The notes beneath the pieces were generated by a model. That model was not told where the DNA came from and searched no databases. It worked only from the letters and a program-made list of their open reading frames with translations. Below, piece after piece: positions 1 to 64,000 of a stretch of 64,000 bases of DNA. The first letter of the stretch is position 1, and every line of letters starts with the position of its first letter. The stretch is from NCBI RefSeq assembly GCF_011320095.1, contig NZ_JAANOY010000001.1, positions 186,001 to 250,000 of the forward strand, read 5' to 3'. The position numbers and the translations under genes are program-made. The stretch is from Cognatiluteimonas telluris. Lineage in GTDB: Bacteria > Pseudomonadota > Gammaproteobacteria > Xanthomonadales > Xanthomonadaceae.

Positions 1-2
1 TC

Positions 3-350
3 ACCCCGCTGGCATTCGAGGTCACCCGCCATGCCGCTACCGAACGCGCCTTCACCGGATCGCTGCTCGAGGAGCACCGCCGGGGCGTCTTCCGGTGCAT
101 CTGCTGCGACACCGCACTCTACGACTCCAGGACCAAGTTCGACTCCGGCACCGGCTGGCCGAGTTTCTGGAAGCCAATTTCGCGGCGCAACGTGCATGAA
201 TCCACCGACAAGGGGTTCGGGATGCTCCGCACGGCGATTTCCTGCGCGCGTTGCGACGCGCACCTGGGTCATGTCTTCAACGACGGACCCGATCCCACCG
301 GCCTGCGCTATTGCATGAATTCCGTCGCGCTGGCATTCGCCGCGGCATGA
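3..350 (+). CDS. msrB: Peptide-methionine (R)-S-oxide reductase MsrB, 5' end outside the window
   Basis: Reduces the R epimer of methionine sulfoxide in damaged proteins. The reading frame enters at base 3, so the start lies upstream of the window. The visible 115 residues carry two CxxC pairs, CICC and CARC, which fit the structural zinc site. The conserved GTGWPSFW block is present, as is the catalytic cysteine in RYCMNS (codon at 312-314). The product ends in AFAAA just after the NS of the active site, as is usual for the family. Its stop overlaps an in-frame ATG of the msrA frame (ATGA at 347-350). MsrB and MsrA act on complementary epimers, so cotranscription is expected. Confidence 0.95.
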
Positions 351-373
351 CCCCGCCTGACTGGAGCCTCGCC

Positions 374-1102
374 ATGCGTCAGCCACGATCCCATGCCCGG
401 CCCTGGTCCCCGCAGGCGGAACCGAACCGGGGGCGGCCCATGCAGGCGCTGCTGGGGATGTCGCTGCTGGCCGGCCTGATGGCCTGCAGCGCCGGCTTCG
501 CGCGCAGCAATCCGGTTGCGTTGCCCGATCCCAAGCTCGACATTCCAGCCACTGCGGCCCGGGGCGAGCAGACGGCGGTGTTCGCCGGCGGCTGTTTCTG
601 GGGCGTGGAGGCCGTCTTCGACCACGTGCGCGGCGTCACCAGCGCCATCTCGGGCTACAGCGGCGGCACGGCAATGACCGCGCAATACCATGTCGTCGGC
701 ACCGGACGCACCGGCCATGCCGAGTCGGTCAAGGTCGTTTTCGACCCGACGAAAGTGAGCTACGGACAACTGCTGAAGATCTATTTCTCGGTGGCGCACG
801 ATCCGACCCAGCTCGACCGGCAGTCTCCCGACGTCGGTCCGCAATACCGGTCCGAGATCTTCACAACGACTCCCGCGCAGCAGAAAGTCGCCAATGCCTA
901 CATCGCGCAACTGACGGCAGCCAAGGTGTTTTCCGCGCCGATCGTGACCCGGGTCGAACCGCTCGACGGGTTCTATCGCGCGGAGCGCTACCACCAGAAC
1001 TACCTGAGCCAGCATCCCAACGATCCCTACATCGTCTACAACGACGCGCCCAAGCTTGTACACCTGAAGGCCATGTTCCCCGGCCTCTACAAGGGCGGTT
1101 GA
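374..1102 (+). CDS. msrA: Peptide-methionine (S)-S-oxide reductase MsrA, exported form
   Basis: Reduces the S epimer of methionine sulfoxide. The catalytic cysteine is Cys74, in the GCFWG motif, and HQNYL lies near the C-terminus as in the family. The N-terminus has a basic stretch and then a hydrophobic segment ending LMAC, which suggests export and possibly lipidation. Together with MsrB this points to an envelope repair pair, which is inference. I chose the ATG at 374 because GGAG lies 7 nt upstream. ATG 347 overlaps the msrB stop, and ATG 440, directly before the hydrophobic segment, is a plausible alternative. It follows msrB immediately and probably shares its transcript. Confidence 0.93.
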   Translation: MRQPRSHARPWSPQAEPNRGRPMQALLGMSLLAGLMACSAGFARSNPVALPDPKLDIPATAARGEQTAVFAGGCFWGVEAVFDHVRGVTSAISGYSGGTAMTAQYHVVGTGRTGHAESVKVVFDPTKVSYGQLLKIYFSVAHDPTQLDRQSPDVGPQYRSEIFTTTPAQQKVANAYIAQLTAAKVFSAPIVTRVEPLDGFYRAERYHQNYLSQHPNDPYIVYNDAPKLVHLKAMFPGLYKGG

Positions 1103-1185
1103 GCCGCGCGGCGGTTGAGCCGCACGGCGCTTGCATCCGGCCTGCGCCGCTGCAAATCTGGGAGGATCCCCTCATCGCCGCCCCT

Positions 1186-1398
1186 ATGCGACACCATCGG
1201 TTCAAGCTCGAACAGGCGTACGTCGAACTCAACCAGCTCCTCAAGCTCACGGGCCTGTGCGATAGCGGGGGCGCGGGCAAGGCGATCGTGGCTTCGGGCA
1301 TCGTCAGCGTCGACGGCCGGATCGAGCTGCGCAAGACCTGCAAGATCCACGCCGGGCAAGTGGTGCGGGTGGGCGACGACGAGATCAGCGTGGCCTGA
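1186..1398 (+). CDS. Small S4-domain RNA-binding protein (YbcJ-like)
   Basis: The 70-residue product is essentially one S4 RNA-binding domain. The block GGAGKAIVASGIVSVDG followed by RIELRKTCKI matches small YbcJ-type proteins of about 70 residues, thought to bind RNA or ribosomal particles. ATG 1186 gives the family's normal length. A GGAGG at 1161-1165 is too distant to be its ribosome binding site, so an upstream non-ATG start cannot be excluded. The gene lies 83 bp after msrA on the same strand and converges on the 2OG oxygenase gene, leaving only 7 bp between stops. The family assignment is firm; the cellular role is not known from the sequence. Confidence 0.82.
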   Translation: MRHHRFKLEQAYVELNQLLKLTGLCDSGGAGKAIVASGIVSVDGRIELRKTCKIHAGQVVRVGDDEISVA

Positions 1399-1405
1399 CG
1401 CAGTT

Positions 1406-2086
1406 TCAGCCCAGGTGCGCGGCGTCCTTGTCGCGGCCCTTGCCGAACCAGGGATCGATCCGCCCGATCAGCCATTTGATCGCACGCGATGTGCGACCGC
1501 GCCTCGCCTTGCGATCCACTGCGGCGGCGTCGACGAGCCAGGCGACCTGGATCACGTGGCGTTCGCCCTGGTAGGGCAGGTGTCCGTGGAAGGAATTGTC
1601 GGTGCGACGGAATGCCGCCAGCGTTCCATAGACCGGCCTGATTTCAGGGCAGGCCAGCGCCTCGATGTCGTTGCTCGCCCGCAGGAAGCGAAGGCAGCCG
1701 GCATGCGACGGCATCCAGTCCGGATTGAGGTAGACCAGCGCAGTGGCGACCTTGGATGGGCTATCGGTGTGGATGGTGCCGTGCCGCAGGTTCAGCGCGC
1801 GGCAGATCGTCACCAGTACGGGGTATTGCGACATCTGCGCGATGCCCAGCAGCTCCCCCAGTGCGTCGGAGAACGCCGGCCCGGTGAGTTGATCGACCAG
1901 GGAGTTGATCGCCGGTCCGCAATCCTCGCGCGCGTGCGGGAAAAAGCCTGCGCCACGATAACGGGGAAAATCTTCGCCCAAGGCGGCAGCGGCCAGCGGA
2001 TCGAGCACGCCCCGGGCCACCAGCAGGGGAAATGGGGCCGCCGCCACGACGTCGTCCGCCGTGATGCGATCCGACAGCAACGACAT
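1406..2086 (-). CDS. 2-oxoglutarate/Fe(II)-dependent oxygenase family protein
   Basis: A 226-residue soluble protein with the double-stranded beta-helix iron site of 2OG oxygenases. The likely ligands are His106 and Asp108 (in HTD) and His167 (in NSFHG), with Arg176 in ERHVIQ as the candidate 2-oxoglutarate anchor. Such enzymes hydroxylate small molecules, sugars or protein side chains; the substrate is not visible here. No signal peptide is present. The ATG at 2086 has AGGA about 8 nt upstream. The C-terminal 40 residues are basic and lie outside the catalytic core. It is convergent with the S4-domain gene and has no biosynthetic neighbours that would suggest a pathway. Confidence 0.8.
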   Translation of the reverse strand: MSLLSDRITADDVVAAAPFPLLVARGVLDPLAAAALGEDFPRYRGAGFFPHAREDCGPAINSLVDQLTGPAFSDALGELLGIAQMSQYPVLVTICRALNLRHGTIHTDSPSKVATALVYLNPDWMPSHAGCLRFLRASNDIEALACPEIRPVYGTLAAFRRTDNSFHGHLPYQGERHVIQVAWLVDAAAVDRKARRGRTSRAIKWLIGRIDPWFGKGRDKDAAHLG

Positions 2087-2216
2087 GGGGAGTCCTGCGC
2101 AAAACCGGCGGATATTGGATCACTGAGTCGGCGCGCAGGAAAGGGCGCCGGGTCGAATGGCACGTCGCCAAGCTCGACGCCAGGCGGCGCCGGACCCACC
2201 GCTACGCTGCGACGAT

Positions 2217-2357
2217 TCAGTGCAGCGGCAGGCCCAGTCCGCCCGGAGTGCTGCCGTGGGTCAACGCCCAGGCCACGCCCGCCACCAGGGCCAGGCCAAG
2301 TAGGCCGCGGAAGATGGGTTCAAAGCGATCGATGCGGCTGGGCAGTCTGGCGCTCAT
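2217..2357 (-). CDS. Small single-pass membrane protein (46 aa)
   Basis: A short frame encoding 46 residues. A polar N-terminus with RIDRFEP is followed by one hydrophobic helix of roughly 18 residues (FRGLLGLALVAGVAWAL) and a Gly/Pro-rich tail. A strong GAGGAG lies 8 nt before the ATG, which is the best evidence that it is translated. The N-terminal Asp-Arg followed by the Gly-rich helix recalls the small DUF2892 (YgaP-like) inner-membrane proteins, but only one helix is seen and the match is weak. It lies between the 2OG oxygenase and a secreted hypothetical gene, all on the minus strand. Function unknown. Confidence 0.55.
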   Translation of the reverse strand: MSARLPSRIDRFEPIFRGLLGLALVAGVAWALTHGSTPGGLGLPLH

Positions 2358-2488
2358 GGCGTTCACTCCTCGGGAGCAAATGGAAACGCCAGCGGCTGCG
2401 CGCTTCTGGGCAACCGGTCACAGCATCGCAAGATGGTGTCCTTCGCGGAACACGAACTTCGGACGCGGTCACGCATCCCAGGCATGGC

Positions 2489-3289
2489 TCAGCCGGACTG
2501 GGCCTGCGAGGCCTGCGCGGCTGGCTCGCGGGCGCCCAGCAGCCCGGCGACGCCATAGTCGAGCCGGATCTGGCGCATGCCCGGTCGATCGGCGATCAGC
2601 AACGGCGGCGGGACCGCTGCCGCCATGTTCGGCCCCTGGTTGGCACCGATCGCCACGATCCGAACCCGCTGCTGCAGCCGCGCCGTGAACAGTTCCAACT
2701 GTTCGCGGGTGGCGCCACGCGAGAGGTGCTCGTCTCGAATGCTGAAACGCGCCTTGATGAAATGCATCCTGTCCAGCAACAGGGTCATGGCCGAGCTGTA
2801 GCTCGCACCGTCGACGGCATAGGCCAGGTCCAGCGACCGCCCGGGAAGCAAGCCGCCGCCTCCATCCTGCGGGACAGGCGCGAATGCCTGCAGCGGCCCC
2901 ATGTCGAATGCTTCGTGCCGGGCCTGGACATGCGCCTGGCGGATCAGGTCTGCCTCTTCGCGTGCGGCAGCAGCGAACTGCGATGGTGACAGCGCGCCAG
3001 CGGGATAGAAGTACAGGTCGATCCAGCGATCCAGGTCGTCGCCGTGCACGAAGCGCACGCAAACGCCATGCGATTGGTCCTCGAACCGATGCTCACCCAC
3101 CGCGTGCCAGCCGTCGACCTCGAGCGGATAGGTGATATGTGATTCGCGCAAGGCGTCCGCCGCCGGCGACGCCAGGTGGCCATCGCCCGGATCGGCAACC
3201 TCCGCCCGCGGCGGCTCCGCCGCGCCCACGGTGACCGGCAGCCCCAGCGAGGCCAGGCCGGCACACAACCACCACCCCAATCGCTCCAT
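2489..3289 (-). CDS. Secreted hypothetical protein (266 aa)
   Basis: I do not recognise a family. From ATG 3289 the product begins with a typical signal peptide (MERLGWWLCAGLASLGLPV followed by VGAA), so it is probably periplasmic or secreted. The mature part is mixed alpha/beta, with aromatic stretches such as RWIDLYFYP and a Pro-rich turn before LLIADRPG. Neither cysteine pairs nor metal motifs stand out. The start was chosen because it places the signal peptide at the N-terminus and a G-rich run lies about 10 nt upstream; in-frame ATGs exist further upstream. It is followed by the small membrane protein gene at 2217-2357, about 130 bp away on the same strand. Confidence 0.7.
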   Translation of the reverse strand: MERLGWWLCAGLASLGLPVTVGAAEPPRAEVADPGDGHLASPAADALRESHITYPLEVDGWHAVGEHRFEDQSHGVCVRFVHGDDLDRWIDLYFYPAGALSPSQFAAAAREEADLIRQAHVQARHEAFDMGPLQAFAPVPQDGGGGLLPGRSLDLAYAVDGASYSSAMTLLLDRMHFIKARFSIRDEHLSRGATREQLELFTARLQQRVRIVAIGANQGPNMAAAVPPPLLIADRPGMRQIRLDYGVAGLLGAREPAAQASQAQSG

Positions 3290-3510
3290 GACGCCGATGC
3301 CCCCCAGCCCGATCGCGCAAGCAAATCGCATGTCGAGCCTCATGCAAACCATCGTCGTCACAGTTCCGCCCACTGTCGAGCCTGTCCGGTCGGATCCCGC
3401 GACGGACGGCGACAATTCGCAATCGTGAATGCGCACGCGGGCCGCTCGCCATGGCGCCCGCGATTGGTGCAGCGGCCAAGTTCGGATACCGACCGATCGA
3501 GGACCCGCCG

Positions 3511-4055
3511 ATGCTTGCGACCCCCTATCGCCGCCCCTACAAAGTGCGCGCCGTACACGTGCCCGATCCGCACATCGAGCATCCCGGCGACGCCATCGTA
3601 CGGGTGACGCGCACTGAATCCGCGGCTCGGACCTGCATCTCCACCACGGCCTGGTTCCCGACACGCGCGTGGGCACGATCTTCGGGCACGAGTTCACAGG
3701 CATCGTCGAAGAGGTCGGCGGCAACATGCAGAACCCCAAGCCCGACGACCACGTGCTGGTGCCGTCCAACATCTTCTGCGGCACCGGCTGCTTCTGCCCG
3801 CGCGAGCTGCATTCCAACTGCCACGACGTCAATCCGGAAGCGACCGCGGTCGGCGGTGTCTACGGCTGTTCGCACGCCGCAGGCGGTTACGACGGCGGCC
3901 AGGCGCAGTACCTGCGCGTGCCGTTCACCGACATCGGACCGACGAAGGTTCCCGGGAAGGCCCGTGCGCAAGTCGCCTGGCGCGCGCTCCGCCGCGGTCG
4001 GCCTGGTCGGCATCGGCCTGGCGGCGTGGTGGTTGCGACGCTGCTGATCGGCTGA
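3511..4055 (+). pseudogene. Remnant of a zinc-dependent alcohol dehydrogenase
   Basis: The N-terminal half of a medium-chain zinc alcohol dehydrogenase, of the type annotated as formaldehyde dehydrogenase, is readable in two frames. Frame one starts at ATG 3511 (MLATPYRRPYKVRAVHVP). After codons near 3612-3630 the homology moves to another frame, which carries GTIFGHEFTG and the structural-zinc cysteines CGTGCFC. At the shift the expected CGSDLH zinc-ligand block reads RGSDLH, so the catalytic cysteine is also lost. Homology ends near VPGK (about 3960) and the whole NAD-binding half is missing. The 3' end reads in the original frame into a hydrophobic tail ending WWLRRC. Non-functional, with several independent lesions. 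Confidence 0.8.
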
Positions 4056-4164
4056 GTCACTGCGCGCCGCTGCACGCAGCCGTGCGGCAGACCCAGTCGT
4101 GCAGTGGTGCGGTCGCGCGGGGATCGACTTATCCTGCCGGTCGATACCCTCCGACGGAGTCGCC

Positions 4165-6381
4165 ATGCGCCGGCCTGACACGTGGTCTAACACGCGCGGT
4201 CCGCGCATGCTTGCCGTCGTCTTCCCCGCGCTGCTCTTCGCCTGCGGCGCGCAGGCGGCAGCGCCACCGGCGACCACCGAATCCGCACGCTGGCAGCGTG
4301 AAGTCGCCGCGACCACGATCACGCGCGACGACTGGGGCATCGCCCATGTGCATGGCCACAGCGACGCCGATGCGGTGTTCGGCATGGCCTACGCGCAGGC
4401 GGAGGACGACTTCAACCGGATCGAAACCAACTACCTCAACGCGCTCGGACGCTTGGCCGAGGCCGAAGGCGAGTCGGCGCTGTGGTCCGACCTGCGACAG
4501 AAACTCTTCGTCGATCCCGTGCAGTTGCGCACGCTGTATGCGCAAAGCCCCGACTGGCTGCGGTCGTTGATGGTCGCCTGGGCCGACGGCCTGAATCTGT
4601 TCCTGGCCACGCACCCGGACGTGCATCCGCGGGTGATCCGCCACTTCGAGCCGTGGATGGCGCTGAGTTTCAGCGAAGGCAGCATCGGTGGCGACATCGA
4701 GCGGGTGTCGCTGCCGCAGTTGCAGGCGTTCTACGACCACGGATCGGAATCCGTTGCTCGCGCCGAACCCGCCAGCTGGCAGGAACCGACCGGCTCCAAC
4801 GGGTTTGCCATCGCGCCAGGACTCACCACCGACGGCCACGCGCTGCTGCTGATCAATCCGCACACCTCGTTCTTCTTCCGCTCCGAACTGCAGATGACCA
4901 GCGACGCCGGGCTCGATGCCTACGGCGCGGTGACGTGGGGACAGTTCTTCGTCTACCAGGGCTTCAACCACCACATCGGCTGGATGCACACCTCGACCGG
5001 CGCCGATGTCGTCGATGAATTCGCCGAGACCATCGTCGAAAAGGACGGCCATCGCTCCTATCGCTACGGCGATGCGTTGTGGCCGGTGGCCGAACGCCGC
5101 ATCGACGTGCCGTACCGCAGGCCCGATGGCACGATGGCAACGCGAAGCTTCACCGCGTATTCCACCCATCACGGTCCGATCGTGCGCGCCGCCGATGGCA
5201 AGTGGATCGCGATCGCGCTGATGAACAAGCCGGTCGAGGCGCTCGAGCAGAGCTGGCTGCGCACCAAGGCCAGCGACTATGCCAGCTACCTGAAGGTCGC
5301 CGAACTGAAGGCCAATTCCTCCAACAACACCATCTTCGCCGACGACAAGGGCGAGATCGCCTATCTGCATCCGCAGTTCATCCCGCGCCGCGACGACCGC
5401 TTCGACTACACCCGGCCGGTCGACGGCAGCGATCCGGCGACGGACTGGCATGGCCTGCACGCGCTCAACGAGGCGCCGCACCTGCTCAGCCCGCCCAACG
5501 GCTGGCTGTTCAACACCAACGACTGGCCGTATTCTGCCGCCGGGAAATACAGTCCAAAACGCGCCGACTATCCGCGCTACATGGACACCTTCGGCGAGAA
5601 TCCGCGCGGCCTGCATGCGATCCGGGTGCTCGACGGCAGACGCGATTTCACCCTGGATTCGCTGATCGCGGCCGCTTTCGATCCGTGGCTGCCGGCGTTC
5701 GAACGCCAGCTGCCGATCCTGGTCGCCGACTACGACGCGCTGCCGGCGAGTGATCCGTTGAAGGCGCGGCTTGCCGGGCCGATCGCGATGCTGCGCCATT
5801 GGGACTACCGCTGGGGCATCGCGTCGATGCCGACCTCGCTGGCGGTGTTCTGGGGCGACACGCTCTGGGACGAGCTCAGTCGCGCCGATGCCGCCGAAGG
5901 CCTGTCGATCTATGACGCGATGGCGGGAAAAGCCGGCGCGAAGGCGCGCCTGCATGCGCTGGTGGAAGCTGTCGACCGGCTGCGGCACGACTTCGGCCAC
6001 TGGGGCACGCCCTGGGGCGAGATCAACCGCTTCCAGCGCATCGACGGTAAAATCGTGCAGCCGTTCGACGACGCAAAACCGAGCATCCCGGTGCCGTTCA
6101 CCTCATCGCGCTGGGGCTCGCTTGCATCGTTCGGCGCGCACCGCTGGCCCGGCACGAAGCGCTACTACGGCACCAGCGGCAACAGTTTCGTCGCGGTGGT
6201 CGAATTCGGCGACAAGGTCCAGGCGCGCGCGATCACCGCGGGCGGCGAAAGCGGCCATCCGCAGTCGCCGCACTTCAATGACGATGCCGAGCGCTACACC
6301 ACCGGCAACCTGCGCACGGTCTATTTCTGGCCCGAGCAGCGCAAGGGCCACATCGAGCGCGTCTACCACCCCGGCGAATGA
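4165..6381 (+). CDS. Penicillin acylase-family Ntn hydrolase (738 aa precursor)
   Basis: A member of the penicillin amidase family: a periplasmic precursor that cleaves itself into alpha and beta chains. The new N-terminus of the beta chain should be Ser211, the nucleophile, in GSNGFAIAP. Upstream are a basic N-terminus and a hydrophobic export segment ending CGAQAAA. Total length and the conserved Asn-rich beta-chain blocks (SSNNTIFAD, GWLFNTNDWP) fit the family. Relatives hydrolyse beta-lactam side chains or acyl-homoserine lactones; the substrate cannot be decided here, though aculeacin or AHL acylase activity is plausible. ATG 4165 has GGAG 6 nt upstream. It stands alone between two decayed loci. 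Confidence 0.88.
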   Translation: MRRPDTWSNTRGPRMLAVVFPALLFACGAQAAAPPATTESARWQREVAATTITRDDWGIAHVHGHSDADAVFGMAYAQAEDDFNRIETNYLNALGRLAEAEGESALWSDLRQKLFVDPVQLRTLYAQSPDWLRSLMVAWADGLNLFLATHPDVHPRVIRHFEPWMALSFSEGSIGGDIERVSLPQLQAFYDHGSESVARAEPASWQEPTGSNGFAIAPGLTTDGHALLLINPHTSFFFRSELQMTSDAGLDAYGAVTWGQFFVYQGFNHHIGWMHTSTGADVVDEFAETIVEKDGHRSYRYGDALWPVAERRIDVPYRRPDGTMATRSFTAYSTHHGPIVRAADGKWIAIALMNKPVEALEQSWLRTKASDYASYLKVAELKANSSNNTIFADDKGEIAYLHPQFIPRRDDRFDYTRPVDGSDPATDWHGLHALNEAPHLLSPPNGWLFNTNDWPYSAAGKYSPKRADYPRYMDTFGENPRGLHAIRVLDGRRDFTLDSLIAAAFDPWLPAFERQLPILVADYDALPASDPLKARLAGPIAMLRHWDYRWGIASMPTSLAVFWGDTLWDELSRADAAEGLSIYDAMAGKAGAKARLHALVEAVDRLRHDFGHWGTPWGEINRFQRIDGKIVQPFDDAKPSIPVPFTSSRWGSLASFGAHRWPGTKRYYGTSGNSFVAVVEFGDKVQARAITAGGESGHPQSPHFNDDAERYTTGNLRTVYFWPEQRKGHIERVYHPGE

Positions 6382-6401
6382 GCGGCGCGCGGCGCGCCAG
6401 A

Positions 6402-7138
6402 TCACATCTGCCGGAACAGGTGCAGGTAGCTGCGGCTCACCGGCAGTACTTCGCCGCGATTGCGCAGGATCGCGCGCAGGTTGACGACCGTCGAGCAGTG
6501 CACCTGTGCGAATTGCAGCGGGTCCAGCTGCGCGACGAGGTTCTTCAATGCGGTACCGATCAGGGCTTCGGCGGCGCGTCCGCCATCCTCGTGCCAGGCG
6601 ACGCGGGTGTACTTGGCATCCGCGCGCAGGTAATCGATGTCATCGACGGCGATCGTGCGCAACCCCTGCCCGGCCTGGGCGCGGATCCAGCGAACCGGCG
6701 CTGGCAACGCCACCGGTGGTTGCAGTTGCGCGGCCAGTTGCTGCAGCAGCGCCTGCAGGTCCGGGGCCGGCGGCGCGACGGCCAGCCGCTCGCGCAGTCG
6801 CGCGACGGTCTCGGCCAGGCGCGGCGGTTCGACCGGCTTGACCAGGTAGTCGAGCACGCCCTGGCGAACGCCTCCACGGCGTACTGGTCGTAGGCGGTCA
6901 CGAACACCAGGTGCGCGCGCCGGCCGATCTGGCGTGCGGCATCGATCCCCGACAGGCCCGGCATGTGCACGTCGAGGAAGCAGATGTCGGGGCGGTGCGC
7001 TTCGAACAGCCGGACCGCGTCGCGACCATTGCGGGCCTGCGCGACGATCGCCAGCTCGGGCCAGGCCTGCGCCAGCTGCCGCGCGAGGGCATCGCGCAGC
7101 AGCGGTTCGTCGTCGGCGATGAGGGCTGTCGCGCGCAT
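6402..7138 (-). pseudogene. LytTR response regulator, frameshifted
   Basis: Encodes a two-domain response regulator: a CheY-like receiver (MRATALIADDEPLLRDAL, phospho-acceptor Asp in FLDVHMPG) and a C-terminal LytTR DNA-binding domain (VDDIDYLRADAKYTRV). The two halves are in different frames. Near 6861-6866, at the end of the receiver, a single base appears to be missing: the text goes from AVEAF to GVLDYLVKP only by changing frame. Adding one C would restore a normal regulator of about 245 residues. It is either a recent inactivation or a sequence error. Its start overlaps the end of the upstream DUF2306 gene (TGATG), so the two were probably cotranscribed. Confidence 0.8.
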
Positions 7139-7140
7139 CA

Positions 7141-7922
7141 GGCCAGCGCCGGTTGCGCTGGACTTCCAGGCGCGCAGGTACGCCTCCAGCGCGCACAGCG
7201 GCAGCACGAACTGCGCGAACACAGCACGTTGAGGAAGGGTCCGGTGAAGGTCTTGGGATCGAAGCCGACCGGACCCTGGTTGACCACCAGCCAGAACATC
7301 ACGCCGATGCGGAAGAACCAGCCGCCATTGGCGACGAGGAACAGCCGCAGCGCCCAGCGCCGATGCGCCTCGAAGCGGCGTGCCCGCGCCTAGCGCCAGG
7401 CCAGCGCGGCACAACCCAGGATCAGCAGCGCAAGGACGGTCATGCCGACGTCCTGCCAGGCATCGCCAACGACATCGCGAGTCCAGACCATTTGCAGCCC
7501 GCCCGAAGCATCGGCCATCGCGGACACCACGAAGGCACGTCCGTTCCAGCGGTGCAGGCGCGGCCATCGGTTGCGAATCGCGGGCACCAGCTGCAGCAGG
7601 CCCCCGGCGGTCACCGCCAGCGCGAACAGCAGGTGCGATGCCAGCACCAGGTTGCCGACGGTATCGCCCGGCACATACCGACAGCGAGCACCTCGTTCCA
7701 GCGCTCGGGATGGCCGTGTGCCGCCGCGCGCCCATAGAAGCCGACGACGTACGTGGCGAACATGCCCTGCCCCAGGACCGCGGTCGCGAACCAGGCCATC
7801 GCCGCCATGCGCGACGCGGCGCGCGTGCGTCGCCCGATGGCCGGCGTGCGCGCGGCCGGCGCCACGGCAGGCGTGTGCGCGAGCGATACGCCGTTCGCAT
7901 CGATACCGTCCATTGCCTGCAT
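7141..7922 (-). pseudogene. DUF2306 membrane protein, multiply disrupted
   Basis: A DUF2306-type multi-span membrane protein, often found beside a LytTR regulator. Starting at ATG 7922 (MQAMDGIDANG) it reads to about 7680, where one base is missing (NEVLAVG then YVPGDTVGN in another frame). It continues through several hydrophobic segments to an in-frame TAG at 7390-7392, resumes with RRFEAHRRWALRLFL, and shifts again near 7221 (FLNVL then FAQFVLPL). At least three lesions are visible, so it cannot make a full product as read. The function of intact relatives is unknown; a role as partner or sensor for the LytTR regulator is inference from adjacency. Confidence 0.75.
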
Positions 7923-8286
7923 GACAAGCCCCCATCGCGGATGAGGCAGTCTCGCCATCCGCCACGCCGGCGGAACCGCCCCATGGACGAACCACGCTGT
8001 CGATGGAACGGGCGACGGCCCGCGGCGACGGATCGCTTCGCCGGTGCCGGTCGAGCGGCCCACTTGCGCCTGCGACTACCGACTGTCGCCAGGCGCGACC
8101 TGGCGATGGCGCGGCGACGGCCCGTGCAAACGGCCTGTACAGCGTGGCCGAAGTCCCCACTGCCAGGTCGACCTGGGATCGTGGCAGCCGTTGCGTGCGC
8201 AAGCGCGCGTTGCGCGGTGCAATCCCGCCGTGCGCCGGCCTGGCGATGCCTCCGCCGCCTGGCGGGCGCGCTCGGCGAGAAAGAAG
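7923..8286. other. Gene-free stretch of 364 bp
   Basis: Lies between the DUF2306 pseudogene start and the cytochrome P460 stop. Both strands were read. The plus strand stays open in one frame and includes a Cys/Trp-containing segment near 8070-8150, but there is no good start or ribosome binding site and I recognise no family. No clear terminator, palindrome or promoter was found. It may hold degraded coding sequence, given the decay next to it. Confidence 0.4.
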
Positions 8287-8934
8287 CTAGCGACTGCGCG
8301 ACGCCTGCAGCCGCTGCACCTCATCGCGCAGGTAGCCGGCACTGAGCGTCCGCTTCTCCTGCGCGACCGGCAACAGGGTTGGATAGAACTGCACGAACGT
8401 CGTGTCGACCGCGGCGTGGGCGCGATGGCAGCCGTAGCAGGCCGCCGTGGTCGGGATCTGTCCGGCCGCGGTGTCGTCATCGAAGCTGAAGAAGCCCCAG
8501 CCACCGTCGAAGCGCGCACTGTCCTTGACGTGCATTTCGCGCCCGAGCACCTGCCCGCTTTGGTAATGCCCGCGCTGGTTGATCGACCCCTTGCTGGACG
8601 AGGCGCGCTCTTCCAGCAGCATCTGGGTCTGCTCGGGCCAGGTGCCGGTGGCCTGGAACGCCTGCCAGGACGCCGGGTCGACGAAAACGTTGTCGAACAC
8701 CGGCGCATCCGAGGCCGTCGCCTTGGGGTTGTAGCTCATGTCCAGCCCGGTGCCGAGGTAAATCCATTGCCGATAGTTGGCCGGCAACTCCAGCTTCCCG
8801 GTCAGCGAATAGACCGGCGCCTGGGCCAGCGTCGCGGGCACGTCGTTCGCCCGCGCCCCGGATGCGAGGTTCGATGCGATGGCGATTGCCACACCGGCGA
8901 CAACGATGGTTGCGATGGGCAGGAGCAGTTTCAT
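8287..8934 (-). CDS. Cytochrome P460-family c-type haem protein
   Basis: A 215-residue exported cytochrome. Residues 1-29 form a signal peptide (hydrophobic core IATIVVAGVAIAIA). A single haem c site, CYGCH, sits at residues 166-170 near the C-terminus, which is the typical P460 arrangement and not that of class I cytochrome c. The block NYRQWIYLGTG is characteristic of the family. P460 proteins oxidise hydroxylamine or nitric oxide or bind haem for other redox uses; the electron partner is not visible. It needs the Ccm maturation system elsewhere. The gene is monocistronic on the minus strand with decayed neighbours downstream. Confidence 0.88.
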   Translation of the reverse strand: MKLLLPIATIVVAGVAIAIASNLASGARANDVPATLAQAPVYSLTGKLELPANYRQWIYLGTGLDMSYNPKATASDAPVFDNVFVDPASWQAFQATGTWPEQTQMLLEERASSSKGSINQRGHYQSGQVLGREMHVKDSARFDGGWGFFSFDDDTAAGQIPTTAACYGCHRAHAAVDTTFVQFYPTLLPVAQEKRTLSAGYLRDEVQRLQASRSR

Positions 8935-9018
8935 GGGATTCCATTGCGGTGGTGATGCCGCATTGTCCCGGCGTGCGCACGGCGGCAGCGGCCACGCAGC
9001 CGACGATTCCGGCCAAGG

Positions 9019-10026
9019 TCAGCGTCCGAAACGCTCGCGGTATTCCAGCGGTGACGCACCGAAGCGCACCCGGAAGGCGCGACCGAACGCATCGCTGCTG
9101 TTGAACCCCACGTTCGCCGCGATGCGGCCGATCGGCGTGCGGCCTTCGGCCAATTGCAGGCAGGCCTGGTCCAGGCGCAGGTGCTCGACGAAACGCGCCG
9201 GCGTGCTGCCGAAGGTTTCGACGAAGACGCGGCGGAAATGGCGCGCGCTCATCGCCACGGAATCGGCCATGGCATCAACCGTGATGTGTTCGCCCGGGTG
9301 CGCGATCAGCCAGTCCACCAGTGCGCCCAGGCGTCCTCCGCCCTGGCATTGCGCCGCCAGCGGCGCGGAGAACTGCGCCTGGTTGCCCGGCCGCTTGACG
9401 TACATGACCAGTTCGCGCGCCGCCTCCAGTGCCGCCTGCGCGCCGAGGTCTTCTTCCACCAACGCCAGCGCCAGGTCCATGCCGGCAGTCAGTCCGCCGG
9501 AGGTCGCGAAGCCGCCGTCGCGCAAAAACAGGAACTCCGGTTGCAGCCGCACCGCCGGGAAGCGACGGGCGACGTCCGCGGCGAACCGCCAATGCGTCGT
9601 GGCGCGGCGGCCATCGAGCAGTCCGGTGGCCGCCAGCAGGTAGATGCCGGTGCACACCGACACCATGCGGCGGGTCGACGACGCGCGCTGGACGAGAAAA
9701 TCCAACAGCAGCCGATCGCCGGCGAGCGTGCGGCTGCCGACGCCGCCGGGGATCAGCAGCGTATCCAATGCCGGGGCATCTTCGAGCACGACGTCCGGAA
9801 TGACCGTCAGTCCGTTTTCCGCCCGCACCGGGGCGGACGTCAAACCGATGACGCACAATGCGTAGGGCGCCGAGCCGGCCGCATGCGCATTGGCGGCCCC
9901 GAACACGTCCAGCGGTCCGACCAGGTCGAGCGCCTGCATGTCGTCGTAGGCGAACAGGCCGATCGTCCGCGGCGCGGTCCCTGCAGGCCGCGTCGGCGAC
10001 GTGGGTGTGGCGGTCGTGTCGCCCAT
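9019..10026 (-). CDS. GlxA-like transcriptional regulator (DJ-1/PfpI + AraC HTH)
   Basis: A 335-residue regulator of the GlxA subgroup. The N-terminal DJ-1/PfpI domain spans about residues 20-205 (IGLFAYDDMQALDLVGPLD; nucleophile-elbow-like cysteine in SVCTG). Two AraC helix-turn-helix motifs follow at about residues 230-330, including MADSVAMSARHFRRVF and IAANVGFNSSDAFGRAF. The domain order is that of transcription activators for amine or small-metabolite catabolism. ATG 10026 puts the DJ-1 fold at the expected position. It is divergently oriented from the SRPBCC gene at 10213 with a 186-bp intergenic region, so that gene is a possible target, but no operator is evident. Confidence 0.88.
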   Translation of the reverse strand: MGDTTATPTSPTRPAGTAPRTIGLFAYDDMQALDLVGPLDVFGAANAHAAGSAPYALCVIGLTSAPVRAENGLTVIPDVVLEDAPALDTLLIPGGVGSRTLAGDRLLLDFLVQRASSTRRMVSVCTGIYLLAATGLLDGRRATTHWRFAADVARRFPAVRLQPEFLFLRDGGFATSGGLTAGMDLALALVEEDLGAQAALEAARELVMYVKRPGNQAQFSAPLAAQCQGGGRLGALVDWLIAHPGEHITVDAMADSVAMSARHFRRVFVETFGSTPARFVEHLRLDQACLQLAEGRTPIGRIAANVGFNSSDAFGRAFRVRFGASPLEYRERFGR

Positions 10027-10212
10027 GGAGATCGGTTCAGCGGCGGGTGGCGACGCAGTATGACTGGACGTCTTCGCAGCACGCGCAGCTGTCGTCAGCA
10101 CGGCTCCGGCGGTGGAGCCGCCCCAAGGTACGCACGCCATCGCCGGACGCACGCATTCGCCATGACGCCGCAACCGTCGCATGATCGCCAGGCCCGCCAC
10201 CAGGAGATCGCC

Positions 10213-10656
10213 ATGCCCAACACCGTCCGCCTGCACCGCGTGCTGCGCGCGCCGCCAGAGCGTGTCTACCGCGCCTTCCTCGACGCCGACGCCAAGGTCA
10301 AGTGGCTGCCGCCCAACGGCTTCACCGGCAAGGTGCACGAAGTCGATGCCCGCGTCGGTGGCCGTTACCGGATGTCGTTCACCAACTTCGCCACCGGCGA
10401 AAGCCATGCGTTCGGCGGCACCTATCTCGAGTTGGAGCCCAACACGCTGATCCGTTTCAGCGACCGCTTCGAGGATCCCAACCTGCCGGGCGAAATCATG
10501 GTGACGATCACCTTGCGCGCGGTGTCCTGCGGCACCGAACTGCACGTGGTGCAGGAAGGCCTGCCGGACGCGATCCCACTGGAGAACTGCTACCTGGGCT
10601 GGCAGGACTCGCTGGTGCTGCTGGCCAAGCTGGTGGAGACGGCGCCTACGGATTGA
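10213..10656 (+). CDS. SRPBCC / AHSA1-like domain protein
   Basis: A 147-residue single-domain START-like protein of the AHSA1 (activator of Hsp90 ATPase homologue 1) group. Typical features are the N-terminal VLRAPPERVYRAFLDAD, the glycine-rich strand VGGRYRMSF, a long antiparallel sheet and the C-terminal helix starting GWQDSLVLLAKLVE. Such proteins bind hydrophobic ligands and are often stress-related; the ligand is unknown. AGGAG lies 6 nt before ATG 10213. It is divergent from the GlxA-like regulator. Just after its stop come a 9-bp tandem repeat and an inverted REP pair. Confidence 0.88.
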   Translation: MPNTVRLHRVLRAPPERVYRAFLDADAKVKWLPPNGFTGKVHEVDARVGGRYRMSFTNFATGESHAFGGTYLELEPNTLIRFSDRFEDPNLPGEIMVTITLRAVSCGTELHVVQEGLPDAIPLENCYLGWQDSLVLLAKLVETAPTD

Positions 10657-10669
10657 TGGCGGCACCATC

Positions 10670-10714
<45 letters not shown>

Positions 10715-10737
10715 GGTGTAATTCGCAGGCGGTCGCG

Positions 10738-10848
10738 GTGGGAGCGGCTTAGCCGCGAGCTCCCCCAGCCTGGACCCTCCGGCCATCGAGCCATCGACAC
10801 CCATTACCCGCATCGAGGGCAGGAGCTCGCGGCTGAAGCCGCTCCTAC
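10738..10848. repeat. Inverted pair of GTAG-type REP elements (REPIN)
   Basis: Two copies of the palindromic element GNNGGAGCGGCTTCAGCCGC face each other: 10738-10760 (edge GTGG, with one base deleted in the loop) and 10824-10848 (edge GTAG on the minus strand), about 63 bp apart. GTAG REPs of this kind are known in Stenotrophomonas and relatives and are mobilised by RAYT transposases; none is encoded here. The minus-strand edge supplies the TAG stop of the DUF763 gene. Confidence 0.8.
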
Positions 10849-12248
10849 CGGCGTGCGGACTGCGAGGCCTGTTGGCGGTGCGCGGCGGCTGCGTCGATCT
10901 CGGCCTCCCAGCCGAAGATGCTGCGGCCGCCGTAGCCGTGCGAGGCGCGAAGCTCGTCCGCGATCAGCGCCTCCACCGACGGGCCGCGCGCGCGTGCTTC
11001 GAGCCGGCGTGCCTGCGCGTCCAGCCGCCGCAACGCCTGCAGCTGTTCCTCGCGCCCGAGCCTGGCGTCGTGCACCGCGCGCTTGAGCACGGCGATCGTG
11101 TGGTCGTAGACCTTCGTCGGCACCGGGAACGGATGCCGGTCCTTGCCGCCATGCGCCAGCGAGAAGCGCGCCGGATCGGTGAAGCGGCAGGGCGCGCCAT
11201 GCAGCACTTCGGCGACCAGCGCCAGCGCGCGGACGGTGCGCGCGCCGACGCCCGGGACCTGCAGCAACTCGGTGAAATCCTGCGGTCCACATTCGGCAGC
11301 TGCGGCGAGGTTGCCGTGCAGGCGGCGCAGGACGACATCGCTGCCGCGCACGTCGTGGTGGTCGGGGAGCGACAGGTGCGGCAGCAGGCCAAGCTGCAAT
11401 GGCGCCGTCGCATCGTTGCTGCCGCCCGCGGCCCGCGCCGTTACGGGCAACCGTGCCGCCTGTCGGCCTTCCATCGCACCCGTTCCGCCTTCACCGCCAG
11501 GCCGGACACGTGCGCGCTTCGCACCAGGCGCGTCCTCCGCCGCTGCGATCCTGGAGTACTCGCGCGCAATGGCCTCCACGCCCATCGATCGCAGCAGCTC
11601 GACCTGCGCATCGCGTGAGCGCGCCGCGCGCCGGTCGGCGAGGTTGACGATGTTGCCCTGCCCCTGGCCTTCCACCGCGGCATGCGGATCGTCGACGAAG
11701 CTCGTCAGCTGCTCGGACAGCCAGTGATAGCGGCGCGCCTGCTTCGATGCGCCGTTCATGCCCTGCTGCACCACGACCCACTTGCCGTCGTCGGCGACGA
11801 TGAAGCCGTGCAGGTACAGGTCGAAGCCATCCTGCACCGCCGCGCTGTCGACCTTCGCCACCAGCCGGCTGGCGCGCGCGAGTCCCGCGCCGTCGATCCC
11901 GACGCGCTCGCCGATCGCCAGCAGTTCCCCCGGCGTCTTGCGTGAATGCCGCCCGCGGCCGCCGCAGACGTGGATTCCCAACTCGCCCGAGAGCGGCGCC
12001 AGGCCCCGCTTGAGCGCGCCGATCACGCTGGTGGTGATGCCGGAGGAATGCCAGTCCATGCCCATCACCGCGCCGAAGGACTGGAACCAGAACGGATGCG
12101 CGAGCCGACGCAGCAGTTCATCGCGTCCGTATTCGTGGACGATCGCCTCGCACATCACCGCGCCCAGGCGGGTCATGCGATCGGCCAGCCACGCCGGCAC
12201 GCGGCCACCGTGCAGGGGAAGATCGGCGCTGCCGGAACGACGGGTCAT
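10845..12248 (-). CDS. DUF763 protein with a helix-hairpin-helix motif
   Basis: A 467-residue DUF763 family member of unknown function. The conserved N-terminal region (SADLPLHGGRVPAWLADRM), FQSFGAVMGMDWHSSG, the Gly/Arg-rich GGRGRHSRKTP and the C-terminal KDRHPFPVPTKVYD are all present. Residues about 327-350 (ELLQVPGVGARTVRALALV) form a classic helix-hairpin-helix, so DNA or RNA binding is likely. Residues about 240-290 are a low-complexity insertion. GGAGG lies 5 nt before ATG 12248. The stop codon TAG (10845-10847) is part of the GTAG edge of a REP element, so the end of the coding region may have been shaped by insertion. Monocistronic. Confidence 0.85.
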   Translation of the reverse strand: MTRRSGSADLPLHGGRVPAWLADRMTRLGAVMCEAIVHEYGRDELLRRLAHPFWFQSFGAVMGMDWHSSGITTSVIGALKRGLAPLSGELGIHVCGGRGRHSRKTPGELLAIGERVGIDGAGLARASRLVAKVDSAAVQDGFDLYLHGFIVADDGKWVVVQQGMNGASKQARRYHWLSEQLTSFVDDPHAAVEGQGQGNIVNLADRRAARSRDAQVELLRSMGVEAIAREYSRIAAAEDAPGAKRARVRPGGEGGTGAMEGRQAARLPVTARAAGGSNDATAPLQLGLLPHLSLPDHHDVRGSDVVLRRLHGNLAAAAECGPQDFTELLQVPGVGARTVRALALVAEVLHGAPCRFTDPARFSLAHGGKDRHPFPVPTKVYDHTIAVLKRAVHDARLGREEQLQALRRLDAQARRLEARARGPSVEALIADELRASHGYGGRSIFGWEAEIDAAAAHRQQASQSARR

Positions 12249-12390
12249 GGACGCCTCCAAAGGAGGCGCACGATGCCGTGACGACGTCGCGGATGCTGCG
12301 ACGCTGGTGTTCATCTTGCTGACCGCATCGCGACATGGCCGGCACGCGACACGTCGCGCGGACCGCGGCCCGATGCCGGTCAGCCCATCG

Positions 12391-12993
12391 TCAAGCCGAT
12401 GCCCTGCGCGCGACCGGCGTGCTTTCCGCGGTGGGCACCGGTGTCTTCGCGGCGCGCGCGATCAGGCCACGCGCCAGGAACAGTTCCACCCGTTCCAGCG
12501 GGATGCGGTCGCCGGCATCGCTGCCGTACCACGTCTCGACGATGCGGCCGTCCTCGTCGATCAGGAAGTCCGCCGGCATCAGGTTGTTGGTGTTGAGCCC
12601 GGCCAGGCCGACGATGCGCAGGCCACGCAGGAGCGTCGGCACGCGGGTCACGATCGCCTTGAGCTTGCGCAGCAGGGAACGCTCGATGCCATAGCGCGCG
12701 TGCGACTGCCCGACCGGATCGGCGGCGACGCGGAACGGGCGCGGGTGGCGCGCGACGAAGCGCAGCACTTCGGCCTGCGAGGATCCGAACACCGCGACGA
12801 TGTCCAGCCCCAGCGACGACAGGCTCTGGTGGTGATGGGTCAGCTCGTAGACACGGAAGTTGCAGAACGGGCAGGCCGCGTCGCGGAAGAACGACAGCAG
12901 CGTCCGACGCCCGGTGCGGCCGATGTTGATCGGCAGGCCGTAGATGTCGACCAGGTCCAGTGCGGGCGCGGTGGCGGGTGCGAGCAGCTTCAT
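12391..12993 (-). CDS. Peroxiredoxin-like (AhpC/TSA) thiol protein
   Basis: A 200-residue cytoplasmic protein with a thioredoxin fold of the AhpC/TSA type. The active-site region is FFRDAACPFC, a CxxC pair (CPFC) in place of the usual single peroxidatic cysteine in PVCT. Later landmarks are FGSSQAEVLRFV, DPVGQSHARYGI and the strand ADFLIDEDGRIVETWYG. Related proteins reduce peroxides or act as thiol oxidoreductases; the reductant is unknown. ATG 12993 starts directly before the domain. It lies 142 bp downstream of the DUF763 start on the same strand, but nothing links their functions. The C-terminal tail is Ala/Pro-rich. Confidence 0.82.
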   Translation of the reverse strand: MKLLAPATAPALDLVDIYGLPINIGRTGRRTLLSFFRDAACPFCNFRVYELTHHHQSLSSLGLDIVAVFGSSQAEVLRFVARHPRPFRVAADPVGQSHARYGIERSLLRKLKAIVTRVPTLLRGLRIVGLAGLNTNNLMPADFLIDEDGRIVETWYGSDAGDRIPLERVELFLARGLIARAAKTPVPTAESTPVARRASA

Positions 12994-13080
12994 GGCGGTT
13001 CCCGTGGTGGTGTCGGGCGCAGCTTGTCCGCCTCCAGCCGGAGGCGCCATACAGCCATGTCTAAAGAGGATTTGGAGCCT

Positions 13081-14022
13081 CTAGGGCTCGCCGACGACGC
13101 GGTTGCGGCCGGCATCCTTGGCCCGGTACAGGCGGCCGTCGACCGTCTCCACGAATGCAAGCCAGGGTGCGTCCCAGGCAGGCACGGCGCTGCCGATGCC
13201 CGCGCTCATGGTGAGGATGCCGCCGGTGCGCGAATGCGGATGCACAATCCGCGCGACCGCCAGCCGCGCGCGGCAGTCCTCGACGATCGCACGCGCACCG
13301 TCGGCATCGGTGCGCGGCAGCACCAGCGCGAATTCCTCGCCGCCGAAGCGCGCCAGCAAGGCATCGGGCGCCGTCACCGCAGCGGCCAGCAGGCCGGCCA
13401 CCTGTTTCAGGCAGGCGTCGCCCTGCAGGTGCCCGTAGGCATCGTTGTACGGTTTGAAATCGTCGATATCGAACATCGCCAACGCAAGCCGCTCCTGCGT
13501 GCGTGCGGCCTGCGCCCAGGCCTGCGCCATCACCGCGTCGAATCGGCGACGGTTGGCCAGCCCGGTGAGCGCGTCGGTGTAGGACAACACCTCCAGTTCC
13601 GCCTGCAGCCGCAGCACGTGCTCTTCGGTGCGCTTGCGCTCGCTGATGTCGAACATGAAACCCACCAGCGCCTCGACCGCGCCGTCGGCATCGCGCACGA
13701 CGTGCACGACATCGCGGATCCAGACGTAGTCGCCAGCGGCGGTGAGCGCGCGGTAGTCGGCCTCGTGGTCGACGCCCGCCTGCGACTGCGCCACGCAGAA
13801 CGACACCACGCGCTCGCGATCGTCGGCATGGATGCGCTCGGCCCAGTCCTGCACCGTCGCCCAGCTCTGCGGCGACCAACCGAGCAAGGGCTCGATCTGC
13901 GGGCCGATGTAGGCGAAGCGCATCGAGGCCCAGTCGATCTTCCATGGAATCGCGCGCGTGGATTCCAGCAACGTCCGGTACGTCTCCGGTTCGGCCCATG
14001 GCCGCCCGCCCCCATCGTTCAT
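13081..14022 (-). CDS. PAS-GGDEF diguanylate cyclase
   Basis: A 313-residue cytoplasmic signalling protein. Residues about 15-130 are a PAS sensor domain (WASMRFAYIGPQIEPLLGW, then a PAC-like strand ending VGFMFDISERKR). A short coiled linker (LRLQAELEVL) leads to a GGDEF domain from about residue 148 (YTDALTGLANRRRFD) with the active site GGEEF. It should make cyclic di-GMP from GTP. The RxxD product-inhibition site that normally precedes the active site is not conserved (TAPDA in that area), so feedback inhibition may be lacking. No transmembrane segment. ATG 14022 has a G-rich ribosome site about 8 nt upstream; a GTG at 14049 is the alternative. Confidence 0.9.
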   Translation of the reverse strand: MNDGGGRPWAEPETYRTLLESTRAIPWKIDWASMRFAYIGPQIEPLLGWSPQSWATVQDWAERIHADDRERVVSFCVAQSQAGVDHEADYRALTAAGDYVWIRDVVHVVRDADGAVEALVGFMFDISERKRTEEHVLRLQAELEVLSYTDALTGLANRRRFDAVMAQAWAQAARTQERLALAMFDIDDFKPYNDAYGHLQGDACLKQVAGLLAAAVTAPDALLARFGGEEFALVLPRTDADGARAIVEDCRARLAVARIVHPHSRTGGILTMSAGIGSAVPAWDAPWLAFVETVDGRLYRAKDAGRNRVVGEP

Positions 14023-14144
14023 CGCAACGCCCCCTGTGGCGAAAATCACGCCATCATGCCGGCCGCCGACCGGCAGGAACGTGACCTGTCACCGTTTCCG
14101 GAGTCCGCCGGGCCGCCCTTGGTCCGTGCCGCTACCCGCGGCGA

Positions 14145-14711
14145 TCAGGGTCGCTGCCTGTCGCGCACGTACTCCACATAGCCCTGCAGGAAACCCCGCA
14201 GGGAGTCGCGCGTGCGTTCGTCGACCAGGCTGCCCTGCGCGTCGAACACCTTGGCGGCGCCCGACACCATCAGCTTTGCCCCGGTCCACAGCTCCGCGCC
14301 GAGGGTGCGCCAGACCGGCAGCCAGGCGTTCTGCGACAGGATCGTGCCGAAACCGCCGGGGCTGGCTCCGACCATCGCCACGGGCTTGCCACCGAACACG
14401 CGCCGGATGTCGGCAGGCGGACGGCTGAGCCAATCGATGGCGTTCTTCGCCACGCCCGGAATGCTGTTGTTGTATTCGGGCGTGGCGATGAGGAAACCGT
14501 CGGCGGCGGCGATCGCATCCTTGAGCGCGGACACCGGTGGCGGAATGCCCTCGTCGGCCTCGACATCGCCGTTGTAGAGCCCGAAGGCCGCGATCGAGTG
14601 GATCTGGATGCGGCTGTCTTCAGGCATGAGGCCGGCGGCGGCCTGCAGCAGCGCGGTGTTGTAGGAGCCCCGGCGCAGGCTGCCGGAAAAGGCGGCGATG
14701 GTGATCGGCAT
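14145..14711 (-). CDS. NADPH-dependent FMN reductase family protein
   Basis: A 188-residue flavodoxin-fold oxidoreductase of the NADPH-dependent FMN reductase group (chromate/quinone/azo reductase relatives). The phosphate-binding loop GSLRRGSYN at residues 10-18 and the flavin loop ATPEYNNSIPG are intact. It transfers electrons from NAD(P)H via FMN to quinones, flavins or metals; the physiological acceptor is not deducible. The start at ATG 14711 places the first beta strand (PITIAAFSGS) correctly. It is divergent from the TonB-dependent receptor gene across 351 bp. Release of iron from ferric chelates by such a reductase could suit that neighbour, but this is only inference from adjacency. 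Confidence 0.88.
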   Translation of the reverse strand: MPITIAAFSGSLRRGSYNTALLQAAAGLMPEDSRIQIHSIAAFGLYNGDVEADEGIPPPVSALKDAIAAADGFLIATPEYNNSIPGVAKNAIDWLSRPPADIRRVFGGKPVAMVGASPGGFGTILSQNAWLPVWRTLGAELWTGAKLMVSGAAKVFDAQGSLVDERTRDSLRGFLQGYVEYVRDRQRP

Positions 14712-15062
14712 GGTTGGCTCGCAGCGAAGGAGGAGGTTTCCGATGAAGGCCCGGAGCGGTGAAATGTTCGTCGACGCCGGGCGCGCGCTGACGGACACGG
14801 TATCGGCACTTGTACCGCCGGTCCCGCGAGTCCGCAGCCTGGCGCCGCAGCCGTTGCCGCTGCGTGGCGAACCTGCGGCCGGCGCCCTCGAATGCGGCAT
14901 CACGGCCACGGGTCCTGGCGGCCCGGGGCACATTCCCGCCATCGGCCACCCTGCCATTCGTCGACTGGCATCCGCGTCCGGACCATGCCAGCATCACGCC
15001 CTGCTTTGCGCGGCCCTGCGGGAAACGGGCCGCGCCTTCGTCGTCAAAACCCAGGATCACCG
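14712..15062. other. Divergent intergenic region of 351 bp
   Basis: Separates the FMN reductase gene from the TonB-dependent receptor gene, so it should hold both promoters. It is as GC-rich as the flanks, and I could not identify a convincing -10/-35 pair or a Fur-box-like A/T palindrome. Frames open through it look like extensions of the flanking genes and not separate ones. Confidence 0.4.
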
Positions 15063-17285
15063 ATGAAACCAATCGCCTTCGTTCCCGGCGCGCTTGCGCT
15101 CGCCGTCGCCCAATGCCTGTCCTGTCCCGCGCTGGCGCAATCCGCTGCGCCGGTGCAGCCCGCCCAGGACGACCCGCAGCAGGCGGCCACGCTGGACAAG
15201 GTCGAGGTGCTTGGACATTCCCCCGAGGACCGCTGGCCGAAGCTGCTCCACATCATGCCGGAGGTCGACGGCGCGCTGATCACGGTGACCAAGAAGACCT
15301 CGATCACCAAGGTCGAGAACATCCCCACGGTGCCCGACAACACGCTGCGCAACCTGTTCGCGCAGACGCCGGGGCTGCTGGTGTCCGAGCAGCAGGCGCC
15401 GGGCCAGTTGAACCTCAGCTACCGCGGCATCGGCAATCCGCAGGAATCCGAATTCGTCACCGTGCTGCTCGACGGCATTCCACTGGAAGGCGACTGGGTC
15501 GGGTTCCCGACCGTCTACACCTTCCCGCCGCCGCAGTCGTTGTCGGAAGTGCAGCTGATCCGTGGCGGCAGCTCGCTGCTGTATGGCCCCGAGCCGCCGC
15601 CGACCGTCAACCTTGTCAGCCGCAAGCCGGTCGCCGATCGTCCGTTCGCCGGCTATAGCGAAAACGTCGTCGGCAGCGACGGCATGTTCGCCACCTTCAA
15701 CCAGGTATCGGGTACGTCGGGCCGGTGGGACTACCTGGCCGACGTGCATTACCGCCGCAGCGACGGCCAGCGCGACAATGGCAACTCCACGCTGCGCGGG
15801 CTCGACCTGCATCTCGGCTACCGCCCCGATGCGAACTCGTACACGGCGCTGGACCTGCACTCCTACGACCTGCACGCGGGCGAAGCGGGCAAGCTGAGCT
15901 ATCCGCAGTTCGCTGCCGACGAAACGCAGACGACCACGCCATTCAATCGCCTGTGGACGCAGCGGCACGTGCTGAGCGTGAGCCATGAGCGCCAGTTCGA
16001 CGAGAAGACCAAGCTGGTCGCCAAGGCCTGGACCGGCTACCAGGACCAGGCGTCGCGGTCGCAGGATCGCGGCCCGGCGCCGACGACCTCGACCCTGCAG
16101 GACGAGCAGTTCCGTTTCAGCGGCGTGGATGCGCGCGTGGTCCACCGCTGGGGACGCGGCAACGCCTTCACCGTCGGCACCACCCTGTACGGCTCGGATG
16201 CGCCGTTCCGGCAGTGGACCGAAGCCGGCCTCGCGCCCGCGCAGGACGACCGCTTCGGCCGTGCCTGCGCCGACTTCGCCGACGTCGCCTGCGCACGCCT
16301 GCGGCAGGCGCGGTCGAGCCGCTATGCCGCCGTGTTCGCGGAAAACGTGTTCCGCTTCAGCAACGGCTGGCACCTGGTGCCGTCGCTGCGCATCGACCAC
16401 GAAAGCATCGACATCAAGGAGACGATCAAGCCCCTGTCGCTGTCGCGCGAGCTGGTCGATCGCCATGTGTCGCACACCGTGCCGCTGTTCGGGCTGGGCC
16501 TGGGCAACGATTTCGGCCACGCCAACGAGAGCTACTTCAACGTCTCGCAGGGCTGGCGCCCGGTGCGGTATTTCGACATCGGCTCGCCCTTCGGCAGTAC
16601 CGCCGCCGGCGACATCAACGATCCGGACCCGACCCACGTGCTGTCCTGGGAAGGCGGCGTGCACGGCACGCCGGTTGCGGGCTTGTTCTACGACGCGAGC
16701 CTGTTCTGGATCGACGTCAAGGACCGTATCGAAAGCCAGCCGGCGGGCCCCTCGGCGCCTCCCGGCAACACCATCAACGTCAATACCGGCAACACCCGCC
16801 ATCGCGGCTTCGAAGGCCAGCTCGACTACGACTTCCTCGCCGCACGCGACCCGCAGACGACGCGGCACCTGTCGGTGTTCGGCAGCTTGAGCCTGCTCGA
16901 TGCGCGGTTCACCTCGACGATCAACCCGGCCAACGCCGGCAACACGCCTGCGTTCTCGCCGCGTTATCTGGCTCGCGTCGGCGTCGCGTATCGCGAGGAC
17001 AAGCACCTGAAGCTGTCGCTGTCGGCGGTCACCGTCGCCAGCCAGTATTGGCAGGACTCCAACAACCCGCTGGGGACGCCGGTGGATGCCAACTACATCC
17101 CGGCCAGGGTGCCGCAGCACACGGTCGTCGACGCCTCCGCCGACTGGTGGGTGGCACCGCACGTGCGCCTGCTGGGCGGCATTTCCAACCTCACCGACCG
17201 CAAGTACTACTCGCGCGTGTTCGGCGGCGGCCTGGAGCCGGGCTTGGGACGCAGCTATTACATCGGCGCGTCGTACGAGTTCTGA
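15063..17285 (+). CDS. TonB-dependent outer-membrane receptor (FecA-like)
   Basis: A 740-residue outer-membrane transporter. After a signal peptide (residues 1-25, ending ALAQS) come a short TonB-box-like segment (ATLDKVEVLG), the plug domain (about residues 80-210, with PDNTLRNLFAQTPGLLV, LDGIPLEGDW, EVQLIRGGSSLLYGP) and a 22-strand-type barrel. The last residues, YYIGASYEF, end in the terminal phenylalanine needed for barrel insertion. The closest annotation style is ferric citrate (FecA) or another siderophore receptor; the substrate cannot be read from the sequence. There is no N-terminal signalling extension and no adjacent FecIR, so FecA-type surface signalling is unlikely. Confidence 0.9.
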   Translation: MKPIAFVPGALALAVAQCLSCPALAQSAAPVQPAQDDPQQAATLDKVEVLGHSPEDRWPKLLHIMPEVDGALITVTKKTSITKVENIPTVPDNTLRNLFAQTPGLLVSEQQAPGQLNLSYRGIGNPQESEFVTVLLDGIPLEGDWVGFPTVYTFPPPQSLSEVQLIRGGSSLLYGPEPPPTVNLVSRKPVADRPFAGYSENVVGSDGMFATFNQVSGTSGRWDYLADVHYRRSDGQRDNGNSTLRGLDLHLGYRPDANSYTALDLHSYDLHAGEAGKLSYPQFAADETQTTTPFNRLWTQRHVLSVSHERQFDEKTKLVAKAWTGYQDQASRSQDRGPAPTTSTLQDEQFRFSGVDARVVHRWGRGNAFTVGTTLYGSDAPFRQWTEAGLAPAQDDRFGRACADFADVACARLRQARSSRYAAVFAENVFRFSNGWHLVPSLRIDHESIDIKETIKPLSLSRELVDRHVSHTVPLFGLGLGNDFGHANESYFNVSQGWRPVRYFDIGSPFGSTAAGDINDPDPTHVLSWEGGVHGTPVAGLFYDASLFWIDVKDRIESQPAGPSAPPGNTINVNTGNTRHRGFEGQLDYDFLAARDPQTTRHLSVFGSLSLLDARFTSTINPANAGNTPAFSPRYLARVGVAYREDKHLKLSLSAVTVASQYWQDSNNPLGTPVDANYIPARVPQHTVVDASADWWVAPHVRLLGGISNLTDRKYYSRVFGGGLEPGLGRSYYIGASYEF

Positions 17286-17288
17286 CGA

Positions 17289-17346
17289 AGTTCCCTTCTC
17301 CCCGCAGCGCTGGGAAGAAGGTGCCCGAGGGCTGGATGAGGGGCCG
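17289..17346. repeat. Intergenic stem-loop repeat of the CTTCTCCC type
   Basis: Just after the receptor stop codon, CTTCTCCC and GGGAAGAAG form a hairpin around a short loop, followed by GGTGCCCGAGGG and GATGAGGG. This layout is a widespread dispersed intergenic element in Xanthomonadaceae and may serve as the transcript end of the receptor gene. There is no U-tract, so it is not called a terminator. Confidence 0.45.
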
Positions 17347-17450
17347 TCGTGCCAGAAGACATCGAACGGCGCGGCGCTTTCCTGCGCCGCAACCGGCGCC
17401 CCCTGACATCCCGACCCGCATCGCCTGCCTACCCTGCTACAACGCCGCCC

Positions 17451-17771
17451 TCACTCCTCCGATTCCGACGCCAGGCTGTCGAGGATTTCGCTGATCAGTT
17501 CCACCTGCGCCTGGGTCTGTTCGGCGCGGATCTCCATTGCAGCATCGTCGGGCGGGCGGATCTGCGAGCTGGCGACGATCAGCGAGGAGATGCGCCGCCA
17601 TTCCTCGCGCAAGGCCACCGGGTCCGGATGCGTCGCGGCGACCGCGCTCAACAGCGCGTGGTGGGCGTCGGTGATGGCCTCCAGCTGGATCGTGCGGGCC
17701 AGCGCCACGTCGATGCGGTCGTTGGCGTGCTGCAACGCGTCCTGCAGGCTATCGAAGTGGATTTCGGACAT
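17451..17771 (-). CDS. Small acidic helical hypothetical protein (106 aa)
   Basis: Not recognised. The product is 106 residues, acidic, without cysteine and almost entirely predicted helix (LQDALQHANDRIDVALAR, EWRRISSLIVASSQI, QTQAQVELISEILDSL). It has no signal peptide or membrane segment, so it should be a soluble helical bundle or coiled-coil protein. ATG 17771 is preceded by AGGAGGG about 6 nt upstream, which supports translation. It lies alone between the TonB receptor (convergent) and the pirin gene (upstream on the same strand, 152 bp away). Confidence 0.65.
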   Translation of the reverse strand: MSEIHFDSLQDALQHANDRIDVALARTIQLEAITDAHHALLSAVAATHPDPVALREEWRRISSLIVASSQIRPPDDAAMEIRAEQTQAQVELISEILDSLASESEE

Positions 17772-17923
17772 TGCAGCCCTCCTGTCGTCACGCTAGTCCA
17801 GCGGCTGTAAGCGTGCTGCGAAGCCGGCCGTGCCGCGGTGAACGCCGCCGCGTCCGTCGCGAGTCGTCGTTTGTCGCGCCAGCACCCGCGGGCCGCCCGC
17901 GCCCGCCGCCCTGCCCGATCGCA

Positions 17924-18814
17924 TCAGGACATCGGATTTGGCGGCGCCGGCTCGGGGGGGAGCGGGATCCATTCCTCGTGGTCCAGGTCGGGCAGTTTCA
18001 TCCGGCCGGCCACCCAGTCCGCCTTGGCCTGGGCGATGCGCTCGCGCGAAGACGACACGAAGTTCCACTCGATGAAGCGCTCGCCCAGCGGTTCGCCCGC
18101 CAGCAGCATCACCGTCGACGCCTCCAGTGCCAGCACCGTGGCCGGCACGCCGGCGGTCAGCACCACCATGCGCCCTGCACCAAAGGTCTGCCGTGCGATT
18201 TCTACCGAACCGTCGGCGACATACACCGCGCGCTCGGTGTAGTCGTCGGGCACCGACAGGCGCGCGCCGGCCTCGAGCACGCAGTGCGAATACGCCATCG
18301 GCGAATGCGTCGGCACCGGCGCGCTGCTGCCCCAGGCCTGGCCGGCGATCAGGCGGATGCGCACGCCGGCATCGTCGAACGACGGCAACGCCGCCGCGTC
18401 GAAATGCGAGAACGACGGCGCGATTTCCTCCACGTCCTCCGGCAGCGCCACCCACGCCTGGATGCCATCCATGGGCCCGCCGAAGTGGCGCGCCTGCTCG
18501 AAGCGCTCGGAATGGGTGATGCCGCGCCCGGCCGTCATCCAGTTGACTTCGCCCGGGCGGATCGGCTGCTCGGAGCCGACGCTGTCGCGATGCATGATCT
18601 CGCCGGCGAAAAGATAGGTCACGGTCGACAGGCCGATGTGCGGATGCGGCCGCACGTCGACGCTGCGCGGGATGCCCGGGGCAAACGCCACCGGCCCCAT
18701 GTGGTCGAAGAAGACGAAGGGGCCGACCATGCGCCGCTTTGCATACGGCAGCACGCGGCCGACTTCGAAACCGCCGAGATCCTTGCGGCGCTGGTCGATG
18801 ACGAGTTCGATCAT
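17924..18814 (-). CDS. Pirin family protein
   Basis: A 296-residue bicupin of the pirin family (YhhW/YhaK relatives). The N-terminal cupin carries the metal-site motifs VRPHPHIGLSTVTYLF and RGITHSERFE, whose histidines plus a nearby glutamate bind iron. The second cupin (from about residue 165) lacks a full set of ligands, as usual. Bacterial pirins act as quercetinases or as regulators of oxidative metabolism; which applies is unknown. The C-terminal tail is Pro-rich and acidic (EEWIPLPPEPAPPNP). ATG 18814 has a GGGAG ribosome site upstream. The neighbours give no functional link. Confidence 0.9.
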   Translation of the reverse strand: MIELVIDQRRKDLGGFEVGRVLPYAKRRMVGPFVFFDHMGPVAFAPGIPRSVDVRPHPHIGLSTVTYLFAGEIMHRDSVGSEQPIRPGEVNWMTAGRGITHSERFEQARHFGGPMDGIQAWVALPEDVEEIAPSFSHFDAAALPSFDDAGVRIRLIAGQAWGSSAPVPTHSPMAYSHCVLEAGARLSVPDDYTERAVYVADGSVEIARQTFGAGRMVVLTAGVPATVLALEASTVMLLAGEPLGERFIEWNFVSSSRERIAQAKADWVAGRMKLPDLDHEEWIPLPPEPAPPNPMS

Positions 18815-18856
18815 GGCGGCTCCCGGAGCGATGCTCCCGCGGCTGGCAGGCCGCCA

Positions 18857-19015
18857 TCATGCCTGTGCGGGACGGGTCCTGCGGTGGTGGCGCCCGAAGG
18901 CATCCATCAGGGCCGGGATCTGCCCGGCGATCGCGCGCGCCAGGAAGCCCAGCGTGCCGATGCGGCGTGCCAGCCGCGCACCGTCCCTGCACTCTGCCCA
19001 TGGCGGACGCTCCAT
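18857..19015 (-). CDS. Possible small protein (52 aa), doubtful
   Basis: A short frame in the gap between ligD and the pirin gene. The middle (ARLARRIGTLGFLARAIAGQ) could be an amphipathic or membrane helix, and the tail is basic. The ATG at 19015 lacks a clear ribosome binding site and high GC makes chance frames common. It is listed because the helix looks protein-like; otherwise the 238-bp gap holds nothing I can name. Confidence 0.25.
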   Translation of the reverse strand: MERPPWAECRDGARLARRIGTLGFLARAIAGQIPALMDAFGRHHRRTRPAQA

Positions 19016-19052
19016 GGCCGCCGGGGCCAGTGGCCATGGTCCGGCCGCGCCA

Positions 19053-21629
19053 TCAGCCGCCCGCCCAGCGCGACAGGTCCTGCCCGACGTCATCGATGCC
19101 GGCCCAGGGATCGCGCTTGCGCCGCTTCAGCAACGCGGGGACGTCCTTCAGGGTGAAGGCATCGCCGCGCTTGAGCGCCGCCAGCTGCGACCAGGCGATC
19201 GGCATCGCCACCGGCGCACGATCGCGCGCGCGCAGCGAATACGACGCCACCGCGGTCGCGCCCCGACCGTTGCGCAGGTAGTCGACGAAGATCTTGTTCG
19301 GCCGCAGCTTGATCGTCGACACCGCGAGGTAGCGCTGCGGCTCGGCCCTGGCGAGAGCTTCGGCGAAGCCGCGGGCGAAATTCCTCACGATGTCCCAATG
19401 GCAGCCGGGATTGAGCGGCACCACGACGTGCAGGCCCTTGCCGCCGGTCGTGCGCAGGAACGACTTCAGCCCGGCCTGCCTGAGCAGGCCGCGCACGTGC
19501 TCGGCGGATTTCTTGACCTCGCTCCACGGCACGTTGGGCCCGGGGTCGAGGTCGAACACCACGCGGTCGGCGACATCGGGATCGTCGGCATGCGAGCCCC
19601 ACGGATGGAACTCCAGGCCATTCAACTGCACCAGCTCCATGATCCCGGCGGCATCGTAGGCGACGAGATAGCTGGCATTGTTGCCGGCCTCTTCCTTCAG
19701 GCGCACGAGGCTGACGTGCTCGAGGCCCGGCGTGTGGTGTTTCTGGAAGAAGCACGGTTTCCCCGCGCCTTCGGGGCAACGGATGATCGACAGCGGTCGG
19801 CCCGCAACACCGGGCAGCAGGTGGTCCATGACCGCCAGGTAATAGTCGGCGACCTGCTGCTTGGTGATGTTGCTGTCGGGGAAGATGATTTTTCCAGGGC
19901 TGGTGATGCGCACGGGCGTCGATGCCCCCTCGCCTCGGCCGCGACTCACGGCCCCTGGTGATCTTGCCGTGGTCGCCTTGCGTGCCGTCGACCTGCCCGT
20001 CCGTGGCGGCGTCCCCGTCCCGCCTGCGACCCGATCGGTGTCGGCGAGACTTCCCACATCCTTGTCCGGCCGCACCGCCTTGAGCGAGGCCTGCCGCAAG
20101 ACGCCCGAGCCACCGGTGCCGCGCAGGAAGACCTCGACCACGAACATCGGATCGAACCACAGCGCGCCGCGGATGTCCTTGCGCACCGCCTCGGTGACAT
20201 GCACGGTCGGCTCCGTCCTGCCGGCCTTGCCGATGCGCCGGGTCAGCTTGCGGATCTGTTCGTTGTTGAATCCCGAGCCGATGCGCCCGGCGTAACTCCA
20301 GCCATGCACGGGGTCTGGCCGCGCCAGCAGCAGCGACCCGAACCCACCGCGATTGCCCTTGCCCGGCGTGTAGCCGACCACCGCGAATTCCTCGGTCTGC
20401 AGGTGCTTGGTCTTGCGCCAGTCGTCGCCGCGACCGGACATGTAGGGCCGGTCCCCGCGCTTGGAGATGATGCCTTCGAACTTCTGTTCGCTCGCGAGCT
20501 TGTAGGCGGCATCGCCGTCGGCTTCGATGTGTGTGCTCAGCGCGAGATGCCTGGGCGGGTCGTCCAGCAGCTCGGCCAGCAGTTGCTTGCGTTCCACGAG
20601 CGGTGCGTTGTCGATGGCGATCCCGTCGACATGCAGCAGGTCGAAGAGCACGTACACGAGCGTGCCTTGCTGCTCGCCCGACAGCGTGGCCTGCAGCAGG
20701 TTGAAATCCTGCTGCGTTCCCGTGCCCGCGATCAGCTCGCCGTCGAGTGCGCCCGCCTTGAGCCCGAGCTGTGTGATGGCTGCTGCGATCTCGGGCACCT
20801 TCGCCGTCCACTCGATGGCATTGCGCGACCAGATCCGCGCGACGCCGTCGACGATCGTGGTCACGAGGCGATAGCCATCCCATTTGATCTCGTGCAGCCA
20901 TTGCGGCCCTTCCGGAGGGTGATCGCCCAGGCGCGCAAGTTGCGGTTCGAAGGCTTCGTTCTTCAGGGCCTTTTTACGGGCGCCGGTGAGTTTCGCCGCC
21001 TTCTTCGCCCAGTCGATGCGCCGCGGCCTGCGCTTCGGCGCCACGGTCGCCTGCTTTTTCTTGTTGGCCTTGCCGCGGCCCGCGCGCTTGGCGTCGGCCT
21101 CGGGCGGCGCGGTGACATCGGCGAGCAGGTCGTCGGCTTCGAGGTCGCCGGCGTACTGGTCGTCCTCCTTGAACAGCAGCCACTGCGGTTGCTTCGCCGG
21201 CTTGCCGCTGCGCACCAGGTGCCAGCCGCCCTTGAGCTTGTCGCCGAACAGCTCGAAGCGCAGGTGGCCCTTGGCAAGCTGCGCCTCGGCATCGTGCGGC
21301 GTCGACCATACGCCAGTGTCGAACAGCGCCACGTGGCCGCCACCATACTGGCCTTTCGGGATCTCGCCCTCGAAGTTCGCGTAGCTGATCGGGTGGTCCT
21401 CGACCTCCACCGCCATGCGCTTGACCGACGGATCGTAACTCGGCCCTTTCGGCACCGCCCAGGACTTCAGCGCATCGCCGACCTGCAGCCGGAAGTCGTA
21501 GTGCCGACGGGACGCGTGGTGCAGCTGCACCACGAAAATCGCCCGCTTGCCCTCGGGCAGCGGCTTGCCGGGCGCAGGTTCGCGCGTCTTGTTGAACTGG
21601 CGCTTGCGTTGGTACTCGACCAGACTCAT
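19053..21629 (-). CDS. ligD: DNA ligase D (PE-LIG-POL), non-homologous end joining
   Basis: An 858-residue multifunctional ligase for double-strand break repair. The order is that of Pseudomonas LigD: 3'-phosphoesterase (about 1-165; LHHASRRHYDFRL), ATP-dependent ligase (about 235-520; nucleophile Lys249 in EIKWDGYR, motif IIISKRGD), then primase-polymerase (about 573-858; metal site VFDLDPGP). Two basic or low-complexity linkers (about 178-225, Lys-rich; 520-572, Ser/Thr/Arg-rich) join the domains. It normally works with Ku, which is not in this window. ATG 21629 begins the conserved N-terminus; an ATG at 21668 would add 13 residues. Neither has a strong ribosome site. Confidence 0.95.
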   Translation of the reverse strand: MSLVEYQRKRQFNKTREPAPGKPLPEGKRAIFVVQLHHASRRHYDFRLQVGDALKSWAVPKGPSYDPSVKRMAVEVEDHPISYANFEGEIPKGQYGGGHVALFDTGVWSTPHDAEAQLAKGHLRFELFGDKLKGGWHLVRSGKPAKQPQWLLFKEDDQYAGDLEADDLLADVTAPPEADAKRAGRGKANKKKQATVAPKRRPRRIDWAKKAAKLTGARKKALKNEAFEPQLARLGDHPPEGPQWLHEIKWDGYRLVTTIVDGVARIWSRNAIEWTAKVPEIAAAITQLGLKAGALDGELIAGTGTQQDFNLLQATLSGEQQGTLVYVLFDLLHVDGIAIDNAPLVERKQLLAELLDDPPRHLALSTHIEADGDAAYKLASEQKFEGIISKRGDRPYMSGRGDDWRKTKHLQTEEFAVVGYTPGKGNRGGFGSLLLARPDPVHGWSYAGRIGSGFNNEQIRKLTRRIGKAGRTEPTVHVTEAVRKDIRGALWFDPMFVVEVFLRGTGGSGVLRQASLKAVRPDKDVGSLADTDRVAGGTGTPPRTGRSTARKATTARSPGAVSRGRGEGASTPVRITSPGKIIFPDSNITKQQVADYYLAVMDHLLPGVAGRPLSIIRCPEGAGKPCFFQKHHTPGLEHVSLVRLKEEAGNNASYLVAYDAAGIMELVQLNGLEFHPWGSHADDPDVADRVVFDLDPGPNVPWSEVKKSAEHVRGLLRQAGLKSFLRTTGGKGLHVVVPLNPGCHWDIVRNFARGFAEALARAEPQRYLAVSTIKLRPNKIFVDYLRNGRGATAVASYSLRARDRAPVAMPIAWSQLAALKRGDAFTLKDVPALLKRRKRDPWAGIDDVGQDLSRWAGG

Positions 21630-21751
21630 GCACGGGCCGCGGGCGCGAGCGATCCTCGCGCCGGCCATGCTCGGCAGGAAGGCATGAAAAAAGCGCGAAT
21701 GCCGGTTGGGCCGACACGCGTGGAAGGCTCCGCCGAGCCCGCACTGCCAGG

Positions 21752-22156
21752 TTAAGGCGTGAGCTGTTGCGCCGAGAGGTAACGGGGCACCTTGACCGCA
21801 TCCAGGCCCAGCAGGAGCGCCAGGTTCTCCCAGCGGCCATCCCGGTGGAGGTACACATAGGCGAGGTCGACGGATTGATCGTTGACCACCACCTCCCAGA
21901 ACGTCCGTCCATCGGACGCGTACGGCTCCGCTGAGTCGCCTTCCCAGATACGGCCGATCGAAATCGAGGCGACGGTCAACGGCTGCGACTTCACTTCGTC
22001 ACATGGAGCGCAGAACGATTGGACGACGGTGTCCGTACCGATGGCCTGCATCGCCCGCGTCGCCTGCTCCAGCGTCAGGTATTGGTATTGGTCCGCGTGC
22101 GCCGGCAGTGCCAGTAAGCACAGTGCGGCGACCGACAGGATGGCTCTCATCTGCAT
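21752..22156 (-). CDS. Small periplasmic hypothetical protein with CxxC
   Basis: A 134-residue unknown protein. It begins with a clear signal peptide (MQMRAILSVAALCLLALPAHA), so the mature part should be periplasmic. It holds one CxxC (CAPC, about residue 50) and otherwise looks like a mixed alpha/beta domain with a tryptophan-rich strand (TFWEVVVNDQ). AGGG lies 6 nt before ATG 22156. It follows the XVIPCD toxin gene on the same strand after 165 bp and ends before ligD. A second immunity-type role is conceivable because immunity proteins to periplasm-directed toxins are exported, but there is no direct evidence. Confidence 0.65.
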   Translation of the reverse strand: MQMRAILSVAALCLLALPAHADQYQYLTLEQATRAMQAIGTDTVVQSFCAPCDEVKSQPLTVASISIGRIWEGDSAEPYASDGRTFWEVVVNDQSVDLAYVYLHRDGRWENLALLLGLDAVKVPRYLSAQQLTP

Positions 22157-22321
22157 GTTGACCCTGGGCGGGCAGAAGGTACGAGGCGAACTTCGACGCA
22201 TGATTACGGTTACGCGATCCTACCGCTCTGGCAGCAGTCGAGGACGAATTTCATCGCTGGCGAAGCGACCGCCCTCGCCGGAACCGGCGCCCCGCGTCGG
22301 GTGACGACGATCCACGCCTCT

Positions 22322-23560
22322 TCAGGGGCCGGCCATGGCAGGCGCACCTGTCGCCTGCTGCGCAGACGGAGCCAAGTGCGGGGCATGCAGTGTCGACTGC
22401 GTGGGCGCGAGCCGCCGCGCGGGCATTTCGAATGGCCGGTCGACATGCGCCAGCGCATGCGCAAGCTCGACATGCACTCGGCGATGTGCCGGATCATCCA
22501 AGCGACCCTGCACCGCAAACAGGTTGACCCCGTTCGATCCGGGCACGACGTGGTCCACCCGGTCCATCCCATTGACATGCGCGGCGATGGTCAGCGCCAC
22601 GGCCGTGTTTGCCAGATCCTGACTTCCACGGAGGGGATTATTCGACAACTGGCGCAAGCCGTGCTCGACCTGTTCGTACAACCGATGCTGTGGATGCGTC
22701 TCCTCCGAGAGCAATGGCCAACGGCGGGCGTCTTCCAAGGCAGCCGATGTCTCCTTGCCGATGACGCCGTCGACGTGGAGGTGGTGAGCACACTGGAATG
22801 ATCTTATGGCGTGCCTGCTGTTGGGGCCTAGGTCGCCGTCAACCTTGAGCAACCGACCGTTTTCGCCTTTGTAGCCCATCCGTTGCAAAAGCGTCTGGAT
22901 TTCGCGTTGCTCGGATGTATCCTTTCGCGCAGGCGTTGCCCGCGCATCATCAAGTACGTTTTTAGTATGGTCTCGCCCTGAGATTTGCCCACTTACAAGT
23001 CGCCAAGCCTCGCCTGAAGCAAATCCCCGATTGATGGCGGCCCCATAGGCTTCACGCATCGAATCAAGTGCCGCAGCGACTTGGTCTGATCGCGTGGTCG
23101 ATCGATTCCCGTGTTTCGCATAGCTCCCAAACGGTTTGCCCGGCGTGTCCGGATCGTCGATGCTCGCCCACTCCTGCGCGGCTGCTTTTTGCGCTGCGTA
23201 GAGTGTCGAGCCTGCTTTCCCGACAATATAGTCGTAGATGGGAGGGCGTTTGATTTTGATCAGGTAGTCGGCAAAGATCCGCTCCTGCAATTGGGGCGTG
23301 TAGCGTTCTTCTGGCTCAATGCGCATCTTCTGGACGGCATCCAGCATTGTTGTCGGAATGATTTGATATTTGCCAACCGCAAATATCTTTTCGGGATCTC
23401 CCGGAGGCAGGCTCTGCCGGCGCAGCAACTCGCCGATCGTCACATTGGAGAAATCGCAGGCTTTCGAAGCGGGCACTATGTGCCCATGCAAAGTGCCACG
23501 ATTGTAGGAGTTATAACCTCCTTCTCCACGGCTTATCAGATCTCCCAACTGATTCGTCAT
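22322..23560 (-). CDS. Putative type IV secretion antibacterial effector: lysozyme-like + PG-binding + XVIPCD
   Basis: A 412-residue protein without signal peptide, in three parts. Residues about 5-180 look like a lysozyme or transglycosylase-type domain (ISRGEGGYNSYNRG, with candidate catalytic Glu13; FAVGKYQIIPTTM). Residues about 216-277 are a PG_binding_1 domain (DGDLGPNSRHAIRSFQ). Residues about 287-375 match the XVIPCD, the signal by which Xanthomonadales type IV effectors bind VirD4 (HPQHRLYEQV, MDRVDHVV, LFAVQG, DPAHRRV), followed by a 35-residue Pro/Ala tail with some Gln. AGGAGG lies 4 nt before ATG 23560. It should be injected into rival bacteria to cut peptidoglycan. The region is visibly richer in A/T than its flanks, suggesting transfer. 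Confidence 0.85.
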   Translation of the reverse strand: MTNQLGDLISRGEGGYNSYNRGTLHGHIVPASKACDFSNVTIGELLRRQSLPPGDPEKIFAVGKYQIIPTTMLDAVQKMRIEPEERYTPQLQERIFADYLIKIKRPPIYDYIVGKAGSTLYAAQKAAAQEWASIDDPDTPGKPFGSYAKHGNRSTTRSDQVAAALDSMREAYGAAINRGFASGEAWRLVSGQISGRDHTKNVLDDARATPARKDTSEQREIQTLLQRMGYKGENGRLLKVDGDLGPNSRHAIRSFQCAHHLHVDGVIGKETSAALEDARRWPLLSEETHPQHRLYEQVEHGLRQLSNNPLRGSQDLANTAVALTIAAHVNGMDRVDHVVPGSNGVNLFAVQGRLDDPAHRRVHVELAHALAHVDRPFEMPARRLAPTQSTLHAPHLAPSAQQATGAPAMAGP

Positions 23561-23589
23561 TGAGCCTCCTTGCTCATTCGTGCCTTTGC

Positions 23590-24099
23590 TCAACGCGGAG
23601 CGGGTTCTACGGCGGCATCCCATCCGCTTACCGTTAACTGGGAACGGTCGCCATGGACATTCCAGTCCCGGATATCGCCGTAGCTGACAACATGCAAGCG
23701 CTTCCCGTCCTTGGAGAAGTACATGCCGCAATAGGCGTCACCGCTGCAGGCACTGAGTTCGGGGAGGTTGGAGCAGATGCTGCATGAGCCCAAGTCAGGG
23801 TGCTCTGCGCACAGCGGTTTGAAGCCGGCGCCGACTACGTTGTAGTTGCATTTCTTGTCGGCAACTGGAACCCAGCCGTCGGCCAGAACGAGGGCGCGCA
23901 TGTCAGCGTACGCCATGCCTTCTGTCATACCCTTCGCTACGGGCACGCCTGTTCGACTTTGGGCGAGGTCGCTCTTAGATGGCTGCGCGGCGGCGGCGGG
24001 CGAAGGTTCCGGGTGGCAAGCAGCCAAACACATACTGGCAAGGACGAGGATCAACGTGGCAAGGCGCACCCGCCGCAATCGAGTTTCGATCTGACGCAT
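23590..24099 (-). CDS. Cys-rich lipoprotein, probable immunity protein of the XVIPCD effector
   Basis: A 169-residue lipoprotein of unrecognised family. The signal peptide (LATLILVLASMC) ends in a lipobox LAAC with Cys28 as the acylated residue. The mature protein has a Pro/Ala spacer and then a compact domain with several cysteines (KKCNYN, PLCAEHP, CSICSN, CSGDAYCGMYF) that probably form disulfides. It lies directly upstream of the toxin gene (29 bp, same strand), the layout of known type IV effector/immunity pairs, whose immunity proteins are periplasmic lipoproteins. The role is inferred from context, not from homology. ATG 24099 has GGAG 8 nt upstream. Base composition is low in GC like the toxin. 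Confidence 0.7.
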   Translation of the reverse strand: MRQIETRLRRVRLATLILVLASMCLAACHPEPSPAAAAQPSKSDLAQSRTGVPVAKGMTEGMAYADMRALVLADGWVPVADKKCNYNVVGAGFKPLCAEHPDLGSCSICSNLPELSACSGDAYCGMYFSKDGKRLHVVSYGDIRDWNVHGDRSQLTVSGWDAAVEPAPR

Positions 24100-24252
24100 T
24101 TTCACTACTCCATGTGAGGTCACGCATGTTGTTCCCGCTTTGCCGACGCCTTCCTTGGCGACGTGCTGAAAGTGCGACATTGCATTAAAAATGCTTGCCC
24201 TTCAACGCTTCCGAAACCCAGATTCAGGGCAATGGGGGTTCGAAACGCTGGA

Positions 24253-25642
<1,390 letters not shown>

Positions 25643-25656
25643 AGAACCCGGTCACG

Positions 25657-25687
25657 AAAAAAGCCGGGAGGTCGCCCCCCGGCTTTT
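25657..25687 (-). terminator. Rho-independent terminator after the hfl operon
   Basis: On the minus strand a GC stem (AGCCGGG paired with CCCGGCT, positions 78-84 and 62-68 of 25600) closes a 9-nt loop and is followed by six U residues. It is placed to end transcription from miaA-hfq-hflX-hflK-hflC-DUF2065 before purA. Four T residues follow on the plus strand too, so weak bidirectional action is possible. Confidence 0.75.
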
Positions 25688-25734
25688 GTGCATTATCCGG
25701 GTTTTGACCGGCCGGGGCCAGCGCTGCGCCCATG

Positions 25735-25819
25735 GTAGGGAGAGGCGCGTCGTAACGCCGCCGGATGGCTGCCTACCCTGGCAAGGCGCGGATGGACGGA
25801 GGGCTCAGCCCTCTCCTAC
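25735..25819. repeat. Second GTAG repeat subtype, inverted pair overlapping the DUF2065 3' end
   Basis: GTAGGGAGAGGCGCG at 25735 faces, on the other strand, GTAGGAGAGGGCTGAGCCC ending at 25798. The stem sequence differs from the AGCGGCTTCAGCCGC subtype. The right copy lies inside the last codons of the DUF2065 gene: its bases encode the final Val-Gly-Glu-Gly and the TGA stop. Confidence 0.6.
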
Positions 25820-26005
25820 AGCCCGCCGGACGACGAACAGCGCCAGCAGGCCCAGCACGACCACCACCGCGCCGACGGCGCGCAGGCTGCGGTCGGGCAT
25901 GGCGTGCAGCTTTTCGGCCGCGCGCTTCCATGCCCCCGGGGTCGCGAACAGGAACAGGCCCTCGAGCACCGCGACCAGGCACAGCGCCGACCACAGATCG
26001 GTCAT
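25805..26005 (-). CDS. DUF2065 (YjeT-like) small membrane protein
   Basis: A 66-residue inner-membrane protein with two hydrophobic helices (LWSALCLVAVLEGLFLFA and VGAVVVVLGLLALFVV) separated by a short basic loop (GAWKRAAEKL). Length and layout match YjeT/DUF2065, which is encoded after hflC in many proteobacteria. It starts 3 bp after the hflC stop, so it is translationally linked and perhaps tied to HflKC function, which is unproven. The C-terminal four residues and the stop are encoded by a GTAG-type repeat, so the original tail may have been replaced. Confidence 0.88.
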   Translation of the reverse strand: MTDLWSALCLVAVLEGLFLFATPGAWKRAAEKLHAMPDRSLRAVGAVVVVLGLLALFVVRRAVGEG

Positions 26006-26008
26006 CGC

Positions 26009-26872
26009 TTATTTGTCGCTGCGCAGGTACTGCAGGAAGGCATCGTTGCGGTCGAGCACGATCACCGCGTCGCCGTCGGCGAAGGCGTTGCGATACGCCT
26101 CCAGGCTGCGATGGAACGCATAGAACCCGGGGTCGCGCCCGTAGGCGGCGGCATAGATGCCGGCCGCCTTGGCGTCGCCTTCGCCGCGCAGCTTCTGCGC
26201 ATCGCGCTCGGCTTCGGCGAGCAGCACCTGCTGCTGGCGATCGGCTTCGGCGCGGATCGTCTGCGCCTGCTCGACGCCCTCGGCGCGCAGTTGGCTGGCG
26301 ACCTGCTGGCGCTGCGAACGCATCTGGTCATACACCGACTTCAGCACGTTGCTGTCCTCGGGCAGGTCGACGCGCTTGATGCGGATGTCGAGGATGTGCA
26401 CACCGAGTGTGCCGGCACCGCGGTTGATGCTGCTGAGCTGGCGCGCGACGACCTTCTCGCGGTCGCCCGACACCACTTCCTGCAACGTGCGCGAATTGAT
26501 CTCGCCGGTGAGCGCGTTCTTGATGATCGGCGCCAGGCGCTGCACGGCGACTTCCTCGTCGCCGCCGGTGGCGCGATAGAACGCGCGCACGTCATCGATG
26601 CGCCCGATGGCGAAGAAGTCCAGGCTGATGTCCTGCTTGTCCGAGGTCAGGTAGCGCTCGGGATTGGCATCGAGCACCTGCAGGCGGCGGTCGAACACAC
26701 GGTCGCTTTCGACGAACGGGATCTTGAAATGCAGCCCCGGGCCGATGTCGCTGCGCACGACCTTGCCCAGGTTCAGCACGATCGCGCTCTGGCCTTCGCT
26801 GACCACGTAGAACGAGCCGAACAGCGCCAGCACCAGCACCACGGCCAGCGGTACCCAGGCGGAATATTTCAT
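26009..26872 (-). CDS. hflC: HflC, SPFH-domain regulator of FtsH
   Basis: A 287-residue SPFH/prohibitin protein. One N-terminal transmembrane helix (AWVPLAVVLVLALFGSFYVV) is followed by the SPFH domain (GQSAIVLNLGKVVRS, GPGLHFKIPFVE) and a coiled-coil rich in Ala/Glu/Gln (RAEGVEQAQTIRAEADRQ). With HflK it forms a large periplasm-facing cage that surrounds the FtsH protease in the inner membrane and modulates its action. Its ATG overlaps the hflK stop by 4 bp (26869-26872), giving coupled synthesis in equal amounts. ftsH itself lies at 35-37 kb. Confidence 0.95.
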   Translation of the reverse strand: MKYSAWVPLAVVLVLALFGSFYVVSEGQSAIVLNLGKVVRSDIGPGLHFKIPFVESDRVFDRRLQVLDANPERYLTSDKQDISLDFFAIGRIDDVRAFYRATGGDEEVAVQRLAPIIKNALTGEINSRTLQEVVSGDREKVVARQLSSINRGAGTLGVHILDIRIKRVDLPEDSNVLKSVYDQMRSQRQQVASQLRAEGVEQAQTIRAEADRQQQVLLAEAERDAQKLRGEGDAKAAGIYAAAYGRDPGFYAFHRSLEAYRNAFADGDAVIVLDRNDAFLQYLRSDK

Positions 26873-27984
26873 CGCGATGGCTCCTCGCGTCCGGTCGGGC
26901 GCGTGCTGCGTTCGGGCCGGGCGTCGCTGTCGGCGACGCCCCTGGTGGCATTGACGGTCGGCGCGGCGATGTCGACCGGCAGCGGCGGCAGTGCGTTGCC
27001 GCTCGTGCTTCCGCCGCCATTGCCGGCGCCCGGCATTGGCACGTAGATCAGCTGGCGGCTGTCACCGCCGACGACCTTGCGGTTCTCGGACAGCACCTCC
27101 TGCACGGTTTCCAGCCATAGCCGCTTGCGGGTGACTTCCGGCGCGAGCTTGTACTGGTCGAGCAGCAGCGAAAAGCGTTCGGCATCGCCGGTGGCGCGCG
27201 CGATCGACGCCGTCCTGTAACCCTCGGCGGTGGTGCGCAGGCGCGCCGCCTGGCCGCGCGCTTCGGGCACGATCTTCGCCGCGTACGCCTTGGCCTGGTT
27301 GATGGCCGTGGTCTTGTCGGCGTTGGCGCGCTGGGCTTCGTCGAAGGCGTCCTTCACCTCATCGGGGAAGCGCGCGTTCTGCAGGTTCAGCTCCGACACG
27401 ATCAGGCCGGTGCGGTATTCGTCCAGCGACGCCTGCAGCTGCCGGTTGACGGTGCCGATCAGGCCGCCGCGCGCACCCAGCACGGTGTCCAGGTCCGAGC
27501 GGCCGACGGTTTCGCGCACGGTGCTCAACGCCGCCTGTTCGAGCACCTTGGTCGCATCGCGGGTGCCGAACAGGAACAGCTTCGGATCGTTGATCCGGTA
27601 CTGCACGTTGAGCTCGACGCTGACCATGTTGCCGTCGCGCGTCAGCACCGGGACGGTGTCGTTGAACGCCTGGCTCTGGGTCGCGTTGACCTTGATCGTA
27701 CGCTCGACCGGCCATGGCCACTTCAGGTGCGGACCGGGTTGCAGGACGCGATCGAACTGGCCGAAGCGCAGCACCACGCCGCGCTGCTGCTCGGTGATCA
27801 GCACGAAGCAGTTGAACACCAGCCACAAGGCGACCAGCAGGCCGATCCAGCGCGCGATGCCGCCGCTGCCGCCGAACAACCCGCGCACCGGCGCGAGGAA
27901 ACGGTCGACGACACCGGCAGCGCCACTGCGATCGCGGGGGTTGCGCGGATCCTTGTTCGATCCGCCGGGGATGTTCCAGGCCAT
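26869..27984 (-). CDS. hflK: HflK, SPFH-domain regulator of FtsH
   Basis: A 371-residue partner of HflC. The N-terminus has the HflK-type Gly/Asn/Asp-rich leader (MAWNIPGGSNKDPRNPRDR), then a transmembrane helix (WIGLLVALWLVFNCFVLI), the SPFH domain (EQQRGVVLRFGQFDRVLQPG) and a long helical region (DEAQRANADKTTAINQAKAYA). The C-terminal tail is Gly/Pro-rich and probably disordered. ATG 27984 has GGAG 5 nt upstream and starts exactly at the family's conserved MAWN; an in-frame start at 28008 is less likely. It is followed by hflC with 4-bp overlap. Confidence 0.95.
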   Translation of the reverse strand: MAWNIPGGSNKDPRNPRDRSGAAGVVDRFLAPVRGLFGGSGGIARWIGLLVALWLVFNCFVLITEQQRGVVLRFGQFDRVLQPGPHLKWPWPVERTIKVNATQSQAFNDTVPVLTRDGNMVSVELNVQYRINDPKLFLFGTRDATKVLEQAALSTVRETVGRSDLDTVLGARGGLIGTVNRQLQASLDEYRTGLIVSELNLQNARFPDEVKDAFDEAQRANADKTTAINQAKAYAAKIVPEARGQAARLRTTAEGYRTASIARATGDAERFSLLLDQYKLAPEVTRKRLWLETVQEVLSENRKVVGGDSRQLIYVPMPGAGNGGGSTSGNALPPLPVDIAAPTVNATRGVADSDARPERSTRPTGREEPSR

Positions 27985-28047
27985 GCCTGCTCCATGAAAA
28001 GGGTGCATCGGCGTTCGTCCGGCGCAGGGCCGGTCGACCGCGGGATT

Positions 28048-29406
28048 CTAACCGGCCGCCACCGGTTCGGCCCGCGATGCGGCCGCCGCGCCGTCCAGCA
28101 GCGGCTGCAGCGGGCGGCCGTAGGCTTGTGCGGCGATCTTCAGCGCGTCGGCTTCGGCCAGGTCCAACCGCAGCGTCCAGCCGTGCTCGTCGTGCTGCTC
28201 GCCACGAATGGCGCCGATCTCGTGCAGGCGAGCCCGCAGCTGGCCGCAGGACGAGGGCAATTGCAGTTCGGCGTGGATCCGTCGCAACCCAAGCCGGGCG
28301 CCGAGGGCCTGGCGCAGCAGCTCCAGTCCATCGCCGTCGCGCGCGGAAAGCCATACCCGCTCGCGTGCGCCACCATCGGCAGCCGGGCGATCGCGGCGCG
28401 GCGCCATCGCCGCCTCCGCGCCATCGTCGCCGCCCACGGTGATCCGGTCGATCTTGTTGAACACCAGCAGTTGCGCGATTTCGCCCGCGCCGATCTCGCG
28501 CAGCACCGAGTCGACCTGCGCGATGCGCTCGTCGCGCAGCGGATCGGCGGCATCGACCACGTGCAGCAGCAGGTCGGCCTCGCGCGCTTCGGACAAGGTC
28601 GAGCGGAAGGCGGCGACGAGCTCGTGCGGCAGGTCGCGCACGAAGCCGACGGTGTCGGCGAGCACCGCGCTGCCGCTGGGCAGGACGATGCGGCGCACGG
28701 TCGGATCGAGCGTCGCGAACAGGCGGTCGTCAGCGTACGCATCGGCACCGGTCAGCGCATTGAACAGCGTTGACTTGCCGGCGTTGGTATAGCCCACCAG
28801 CGCGACGCGCGGCAATTCGCTGCGCACGCGCGCGCGGCGCATCTGCGTGTGTTGCACGTCGACCTTGTCCAAGCGCTTCTGCAGTTGCTCGACGCGCTTC
28901 TGCAGCAGGCGGCGGTCGGTTTCCAGCTGCGTTTCACCCGGGCCTCGCAGGCCGATCGAACCGCCGCGCTGGCGCTCCAGGTGGGTCCAGCCACGTACCA
29001 GGCGCGTGGCCATGTGCTTGAGCTGGGCCAGTTCGACTTGCAGCTTGCCTTCGTGGCTGTGCGCGCGCTGGGCGAAGATGTCCAGGATCAGCCCGGTCCG
29101 GTCGACGACGCGGCGCTGCAGGGCCTTTTCCAGGTTGCGCTCCTGGCCGGGCGACAACGGGTGGTTGACCAGCACGAGGTCGGCGCCGGTGGCGTCGCAG
29201 GCGGCCTTGACCTCCCCGAGCTTGCCGCTGCCGATCAGGGTGGCCGGATTGGGCTTGTCGATGCGCGCGTTGAGCGTGGCGGCGACGGTGGCCCCGGCCG
29301 AACGCGCCAGGTCGGAGAATTCCTCCAGCGCGCCGTCGTCCGGCGGACCGCCGGCGTGGGGCTGGATCAACAGGGCGATTTCGCCCCGGCGGGATCGTTC
29401 GAACAA
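28048..29406 (-). CDS. hflX: Ribosome-associated GTPase HflX
   Basis: A 452-residue translational GTPase-like protein that splits or rescues stalled ribosomes under stress. The N-terminal HflX domain (ATLIGSGKLGEV, HPLSPGQERNLEK), a coiled linker, and the G domain (Walker A GYTNAGKS at about 205-212, DTVGFVRDLPH, NKID) are all present. I chose a TTG start at 29406 because AGGAG lies 6 nt upstream and it yields the family-typical N-terminus FERSRRGE. The GTG at 29424 would add six residues and place the ribosome site inside the gene. It lies between hfq and hflK in the conserved order. Confidence 0.93.
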   Translation of the reverse strand: MFERSRRGEIALLIQPHAGGPPDDGALEEFSDLARSAGATVAATLNARIDKPNPATLIGSGKLGEVKAACDATGADLVLVNHPLSPGQERNLEKALQRRVVDRTGLILDIFAQRAHSHEGKLQVELAQLKHMATRLVRGWTHLERQRGGSIGLRGPGETQLETDRRLLQKRVEQLQKRLDKVDVQHTQMRRARVRSELPRVALVGYTNAGKSTLFNALTGADAYADDRLFATLDPTVRRIVLPSGSAVLADTVGFVRDLPHELVAAFRSTLSEAREADLLLHVVDAADPLRDERIAQVDSVLREIGAGEIAQLLVFNKIDRITVGGDDGAEAAMAPRRDRPAADGGARERVWLSARDGDGLELLRQALGARLGLRRIHAELQLPSSCGQLRARLHEIGAIRGEQHDEHGWTLRLDLAEADALKIAAQAYGRPLQPLLDGAAAASRAEPVAAG

Positions 29407-29573
29407 GGGCGGCTCCTGCCCCACGGCGCGGGGAAGGATGCAATGGGGGTCGCCGGGCCCGGGTTCAAGGTGGCGTCGATCCGGGCGCTACGACGCACGG
29501 GTGAAGTTCGACCCGCATGCCGGGCAGGCGCAGGTGTCGTGGCCATGCCGCCCGGTGCAACCCGCCGGTCGCG

Positions 29574-29852
29574 TCATTCGGCCTCGTCGTCGCCCTCGCC
29601 CGGCTCGCCTTCGCCCGACTGCACGTACCCACCGCCCGGGCCGACGCGGACGTTGCGCGCGGGCACCACGGTGGAGATTGCATGCTTGTAGACCATCTGG
29701 CTGACGGTATTGCGCAGCAGCACGACGAACTGGTCGAAGGATTCGACCGTGCCTTGCAGCTTGATGCCGTTGACCAGGTAGATCGAAACCGGCACGCGCT
29801 CGCGACGCAGCGCATTCAGGAAGGGATCCTGCAATGATTGCCCCTTGGACAT
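29574..29852 (-). CDS. hfq: RNA chaperone Hfq
   Basis: A 92-residue hexameric Sm-like protein that pairs small RNAs with mRNAs. The N-terminus [20 protein letters not shown] and Sm motifs ([20 protein letters not shown], then [12 protein letters not shown] with the YKHA signature of Hfq) are perfect. The C-terminal tail ([19 protein letters not shown]) is short, glycine-rich and strongly acidic, which in other Hfq proteins limits RNA retention. It sits between miaA and hflX. A REP element and a 227-bp gap separate it from miaA, so it may also have its own promoter. Confidence 0.97.
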
Positions 29853-30056
29853 GGTGTTTTCCCCATTTTCTCGGTGTTGGATGCCGCCGGTCTGTGCCGG
29901 TTCGGCGTCGCCCGACCCATACCCCATGGCGGCGACCGCCCGATGGTTGCACAACCGCGGCGGCGGGGATAGGGAACTGCGTCGCGTTCGGGGAACGGAC
30001 TTGCCGGCTTCCGCAGGCTTTTGGCGTGGTTGGATCCGAATGCCCGACCGATGCCA

Positions 30057-30083
30057 GGGGCTCGCGGCTGAAGCCCCTCCTAC
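30057..30083 (-). repeat. GTAG-type REP element at the miaA stop
   Basis: Read on the minus strand it starts GTAGGAGGGGCTTCAGCCGC; the stem is imperfect because GGGGCTTC pairs with GAAGCCCC only in the extended fold. Its GTAG edge contains the TAG stop codon of miaA (30080-30082), the same arrangement as at the DUF763 and phaZ genes. Confidence 0.75.
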
Positions 30084-31042
30084 GCGGGGCGTTGCCGCAG
30101 GAACAGGCGCGCGGCAGCGTCCAGCTCGTCGCGCTGGGCGATGGTGTCCAGCCAGCGCGCGTCGAGTTCGCCGCGCAGCCAGGTGAGCTGGCGCTTGGCC
30201 AGTTGCCGGGTGGCGAAAATCGCGCGGTCGCGGAACGCATCGGCATCGGTGTCGCCCGACAGGTATTCCCAGGCCTGCCGGTAGCCCACGGCGCGCACCG
30301 CCGGCAACTCGAGCGGATGCGGATGCGATTGCAGACCCGGCAGCGCGCGCAACCGCCGCACTTCGTCCAGAAAACCTTCGTCGAGCATGGCGTCGAAGCG
30401 GTGCTCGATGCGGGCGTGCAGCTGCGCGCGATCGACGGGGGCCAGGGCGAGCTTGAGCACGCGCAACGGCAGCGGCTTCCCACGGTGGTCGCGTTGCCAG
30501 TCGCTGATCGAGCGCCCGCTGGCGCACCAGACTTCCAGCGCACGCTGGATGCGCTGCGCATCGGTGGGATGGATGCGCGCCGCCGCCTGCGGGTCGACGG
30601 CAGCGAGTTCCGAATGCAGCGCATCCCAGCCGCGCGCCTGCGCCTGCGCGGCCAGCTGCGCGCGCAGCTGTGGGTCGGCCTCCGGCATCGGCGCCAGTCC
30701 ACGCAGCAGCGCGCGGAAGTAAAGCCCGGTGCCGCCGGCGAGGATCGGCAGTTTCCCGCGCGACACGATGTCGTCGATGGCCGCGCGCGCATCGTGGGCG
30801 AACTCCGCCGCCGAATACGTCTGCCAGGGATCGCGCAGGTCGAGCATGTGGTGCGCGACGAGCGCGCGCTCGGCCGCCGTGGGCTTGGCGGCGCCGATGT
30901 CCAGTCCGCGATAGACCAGGGCGGAGTCGACGCTGACGATTTCGCCATCGAAGCGTTGCGCCCATTCCAGCGCCAGCGCCGACTTGCCCGATGCGGTCGG
31001 GCCCATCAGCGCGATGGCGCACGGTCGCACGCCGGCACTCAT
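30080..31042 (-). CDS. miaA: tRNA dimethylallyltransferase MiaA
   Basis: Adds the dimethylallyl group to A37 of tRNAs reading UNN codons. The 320-residue protein has the P-loop [13 protein letters not shown], the substrate-binding [16 protein letters not shown] (usually DSMQVYRGMDIGTAKP; here Ala-Leu replaces Met-Gln), [18 protein letters not shown] and [12 protein letters not shown]. It is the first gene of the miaA-hfq-hflX block. The start at ATG 31042 is 10 bp after the permease stop. The stop TAG is part of the GTAG edge of a REP element, so the final residues (QRPA) abut the insertion. Confidence 0.96.
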
Positions 31043-31052
31043 CGCGCCGGCA

Positions 31053-32471
31053 TCAGGTATCGCGGCCCTGCGCGAGCAGGCTGCTGCGACGCGCATACAG
31101 CAGGTAGACCAGCAGCCCGAAGGCATTCCACGCCAGGCACCACAGCTGGGTCCGGGTCGGCAGGCTGGTGAACAGATAGGCGCAACCCAGGATCGCGACC
31201 GGGCCGATCACCCACGCCAGCGGCGCCCGGAACGCGCGCGTGCGCCGTGGATCGCGCCTGCGCAGCACCAGCATGCAGGCCGCGACCGCGATGAAGGCGA
31301 TGAGGGTGCCGGCATTGGCCAGCGCGGCGATCTCGTCCAGGCTCGCGACCCCGGCCAGCGCCGACGTCACGATCGCGGTGAAGACCGTGATCGCGACCGG
31401 CGTGCCGCGCCGGCCCACCTTCGACAGGCTGCGGGGAAGCAGTCCGTCGCGCGACATCACGAAGAAGATCCGGCTCTGGCCGTAGAAGAACGCGAGCAGC
31501 ACCGTCGGCAGCGCGATCACGGCCGCCGCGGCGATGACCTTCGCCGCCACGCCGTGGCCGAGCTCGCGCATGATCAGCGCCAGCGGCTCGGGACTGTGGC
31601 CGAACACCGTGTAGTGCATCGCACCGACCGCCGCAAGCGCCACGATCATGTAGATCAGCGTGCAGCCGACCATCGAGCCGATGATGCCGATCGAAAGATC
31701 GCGCGACGGATTTTTCGTCTCTTCCGCCGCGGTGGAAATCGCGTCGAAGCCGTAGAACGCGAAGAAAATGATCGCCGCCCCGGCCATCACGCCATGCTTG
31801 ACATTGTCCGGGCCGGTGGATTCGGCGAAGCCGTATGGCATGAACGGATGCAGGTTGCTGGCGTCGAAGCCGGGCAGCGCGATGGCGACGAACACGCCCA
31901 GTGCCAGCAGCTTGGCCACCACCAGGAAGGCGTTGACGGTGGCGCTTTCGCGCGTGCCTGCGATGAGCGCCCCGGCGACGACCCAGGTGATGGCGATCGC
32001 CGGCAGGTTGATCAGTCCGCCCGCGTGCGGGCCCACCGTCAGCGCCAAGGGCATGTCGATACCGACGCCCTTGAGGAAACCCACCGCGTAACCCGACCAG
32101 CCGACGGCGACCGTGCTGACCACCAGCGTGTATTCCAGGATCAGGCTCCAGCCGACCACCCAGGCGATGGTTTCGCCCAGCACGGTGTAGCTGTAGGTGT
32201 AGGCGCTGCCGGCGGCCGGCATCATCGTCGCCATCTCCGCGTAGGCCAGCGCGGCGCAGGCGCAGACGATGCCGGCGATCAGGAACGACAGCAGCACCGC
32301 CGGCCCGGCGAGGTTGGCGCCGACGCCGATCAGGGTGTAGATGCCGGTGCCCACGATGGCGCCGATGCCGAGCGCGACCAGGTGCGGCCAGCCCAGGCTG
32401 GGGACCAGCCGGCGCCCTTCCTCATGGATGCAGACCTTGTCGATGTCCTTGCGGCGAAGCCAGGTCTGCAT
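31053..32471 (-). CDS. APC-superfamily amino acid permease
   Basis: A 472-residue inner-membrane transporter with about 12-13 hydrophobic helices. The first helix carries the APC signature [15 protein letters not shown], and the central part resembles cationic amino-acid transporters ([30 protein letters not shown]). It is probably a proton-coupled importer of amino acids; specificity is uncertain. I chose ATG 32471 because GAGG lies 5 nt upstream. ATG 32489 or a TTG at 32528 would lengthen the cytoplasmic tail. It is 10 bp upstream of miaA and so may be cotranscribed with it. Confidence 0.88.
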
Positions 32472-32584
32472 GCGGTCCTCGGGCGACATGAACGGGAAGT
32501 GCGCATAGTGCGGGATCGGCGTGGGCAATGCGACGTGCCTGGGGCATCGCCAGGGGCGCCTCGCGAGGCTGTTTCGCGCCCCCG

Positions 32585-32613
32585 CCCGGGTGCGCTGTGC
32601 TTGCCCGGGCTAC
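32585..32613 (-). repeat. GTAG-edged CCCGGG palindrome (third subtype)
   Basis: On the minus strand GTAGCCCGGGC is followed by about 12 nt and a closing CCCGGG. The layout GTAG-CCCGGG-loop-CCCGGG is a dispersed intergenic repeat familiar from Xanthomonas genomes. Here it lies between folP and the permease gene, 25 bp past the folP stop codon. Confidence 0.6.
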
Positions 32614-32637
32614 GCAGGGCGGAGGCTACGAGGGCGT

Positions 32638-33537
32638 TCAATCGTCGTCCGGCCAGCGGATCGTCGGCGACGCCGATTTCGGTTTCGGCATCGGCTGCGC
32701 GGCCACCGCGTTCCAGACCTTCAGCGCATCGACGGTGGCGGCCACGTCGTGCACGCGCAGCAGGCGCGCTCCGCGTTGCGCGGCGATCAGCGCGGCGGCA
32801 ACGGAACCGTGCACCCGCTCGCGCGGATCATCGCGACCGGTCAACTCGCCGATGGTCTTCTTGCGCGACAGGCCCGCCAGCACGGGTACGCCAAGCTCGG
32901 TGAAGCGTTCGAACTGCGCCAGCAGCAGCAGGTTGTGCGCCGACGTCTTGCCGAAGCCGAAGCCGGGGTCGACGACGATGCGCTTCTTGTCGATCCCCGA
33001 CATCTCCGCCGCGAAGATCCGCTCGGCCAGGAAGCGGTGCACCTCGGCGACGACATCGTCGTACGTCGGCGCATCCTGCATCGACCGCGGCTCGCCCTGC
33101 ATGTGCATCAGCACCACGGGCACGCCGAGCGCGGCGGCGGCTTCGAGCGCGCCGTCGCGCCGGAGCGCGTACACGTCGTTGATCATTCCCGCCCCGGCCG
33201 CCACCGCGGCCCGCATGACCCCGGGCTTGGAGGTGTCGATGCTGATCGGCAGCGCGGTGCGTTGCGCCAGGGCCTCGATCACCGGGATCACCCGCCGCAA
33301 CTCATCATCGATGCCGACTTCACGCGCACCCGGGCGCGTGGATTCGCCGCCCACGTCGAGCACGTCGGCGCCCTGCTCCGCCAACGCCAGGCCATGGTCG
33401 ATGGCGGATCGGGTGGTGGCGTGCTCGCCGCCGTCGGCGAACGAATCGGGGGTGACGTTGATGATGCCCAGCACCCGCGGGCGATCGAGCACCAAGGCGC
33501 GTCCCGCGCAATCCAGGCGTGGGGAGAGATCGAACAT
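32638..33537 (-). CDS. folP: Dihydropteroate synthase
   Basis: Condenses p-aminobenzoate with dihydropterin pyrophosphate in folate synthesis; it is the sulfonamide target. The 299-residue barrel shows the expected motifs: VLGIINVTPDSFADGG, DVGGESTRPGA, PISIDTSKPGV, GAGMINDV, DPGFGFGKT and AGLSRKKTIGELTGR. The C-terminal extension is Pro/Lys-rich (PKPKSASPTIRWPDDD). In many relatives folP follows ftsH directly. Here a TPR-type membrane protein gene is placed between them, 55 bp upstream of folP on the same strand. Confidence 0.96.
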   Translation of the reverse strand: MFDLSPRLDCAGRALVLDRPRVLGIINVTPDSFADGGEHATTRSAIDHGLALAEQGADVLDVGGESTRPGAREVGIDDELRRVIPVIEALAQRTALPISIDTSKPGVMRAAVAAGAGMINDVYALRRDGALEAAAALGVPVVLMHMQGEPRSMQDAPTYDDVVAEVHRFLAERIFAAEMSGIDKKRIVVDPGFGFGKTSAHNLLLLAQFERFTELGVPVLAGLSRKKTIGELTGRDDPRERVHGSVAAALIAAQRGARLLRVHDVAATVDALKVWNAVAAQPMPKPKSASPTIRWPDDD

Positions 33538-33592
33538 CAGGGCGACTCCATCGTTTCGTGCCGTGCCCAGGCTGTTGCAGCGGTCATCGCCG

Positions 33593-35194
33593 TCATGCCT
33601 TCGCGTCCGGCGTGGCGTCGATCCGGGACACGATGGCCCGGAACCTCGGCAGGTGGCGGATGGCCACGAAATCGTGGTCGTGCTCGATCCAGTCGCGGAA
33701 GCCCTGGCCGGTGTCGACGGCCAGGTCGAGCATGTCCAGCGCGCGCTCGGTGTCGCCGATCTGCGCATGGAAGCAGGCCGCGTTGTAGAGCGTGCCGAAA
33801 TCCTCCGGCTGCAGCCGCAGGGCCACCTCCATGTTGCGTCGCCCGCCTTCGTAATCCCCGAGCCGGGCCTGGAGGCCGGCGGCGAGGTAGCGTGCGCGGC
33901 CGTTCTCGGGATCCACATCGGCTTCGGCCAGCGCCAGCGCCAGGGCGCGCCGGGCCATGGATTCGCCGTCGCGGGAATCACCCAGCGCGTCGGCGGCATT
34001 CATGCCCAGCGTCAGTGCCTGGAACTCATCCGGACGCGTGCGATGGGCCGCCTCGAACTCGTCCACGGCGCGCCGGAACTGCCCGTGCGCATAGCAATGC
34101 CGGGCGAAGTAGTAATGGGCTTCGTAGAGTTCGCCGTTGAGCGCGATCGCGCGCTCGAAGGCAGCCGTCGCCTCGTCGTTGTTGCCGGCCAGCGACAAGG
34201 TGTTGGCGTGGGCGACGTGCGCCTCGGCCAGCTCCGGGGCCAGCTCCAGCGCCCGCCTTGCGGCGGCGGAGGCCTCGTCCAGCACGTCCTCGGGACGGAC
34301 CAGGCGCCAGATCAACAGGCCGGTCAACGCGTCCGCGAGCCCGGCATGGGCCTGCGCATAGGCCGGGTCCAGCTCGATCGCGCGACGGAACATTTCCGGC
34401 GCGCTCTGCCAGCTGTTGGTGCTCTTCATCGCCTGGATCTGGCGGCCGCGCAGGTAGAACTCGTAGGCGCGGACGTTGCGCGGGGCGTTACGCTCCAGAT
34501 CGAGCACTTCCGGCCTGTTCAGCGTGACCCGCAGGGCCCGCGCGACGCTGCGCGCGATCTCCTCCTGGATCGCGAAGATGTCCTCCAGCCCGCGATCGAA
34601 ATTCTCCGACCACAGGTGGTAGCCGTCGCCGGCATTGACCAGCTGCGCGGTGACGCGAACCCTGTCGCCGGCCTTGCGCACGCTGCCTTCCATGATCGCG
34701 GCGACATTGAGCGCCTTGCCGATCTCGCGCGCGTCGGCGTGGCCGTCGCGGAAGCGGAACGACGAGGTCCGCGACGCCACGCGCATGCCGCTGATCGCGG
34801 CCAGCGCATTGAGGATCTCCTCCGCCAGGCCATCGCAGAAATAATCCTGGTCGTGGGCTTCGCTCAGGTCGGCAAACGGCAAGATGGCGACCGATGCTTC
34901 GGGCGCGTGCGGCTGTGCCGGCGAAGCCACCGCCGCTGCGGGCGGCGTGCGTTCGATGCCGCGCGTGGTGATGTCGTAGGTCCAGGCCAGGGCGCAGGCC
35001 AGCACGAAGCTCAACGCCACCAGCATGATCACCAGCTTCAGCGACCAGTCCGGCAGCCCCAGCGGGCCGAACGTCGCGCCGGCCACCTGGATCACGATCC
35101 AGCCCACGACCAGGAACACCACCGCGACGCGGAACACGCGACGGCGCCGGACTTCCTCGACGAACCGTTTCAGCGCTGCCGCCCAGTTCCGCAT
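33593..35194 (-). CDS. TolB-like/TPR inner-membrane protein
   Basis: A 533-residue protein of the group often annotated as TPR-containing or adenylate-cyclase-associated. Residues about 18-70 hold two transmembrane helices (FRVAVVFLVVGWIVIQVAG and LVIMLVALSFVLACALAW). Next comes a FlgO/TolB-like domain (ASVAILPFADLSEAHDQDYFCDG... GSVRKAGDRVRVTAQLV), then TPR repeats from about residue 255 to the end. No DNA-binding or cyclase domain is fused, unlike CadC-type or cyclase relatives, so a protein-scaffold role is inferred. GGGAGG lies 5 nt before ATG 35194. It sits between ftsH and folP, downstream of the ftsH terminator. Confidence 0.8.
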   Translation of the reverse strand: MRNWAAALKRFVEEVRRRRVFRVAVVFLVVGWIVIQVAGATFGPLGLPDWSLKLVIMLVALSFVLACALAWTYDITTRGIERTPPAAAVASPAQPHAPEASVAILPFADLSEAHDQDYFCDGLAEEILNALAAISGMRVASRTSSFRFRDGHADAREIGKALNVAAIMEGSVRKAGDRVRVTAQLVNAGDGYHLWSENFDRGLEDIFAIQEEIARSVARALRVTLNRPEVLDLERNAPRNVRAYEFYLRGRQIQAMKSTNSWQSAPEMFRRAIELDPAYAQAHAGLADALTGLLIWRLVRPEDVLDEASAAARRALELAPELAEAHVAHANTLSLAGNNDEATAAFERAIALNGELYEAHYYFARHCYAHGQFRRAVDEFEAAHRTRPDEFQALTLGMNAADALGDSRDGESMARRALALALAEADVDPENGRARYLAAGLQARLGDYEGGRRNMEVALRLQPEDFGTLYNAACFHAQIGDTERALDMLDLAVDTGQGFRDWIEHDHDFVAIRHLPRFRAIVSRIDATPDAKA

Positions 35195-35263
35195 GCGTGC
35201 CTCCCTGTCATCGGCGGTGCCGGGCACGCGGGAATGCTACACGGGCCGCCGCCCGGCAGCGGG

Positions 35264-35296
35264 CAATAAAAAACCCCCGCCTCGGGCGGGGGTTTC
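35264..35296 (-). terminator. Rho-independent terminator of ftsH
   Basis: On the minus strand an 8-bp perfect GC stem (CCCCCGCC with GGCGGGGG) and a 3-nt loop are followed by TTTTTTATT. It lies 34-66 bp past the ftsH stop, so it should end the rlmE-ftsH transcript and leave the TPR gene and folP to a separate promoter. Confidence 0.92.
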
Positions 35297-35329
35297 GGGC
35301 CTGAAACGCGTCGGGCGCGGCGGCCGTGC

Positions 35330-37219
<1,890 letters not shown>

Positions 37220-37319
37220 TACGCTACCTTGCCCTCGCGGGCTCAAAACACGGGCTTGGAAACATCATCGAACCACAATCGCGCATCGTGCCGGCACGGA
37301 TACCACAGGCGCGGGCGCT

Positions 37320-37970
37320 TTATTTCTTCGTCTGCGCCAACCGACCCAGCGCCAGCGCGTAGACCTCCGGGGAACGTTTGCGCGACGCATCCGGCTTGCG
37401 GATCACCACCTTGGCATAACGCCGCCGCAGCTCCCGCACGTATTCATCGAACCCCACGCCCTGGAACAGCTTGATCAGGAACGTGCCCTCGGGACGCAGG
37501 TGGCGGTCGGCGAAATCCATCGCCAGTTCAGCCAGATGCATCATCCGCGGCTGGTCGACCGCATCCATACCGCTCTTATTGGGGGCCATGTCCGACAGCA
37601 CAAGGTCGACTGGCAGGCCGCCCAGCATCCCCTCCAGCGACGATAAGACCGCATCCTCCCTGAAATCGCCATGAAGGAACTCCACGCCGGCCAGGCTTGG
37701 CATCTCCAGGATGTCCAGCGCGATCACCCGGCCGCTGTTGGCGGGGTACAGCGTGACCATCGCCTGGCGCAGCCACTGTGACCAACCGCCCGGTGCGGCG
37801 CCCAGGTCGACCACCACCATGCCCGGTTTGAGGAGGCGGTCGCGTTCGACCAGTTCCTCGAGCTTGTACGCCGCCCGTGAACGCAGCCCCTCGGCCCGCG
37901 CCTTCTTCACATAGGGGTCGGAGAAGTGCTCCTTGAGCCAGCGTTGGCTGGATTTGCTGCGGGTCGCCAT
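37320..37970 (-). CDS. rlmE: 23S rRNA 2'-O-ribose methyltransferase RlmE (FtsJ)
   Basis: Methylates U2552 in the A loop of 23S rRNA using S-adenosylmethionine. The 216-residue protein has [10 protein letters not shown] (catalytic Lys), motif [16 protein letters not shown], the acidic [17 protein letters not shown] (catalytic Asp) and the C-terminal [17 protein letters not shown] (catalytic Lys and Glu). It is divergent from yhbY across 99 bp, the standard yhbY/rlmE-ftsH arrangement. It probably heads the ftsH operon. Confidence 0.97.
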
Positions 37971-38069
37971 GCGCGGCCTTGCTCGGGCGTCCGTGCGGGA
38001 CGGAGCGGCCCGGAGGGCGGGCCGATCCCCGCATGATACCCTGCACGCCCTTCACCACCCGTGCTGCGC

Positions 38070-38375
38070 ATGTCGCTTTCCCTGACCAACGCCCAGACCC
38101 GTTTCCTTCGCGGTCAGGCGCATGGCCTGAAAGCAATGCTGCAGGTCGGCGGCAAGGGCATCAGCCCGGCGCTGGTGCAGGAAGTCGACGCCGCGCTCGA
38201 GCATCACGAACTGATCAAGGTGAAGGTCGCCGCGGAAGATCGCGAGGCCCGCGATGCGCTGATCGACGAACTCGTCGCGCGCTGCGGCGCTGCGCTGGTG
38301 CAGCGGATCGGCCATGTCGCCGTGCTCTACAAGCCCAGCCAGGATCATCGCCAGATCGTGTTGCCGCGCGGCTAG
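38070..38375 (+). CDS. yhbY: YhbY family RNA-binding protein (CRM domain)
   Basis: A 101-residue ribosome-assembly factor made of one CRM (CRS1-YhbY) domain. It has LTNAQTRFLRGQAHGLKAMLQVGGKGI, the GxxG-like RNA-binding loop, and the closing HVAVLYKPS. It associates with the 50S precursor. I took ATG 38070 because it gives the family-typical N-terminus; a GTG at 38061 would add three residues. It is divergent from rlmE, which also acts on the large subunit. Confidence 0.93.
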   Translation: MSLSLTNAQTRFLRGQAHGLKAMLQVGGKGISPALVQEVDAALEHHELIKVKVAAEDREARDALIDELVARCGAALVQRIGHVAVLYKPSQDHRQIVLPRG

Positions 38376-38467
38376 CCGCGAAGGCCTTCGGATCCGTGCG
38401 GCAATCGCTTTGACCGCGTATCGCCGCCTTGACGCCTGATGCTTCGTTGGCTCGGAGGTCCAGCCTG

Positions 38468-38863
38468 ATGCAGCTCAACCTTGAACGCCCCGATTACCGC
38501 TGGTTCCTGCGCGGCGCCGACCACGCGCACGCGCTGGTGAATGAACGCATGCTGCGCGCCAGTTTCCTGATCGCACCCGATGCCCTCGTCGAGGACTGGC
38601 CGGTGGTTGACGCCGCCGCGCTACAGCCGGCGCAACTGGAACCCATCCTTTCACTGGCGCCCGAACTGGTCGTGCTCGGCACGGGCGCGCGCCAGGTCTT
38701 CCCGCCACCGGCGATCCTCGCCGCCTTCCTGACCCGCGGACTGGGCGTGGAAGTCATGGCCAACGACGCCGCCGCACGCACCTACAGCGTGCTGGCGGGT
38801 GAAGGCCGGCGGGTGGTGGCGGCGTTCGTCATGCGCAATGCAGGCGACGACCCGGCGTATTGA
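38468..38863 (+). CDS. Mth938-like domain (MTH938/DUF498) protein
   Basis: A 131-residue single-domain protein of the Mth938/NDUFAF3-like fold. Typical features are the N-terminal FLRGADHAHALVNERMLRASFLIAPD, the strand PELVVLGTGARQVFPP and VEVMANDAAARTYSVLAGEGRRVVAAF. In mitochondria relatives assist complex I assembly; in bacteria the role is open. GGAGG lies 9 nt before ATG 38468. It is downstream of yhbY on the same strand (92 bp) and convergent with nlpD. Confidence 0.85.
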   Translation: MQLNLERPDYRWFLRGADHAHALVNERMLRASFLIAPDALVEDWPVVDAAALQPAQLEPILSLAPELVVLGTGARQVFPPPAILAAFLTRGLGVEVMANDAAARTYSVLAGEGRRVVAAFVMRNAGDDPAY

Positions 38864-39024
38864 AGATGTCCCAAGCGCGGCGTCGTGCAGGCGCCTGCGC
38901 CGCCACGACTGTGGGCAACGTGGCTGAACACGGTCGACTCGCGCGGCCCGATCCGGCGCGCCATCGAGGCTGACATTGAAACGGCCCCACCTGCCGCAGG
39001 CCGAGCGCGTCAGGTTTCCCGGCG

Positions 39025-39798
39025 CTACTTGCGCGGCAGGTATCCCAACGGGTCCACCGGCTTGCCGTTGAAGCGGATCTCGAAATGCAGCATGTCGCGC
39101 GCCGCGCCGCTGTGGCCCATTTCCGCGATCTGCTGGCCGGCTTTCACCCGCTCGCCTTCGTTGACCAGGCGCGCCCGGTTGTGGCCGTAGGCCGAAAGCC
39201 ATTCGTCATTGTGCTTGACGATCACGAGCTCGCCATACCCGACCAGGCCGGAGCCGGAGTAGACCACCACGCCATCGGCCGCCGCGCGGATCGACTGTCC
39301 GGCGTCGCCGGCGATGTCGATGCCCTGCTGGGTCGGTTCGCCAGCGACGTAGCGGCCGACCAAGGCGCCATCCGCGGGCCAGGTCCATGCAAAGGGAGCG
39401 CCGGCCGGAGCGCCGGTGACCGGCGCACGCTCCTGCTCCGTCGGCGCGACCACCAAACCGCGTGGCGGCGGCGGTCGTGTCGACGGCCTGCGTGTCGGCG
39501 TCGCCGCGCGGGCGCGATTGCTGGAGGGATACAGGCGCAGGCGCTGCCCGGGATAGATCGTGTAAGGCGGCGGAATGTCGTTCCACACGGCCAGATCCAG
39601 GGCGCTGATGCCATTGTCGGTGGCGATCCGATACACCGTCTGGCCGCGGTGGACGAGGGCGGTGGCGCCGTACTTCGGCGTCGAGACGCGCACCGGACCG
39701 GCGCCATGGCGCGTGCCCGAGCCGCGGACAACGCGCGCGCTGCCGCAGGACGACAGCAGCAGTGCGGACAGCAGCGCGATCGCCAGCAATGCGAACAT
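39025..39798 (-). CDS. nlpD: NlpD-like LysM/LytM lipoprotein, amidase activator
   Basis: A 257-residue envelope lipoprotein. The signal peptide (MFALLAIALLSALLLSSC) ends in a lipobox with Cys18. A LysM domain (about 47-92, ALVHRGQTVYRIA) binds peptidoglycan, a Pro/Arg linker follows, and a LytM/M23 domain fills the C-terminus. The zinc motif HxxxD reads Gln-Gln-Gly-Ile-Asp, so the first ligand is missing and it should not hydrolyse peptidoglycan itself. That matches NlpD, which activates amidase AmiC in daughter-cell separation. It ends the surE-pcm-dedA-nlpD series; rpoS, its usual partner in enterics and pseudomonads, is not next to it. Confidence 0.92.
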   Translation of the reverse strand: MFALLAIALLSALLLSSCGSARVVRGSGTRHGAGPVRVSTPKYGATALVHRGQTVYRIATDNGISALDLAVWNDIPPPYTIYPGQRLRLYPSSNRARAATPTRRPSTRPPPPRGLVVAPTEQERAPVTGAPAGAPFAWTWPADGALVGRYVAGEPTQQGIDIAGDAGQSIRAAADGVVVYSGSGLVGYGELVIVKHNDEWLSAYGHNRARLVNEGERVKAGQQIAEMGHSGAARDMLHFEIRFNGKPVDPLGYLPRK

Positions 39799-39827
39799 CG
39801 ACGGGGCAACGGGCCAGCGCGAATCGA

Positions 39828-40439
39828 TCAAGTGCGGGATCTCCAGACGACGTAGCCGACGAGCGCGGCGATCAGCGCCAGCGCGATCCAGCCGAGGGGT
39901 TCGATGTAGCGCCGCAATGCCGCTTCGGCGCGCGGACCGCCGATACGGATCGCCGCGGCGACCAGGAACACGCGCTTTCCGCGGCCGACGAACATGCTCG
40001 CCATGAACGGCAGCAGCGGCACGCCGACGATGCCCGAGGCCCAGGTGAAGAATTTCAGCGGAATCGGCGCGAAGCCGGCGAGCACCAGCAACCAGAATGT
40101 TTTCCACGGCGATTGTGCGGCGATGCCGCGCAGCATCGCGACCTGCGCGTCGATGTGCTCGAGCCATCCCATCGACGCCAGCGCCGGGCGCAGCGCTTCG
40201 AAGGCGTAATGCCCGAGCAGGTAGCCGACGATCGCGCCCGCCAGCGACCCCGCCAGGCTCAGAAACGCAAACCAGAAACCGCGACGCGGGCGCGACAGGC
40301 ACATCGGCGCGAGCATCACTTCCGGCGCGACCGGGAAGATGATCGCCTCGGCGAAGCTCAGCAGCACCAGCAGGGCCGGCGCGCGCGGATGGCGTGCCCA
40401 GCGCAGGGTGCGTTCGTACAGCGGCCCGAACAATTTCAT
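39828..40439 (-). CDS. DedA/YqaA-type membrane protein
   Basis: A 203-residue inner-membrane protein of the VTT (DedA-like) superfamily, YqaA branch. The core hallmark is FAEAIIFPVAPEVMLAP near the N-terminus and FFTWASGIVGVPLLPFMASMFVGRGKR further on, with about four to five membrane segments. Relatives transport undecaprenyl phosphate or phospholipids between leaflets; for the YqaA branch this remains inference. It sits 13 bp after pcm and 29 bp before the nlpD start, so the four genes surE-pcm-dedA-nlpD form one operon. ATG 40439 is the only sensible start. Confidence 0.9.
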   Translation of the reverse strand: MKLFGPLYERTLRWARHPRAPALLVLLSFAEAIIFPVAPEVMLAPMCLSRPRRGFWFAFLSLAGSLAGAIVGYLLGHYAFEALRPALASMGWLEHIDAQVAMLRGIAAQSPWKTFWLLVLAGFAPIPLKFFTWASGIVGVPLLPFMASMFVGRGKRVFLVAAAIRIGGPRAEAALRRYIEPLGWIALALIAALVGYVVWRSRT

Positions 40440-40452
40440 TCCGCCGCTGTCC

Positions 40453-41154
40453 TCATCGATCGACGATCCCGGACAGCAGCGGCACGAAAACCACCGGCGC
40501 CAGCGTGTCCGCTTCGATCGCGCCGTCGGCCTGCTTGCGCAGACGCAGCAGCGACTGCGCGCCGCTGGCACCGACCGGGGCGACCAGCGTGCCGCCGGGC
40601 GCGAGTTGCGCGGACAACGCATCCACCAGCGTCGGTGCCGCGGCGGTGACGATGATGGCGTCGAAGGGCGCCGCTTCCGGCCAGCCGATGCGGCCATCGT
40701 CGTGTTTGCTGCGCACGTTCAGGCCCAGGGTACGGAACCGCTTGCGTGCGACGCGCAGCAGTTCGCCGATGCGCTCGACGGTGTACACCTCCAACCCGAG
40801 TGCGGCCAGGATCGCGCCCTGGTATCCGGATCCGGTGCCGATCTCCAGCACCTTCGCCGGCTGCCGGCCATCGGCGAACAGCGCTTCGGTCATCTTCGCC
40901 ACCACCCACGGTTGCGAGATGGTCTGGCCATGGCCGATCGGCAGCGCGGTGTCCTCATACGCACGCGTGGCCAGCGCTTCATCCACGAACAGATGCCGCG
41001 GAACGGTGCGGATCGCATTGAGCACCCGCTCGTCTGCGATGCCCGGCGTCTGCGGCGAACCCGCGCGCAGGCGCTCGATCAGGCGGTCGCGCACCCGCTG
41101 CGAGGTCATGCCCAGGCCGACCGCCTCGGGTTGCAGCCGCATGCGCGCGGTCAT
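40453..41154 (-). CDS. pcm: Protein-L-isoaspartate O-methyltransferase
   Basis: Repairs isoaspartyl residues in aged proteins by SAM-dependent methylation. The 233-residue protein has the family motifs [30 protein letters not shown], motif [17 protein letters not shown], and [11 protein letters not shown]. The N-terminal 25 residues are a weakly conserved extension. Its ATG overlaps the surE stop by 4 bp (41151-41154), as in many gammaproteobacteria, and both serve stationary-phase survival. Confidence 0.95.
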
Positions 41155-41945
41155 GGTGCGGATCCGGGTGGGGCGACGCGCAGCGATTGCGCCAGGCCGC
41201 CGACCCAGCGCGCGAGCGGCTCCAGCGCCTGCATGCGGGTGAGGTCGACGTGGATCGGGCTGATCGAGACGCAGCCGCCGCGGACCGCATGGAAGTCGGT
41301 CCCGGGGCCCGCATCCTGCGCTGCGCCGGCCGCGCCGATCCACCACCAGGTCCGGCCGCGGGGGTCGGCCTGCTGCACGCACGGTTCGGCGCGATGGCGG
41401 TTGCCCAGCCGGGTGACTTCGAAGCCGGCAATGTCGGCCCAGGCCACATCCGGCACGTTCACGTTGAGGATGGTGTCGGCGGGCAGCGGATCGGCGGCCA
41501 GTCGTGCGAGCAGCTCGATCGCGGCGCGCGCGGCGGTTTCGTAATGGTGGGCACGGTGGTCGCGGCTGGCCAGCGACAGCGCCAGCGCGGGCAGGCCGAG
41601 GAAGCGGCCTTCCATCGCCGCCGCAACAGTGCCGGAGTAGATGACATCGTCGCCGAGGTTGGCGGTGTTGTTGATGCCGGAAACGACGATATCCGGCTCG
41701 CAATCGAGCAGGCCGGTAATGGCGACGTGCACGCAGTCGGTCGGGGTGCCGTAGACGCGCCAGGTGCAGGCGTCGTCCTGGATCACCCGCACCGGCATGT
41801 CCAGGGTCAGCGAATTGCTCGCCCCGGAGCGGTCGCGGTCCGGAGCGACGACCAGCACATCGTGCCCGGCCTCGCGCAGCGCTGCGGCGAGGATGCGGAT
41901 GCCCGGCGCGTCCACACCGTCGTCATTGCTCACCAGTACCCGCAT
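41151..41945 (-). CDS. surE: 5'/3'-nucleotidase SurE
   Basis: A metal-dependent nucleotide and exopolyphosphate phosphatase for stationary-phase survival. The 264-residue protein begins [16 protein letters not shown], with Asp8 and Asp9 as metal ligands, and has [41 protein letters not shown] and the C-terminal [15 protein letters not shown] chose ATG 41945, which gives this exact N-terminus; an ATG at 41960 would add five residues. It heads the surE-pcm-dedA-nlpD operon and is divergent from the Smr gene (127 bp). Confidence 0.96.
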
Positions 41946-42072
41946 TCGCCGTCCGATCATCCGCAAGCGCATCCCGGCCATGATAGCGGAACGGCTGTCG
42001 CGCCCTCGCCGCGACCTGGACGAGCACTCCGACGTTGTCGCGCAGGCACGCCGTGCACGCTAGGCTGGCCGC

Positions 42073-42645
42073 ATGAACCCGGGTCGAAAGCCGCCGCCGC
42101 AGGACACGCCGCTGGGCGAGGAAGACGATGCCGCATTGTTCCGCGCGGCGATCGGCCCGGTGCGCGAATTACCCCAGGCCCCCGCGCAGCCGCAGCCGTC
42201 GCGGCCACGCCCGTTGCCGCGCATGCGCGTCCGCGATGAAGCCGACGCGCGCGATGAATTCCGTCGCGCACTGGATGCGGACCGGCTGGAAGCGGGCGAT
42301 GCCTTGTCCTACCGGCACGACACCGTCCCCGCGCGGGTGCTGCAGCGCCTGCGCCGCGGACACTTCGCCGCGCAGGACGAACTGGACCTGCATCACAGCA
42401 ATGCGGTGAAGGCGGAAGCGCTGTTACGCGATTTCCTGCGCGAGGCCACGCGGTCGGGGCTGGGCTGCGTGTCGATCGTGCACGGCAAGGGCCTGCATTC
42501 GGACAGCGGCGTGCCGGTGCTCAAGAACCTCGTCGATCGGGTCCTGCGCCAGCGCGCGGACGTGCTCGCCTTCCACTCCGCGCCGCCCGCCCAGGGCGGA
42601 CATGGCGCGGTGCTGGTGCTGCTGGGCGCCGGCGGCAAGTCCTAG
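42073..42645 (+). CDS. Smr-domain protein (SmrA/SmrB-like)
   Basis: A 190-residue protein with a C-terminal Smr domain (about 105-188): DELDLHHSNAVKAEALLRDFL contains the LDLHH motif (DLHG in most family members), followed by CVSIVHGKGLHS. The N-terminal half is disordered, Pro-rich and basic, as in SmrA/SmrB. Smr proteins are endonucleases; SmrB cleaves mRNA at collided ribosomes, which fits the domain here, though SmrA and SmrB cannot be separated by eye. It lies on the plus strand between surE and truD, and its stop overlaps the convergent lipoprotein gene by 4 bp. Confidence 0.9.
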   Translation: MNPGRKPPPQDTPLGEEDDAALFRAAIGPVRELPQAPAQPQPSRPRPLPRMRVRDEADARDEFRRALDADRLEAGDALSYRHDTVPARVLQRLRRGHFAAQDELDLHHSNAVKAEALLRDFLREATRSGLGCVSIVHGKGLHSDSGVPVLKNLVDRVLRQRADVLAFHSAPPAQGGHGAVLVLLGAGGKS

Positions 42646-42881
42646 TCGGAATCGCTGGACGAAGATGCCGCCTTTGTCGGCGGATGGACCCATTGCACGT
42701 CGACATCGTCGCGCCGCGCTTCGCGTTCGACCCGCTGGACGTAGGCTGTGTCGATTTCCTGCGACGCCTGGGATGCCGGCGCACGGCTCATGGCATTGGC
42801 GGAGGGTTCGCGGGTGGTGGCGCACCCGGCCAGCAACATCCCGGCGATGATCGTACAGCCGGCATTGAACACTGCATTCAT
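42642..42881 (-). CDS. Small lipoprotein (79 aa)
   Basis: A short exported lipoprotein: MNAVFNAGCTIIAGMLLAGC gives an n-region, hydrophobic core and lipobox LAGC with Cys20, then CATTREPSAN. The mature 60 residues are polar and look disordered with a Ser/Asp-rich end. GGAGC lies 5-9 nt upstream of ATG 42881. No family recognised. It is the last minus-strand gene after truD (149 bp apart) and overlaps the Smr gene stop tail to tail. Confidence 0.7.
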   Translation of the reverse strand: MNAVFNAGCTIIAGMLLAGCATTREPSANAMSRAPASQASQEIDTAYVQRVEREARRDDVDVQWVHPPTKAASSSSDSD

Positions 42882-43030
42882 GGGGTCGCTCCTTCAGTGG
42901 GCCGCAGTGGGCATCGATCAGCCATTACGGCGGGCAAGCGCTCTTGATGCGGGCGCAAGCTACTGGATCGGCACCGCACTTTCGGCATCGATTCCATCGC
43001 CACGGGGAAGACCAATGTCCCTGGCCCCGC

Positions 43031-44107
43031 TTATACGCCGCCAGCAGGAAGGCGAGCGTCCGCGCCGGCGCTTTCCGACGAGCGGTCCTGCGTTGGGCCG
43101 AGTTCGGTCGTGACGGCGGTCGCATAGCATCCCGGCGGCAGCTCGAATCGCAGTCTCAGCACATCGACCTGGGGCCAGTCCCAGGCCATCGCCTGCGGTC
43201 GCATTCGCGTCGCCCGCCGCTCCTGCTTGAGGCCCGCCTGTTCCAGGCCCCCACGCAACGTCAGCGAAAGCGCGTCGTCCAGCGCCGAAAGCTCGATCGC
43301 CAGCGCGGCGTCGCGCACCCGGGGAGTACCGCGCCCCCAGAGCGGCGCGGTGGGGTGGATGTCGAACGCCGCCAATCGCGCTTCCAACGCAGGCGTCGGA
43401 TCTTCCGGGCCGAACACGCTGCGGCTGCCATCGAGCATCCAGACCTCACCCTGGAGACCGCGGTTCCAATGACCGGCCTCAACCCGGGCGGCCAGCACCC
43501 GGTTGAACAGTTCCGAGCGCGCAGCCGACAGCAGCATGGTGCGCTGGTCGCGGCGGACCCGGCGGCCTTCGAACATCGCCAGTGCATTGCGTACGTTCCC
43601 GCCCTCGCGCCCGAAGCGTTGCTCGCCGAAGAAATTCGGAACGCCCTCGGCTGCGATCGCGGCAAGCCGGGTGTCGATCGCGGCACGCTCGCCGACCACG
43701 GCGCGCAGCATGATTTCGAACCGGTTGCCCGCAAGCGCTCCCCGCGGCAACTTCCTCGCATGCCAGGCTTGTCCCAGCACGCGCAACTCGGGCGAATCGA
43801 GCATCGCCACGTCGGGCGCGACCCGCTTTGGCAGGTGCACGCTGAAGCGTTGCCGCGTCACCGCATGCCGGTCCTTGAGGCCGGCATAACCAATGGCCAC
43901 ATCGCCAACGCCCGCCCATTGCGCGATGCGCGCGGCGGCGAAGGCGGTGTTCATGCCGCGTTTTTCGACATCCAGCAGCAGGTGTTCGCCACTGCCGGTG
44001 GCCTCGAATCCATCGAGTTCCTCGACCCTGAAGTCTTCGGGAGCCTGTCGCATGACCGCCGACAGGACGGCGCCGCCATGGGCACGCGGAAGGGAGGTGC
44101 TGCTCAC
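43031..44107 (-). CDS. truD: tRNA pseudouridine synthase TruD
   Basis: Converts U13 of tRNA(Glu) to pseudouridine. The 358-residue protein has [22 protein letters not shown], with the catalytic Asp in [28 protein letters not shown], and [10 protein letters not shown] chose the GTG at 44107, which overlaps the ispF stop as GTGA and gives the expected N-terminus [12 protein letters not shown]; the internal ATG would cut into the fold. It follows ispF in the ftsB-ispD-ispF-truD operon, the usual order in gammaproteobacteria. Confidence 0.95.
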
Positions 44108-44595
44108 GCGGGGAGGTCGCGCACGACCAGGCACACCGCGTGCGCGGCGATGCCTTCGCCACGGCCGGTGAAGCCCATGCGCTCGGTCGTGGTGGCCTTG
44201 ATGCTGATCGCATCGGCATCAATCCCGAGGTCGCTGGCGATCACCGCGCGCATCGCGCCGGCATGCGGATCGATCTTCGGCCGCTCGCAAACCACGGTGA
44301 TGTCTGCGTTGCCGAGCCGCCAGCCGCGCTGTCCGAGCAACTCGTTGCACTGACGCAGGAACGCGCGACTGTCGGCGCCACGCCACTGCGGATCCGACGG
44401 CGGGAAGTGCCTGCCGATGTCGCCCAGCGCCAGCGCGCCGAGCATCGCATCGCAAAGCGCATGCAGGATGACATCGCCATCGCTGTGCGCGACCACGCCG
44501 CGCTCGAACGACACGCGCACGCCGCCGAGCATGAGATGGTCGCCAGGCCCGAAGGCATGGACGTCGAAGCCATGGCCGATGCGCACGGCGGTCAT
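44104..44595 (-). CDS. ispF: 2-C-methyl-D-erythritol 2,4-cyclodiphosphate synthase
   Basis: Fifth step of the MEP isoprenoid pathway, forming the cyclic diphosphate. The 163-residue trimeric enzyme has [22 protein letters not shown] (zinc ligands in DVH), [29 protein letters not shown] and the C-terminal [14 protein letters not shown]. Start and stop overlap ispD and truD by 4 bp each, so it is coupled on both sides. Confidence 0.97.
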
Positions 44596-45299
44596 CGCTG
44601 CGACAGCACGTGCGCGAAGCGCGACAGGTCGGCTATGGTGGTGATCTTGAAGTTGTCCTCGCTGCCTTCGACCAGCAGGGGGCGCAGTCCCTGGCGCTCC
44701 ATCGCCATCGATTCGTCGGTGACCACCCGCCCGGCGTCGCGCGCGGCTTCCAGCGCGCGCGCCAGCTGCAGGCGACGGAAGAGTTGCGGTGTCAACGCGC
44801 GCCACAGGCGCTCTCGCGGCTCGGTGCCGTCGATGCCGCCATCGTCGCCGGCGCGCTTGAGCGTGTCGCGCACCGGCGCGGCGAGGATCGCGCCGACCGG
44901 ATCGTTGCGGCCGCGCTCGAGCAGCTGGTCCAGGTCCGACTGCGCCAGGTTCGGGCGCGCGGCGTCGTGCACCAGCACGAAATCGTCGGCGCGCACGCTG
45001 TCGGGCAATGCCGCCAATCCCGCGAGGACCGAATCGGCCCGCGTGTCGCCACCGCTGCAGGTAAGCAGTGGCTTGTCGGCCATCGACTGCCAGCCTGGCC
45101 ATGCGGCGTCGTCCGGCGACAAGACGACGACGGCGCCTTCGACCGATGGGTGTCGCAGCAATGCCTGCAGCGCATGGGCGATGAGCGGCTGGCCGCCGAT
45201 CTGGATGTACTGCTTGGCGACGTCGCTGCCCATGCGCGTCCCGCGCCCCGCGGCCGGCACCACCGCCCAGACGCCGCTGCGGCCGGGGTCCCGGGTCAT
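44592..45299 (-). CDS. ispD: 2-C-methyl-D-erythritol 4-phosphate cytidylyltransferase
   Basis: Transfers CMP to methylerythritol phosphate in the MEP pathway. The 235-residue protein has the nucleotide-binding [30 protein letters not shown] and PVRDTLKR, and closes with [13 protein letters not shown] and [10 protein letters not shown]. Residues 1-10 are a short non-conserved extension. It overlaps ftsB upstream (45296-45299) and ispF downstream by 4 bp. Confidence 0.96.
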
Positions 45300-45625
45300 G
45301 GCGCCGGCTCCCGCTCCGGCGTGGCAGGCGGCGCTGCGGCCGATTCCGGCTCGACCACGCGATAGAACGTCTCGCCGGGCTTGATCATCCCCAGCTCGTT
45401 GCGCGCGCGCTCCTCGACCGCGGCCTCGCCGGACTTGAGGTCCTGCACCTCGGCGGCCAGCGCGTCGTTGCGTTGCCGCAGGCCGGCGTTGTCGCGCGCC
45501 TGCCGCTGCACCTGCGCCTGCAGCGCGGCCACCTCGCGTTCGCCGCCGCTGCCGAACCACAGCCGGTATTGCAGCCACGCCAGCAGCGCGAGCAGCAGTA
45601 CCAGCACGATGCCCAGCGCGCGCAT
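45296..45625 (-). CDS. ftsB: Cell division protein FtsB
   Basis: A 109-residue bitopic divisome protein. One N-terminal transmembrane helix ([23 protein letters not shown]) is followed by a periplasmic leucine-zipper coiled coil ([25 protein letters not shown]) and the conserved [19 protein letters not shown]. It forms the FtsQLB complex that signals septal peptidoglycan synthesis. The tail is Pro/Glu-rich. It lies 16 bp after eno and overlaps ispD, the standard eno-ftsB-ispD-ispF order. Confidence 0.94.
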
Positions 45626-45641
45626 GGCGTGGCGTGCGGCG

Positions 45642-47021
<1,380 letters not shown>

Positions 47022-47852
47022 CTACATCGATTCCAGGAAGCCGTTCTTCTTGGTGATCCGGTCGATCTCCAGCAGCGTCTCCAGCAGCGGGCGCATCTTC
47101 GCCAGCGGCCAGGCGTTGGGGCCATCGCTGAGCGCCTTGTCCGGATCCGGATGGGTCTCCATGAAGATTCCCGCGATGCCGACCGCCATCGCGGCGCGCG
47201 ACAGCACCGGCACGAATTCGCGCTGGCCGCCGGACCGGCCTTCGGCACCGCCGGGCAGCTGCACCGAATGCGTCGCGTCGAACACGACCGGGCAGCCGGT
47301 ATCGCGCATCACGCTGAGCGAGCGCATGTCGGACACGAGGTTGTTGTAGCCGAAGCTCGCGCCGCGCTCGCAGGCCATGATCTGCTCGTTGCCGGTGGCC
47401 TTGGCCTTCGCGGTGACATGCTTCATTTCCCACGGCGACAGGAACTGGCCCTTCTTGATGTTCACCGGCTTGCCGGCGCGCGCGACGTTCTGGATGAAGT
47501 CGGTCTGGCGGCACAAAAACGCCGGCGTCTGCAGCACATCGACGACCGCGGTGACTTCGTCCAGCGGCGTGTACTCATGCACGTCGGTGAGCACCGGCAC
47601 GCCGAGCTGGCGCTTCACTTCGGCCAGGACCTTCAGGCCTTCTTCCACGCCCGGACCGCGGAAGCTGGTGCCGGAAGTGCGGTTGGCCTTGTCGAAGCTG
47701 GACTTGAAGACGAAGGGGATGCCGAGCTCGCCAGTGACTTCCTTCAGCGTCGCGGCGGTGTCGAGCTGCAGCTGCATCGACTCGATCACGCAGGGACCGG
47801 CGATGAGGAAGAACGGCTGGTCGAGGCCGACCTCGAAGCCGCAAAGCTTCAT
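47022..47852 (-). CDS. kdsA: 3-deoxy-8-phosphooctulonate synthase (KDO8P synthase)
   Basis: Condenses arabinose 5-phosphate with PEP to make KDO-8-phosphate for lipopolysaccharide inner core. The 276-residue barrel has [64 protein letters not shown] and the [11 protein letters not shown] stretch. Presence of Asn-independent metal residues cannot be judged by eye, so metal dependence is left open. It lies 40 bp downstream of pyrG, the usual pyrG-kdsA-eno order. Confidence 0.97.
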
Positions 47853-47892
47853 GCCTGCGCTCCGGTGCGTAGGGCGTTCGTGCGAAGCGCGC

Positions 47893-51643
<3,751 letters not shown>

Positions 51644-51719
51644 TCAGGCGGCGACACGGCGCACGCCGGGTCGGGGCCCCCGGTACTGCCGGACGCGGCT
51701 GCACCGACGCCGGCGCCGC

Positions 51720-51905
51720 TCAGTGCCTCCAGTGCAGCACCGCGTCCGCGAGATGGTGCAGCCCGGCCGCCAGGCGGTTGACCTGCGCGTCGTAGCGACC
51801 GCTGTGCGCGAGCCACACGAGTCCGGCAACAGCGGCGAACACCACCAGTACCAGCAGGCGCTGGCCGATGCCCTCGCCGCGTGGGCGCGTGGAGGCACCG
51901 GTCAC
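51720..51905 (-). CDS. Small single-pass membrane protein (61 aa)
   Basis: A 61-residue protein with one transmembrane helix (LLVLVVFAAVAGLVWLA) preceded by a basic N-terminus and followed by an amphipathic helix (QVNRLAAGLHHLADAVLHW). It starts with GTG at 51905, which overlaps the stop of the N-formylglutamate amidohydrolase gene as GTGA, so it is translationally coupled to it. No family recognised. The coupling and the clean topology support a real gene. Confidence 0.6.
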   Translation of the reverse strand: MTGASTRPRGEGIGQRLLVLVVFAAVAGLVWLAHSGRYDAQVNRLAAGLHHLADAVLHWRH

Positions 51906-52678
51906 AGCACCGACTCCAGTAGCGTGCGCAACACCCGCTGGGTGCCTGCGGCGCGCGCGTCGTCCCACGCGAAGCTGTCCTCGTCCATGTAGGTCCGCTG
52001 GCTGATCTCCAGCTGCACGGCATCGATCCCGTTGGCCGGATCCCCGTAATGGCGAGTGATGTAGCCGCCCTTGAAGCGGCCGTTGGCGACGAAATCGTAT
52101 CCGTCCGTCCGCGACAGAATCGACACCAGCGTGTCCTGCAGTGCGGGGCTGCAACTCCCACCACCGGCGGTGCCCAGGTTGAAGTCCGGCAGCCGGCCGT
52201 CGAACAGGAACGGGCACTCGCCGCGGATCGAATGGCCTTCCCACAGCACCACGCGTGGGTGTTGCGCGCGCAGGCGCTGGAGTTCGCCGGCCAGCGCCGC
52301 GTGGTAGGGGCGCCAGTAGCGCTCCACGCGCGCCTGGATTTCCGCGGGCGTGGGATGCTGGTCGTCGTCGACGTACACCGGCTCGCCGCTGAACTGCACG
52401 ATCGGGCACAGCCCGGTGGTGTTCTGGCCGGGATACAGCGACACGTCGTCGGGCGGCCGGTTGAGGTCGACGACATAGCGCGAATGACGCGGCACCAGCA
52501 CCGACGCACCCAGGTCGCGCGCGAAGGCATACAGGCGCGCGACGTGCCAGTCGGTGTCGGGTGCGCGACGGGCGCTGGCATGCATCCGTGCCGCGATGTC
52601 GGCGGGGATTTCGCTGCCGTCGTGCGGCAGGCTGACCAGCAGCGGCGCGGTGCCGTGGTGCAGGGTGAAGGTGTCCAT
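51902..52678 (-). CDS. hutG: N-formylglutamate amidohydrolase family protein
   Basis: A 258-residue zinc hydrolase of the N-formylglutamate deformylase group, last step of one histidine-degradation route. Landmarks are VSLPHDGSEIP, DTDWHVARLY, RHSRYVVDLNRPPDD and LWEGHSIRGECPFLFDGRLPDFNLG, with the His and Asp residues expected for metal binding. No other hut genes are nearby, so the role in histidine use is inferred from homology only. Start ATG 52678. It lies 61 bp downstream of gorA and overlaps the small membrane gene. Confidence 0.9.
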   Translation of the reverse strand: MDTFTLHHGTAPLLVSLPHDGSEIPADIAARMHASARRAPDTDWHVARLYAFARDLGASVLVPRHSRYVVDLNRPPDDVSLYPGQNTTGLCPIVQFSGEPVYVDDDQHPTPAEIQARVERYWRPYHAALAGELQRLRAQHPRVVLWEGHSIRGECPFLFDGRLPDFNLGTAGGGSCSPALQDTLVSILSRTDGYDFVANGRFKGGYITRHYGDPANGIDAVQLEISQRTYMDEDSFAWDDARAAGTQRVLRTLLESVL

Positions 52679-52739
52679 GCGGATCCGGTTTGCCTTTTCG
52701 AGCCAAGGATGCCTGATCGCGCAGGCGTGGTCCGACCGC

Positions 52740-54107
52740 TTAGCGCATCAATACCAGCTCTTCGGCGGACGTCGGGTGGATCGCGACGGTGTCGTCGAGG
52801 TCGCGCTTGTGCAGGCCGCGTTTCATCGCCACCGCGAAACCCTGCAGGATCTCGTCCACGCCTTCGCCCAGCAGGTGGATGCCCACCACGCGCTCGTCCT
52901 CCCCGGCGCACACCAGCTTGAACAGGCTGCGCTGCGGCGAATCGGCCAGCGCATGCAGCATCGGCCGGAACCCGGCGCGATACACCCGCACCGCGTCGCC
53001 ATGCCGCAGGCGCGCCTGCGCTTCGGTCAGTCCGAGCTTGCCGATCGGCGGATGGGTGAACACGACCGTCGCGATACCGTCGTAATCGAGTTTCGCGTCG
53101 GCCTGGCCTCCGAACAGGCGATCCATCAAGCGCCGCGCGGCCGCGATCGCCACCGGCGTCAGCGCCACCGCCGGGGTGACGTCGCCCACGGCATGGATGC
53201 CGGCAACGCTGGTGCGCTGGAAGGCATCGACGAGCACGTGCCCGCGCGGATCCATCGCCACGCCCAGCGCCTCCAGTCCGATGCCATCGCTCGCCGGCTT
53301 CCGGCCCGTGGCGAAGATCACCGCATCGAAGGGCCCGCTGTCGTGTCCTGTCGCGTCGCGCAGGACATGCCTGCCCGAAGCATCGGCATGCAACGACTGC
53401 AGGTTGCTGTCGAAGCGGGTGTGGATGCCGTGCTGTCGCTGGTCCTCGACCAGTTGCGTGGTGAGGTCTTCGTCGAAGCTGTCCAGCAGCCGGCGGCGGC
53501 GCACGAAGATGTCGACCTGGCTGCCCAGCGCCTGCAGCACGCCGGCCAGCTCGACCGCGATGTAGCCGGCGCCGACGATCGCCACCCGCGCCGGCGCTGC
53601 GTTCAGATGGAAGAAGCCGTCCGAATCGATGCCCCGTTCCGCGCCGGGGATCGATGGCCGCTGCGGCCGCCCCCCGGTGGCGACCAGGATCGAAGGAGCG
53701 TGCAATCGCACTCCATTGCTGCATTCGACGCTGTCCGGCGCCAGCAGCCGGCCGCGATGCGGCAGCAACGCGATCCCCGCGGCGTCGAGCCGCTGTTGGT
53801 AGCTGGCGTGGATGTTGCCGATGTAGCGCTGGCGATGGGCGATGAACGCCGGCCAGTCGAGCGCAGGCGCGGTCGTGCCCATGTCGAAGCCGAGCGCCTG
53901 CGCCAGCTGCATCCGGTGCGCGAGATCCGCGGCCAGCCACATCGCCTTCTTCGGCACGCAGCCGACGTTGACGCAGGTGCCGCCGAGCGGACCTTCGCCG
54001 AGCAGCGCCACGCGTGCGCCGTGGTGGGCGGCGCGGAACGCGGCGGCCAGGCCGCCGGAGCCGGCGCCGAGCACGATCAGGTCGAAGTCGTGGCGGGCGC
54101 GGCTCAC
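52740..54107 (-). CDS. gorA: Glutathione-disulfide reductase
   Basis: Reduces glutathione disulfide with NADPH via FAD. The 455-residue flavoprotein has the FAD site LIVLGAGSGGLAAAFRAA, redox pair Cys45/Cys50 in GGTCVNVGCVPKK, the NADPH site IVGAGYIAVELAGVLQALG with a basic RRRRLL that favours NADPH, HAVGDVTPAVALTPVA, and the C-terminal catalytic HPTSAEE. The start is GTG 54107, one base after the stop of the dadA-like gene, so these two genes are tightly linked. Confidence 0.94.
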   Translation of the reverse strand: MSRARHDFDLIVLGAGSGGLAAAFRAAHHGARVALLGEGPLGGTCVNVGCVPKKAMWLAADLAHRMQLAQALGFDMGTTAPALDWPAFIAHRQRYIGNIHASYQQRLDAAGIALLPHRGRLLAPDSVECSNGVRLHAPSILVATGGRPQRPSIPGAERGIDSDGFFHLNAAPARVAIVGAGYIAVELAGVLQALGSQVDIFVRRRRLLDSFDEDLTTQLVEDQRQHGIHTRFDSNLQSLHADASGRHVLRDATGHDSGPFDAVIFATGRKPASDGIGLEALGVAMDPRGHVLVDAFQRTSVAGIHAVGDVTPAVALTPVAIAAARRLMDRLFGGQADAKLDYDGIATVVFTHPPIGKLGLTEAQARLRHGDAVRVYRAGFRPMLHALADSPQRSLFKLVCAGEDERVVGIHLLGEGVDEILQGFAVAMKRGLHKRDLDDTVAIHPTSAEELVLMR

Positions 54108-54108
54108 G

Positions 54109-55359
54109 TCAGAAGCGTTCCAGGCGATAAGGGGCCGGATCGACGTGCGGCGCGCGGCCCGTCATCAGGTCCGCGACCAGTTGCGCAGTGGCGACGCTCA
54201 TGCTGACGCCGAGCATGCCATGGCCGGTCGCCAGCCATAGCGACCGCGTCCCCGGCACCGCACCGATGATCGGCAGGTCGTCGTAGGTCATCGGCCGCCA
54301 GCCGAACCACTGCTCGCGTCGCGCCGGGCCCAGCGGCTGGCGCAGGTACTCGCGCGCACCGCGCTCCAGCGCGGCCAGCCGACGGCGGTTGAGGGTGTCG
54401 TCGAAGCCCGAGAACTCCATCGTGCTGCCCAGCCGGTAGCCGTCTTCCCAGGTGGTGACGCAGACGCTGCGCTCGTGCAGCACCAGCGGCCGCCGCGGCG
54501 CCGGGGTCGGGCGCGCATACGTGATCGAGTAGCCCTTGCCGGGCTGCATCGCCCGGCGCAGCGGGCCGAGGCCGGGCGACAGCGCCGCGGCCAGTCGCGG
54601 CGACCATGCGCCGGTGGCGACCAGCACGGCCGCGCCACGGATGTCGCCGCGCTTGGTCCGCAGGCACGGGCCGTCGGCGTCCTCGCGCAGGCCGGTCACC
54701 TCGCAGCCTTCGACGATCTCGCCGCCGGCCTCGCGCAATGCGCGTGCCAGCCCGGCGACGTAGCGGTCCGGGCGCAGGCTGGCGTCGCCCTGGAATCGCA
54801 CCGCACCGACGACGCCGTCGAGAAGTGCGGGCTCCTCGCGCTGGTAACGCGGGCCATCGATGAGCTCGCTGGCGATCCCCAGCTCGGCGAGGGCGCGCCG
54901 CTCGGCCTGGACGCCGGCCAGCGCCTGTTCGCTGCGGAATACGTGGTCGGTGCCACCAGGCTGGAATTCGCATTCCAGCCGGTAACGGGCGACCCACTCC
55001 GGCAAGGCCTGGCGCGAGGCCTGTAACAGCGCCGCCTTGGCCGCGCCCGCGCGCAGCCAGTCGCGGCGGTTGCAACACCCGGCAAAACGCAGCAGCCACG
55101 ACCACAACGCCGGATCGAATTTCGGATTCACGTACAGCGGCGCATCCGGCGTCGCCATCCACCGCAGCGCGCGGCCGACGGTGCCCGGGGCGGCCAGCGG
55201 CAACGCGTGGCTGGGGGTGATCGTGCCGCAGTTGCCATGCGAGCTTCCGCAGCCGACGGTGCCGGCCTCCAGGACCCGCACCGGACGGCCGGCTTCGCGC
55301 AGGGCCAGCCCGCAGGCGAGTCCGACCACGCCGCCCCCGATGATCAGCACTTCCTTCAC
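54109..55359 (-). CDS. D-amino acid dehydrogenase-like FAD oxidoreductase (DAO family)
   Basis: A 416-residue flavoprotein of the DadA branch. The N-terminal FAD motif is EVLIIGGGVVGLACGLALREAG; other DadA features are SSHGNCGTITPSHALPL, the central VLVATGAWSPRLAA, KGYSITY and the C-terminal WFGWRPMTYDDLPIIG and ATGHGMLGVSMS. It probably oxidises D-amino acids, feeding electrons to the quinone pool; the exact substrate is uncertain. GTG start at 55359 has GGGGAG 5 nt upstream and directly precedes the FAD strand. It is divergent from the M4 protease gene over 277 bp. Confidence 0.9.
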   Translation of the reverse strand: MKEVLIIGGGVVGLACGLALREAGRPVRVLEAGTVGCGSSHGNCGTITPSHALPLAAPGTVGRALRWMATPDAPLYVNPKFDPALWSWLLRFAGCCNRRDWLRAGAAKAALLQASRQALPEWVARYRLECEFQPGGTDHVFRSEQALAGVQAERRALAELGIASELIDGPRYQREEPALLDGVVGAVRFQGDASLRPDRYVAGLARALREAGGEIVEGCEVTGLREDADGPCLRTKRGDIRGAAVLVATGAWSPRLAAALSPGLGPLRRAMQPGKGYSITYARPTPAPRRPLVLHERSVCVTTWEDGYRLGSTMEFSGFDDTLNRRRLAALERGAREYLRQPLGPARREQWFGWRPMTYDDLPIIGAVPGTRSLWLATGHGMLGVSMSVATAQLVADLMTGRAPHVDPAPYRLERF

Positions 55360-55444
55360 CGCGTCTCCCCGGACCTTCGCCGCAGGCCAAAACCCGTCCT
55401 TCGGCTGCGCATTTATTTTGCACCGCAACATACTTCCCGAGGTG

Positions 55445-55489
55445 GTGGTCACGAAAAACCGGAGCACCAAGCCGGTTTCTGTGAACCAC
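55445..55489. promoter_or_regulatory. Imperfect inverted repeat upstream of the M4 protease
   Basis: Two arms, GTGGTCACGAAAAACCGG (55445-55462) and CCGGTTTCTGTGAACCAC (55472-55489), are inverted repeats of each other with small gaps and enclose a 9-nt loop. No U-tract follows. It lies between divergent dadA-like and protease genes, about 150 bp before the protease ATG, and could be an operator or a structured leader. Confidence 0.5.
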
Positions 55490-55636
55490 ATCACGCTCCC
55501 GAAGCCATTCGTCGGTCGCGCCATCCGTATGGTGCACCGCGCCATGACGCAGGGCCCCGGCTGGGTAATGGTCGCTGCCGTGCCAGATGGCACGCCGCCG
55601 CCTGCACGGCGTCCACACCTTAAGGGGTCCTACCGA

Positions 55637-57256
55637 ATGAAGTTGCAAAACCACCTGCTCAGCGTCGCTGTCGTCGCTGCGCTGACGCTGCCTGCCGCCG
55701 CGATCGCCGCGATGCCGGCACACGCCGCCTCCGTCAGCCGCGCGCTGGGCCTGATCGACGGCCATGGTGCGGCGCTGCACCGCGCCGATGCCGACCGCTT
55801 CGTCGCGCGCGACGTGATCGTCGACCGCAACGGCACCGAACACGTGCGCTTCGACCGCACCTACCGTGGCCTGCCCGTTCTGGGCGGCGACGTCGTCGTC
55901 CACGAGCGCAACGGCAGCCTGAAGTCGATCAGCCAGACGCTGAAGACCGCGGGCCGGCCCAACATCACGCCCACCATCAGCGCCAACCAGGCGATCGTCG
56001 AGGCCGGCACCCGCTTCGGCACCGGCTTCAACGGCGTGCCGACGTCGCGCCTGATCATCGACGCGCGCAGCGGCGCGCCGACGCTGGCTTACGAGGTCAT
56101 GTATTCGGGCATCAAGGCCGACCAGACCCCGACCGACATGCACTACGTCATCAACGCGCATACCGGCGCGCTGCTCGGCCAGTGGGATACGGTGGAGACC
56201 GCACGCCAGGCCAAGGCCAAGCGGCCTGGTGGCGGCGGCGGTGGCGGCACGACCTGCTCGGGCATCACCAGCGCCAGCGGCACCGGCCAATCGCTGTTCT
56301 CGGGCGACGTCGCCATCACCACCGAGAAGTGCAGCAGCGGCACCTACCAGATGAAGGACGACAGTCGCGGCGGCGGTTACACCACCGACCTGGGCGGTCG
56401 CACCAGCGGCACCGGCACCCTGCTGACCGACGCCGACAACAGCTGGGGCAACAACAGCACCGCCGACCGCGCCACCGTGGCCGCCGACGCGCATTACGGC
56501 GTCGCCACCACCTGGGACTATTACAAGAACGTCCACGGCCGCAACGGCATCGCCAACGACGGCAAGGGCGCGCTGAGTCGCGTGCATTACGGCCGCAGCT
56601 ATTCCAATGCGTTCTGGTCGGACAGCTGCTTCTGCATGACCTTCGGCGACGGCGACGGGCGTTCGATCTATCCGCTGGTCGACATCGACGTCGCCGGCCA
56701 CGAGATGTCGCACGGCGTCACCGCGCGCACCGCCAACCTCACCTACTCCGGCGAGTCGGGCGGCCTGAACGAGTCCAACTCCGACATCTTCGGCACGATG
56801 GTCGAGTTCTATGCCAACAATGCCAACGACACCCCGGACTACATGATCGGCGAAGAGCTGTACATGAGTAATCCCAACGGCACCAAGGCGCTGCGCTACA
56901 TGTACCAGCCGAGCCTGGATGGCACGTCGCCCGACTGCTACAGCAGCAACGTCGGTTCGCTCGACGTGCACTACAGCTCGGCGATCGGCAACCACTTCTT
57001 CTACCTGCTGGCCGAAGGCAGCGCGGCGAAGTCGTTCGGCGGCCATACCGTCAGCTCGCCGACGTGCAACGGCAGCAGCGTGACCGGCATCGGCCGCGTG
57101 CAGGCCGAGAAGATCTGGTACCGCGCGCTGACGGTGTACATGACGTCCAACACCAACTACGCCGGTGCGCGCGCCGCGACCATCAACGCCGCCTCCGACC
57201 TGGGATATTCGACCAGCGCGGTGGCCGCGGCGTGGAGTGCGGTCGGCGTCAACTGA
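55637..57256 (+). CDS. Secreted M4 (thermolysin-type) zinc metalloprotease
   Basis: A 539-residue preproprotease. A signal peptide (LLSVAVVAALTLPAAAIAA) is followed by an FTP propeptide (ALHRADADRFVARDVIVDRNGTEHVRFDRTYRGLPVLGGDV region), a PepSY-like part (TPTDMHYVINAHTGALLGQW) and a Gly-rich junction where the mature enzyme should begin. The catalytic zinc site is His355-Glu-Met-Ser-His359, with the third ligand Glu379 in GGLNESNSD; the proton-donor region VGSLDVHYSS follows. Probably secreted by the type II system for protein digestion, as in predatory Lysobacter. ATG 55637; a GC hairpin terminator follows the stop. Confidence 0.93.
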   Translation: MKLQNHLLSVAVVAALTLPAAAIAAMPAHAASVSRALGLIDGHGAALHRADADRFVARDVIVDRNGTEHVRFDRTYRGLPVLGGDVVVHERNGSLKSISQTLKTAGRPNITPTISANQAIVEAGTRFGTGFNGVPTSRLIIDARSGAPTLAYEVMYSGIKADQTPTDMHYVINAHTGALLGQWDTVETARQAKAKRPGGGGGGGTTCSGITSASGTGQSLFSGDVAITTEKCSSGTYQMKDDSRGGGYTTDLGGRTSGTGTLLTDADNSWGNNSTADRATVAADAHYGVATTWDYYKNVHGRNGIANDGKGALSRVHYGRSYSNAFWSDSCFCMTFGDGDGRSIYPLVDIDVAGHEMSHGVTARTANLTYSGESGGLNESNSDIFGTMVEFYANNANDTPDYMIGEELYMSNPNGTKALRYMYQPSLDGTSPDCYSSNVGSLDVHYSSAIGNHFFYLLAEGSAAKSFGGHTVSSPTCNGSSVTGIGRVQAEKIWYRALTVYMTSNTNYAGARAATINAASDLGYSTSAVAAAWSAVGVN

Positions 57257-57280
57257 TCCATCGTTCCAGGCTGCAAACGG

Positions 57281-57307
57281 AAACGGCCCGCGCGAGCGGG
57301 CCGTTTT
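57281..57307 (+). terminator. Hairpin terminator between the protease and slyD
   Basis: An 11-bp stem (AAACGGCCCGC with GCGGGCCGTTT) closes a GCGA tetraloop and is followed by one more T on the plus strand. The A/T base pairs at the foot give T-tracts on both strands, so it may stop both the protease and the convergent slyD transcripts. Confidence 0.85.
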
Positions 57308-57331
57308 CATTGCTGCCGCGCACGCAGCCAA

Positions 57332-57811
57332 TCAGTGGTGGTGGCCGCCGTCGCCGTGCACGTGCCCGTGCTCGAGTTCCTCGGCGGTCGCCTCGCGCAC
57401 CTCGACGATGTCGATGTCGAAATGCAGGTCCTTGCCCGCCATCGGATGGTTGAGGTCGACGTCGACCACGCTCATGCCGACCTTCTGGATGGTCACCGCG
57501 CGCGGGCCGAAGTTGGTGTTCAGCACCACCTGCATGCCAGGCTCCAGGCGCTGGGCGCCGAAGTGCTTCTTGGGCACGCGCTGGCTGAGGTTGTCGCGCT
57601 TCTCGCCGTAGGCGTCGGCGGCAGCGACATCGGCGCTGAAGCTGTCGCCGGCTTCGTGCCCTTCCATTGCTTTTTCCAGCCCCGGGATGATGTTGCCGTG
57701 GCCGAACAGGATCGCCAGCGGCTCGCCTTCGCGCGAACTCTCCAGCGCCTCCTGGCCGGGCTCGGACACGGCGTAGTGGAAACGCACGACGCGGTCTTTC
57801 TCGATCTTCAT
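57332..57811 (-). CDS. slyD: FKBP-type peptidyl-prolyl isomerase SlyD
   Basis: A 159-residue cytoplasmic chaperone with proline isomerase activity that also binds metals. It shows the SlyD order: FKBP half (VVRFHYAVSEPGQEALESS), inserted IF flap domain (about 66-125, GDSFSADVAAADAYGEKRDNL), and the closing FKBP strand HFDIDIVEVREATAEELEHGH. The C-terminal tail is short and His-rich (HGHVHGDGGHHH), compatible with nickel binding, but lacks the long Cys/His tail of E. coli. ATG 57811. It is convergent with the M4 protease gene. Confidence 0.95.
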   Translation of the reverse strand: MKIEKDRVVRFHYAVSEPGQEALESSREGEPLAILFGHGNIIPGLEKAMEGHEAGDSFSADVAAADAYGEKRDNLSQRVPKKHFGAQRLEPGMQVVLNTNFGPRAVTIQKVGMSVVDVDLNHPMAGKDLHFDIDIVEVREATAEELEHGHVHGDGGHHH

Positions 57812-58081
57812 GGCGGCTCTCGTGTTGGGCCGCGATGCGGCAGGGGAGAAACGTGCGGGTCGCCCGCACGCTTGTCGCAGCGGCGTGAAGGCGCGAAGCT
57901 GTGCGGCGTGAATACGCATGCCCAAGCCGGCCTCCGCGGAGCCGCACATTATCCCGGCTCACCCGACGCGGCGCCAGCCAACGCGACCTCGAGACACGCC
58001 CCTGTGCCACGCGCCGCGCGATGGCAGGCGTTGATCGCGGTTGTGTGCGGCGCACGCGCTGGCACGGATTCGAAGCGCCGG

Positions 58082-58624
58082 TTGCGGATTGCGCCATCGC
58101 GATGGGACCGCCTTCCCGGAGGACGGCTGCTCGGCGGCCTGCTGGCCCTGGGACTGCTCGCCGGCTGCGGCCACGACGCCGTCCGCCGTGCCCCACCACG
58201 GTCGGCTTCCACGCGCGCCTGGCCGACGGTGGCGCCGGCCGATCCGGCGTCGGCCAATGCCGTGCTGATGCGCGCCCTGGGCCTGGTCGGCACGCCCTAC
58301 CGCTACGGCGGCAATACGCCCGAAGGCGGCTTCGACTGCAGCGGCCTGGTCAATTACGTCTACCGCGACATGCTCGACCTGCGCTTGCCGCGCAGCTCGC
58401 GCGACCTGGCGGCGATGCAGGGGCCGCGGATTCCCGAAGATCGCCTGGCGACCGCGGACCTGGTGTTCTTCGGCAGCGCCGGCGCCGTCAGCCACGTCGG
58501 CATCTATGTCGGCGAAGGCCGCTTCGTCCACGCCCCCAGCACCGGCGGCACGGTGCGGCTGGACCGGCTCGACGGACCCTACTGGCGCGACCACTATTCA
58601 GGCGCCAAGCGCGTTCTTCACTGA
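58082..58624 (+). CDS. NlpC/P60 lipoprotein endopeptidase (first of a tandem pair)
   Basis: A peptidoglycan endopeptidase with catalytic Cys in FDCSGLVNYVY, His in VSHVGIYVGEGRFVHAP (two candidate His) and a preceding YRYGGNTPEGG. The N-terminus reads GGLLALGLLAGCG, a lipoprotein signal with lipobox LAGC. No ATG precedes this segment in frame. A TTG at 58082 (LRIAPSRWDR) is the most economical start, a GTG at 58043 is possible, and the true start is uncertain. It cuts D-Glu-DAP-type bonds by family analogy. A paralogue follows 129 bp downstream, likely from duplication. Confidence 0.82.
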   Translation: MRIAPSRWDRLPGGRLLGGLLALGLLAGCGHDAVRRAPPRSASTRAWPTVAPADPASANAVLMRALGLVGTPYRYGGNTPEGGFDCSGLVNYVYRDMLDLRLPRSSRDLAAMQGPRIPEDRLATADLVFFGSAGAVSHVGIYVGEGRFVHAPSTGGTVRLDRLDGPYWRDHYSGAKRVLH

Positions 58625-58753
58625 AATGAATGGGTTACGGGGCTGAACCGTGACGGGCATCGCCCCTGTTTTCACCTTTTCATAACGCAATTTGAACCCT
58701 TTGGCGGGAAGGCTGGGGCACCATCACGTCCACCTCACAGCAGTGAAGTCCGC

Positions 58754-59449
58754 GTGACGACATCCGACCTATCGCTTGGCCGCCCTGCCGCCACCCCTTC
58801 CTCCGCCCCGCGCCGGGGCCTGCGCGCCGCCTTGTGCGGCTGCCTGCTGCTGATGACTGCCGCACCGGTCCTGGCCCAGCAGGCCGTACCCGCCGTCGCG
58901 GAGACCGGCTCGCTCGCCGCCGCCAGCATCACGCCCGCGCCGCTGGCAGCACCAGCGATCAGCGATGAAATCCAGCTTCCCAACCGCAGCGCCATGTTCG
59001 CCGGCGCCACCTTGCGCCCGTCGGCCATCCACCCGCACCAGGCCAATGGCCGTCCCGCGCCCGCCGGCCGCATCCAGAGCGTCCTCCAGCACGCGCTCGC
59101 CCTGCTCGGCACGCCCTATCGCTGGGGCGGCACCAGCACCGACGGTTTCGACTGCAGCGGCCTGGTCGGCTATGTGTTCCGCAGCGCGCTGGGGATCGAA
59201 TTGCCGCGCGTCTCGCGCGACATGGCCACCAGCGGCCAGCTGATCAGCGACCGCAGCAAGCTGTCCCCCGGCGACCTGGTGTTCTTCGGCACCCACCACG
59301 GCAAGCGCGTCGACCACGTCGGCATCTATGTCGGCGACGGCCGCTTCCTCCACGCGCCGCGCACCGGCCGCGACGTCACCGTCTCCAGCTTGGAAAGCGG
59401 CTACTGGAGCGACAAGTACATGGAAGCGCGGCGCGTCGCCGGGCTCTGA
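58754..59449 (+). CDS. NlpC/P60 exported endopeptidase (second of a tandem pair)
   Basis: A 231-residue relative of the preceding gene. It has a signal peptide (RAALCGCLLLMTAAPVLAQ), a low-complexity Ala/Pro spacer and a C-terminal NlpC/P60 domain (about 110-228): YRWGGTSTDGFDCSGLVGYVF with the catalytic cysteine, then DHVGIYVGDGRFLHAPRTG. Unlike its neighbour it lacks a lipobox cysteine at the cleavage site, so it may be periplasmic or secreted. The start is GTG 58754, with TGACG after it; an ATG further in would lose the signal peptide. It ends in a strong terminator. Confidence 0.87.
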   Translation: MTTSDLSLGRPAATPSSAPRRGLRAALCGCLLLMTAAPVLAQQAVPAVAETGSLAAASITPAPLAAPAISDEIQLPNRSAMFAGATLRPSAIHPHQANGRPAPAGRIQSVLQHALALLGTPYRWGGTSTDGFDCSGLVGYVFRSALGIELPRVSRDMATSGQLISDRSKLSPGDLVFFGTHHGKRVDHVGIYVGDGRFLHAPRTGRDVTVSSLESGYWSDKYMEARRVAGL

Positions 59450-59472
59450 GCGCAGTTGATGGTGTATTGCGA

Positions 59473-59497
59473 AGGCTGCCTCCGGGCGGCCTTTTTT
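59473..59497 (+). terminator. Rho-independent terminator after the NlpC/P60 pair
   Basis: An 8-bp stem (AGGCTGCC with GGCGGCCT, one G-T pair) around a TCCG tetraloop followed by six T residues. It lies 24 bp past the stop of the second NlpC/P60 gene. Confidence 0.92.
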
Positions 59498-59526
59498 GTT
59501 GCGCGTCCGTTCTGGCCAGGCGTCGC

Positions 59527-60027
59527 TCAGGCGTCGGCGTCCGCGTCGCGGTAGCGCGCGATGGTCTGCTCGATCCCCTTGCTCAATTCCATCACCTGGC
59601 GCGCGTAGTCCGCCAGCCGGCGGTCCTCGTCGGTGCCCGGCGCCCAGGCCGGCACCGGCGTCGGTGCGCCTTCCACCGCATCGAGCGCGACGAACACGAT
59701 CACGCAATGGGTGCATAACCGTTCGCCCGCACCCCCCTCGCGCGGATCGCGCGCGGTCACGTCGACGGCGAACTGCATGCTGCTGGTGCCGGTGTGCACC
59801 AGCTTGGCCGAGACGGTGACCAGGTCGCCGATGCGGATCGGCGCGACGAACCGGATCCCGCCGACCGCGACTGTGACGCAGTAGCGGCCGCTCCATCCCA
59901 GCGCGGCCGCGTAGCCGGTCTGGTCGATCCACTTCATCACCACGCCGCCATGGACCTTGCCGCCGTAGTTGACGTCGGCCGGTTCGGCGAGGAAGCGCAG
60001 TGCGAGCTCGCGCTGGCGGCCCCTCAT
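59527..60027 (-). CDS. Acyl-CoA thioesterase (hotdog fold, YciA-like)
   Basis: A 166-residue single hotdog-domain hydrolase that releases CoA from acyl-CoAs. The signature ADVNYGGKVHGGVVMKWIDQTGYAAA includes the catalytic Asp of the YciA/acyl-CoA thioesterase II-like group; the strands VRFVAPIRIGDLVTVSAKLV-like (IRFVAPIRIGDLV) follow. Its ATG at 60027 overlaps the stop of the HemJ-like gene by 4 bp, so the two are cotranslated, though their functions have no obvious link. Confidence 0.87.
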   Translation of the reverse strand: MRGRQRELALRFLAEPADVNYGGKVHGGVVMKWIDQTGYAAALGWSGRYCVTVAVGGIRFVAPIRIGDLVTVSAKLVHTGTSSMQFAVDVTARDPREGGAGERLCTHCVIVFVALDAVEGAPTPVPAWAPGTDEDRRLADYARQVMELSKGIEQTIARYRDADADA

Positions 60028-60461
60028 CCGTGCAGGAATGCCGGCTTGACCAGCACCAGGTAGACGATCGCCACCAGCAGCAGCACCGGCAGCTCGTTGA
60101 ACCAGCGCAGCGCCGTGGTCGAGGGCAATGCGCGTCCCGCATCGACGCCTTTCAGCCAGCGCCCGGCGACGACGAAGTGCACCAGCAGCAGCACGACCAG
60201 CGCGAGCTTGGCGTGCAGCCACGCCCCGCTGATGCCGAAGCCGAACCACAGCGCCAGCCCGAACACGAGCGCGAAGCCGAACATCACGTGCCCGAAGCGA
60301 TACAGCCGCCGCCCCATCAGCAGCAACCGCGCACGCACCGCCGGCGCGTCGCCGGCTTCGACCAGGTTGACCAGGATCCGCGGCAGGTAGAACACGCTCG
60401 CCATCCACGCGATCACGAACACCACGTGGGCGGTCTTGGTGAGGAAGTAGGCCTGGCCCAT
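60024..60461 (-). CDS. hemJ: HemJ-like (UPF0093/CopD family) membrane protein
   Basis: A 145-residue inner-membrane protein with four helices. The N-terminal TKTAHVVFVIAWMASVFYLPRILV has the conserved His and Lys/Arg of HemJ, the oxygen-independent protoporphyrinogen oxidase; later helices include FGHVMFGFALVFGLALW and LALVVLLLVHFVVAG. The family label CopD-like is also used, so the HemJ role is likely but not certain. ATG 60461. It is divergent from the methyltransferase gene (69 bp) and overlaps the thioesterase gene. Confidence 0.82.
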   Translation of the reverse strand: MGQAYFLTKTAHVVFVIAWMASVFYLPRILVNLVEAGDAPAVRARLLLMGRRLYRFGHVMFGFALVFGLALWFGFGISGAWLHAKLALVVLLLVHFVVAGRWLKGVDAGRALPSTTALRWFNELPVLLLVAIVYLVLVKPAFLHG

Positions 60462-60530
60462 GCATCGCTCCAGCGCGGCGGGGCGGCCGCGGCGTGATGC
60501 GATGATACGCACCCTCCCGGCGCCCGCCCG

Positions 60531-61124
60531 ATGACCAAGACCTACGACCGCGCCTACTTCGACCAGTGGTATCGCCAGCGCGGCATCGGCGGCGCGCAGC
60601 GGCTGGCGCGCAAGGTCGCGCTGGCCGTGGCGACGGCCGAATACCATCTCGAGCGTCCGCTGCGCAGCGTGCTGGACATCGGTTGCGGCGAAGGCGCCTG
60701 GCGCGCGCCGTTGCGGCGGCTGCGTCCGGACGCCCGGTACCTGGGCTTCGACGCCAGCCATTACGCGATCGAGCGTTACGGGCGCGCGCGCAACGTGCAC
60801 TTCGCGCGCTTCGGCGACTTCGGCCTGCTGCGCCCCTGCGCGCCGGTCGACCTGCTGGTGTGCAGCGACGTGCTGCATTACCTGCCCACCCGAGAGCTCG
60901 ATCGCGGACTGCCGGGGCTGGCGGCGCTGTGCGGCGGGGTGGCGTTCCTGGAGACTTTCGCCCGCGAGGATGCCGCCGAGGGCGACGAGCACGAGTTCAA
61001 GCCGCGCCCGGCACGGTTCTATCGCCAGCGCTTGGCGGCACTGGGCTTCACCGCGCTCGGCTCGCATTGCTGGCTTTCGCCGGCGCGCCGGGGGTCGGCG
61101 ACTGCGCTGGAGGCCCAGGACTGA
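60531..61124 (+). CDS. Class I SAM-dependent methyltransferase
   Basis: A 197-residue methyltransferase. Motif I VLDIGCGEGAW sits at about residue 47, with the acidic loop FDASHYAIERYG after the second strand and SDVLHYLPTRELDRGLPGL for the fourth. The C-terminal part has KPRPARFYRQRLAALGF, common to small-molecule or lipid methyltransferases. The substrate is unknown. ATG 60531 follows a GC-rich leader with no strong ribosome site. It precedes the PHA depolymerase gene by about 100 bp on the same strand. Confidence 0.85.
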   Translation: MTKTYDRAYFDQWYRQRGIGGAQRLARKVALAVATAEYHLERPLRSVLDIGCGEGAWRAPLRRLRPDARYLGFDASHYAIERYGRARNVHFARFGDFGLLRPCAPVDLLVCSDVLHYLPTRELDRGLPGLAALCGGVAFLETFAREDAAEGDEHEFKPRPARFYRQRLAALGFTALGSHCWLSPARRGSATALEAQD

Positions 61125-61227
61125 CGCCTGCCAAACTGAGGCATGCGTCACAGTCCGGTGACGGCCGCGGCGACTTCGCACGGTTATGCTGCACTGCCGC
61201 ACCGATCCGCAGGTGCAGGGGATGCGC

Positions 61228-62499
61228 ATGCTGTTCGCCGGGCAAGGTCTCTACCAGTTCCATGAACTCTGGCGCGCCGGGATGGCGCCCTACACCTACT
61301 GGGCCGAGGCCGGCGCCAAGATGTTCTCCGCCCCCGGCAGCTGGCTGGCGGGCATGCCCGAGGCCACTCGCGTGGCGGCCGGTTGCGAGCTGCTCTACCG
61401 CATCGGCAAGGATTACGAAAAGCCGGAGTTCGGCCTGCACGAGGTCGAGATCGACGGCGCCGCCTACCCGGTCGTCGAGAAGGAAGTCGAACGCACCCCC
61501 TTCTGCCGCCTGTTGCGCTTCAAGCGCTACAGCGACGACGCCGGCAGCATCGCCGGGCTGAAGGACGATCCGCCGGTGCTGGTGGTCGCGCCGCTCTCCG
61601 GGCACCACGCCACGCTGCTGCGCGACACCGTGCGCACGCTGCTGCAGGGCCACAAGGTCTACATCACCGACTGGATCGACGCCCGCATGGTGCCGGCCGG
61701 CGACGGTGCGTTCACGCTGGACGATTACGTCGCCAGCCTGCAGCGCTTCATGCGCGCGATCGGCAGCGATCGACTGCACGTGGTCAGTGTCTGCCAGTCG
61801 ACGGTGCCGGTGCTGGCCGCGGTGTCGCTGATGGCCACGGCCGGTGAGCCGACGCCGCGCTCGCTGGTGATGATGGGCGGCCCGATCGACACCCGGCAAT
61901 CGCCGACCGCAGTCAACAACCTCGCCACCCACAAGCCGCTGTCGTGGTTCGAGGACAACGTCATCCAGGCCGTACCGGGCAACTTCCCGGGGCGCGGGCG
62001 CAGCGTCTATCCCGGCTTCCTGCAGCACGCCGGTTTCATGGCGATGAATCCCGAGCGCCACTTCCAGTCGCACTGGGATTTCTATCAGGATCTGGTCAAG
62101 GGCGACCTCGAGGACGCCGCCGCGCACCGGCGCTTCTACGACGAATACAACGCGGTGCTGGACATGCCGGCCGAGTACTACCTCGACACCGTGCGCATCG
62201 TGTTCCAGGAGCACCTGTTGCCGCGCGGGCTCTGGGACGTCGGCGGCGAGCGCGTAAACCCGGCGAAGATCCATGGCACCGCATTGATGACGATCGAAGG
62301 TGAGCTCGACGACATCTCCGGCCGGGGCCAGACGCGCGCGGCGCATGCGCTGTGCACCGGCATCGACGAAGCCGCGCGGGCGCACCTGACGGTGGCCGGG
62401 GCTGGCCATTACGGCATCTTCAGTGGCCGCCGCTGGCGCACCGAGGTCTACCCGCAGGTCCGCGATTTCATCGCGGCCGCCGATCGCCGCCCTGCGTAG
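61228..62499 (+). CDS. phaZ: Intracellular polyhydroxyalkanoate depolymerase
   Basis: Mobilises stored PHB granules. The 423-residue alpha/beta hydrolase belongs to the PhaZ short-chain intracellular group, where the nucleophile is cysteine: VVSVCQSTVPVLAAV places it at Cys189. Other family marks are YQFHELWRAGMAPYTYWAEAG, LVMMGGPIDTRQSPTAVNNLA, ERHFQSHWDFYQDLVKGD and the histidine in GAGHYGIFSGRRW. I took ATG 61228 because AGGGG lies 6 nt upstream; in-frame ATGs at 61222 and 61186 lie upstream. The stop TAG is the GTAG edge of a REP element. No PHA synthase is nearby. Confidence 0.9.
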   Translation: MLFAGQGLYQFHELWRAGMAPYTYWAEAGAKMFSAPGSWLAGMPEATRVAAGCELLYRIGKDYEKPEFGLHEVEIDGAAYPVVEKEVERTPFCRLLRFKRYSDDAGSIAGLKDDPPVLVVAPLSGHHATLLRDTVRTLLQGHKVYITDWIDARMVPAGDGAFTLDDYVASLQRFMRAIGSDRLHVVSVCQSTVPVLAAVSLMATAGEPTPRSLVMMGGPIDTRQSPTAVNNLATHKPLSWFEDNVIQAVPGNFPGRGRSVYPGFLQHAGFMAMNPERHFQSHWDFYQDLVKGDLEDAAAHRRFYDEYNAVLDMPAEYYLDTVRIVFQEHLLPRGLWDVGGERVNPAKIHGTALMTIEGELDDISGRGQTRAAHALCTGIDEAARAHLTVAGAGHYGIFSGRRWRTEVYPQVRDFIAAADRRPA

Positions 62500-62520
62500 G
62501 AGCGGCTTGAGCCGCGAGCT
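62496..62520 (+). repeat. GTAG-type REP element at the phaZ stop
   Basis: GTAGGAGCGGCTTGAGCCGC followed by GAGCT; the stem is GCGGCT with AGCCGC. The first four bases hold the phaZ stop (62497-62499). The opposite end of the intergenic space (62555-62558) also reads GTAG on the minus strand and supplies the HAAS gene stop, but no matching hairpin was found there. Confidence 0.8.
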
Positions 62521-62554
62521 CGCCGCTCGCGACTCGATTCCCCGACGCTTCGCG

Positions 62555-63454
62555 CTACCCCGCCGACTTCACCAGCAGGTGCTTGGCCAGCAGCCCGTGC
62601 CAGCCACCGATCAGCCGCACCAGGTGCAGTGAAGCGAACAGCAGCAGGACCCCGACGATACCTGCCAAGGGCCCGCTCCATGGCGCGCCGATCAGGTCGA
62701 TGCCGACGCCATCGAGCGTGATCGCGTCGCCATGCCCGACGAGCATCAGGAATGGCGTAGCGACCAGCGCCAGCGACAGGCTGAGCAGGCTCACCACCAA
62801 GGTGAAATACACGATCCCCAGCGGCAGCATCAGCAGGAAGTAGAGCTGGGTCGACCACGTGCGCGGATCGGTGAACATCGCGCCGATGCGCTGCAGCCAC
62901 GGCCGCCCGCGCCCACCGTACAACGGGCGGCGTGGCATGCGTTCGCCCAGCATGGCTTCGACCATCCGACCTTCGACCAGCGACAGCACGCGCACCGAGC
63001 CGAAATACAGGATCACGAACGGCACCCCGATGATGAGCAGCGCGAATCCCGCCGACATCGAGATCCCGGTGACCACCCACACGAAATAGAAGATGCCCGT
63101 CGCCAGCGCCAGCACCATGTAGAACAGCGCGGCGTAGGTACGGGGTTCGGCGGCGACGCCGAAGAAGCGGCCGATCAGCGAACGTCGCGGCGGCGGTGGC
63201 GGCGCGCGCAGGGCCGTCTGCACGGTGGCTTCGGTTTCGCGGTAGATGTCGGCGACTTCCGCCGGCGCGCCATAGCTGCCGGCGACCGAGGCGATGACTT
63301 CGGCTTCCGATCGCCCCGGCTGCTCGGCCAGTTCCGAGCGCAGGTATTCCTCGGCGTCGTAAAGCGCGTCCTGCACCAGGGCCGGATCGGCGTTGCCCAG
63401 CGCGGCGCGCAGCTGCTCGAGGTAGGACGCGATGCTGGTTGGAAGGCTGTTCAT
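62555..63454 (-). CDS. HAAS-domain multi-span membrane (sensor-type) protein
   Basis: A 299-residue protein. The N-terminal HAAS/DUF1700-like helical domain (about 1-80; SYLEQLRAALGNADPALVQDALYDAEEYL) is followed by a Pro/Arg spacer and about six membrane helices (YAALFYMVLALATGIFYFVWVV, FALLIIGVPFVILYFG, QLYFLLMLPLGIVYFTLVVSLL and others), a layout called sensor domain in annotation. HAAS proteins are commonly encoded next to PadR regulators and may modulate envelope stress. Its ATG overlaps the padR stop by 4 bp (63451-63454). The stop TAG is within GTAG at 62555-62558. Confidence 0.85.
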   Translation of the reverse strand: MNSLPTSIASYLEQLRAALGNADPALVQDALYDAEEYLRSELAEQPGRSEAEVIASVAGSYGAPAEVADIYRETEATVQTALRAPPPPPRRSLIGRFFGVAAEPRTYAALFYMVLALATGIFYFVWVVTGISMSAGFALLIIGVPFVILYFGSVRVLSLVEGRMVEAMLGERMPRRPLYGGRGRPWLQRIGAMFTDPRTWSTQLYFLLMLPLGIVYFTLVVSLLSLSLALVATPFLMLVGHGDAITLDGVGIDLIGAPWSGPLAGIVGVLLLFASLHLVRLIGGWHGLLAKHLLVKSAG

Positions 63455-63873
63455 GGTGCAGGTTCCAGGTGATTGGCGCTGGGGTTGGGGCTGCTGCCGC
63501 CCGGCAGGACGGATTCGACGCAATCGCGGGTGGCGCGCCAGGCGCCGATCCAGGCCGCGAGCACCTCGCGGCCGGCGATCGTGATCCGGTAATAGCGGCG
63601 CGGAGGGCCGGCGATCGAGGGTTCGACATGGCTGTCGAGCAGGCCCGCTCCCTCGAGGTTGCGCAGCACCGGATACAGGGCGCTCTGCTTGCCGGCGAGC
63701 ACGCCCTGGCCGGTCTGCTCGAGCCGCTTGGCGATCTGGTAGCCGTACATCGGTTCGGGCGCGCCGCCGAGGACCGCCAGCAGCGCCAGCGACACGGTGC
63801 CTGCGCTGAGTTCCTTCTGGAACTTGCGCGATTGCGACTCGACGAGCTCGGCAGTGGGATTGGGATCGCTCAT
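63451..63873 (-). CDS. PadR-family transcriptional regulator
   Basis: A 140-residue winged-helix repressor of the short PadR type. The core is TVSLALLAVLGGAPEPMYGYQIAKRLEQTGQGVLAGKQSALYPVLRNLEGAGLLDS, a textbook PadR HTH and wing region, then RRYYRITIAGREVLAAWIGAW. PadR proteins sense phenolic or envelope signals and usually control their neighbour, here the HAAS membrane protein gene translated by 4-bp overlap. The C-terminal tail is Ser/Pro-rich. A dyad upstream may be its operator. Confidence 0.92.
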   Translation of the reverse strand: MSDPNPTAELVESQSRKFQKELSAGTVSLALLAVLGGAPEPMYGYQIAKRLEQTGQGVLAGKQSALYPVLRNLEGAGLLDSHVEPSIAGPPRRYYRITIAGREVLAAWIGAWRATRDCVESVLPGGSSPNPSANHLEPAP

Positions 63874-63905
63874 GGGAGACCTACATCTAGGACGGAGGCA
63901 ATACT

Positions 63906-63915
63906 AGTGTCCACT
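63906..63915. promoter_or_regulatory. Candidate operator of the padR-HAAS operon
   Basis: A 10-bp imperfect palindrome AGTGTCCACT (arms AGTG and CACT) lies 33 bp before the padR ATG, flanked by A/T-rich ATACT and CCGATATA in an otherwise GC-rich region. PadR repressors often bind dyads close to their own promoter. Only position and symmetry support the call. Confidence 0.3.
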
Positions 63916-64000
63916 CCGATATAGCGGATGTGCCAGTAGTCACCGTGTCCCCCGGACAGACGACCCGTTGCGTGGCACCGGTTCGCTGGCCGTTGACGGT

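Follow-up and report, generated by a model that had tools for sequence, protein, structure and literature searches.

Gene stops at the edge of GTAG-type REPs: counts, a GTAG control and a target context for a known feature

In the genome that contains the window (G000; 2.86 Mb, 121 contigs), the TAG at the edge of one family of GTAG-type REPs (family A) is the stop codon of a gene at nine of 57 intergenic GTAG-edged copies among the matches listed. We think it likely that this TAG belongs to the element and is kept at gene ends mainly where it falls in the harmless frame, either through insertion or through capture of a reading frame that had lost its own stop. A stop codon at a REP edge is a known feature: Di Nocera, De Gregorio and Rocco stated in 2013 (PMC3733652, section 15) that the ends of GTAG REPs often supply TAG stop codons. 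The first-pass annotation, which held that this exact repeated placement deserved a look, had seen the placement correctly at three genes, but the observation was already in print; the additions are the counts, the control and the target context, by which the feature is partly explained here.

Results

Within the window (the whole stretch of DNA analysed, 64 kb in length), we found five copies of the palindrome GTAGGAGCGGCTTCAGCCGC with at most three mismatches, versus 0.01 expected. The GTAG edge is kept in four of the five and three of these four edges are in-frame gene stops, which confirms what had been claimed for the DUF763, miaA and phaZ genes, all three of which stop at the TAG of a GTAG REP edge:

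10829-10848, minus strand: GTAG REP copy, exact match; its TAG (10847-10845) terminates the DUF763 gene
10845..12314, minus strand: DUF763 gene, longest ORF (Pfam PF05559)
25569-25588, plus strand: GTAG REP copy, paired in inverted orientation with the next one; no gene in the same direction ends nearby, supplies no stop
25623-25642, minus strand: GTGG-edged partner copy, three mismatches to the 20-mer; supplies no stop
30064-30083, minus strand: GTAG REP copy, one mismatch that breaks a stem pair; its TAG (30082-30080) is the miaA stop
30080..31126, minus strand: miaA, longest ORF (IPP transferase, PF01715)
61186..62499, plus strand: phaZ-like gene, ends in a REP edge (PHB depolymerase C-terminal domain, PF06850)
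62496-62515, plus strand: GTAG REP copy, one loop mismatch; its TAG (62497-62499) is the phaZ stop
62555..63454, minus strand: HAAS/Sensor gene, convergent with phaZ; GTAG end (62558-62555), not a REP edge

The HAAS gene does end in GTAG, as had been noted, but it drops out of the REP pattern: the 20 letters from there mismatch the REP at 14, for which reason a degenerate partner repeat was rejected, and this GTAG therefore resembles an ordinary TAG stop. A G precedes 48 of the 101 TAG stops counted in the stretches, REP edges included. Just past the phaZ orthologue of another genome (L192, G005) lies another repeat-like palindrome, GTAGGGTGGGCTCAAGCCCAC, apparently in the 3' part of the adjacent HAAS-like gene.

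Family A is laid out as a terminal GTAG, an unpaired dinucleotide (GA), a short stem (GCGGCT with AGCCGC) and a 2-nt loop (TC). It can be placed in the GTAG REP superfamily, among the GTAG-1-like elements: (i), the terminal GTAG adjoins the palindrome; (ii), the stem is short, with a loop of 2-3 nt and an unpaired dinucleotide between GTAG and stem; and (iii), the copy number is high, with copies that are mostly extragenic and, among those listed, include inverted pairs. The GTAG-1-like REPs described in the portion of PMC3733652 available to us have the same GTAG end, two unpaired bases, short GC-rich stem and 2-nt loop, and likewise occur in many copies, in head-head pairs and mostly after genes. 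G000 holds 120 family-A matches (at most two mismatches) versus four for the reversed control, and 117 of the 118 copies in its stretches lie outside genes. GTAG is kept in 57 of these 117 intergenic copies, the remainder being mostly GCAG or GTGG. A half copy of the same repeat (e.g. gcaggagcggctt) lies about 20 nt upstream of several copies (for instance at C45 12326, minus strand, and C36 13015, plus strand, in G000), which, judged by the letters, looks like the insertion of one repeat into the loop of a second.

The count rests on 60 G000 stretches fetched around family-A places, among the matches listed, in which a home-made Markov model called 534 genes with a stop, 104 of them TAG. Elements were kept with at most one mismatch to the 16-base core, or with two if at least five of the six stem pairs were intact; copies with three mismatches, or with edges unlike GTAG and the listed variants, are left out of the 118 and 117, and the intergenic counts leave out one element inside a called gene. 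For each REP edge, the offset of the nearest co-oriented stop was measured. Besides the nine copies at offset 0, 17 of the 57 GTAG-edged copies have a stop at -40..-11 and none at -10..-1, and no intergenic copy in G000 has a stop 1-120 nt past the edge. Relative to the local density (17 over the 30-nt zone), nine edge stops have a Poisson P of about 1e-8. A looser list of elements contained 61 GTAG edges and the same nine at a stop, and a 58th copy (C111), checked later, has its stop at -53 and not at the edge. The nine genes are DUF3301, DUF763, miaA, phaZ, PrmC-like, DUF1415, an alpha/beta hydrolase, a carboxyltransferase-domain (CT_A_B) gene and a pseudouridine synthase. Independently of the repeat, a perfect hairpin 0-3 nt after the stop was found in the G000 stretches for 11 of 48 GTAG stops and none of 53 other TAG stops, and for seven of 374 TGA and one of 49 TAA stops; the same test in G013, a genome of another genus of the same family, returned 0 of 30 GTAG stops.

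Any GTAG closes a frame in one of its three phases, and GTAGs unrelated to the REP were therefore used as a control, imperfect as a null since native GTAG stops are there for reasons of their own. In the same G000 DNA, outside genes, 35 such tetranucleotides lie at offset 0 and 57 at -130..-11, versus nine and 33 for the REP edges (Fisher p 0.07, if anything fewer). The apparent stop-codon preference of the REP edges is thus no stronger than that of GTAGs that have nothing to do with the repeat. Set against random placement, as had been suggested at the outset, the edge stops are in excess of free placement (P about 1e-8), but they are not above GTAG as such (p 0.07): what seems a preference for stops largely vanishes when any GTAG, and not any base, is the yardstick.

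The frame was also scored among same-strand copies. Nine in G000 are in frame with the TAG and one is read through, inside a mutase gene (P 0.0004); the named public sample gave five in frame versus three same-strand read-throughs (L312, L319, L338; binomial P about 0.09), and in G013 no copy was in frame while a single same-strand copy lay within a gene. At 9:1, 5:3 and 0:1, the bias is therefore clear only in the window's genome, and a frame bias toward TAG is suggested, with uneven support across the three sets.

The sequence in front of the element bears on where the TAG comes from. The proposal that insertion targets G-TAG at natural stop codons finds no support in the flanks of the 117 G000 elements, which consist of pyrimidines plus C or G with little A: positions -5..-2 are 82-88% pyrimidine (versus 51% in the background), position -1 is C or G in 104 of the 117, and A occurs once at -1 and twice at -2. 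It is also opposed by a CT within the 6 nt that precede GTAG, present in 64 of the 117 elements versus a background of 24.5%, and by three DUF1415 orthologues that end at the same column with TGA and have no repeat there (see below). The corresponding figures for CT are 86 of 185 elements for G013 and 98 of 177 for the public set (backgrounds 23-27% overall). At the nine offset-0 copies, the flanks are 67-89% pyrimidine at -5..-2, with CT in only four of nine; the pyrimidine tract is thus present whether or not the edge is a stop. According to excerpts of PMC8266576, CT is the cleavage site of the RAYT enzymes from E. coli and S. maltophilia, and GTAG guides cleavage by a Marinomonas enzyme. 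With a CT-rich pyrimidine tract, and so the dinucleotide cut by RAYTs, in front of the GTAG, the TAG was most likely brought in by the element. The same tract goes far to explain the absence of stops in the few nucleotides before the edge. A ribosome-footprint exclusion (no stop at -10..-1, versus 13 expected from the local density) was considered and dropped as needless, because the tract leaves little room for a stop codon before GTAG; ordinary GTAGs show nearly the same gap, with a stop in it for two of the 94 that have one within -130..0.

The repeat (at most one mismatch) is present in 15 of the 40 genomes searched, its own included. In G002, of the same genus, two of 19 GTAG edges are stops (12 stretches). 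None of the 157 intergenic GTAG edges sampled in G013 lies at a stop, while 74 of them have a co-oriented stop within 130 nt and none at -16..-1; this sample comprises the first 100 plus-strand places, minus those in gaps between stretches, plus nearby copies, and leaves out elements inside genes (three with GTAG, five with other edges). The named public sample has five stops at 167 GTAG edges among the matches listed (P 0.007 versus local density). It covers 118 stretches among those matches, with several loci per organism and one pooled gene-calling model, and leaves out five elements inside called genes.

C-termini were compared by eye, with anchors chosen by eye, between six of the nine family-A genes (none of family B) and their same-genus orthologues, a comparison that had also been suggested from the window. 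Four of the six proteins end inside the orthologue spread: MiaA is 4-5 residues longer than four of its seven orthologues and shorter than the other three, PhaZ ends between four short and two long orthologues (and is shorter than both that seem to share its downstream neighbour), the pseudouridine synthase falls within the range of five, and DUF1415 shares its end column with three orthologues that use TGA and have no repeat there. The PrmC tail is the longest of nine, by one residue, and in G002, too, a REP-like GTAG closes the gene; the single DUF763 orthologue is about six residues longer than the protein from the window. None of the six genes has lost a conserved stretch or gained a large tail. 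The suggestion that insertion creates new ends therefore survives in a weak form: the element's TAG appears to become the stop, but the protein ends hardly move. The relatives are distant (71-76% identity for miaA), so no true empty site was seen. At the DUF1415 end column, G002 has a TAG with a REP-like hairpin of another kind, GTAGGCGCGCCTTGCAGGCGCG (L235), after it. In G008 and G005 (L234, L232), a GTGGGAGCGACGTGAGTCGC-type hairpin lies a few bases after the TGA of the gene.

A second family in G000 (family B, GTAGGGCGGGTTTCAACCCGCC) provides gene stops at five of 19 GTAG edges in the loci scanned, namely 24 of 30 loci plus L072. Five edges lie at offset 0 and one has its stop at -40..-11, a spike sharper than pooling of in-frame insertions would predict. 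At L386, two opposite family-B copies (C13:54341, plus strand, and 54497, minus strand) lie between convergent genes of 1383 and 603 nt, and their edges supply the TAG stops of both. REPs of both families also occur in coding sequence, within a 3,579-nt B12-binding/MeaB/methylmalonyl-CoA-mutase fusion gene (L060:1963-5541, minus strand, C56), where the family-A copy is read through in an open GTA-GGA-GCA frame.

Discussion

The repeats described here are REPs of the GTAG type, a class of short hairpins whose movement is attributed to RAYT (TnpA-REP) enzymes and presumably has the same cause in these genomes; the GTAG tetranucleotide would be the element's own. Copies lie beside pyrimidine- or CT-rich sites, often within a few tens of bases of the gene end upstream. 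A copy that abuts the end of an open frame stops translation, through its TAG, in one frame of three; the other two continue into the hairpin. Such a copy could persist if its TAG falls in frame and leaves the C-terminus nearly unchanged, as with insertions in the last codons, and also at genes whose own stop, just upstream of a copy, was lost (stop capture); selection would have weeded out most of the remaining frames. Direct insertion may account for DUF1415, and stop capture is possible for miaA and PrmC. The stop habit thus looks like a by-product of where REPs land and survive, and would illustrate how a mobile palindrome can lie directly next to coding sequence and leave it intact.

Insertion does not carry this scheme by itself. 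A strict target-site model (YYYYS) yields 2.7 in-frame cases over the last 10 codons and 5.4 over the last 25, versus nine observed; pooled in-frame insertion over the last codons was rejected as the sole cause since it under-predicts the nine, and stop capture is therefore retained as a contributor. Because the strict model explains only part of the nine and the family-B spike is sharper, there may also be a genuine stop preference.

Stop capture as the main route, with the repeat first lying at least 11 nt downstream, the gene's own stop later lost and translation then reaching the TAG of the repeat, seems to us conceivable but doubtful: stop positions vary among the orthologues of the genes compared, MiaA exceeds four of seven orthologues by 4-5 residues, PrmC is the longest of nine by one, and the shortfall of pooled last-codon insertions leaves room for it, but in G000 as in G002 the end column of DUF1415 is that of the three orthologues with TGA, which leaves no added residues to explain, and PhaZ is shorter than the two orthologues with what seems to be its downstream neighbour. 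The converse order of events, in which the element would enter natural GTAG or TAG stops and the TAG would predate the repeat, could explain why REP edges have offsets similar to those of non-REP GTAGs, among which native stops are numerous, and why family B has five of 19 edges at a stop with only one at -40..-11. We nevertheless judge it improbable: the pyrimidine tract flanks the element regardless of a stop at the edge, 48 of the 57 intergenic GTAG copies are not at a stop, and all three same-column DUF1415 orthologues without a repeat there have TGA.

The arrangement could also have been selected, by analogy with E. coli, where REPs less than 16 nt from the stop lower translation (ref. 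17 as described in PMC12306157): the hairpin, 2 nt after the TAG, would slow terminating ribosomes and tune expression. In two species, REP-like GTAG hairpins form the ends of both DUF1415 and PrmC, and one might go further and see a recurrent, selected terminator-attenuator module, different REP families having repeatedly become the stop of these same genes to slow termination and tune expression. With none of 157 edges at a stop in G013 and a proportion not above that of ordinary GTAGs, selection of the arrangement seems to us quite improbable, and the module a long shot of the same order. The same two results, a proportion that does not exceed that of unrelated GTAGs close to gene ends and the absence of edge stops from the G013 sample, would suit the view that edges meet stops no more often than expected if they were placed at random downstream of genes. 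This is very unlikely indeed, given nine cases in family A and five in the second family of one genome, two of 19 in G002 and five of 167 in the public sample, with Poisson P of about 1e-8 (G000) and 0.007 (public sample) versus local density.

The printed remark on GTAG REP termini comes, in the portion of PMC3733652 available to us, with no count or null for stop use; it gains here a count, a frame test and a GTAG control, together with a motif for the flank. Excerpts of PMC2817692 describe REPs immediately downstream of a stop codon as well, but at rayt genes, whereas the genes here are ordinary ones. The E. coli REPs of ref. 17, as described in PMC12306157, likewise have a hairpin very near the stop codon; there an effect was measured and the distance to the stop was the point, whereas here the stop coincides with the repeat's own edge, known from sequence alone. 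Nothing on stop codons was found in the part of PMC3686654 consulted, and literature searches within non-subscription papers returned no title on counting REP-edge stops.

As for the enzymes, G000 has two Y1_Tnp matches, one of them below the family cut-off. One locus (3.3-kb) is without such a hairpin and the other is near family-B repeats; no Y1_Tnp gene with family A was found in the 121-contig assembly. The RAYT-like gene near family B (L072:1411-1890, minus strand, C67; Y1_Tnp, 21.7 bits, cut-off 23) has family-B REPs on both sides, and its TAG shares only one G with the GTAG of the REP.
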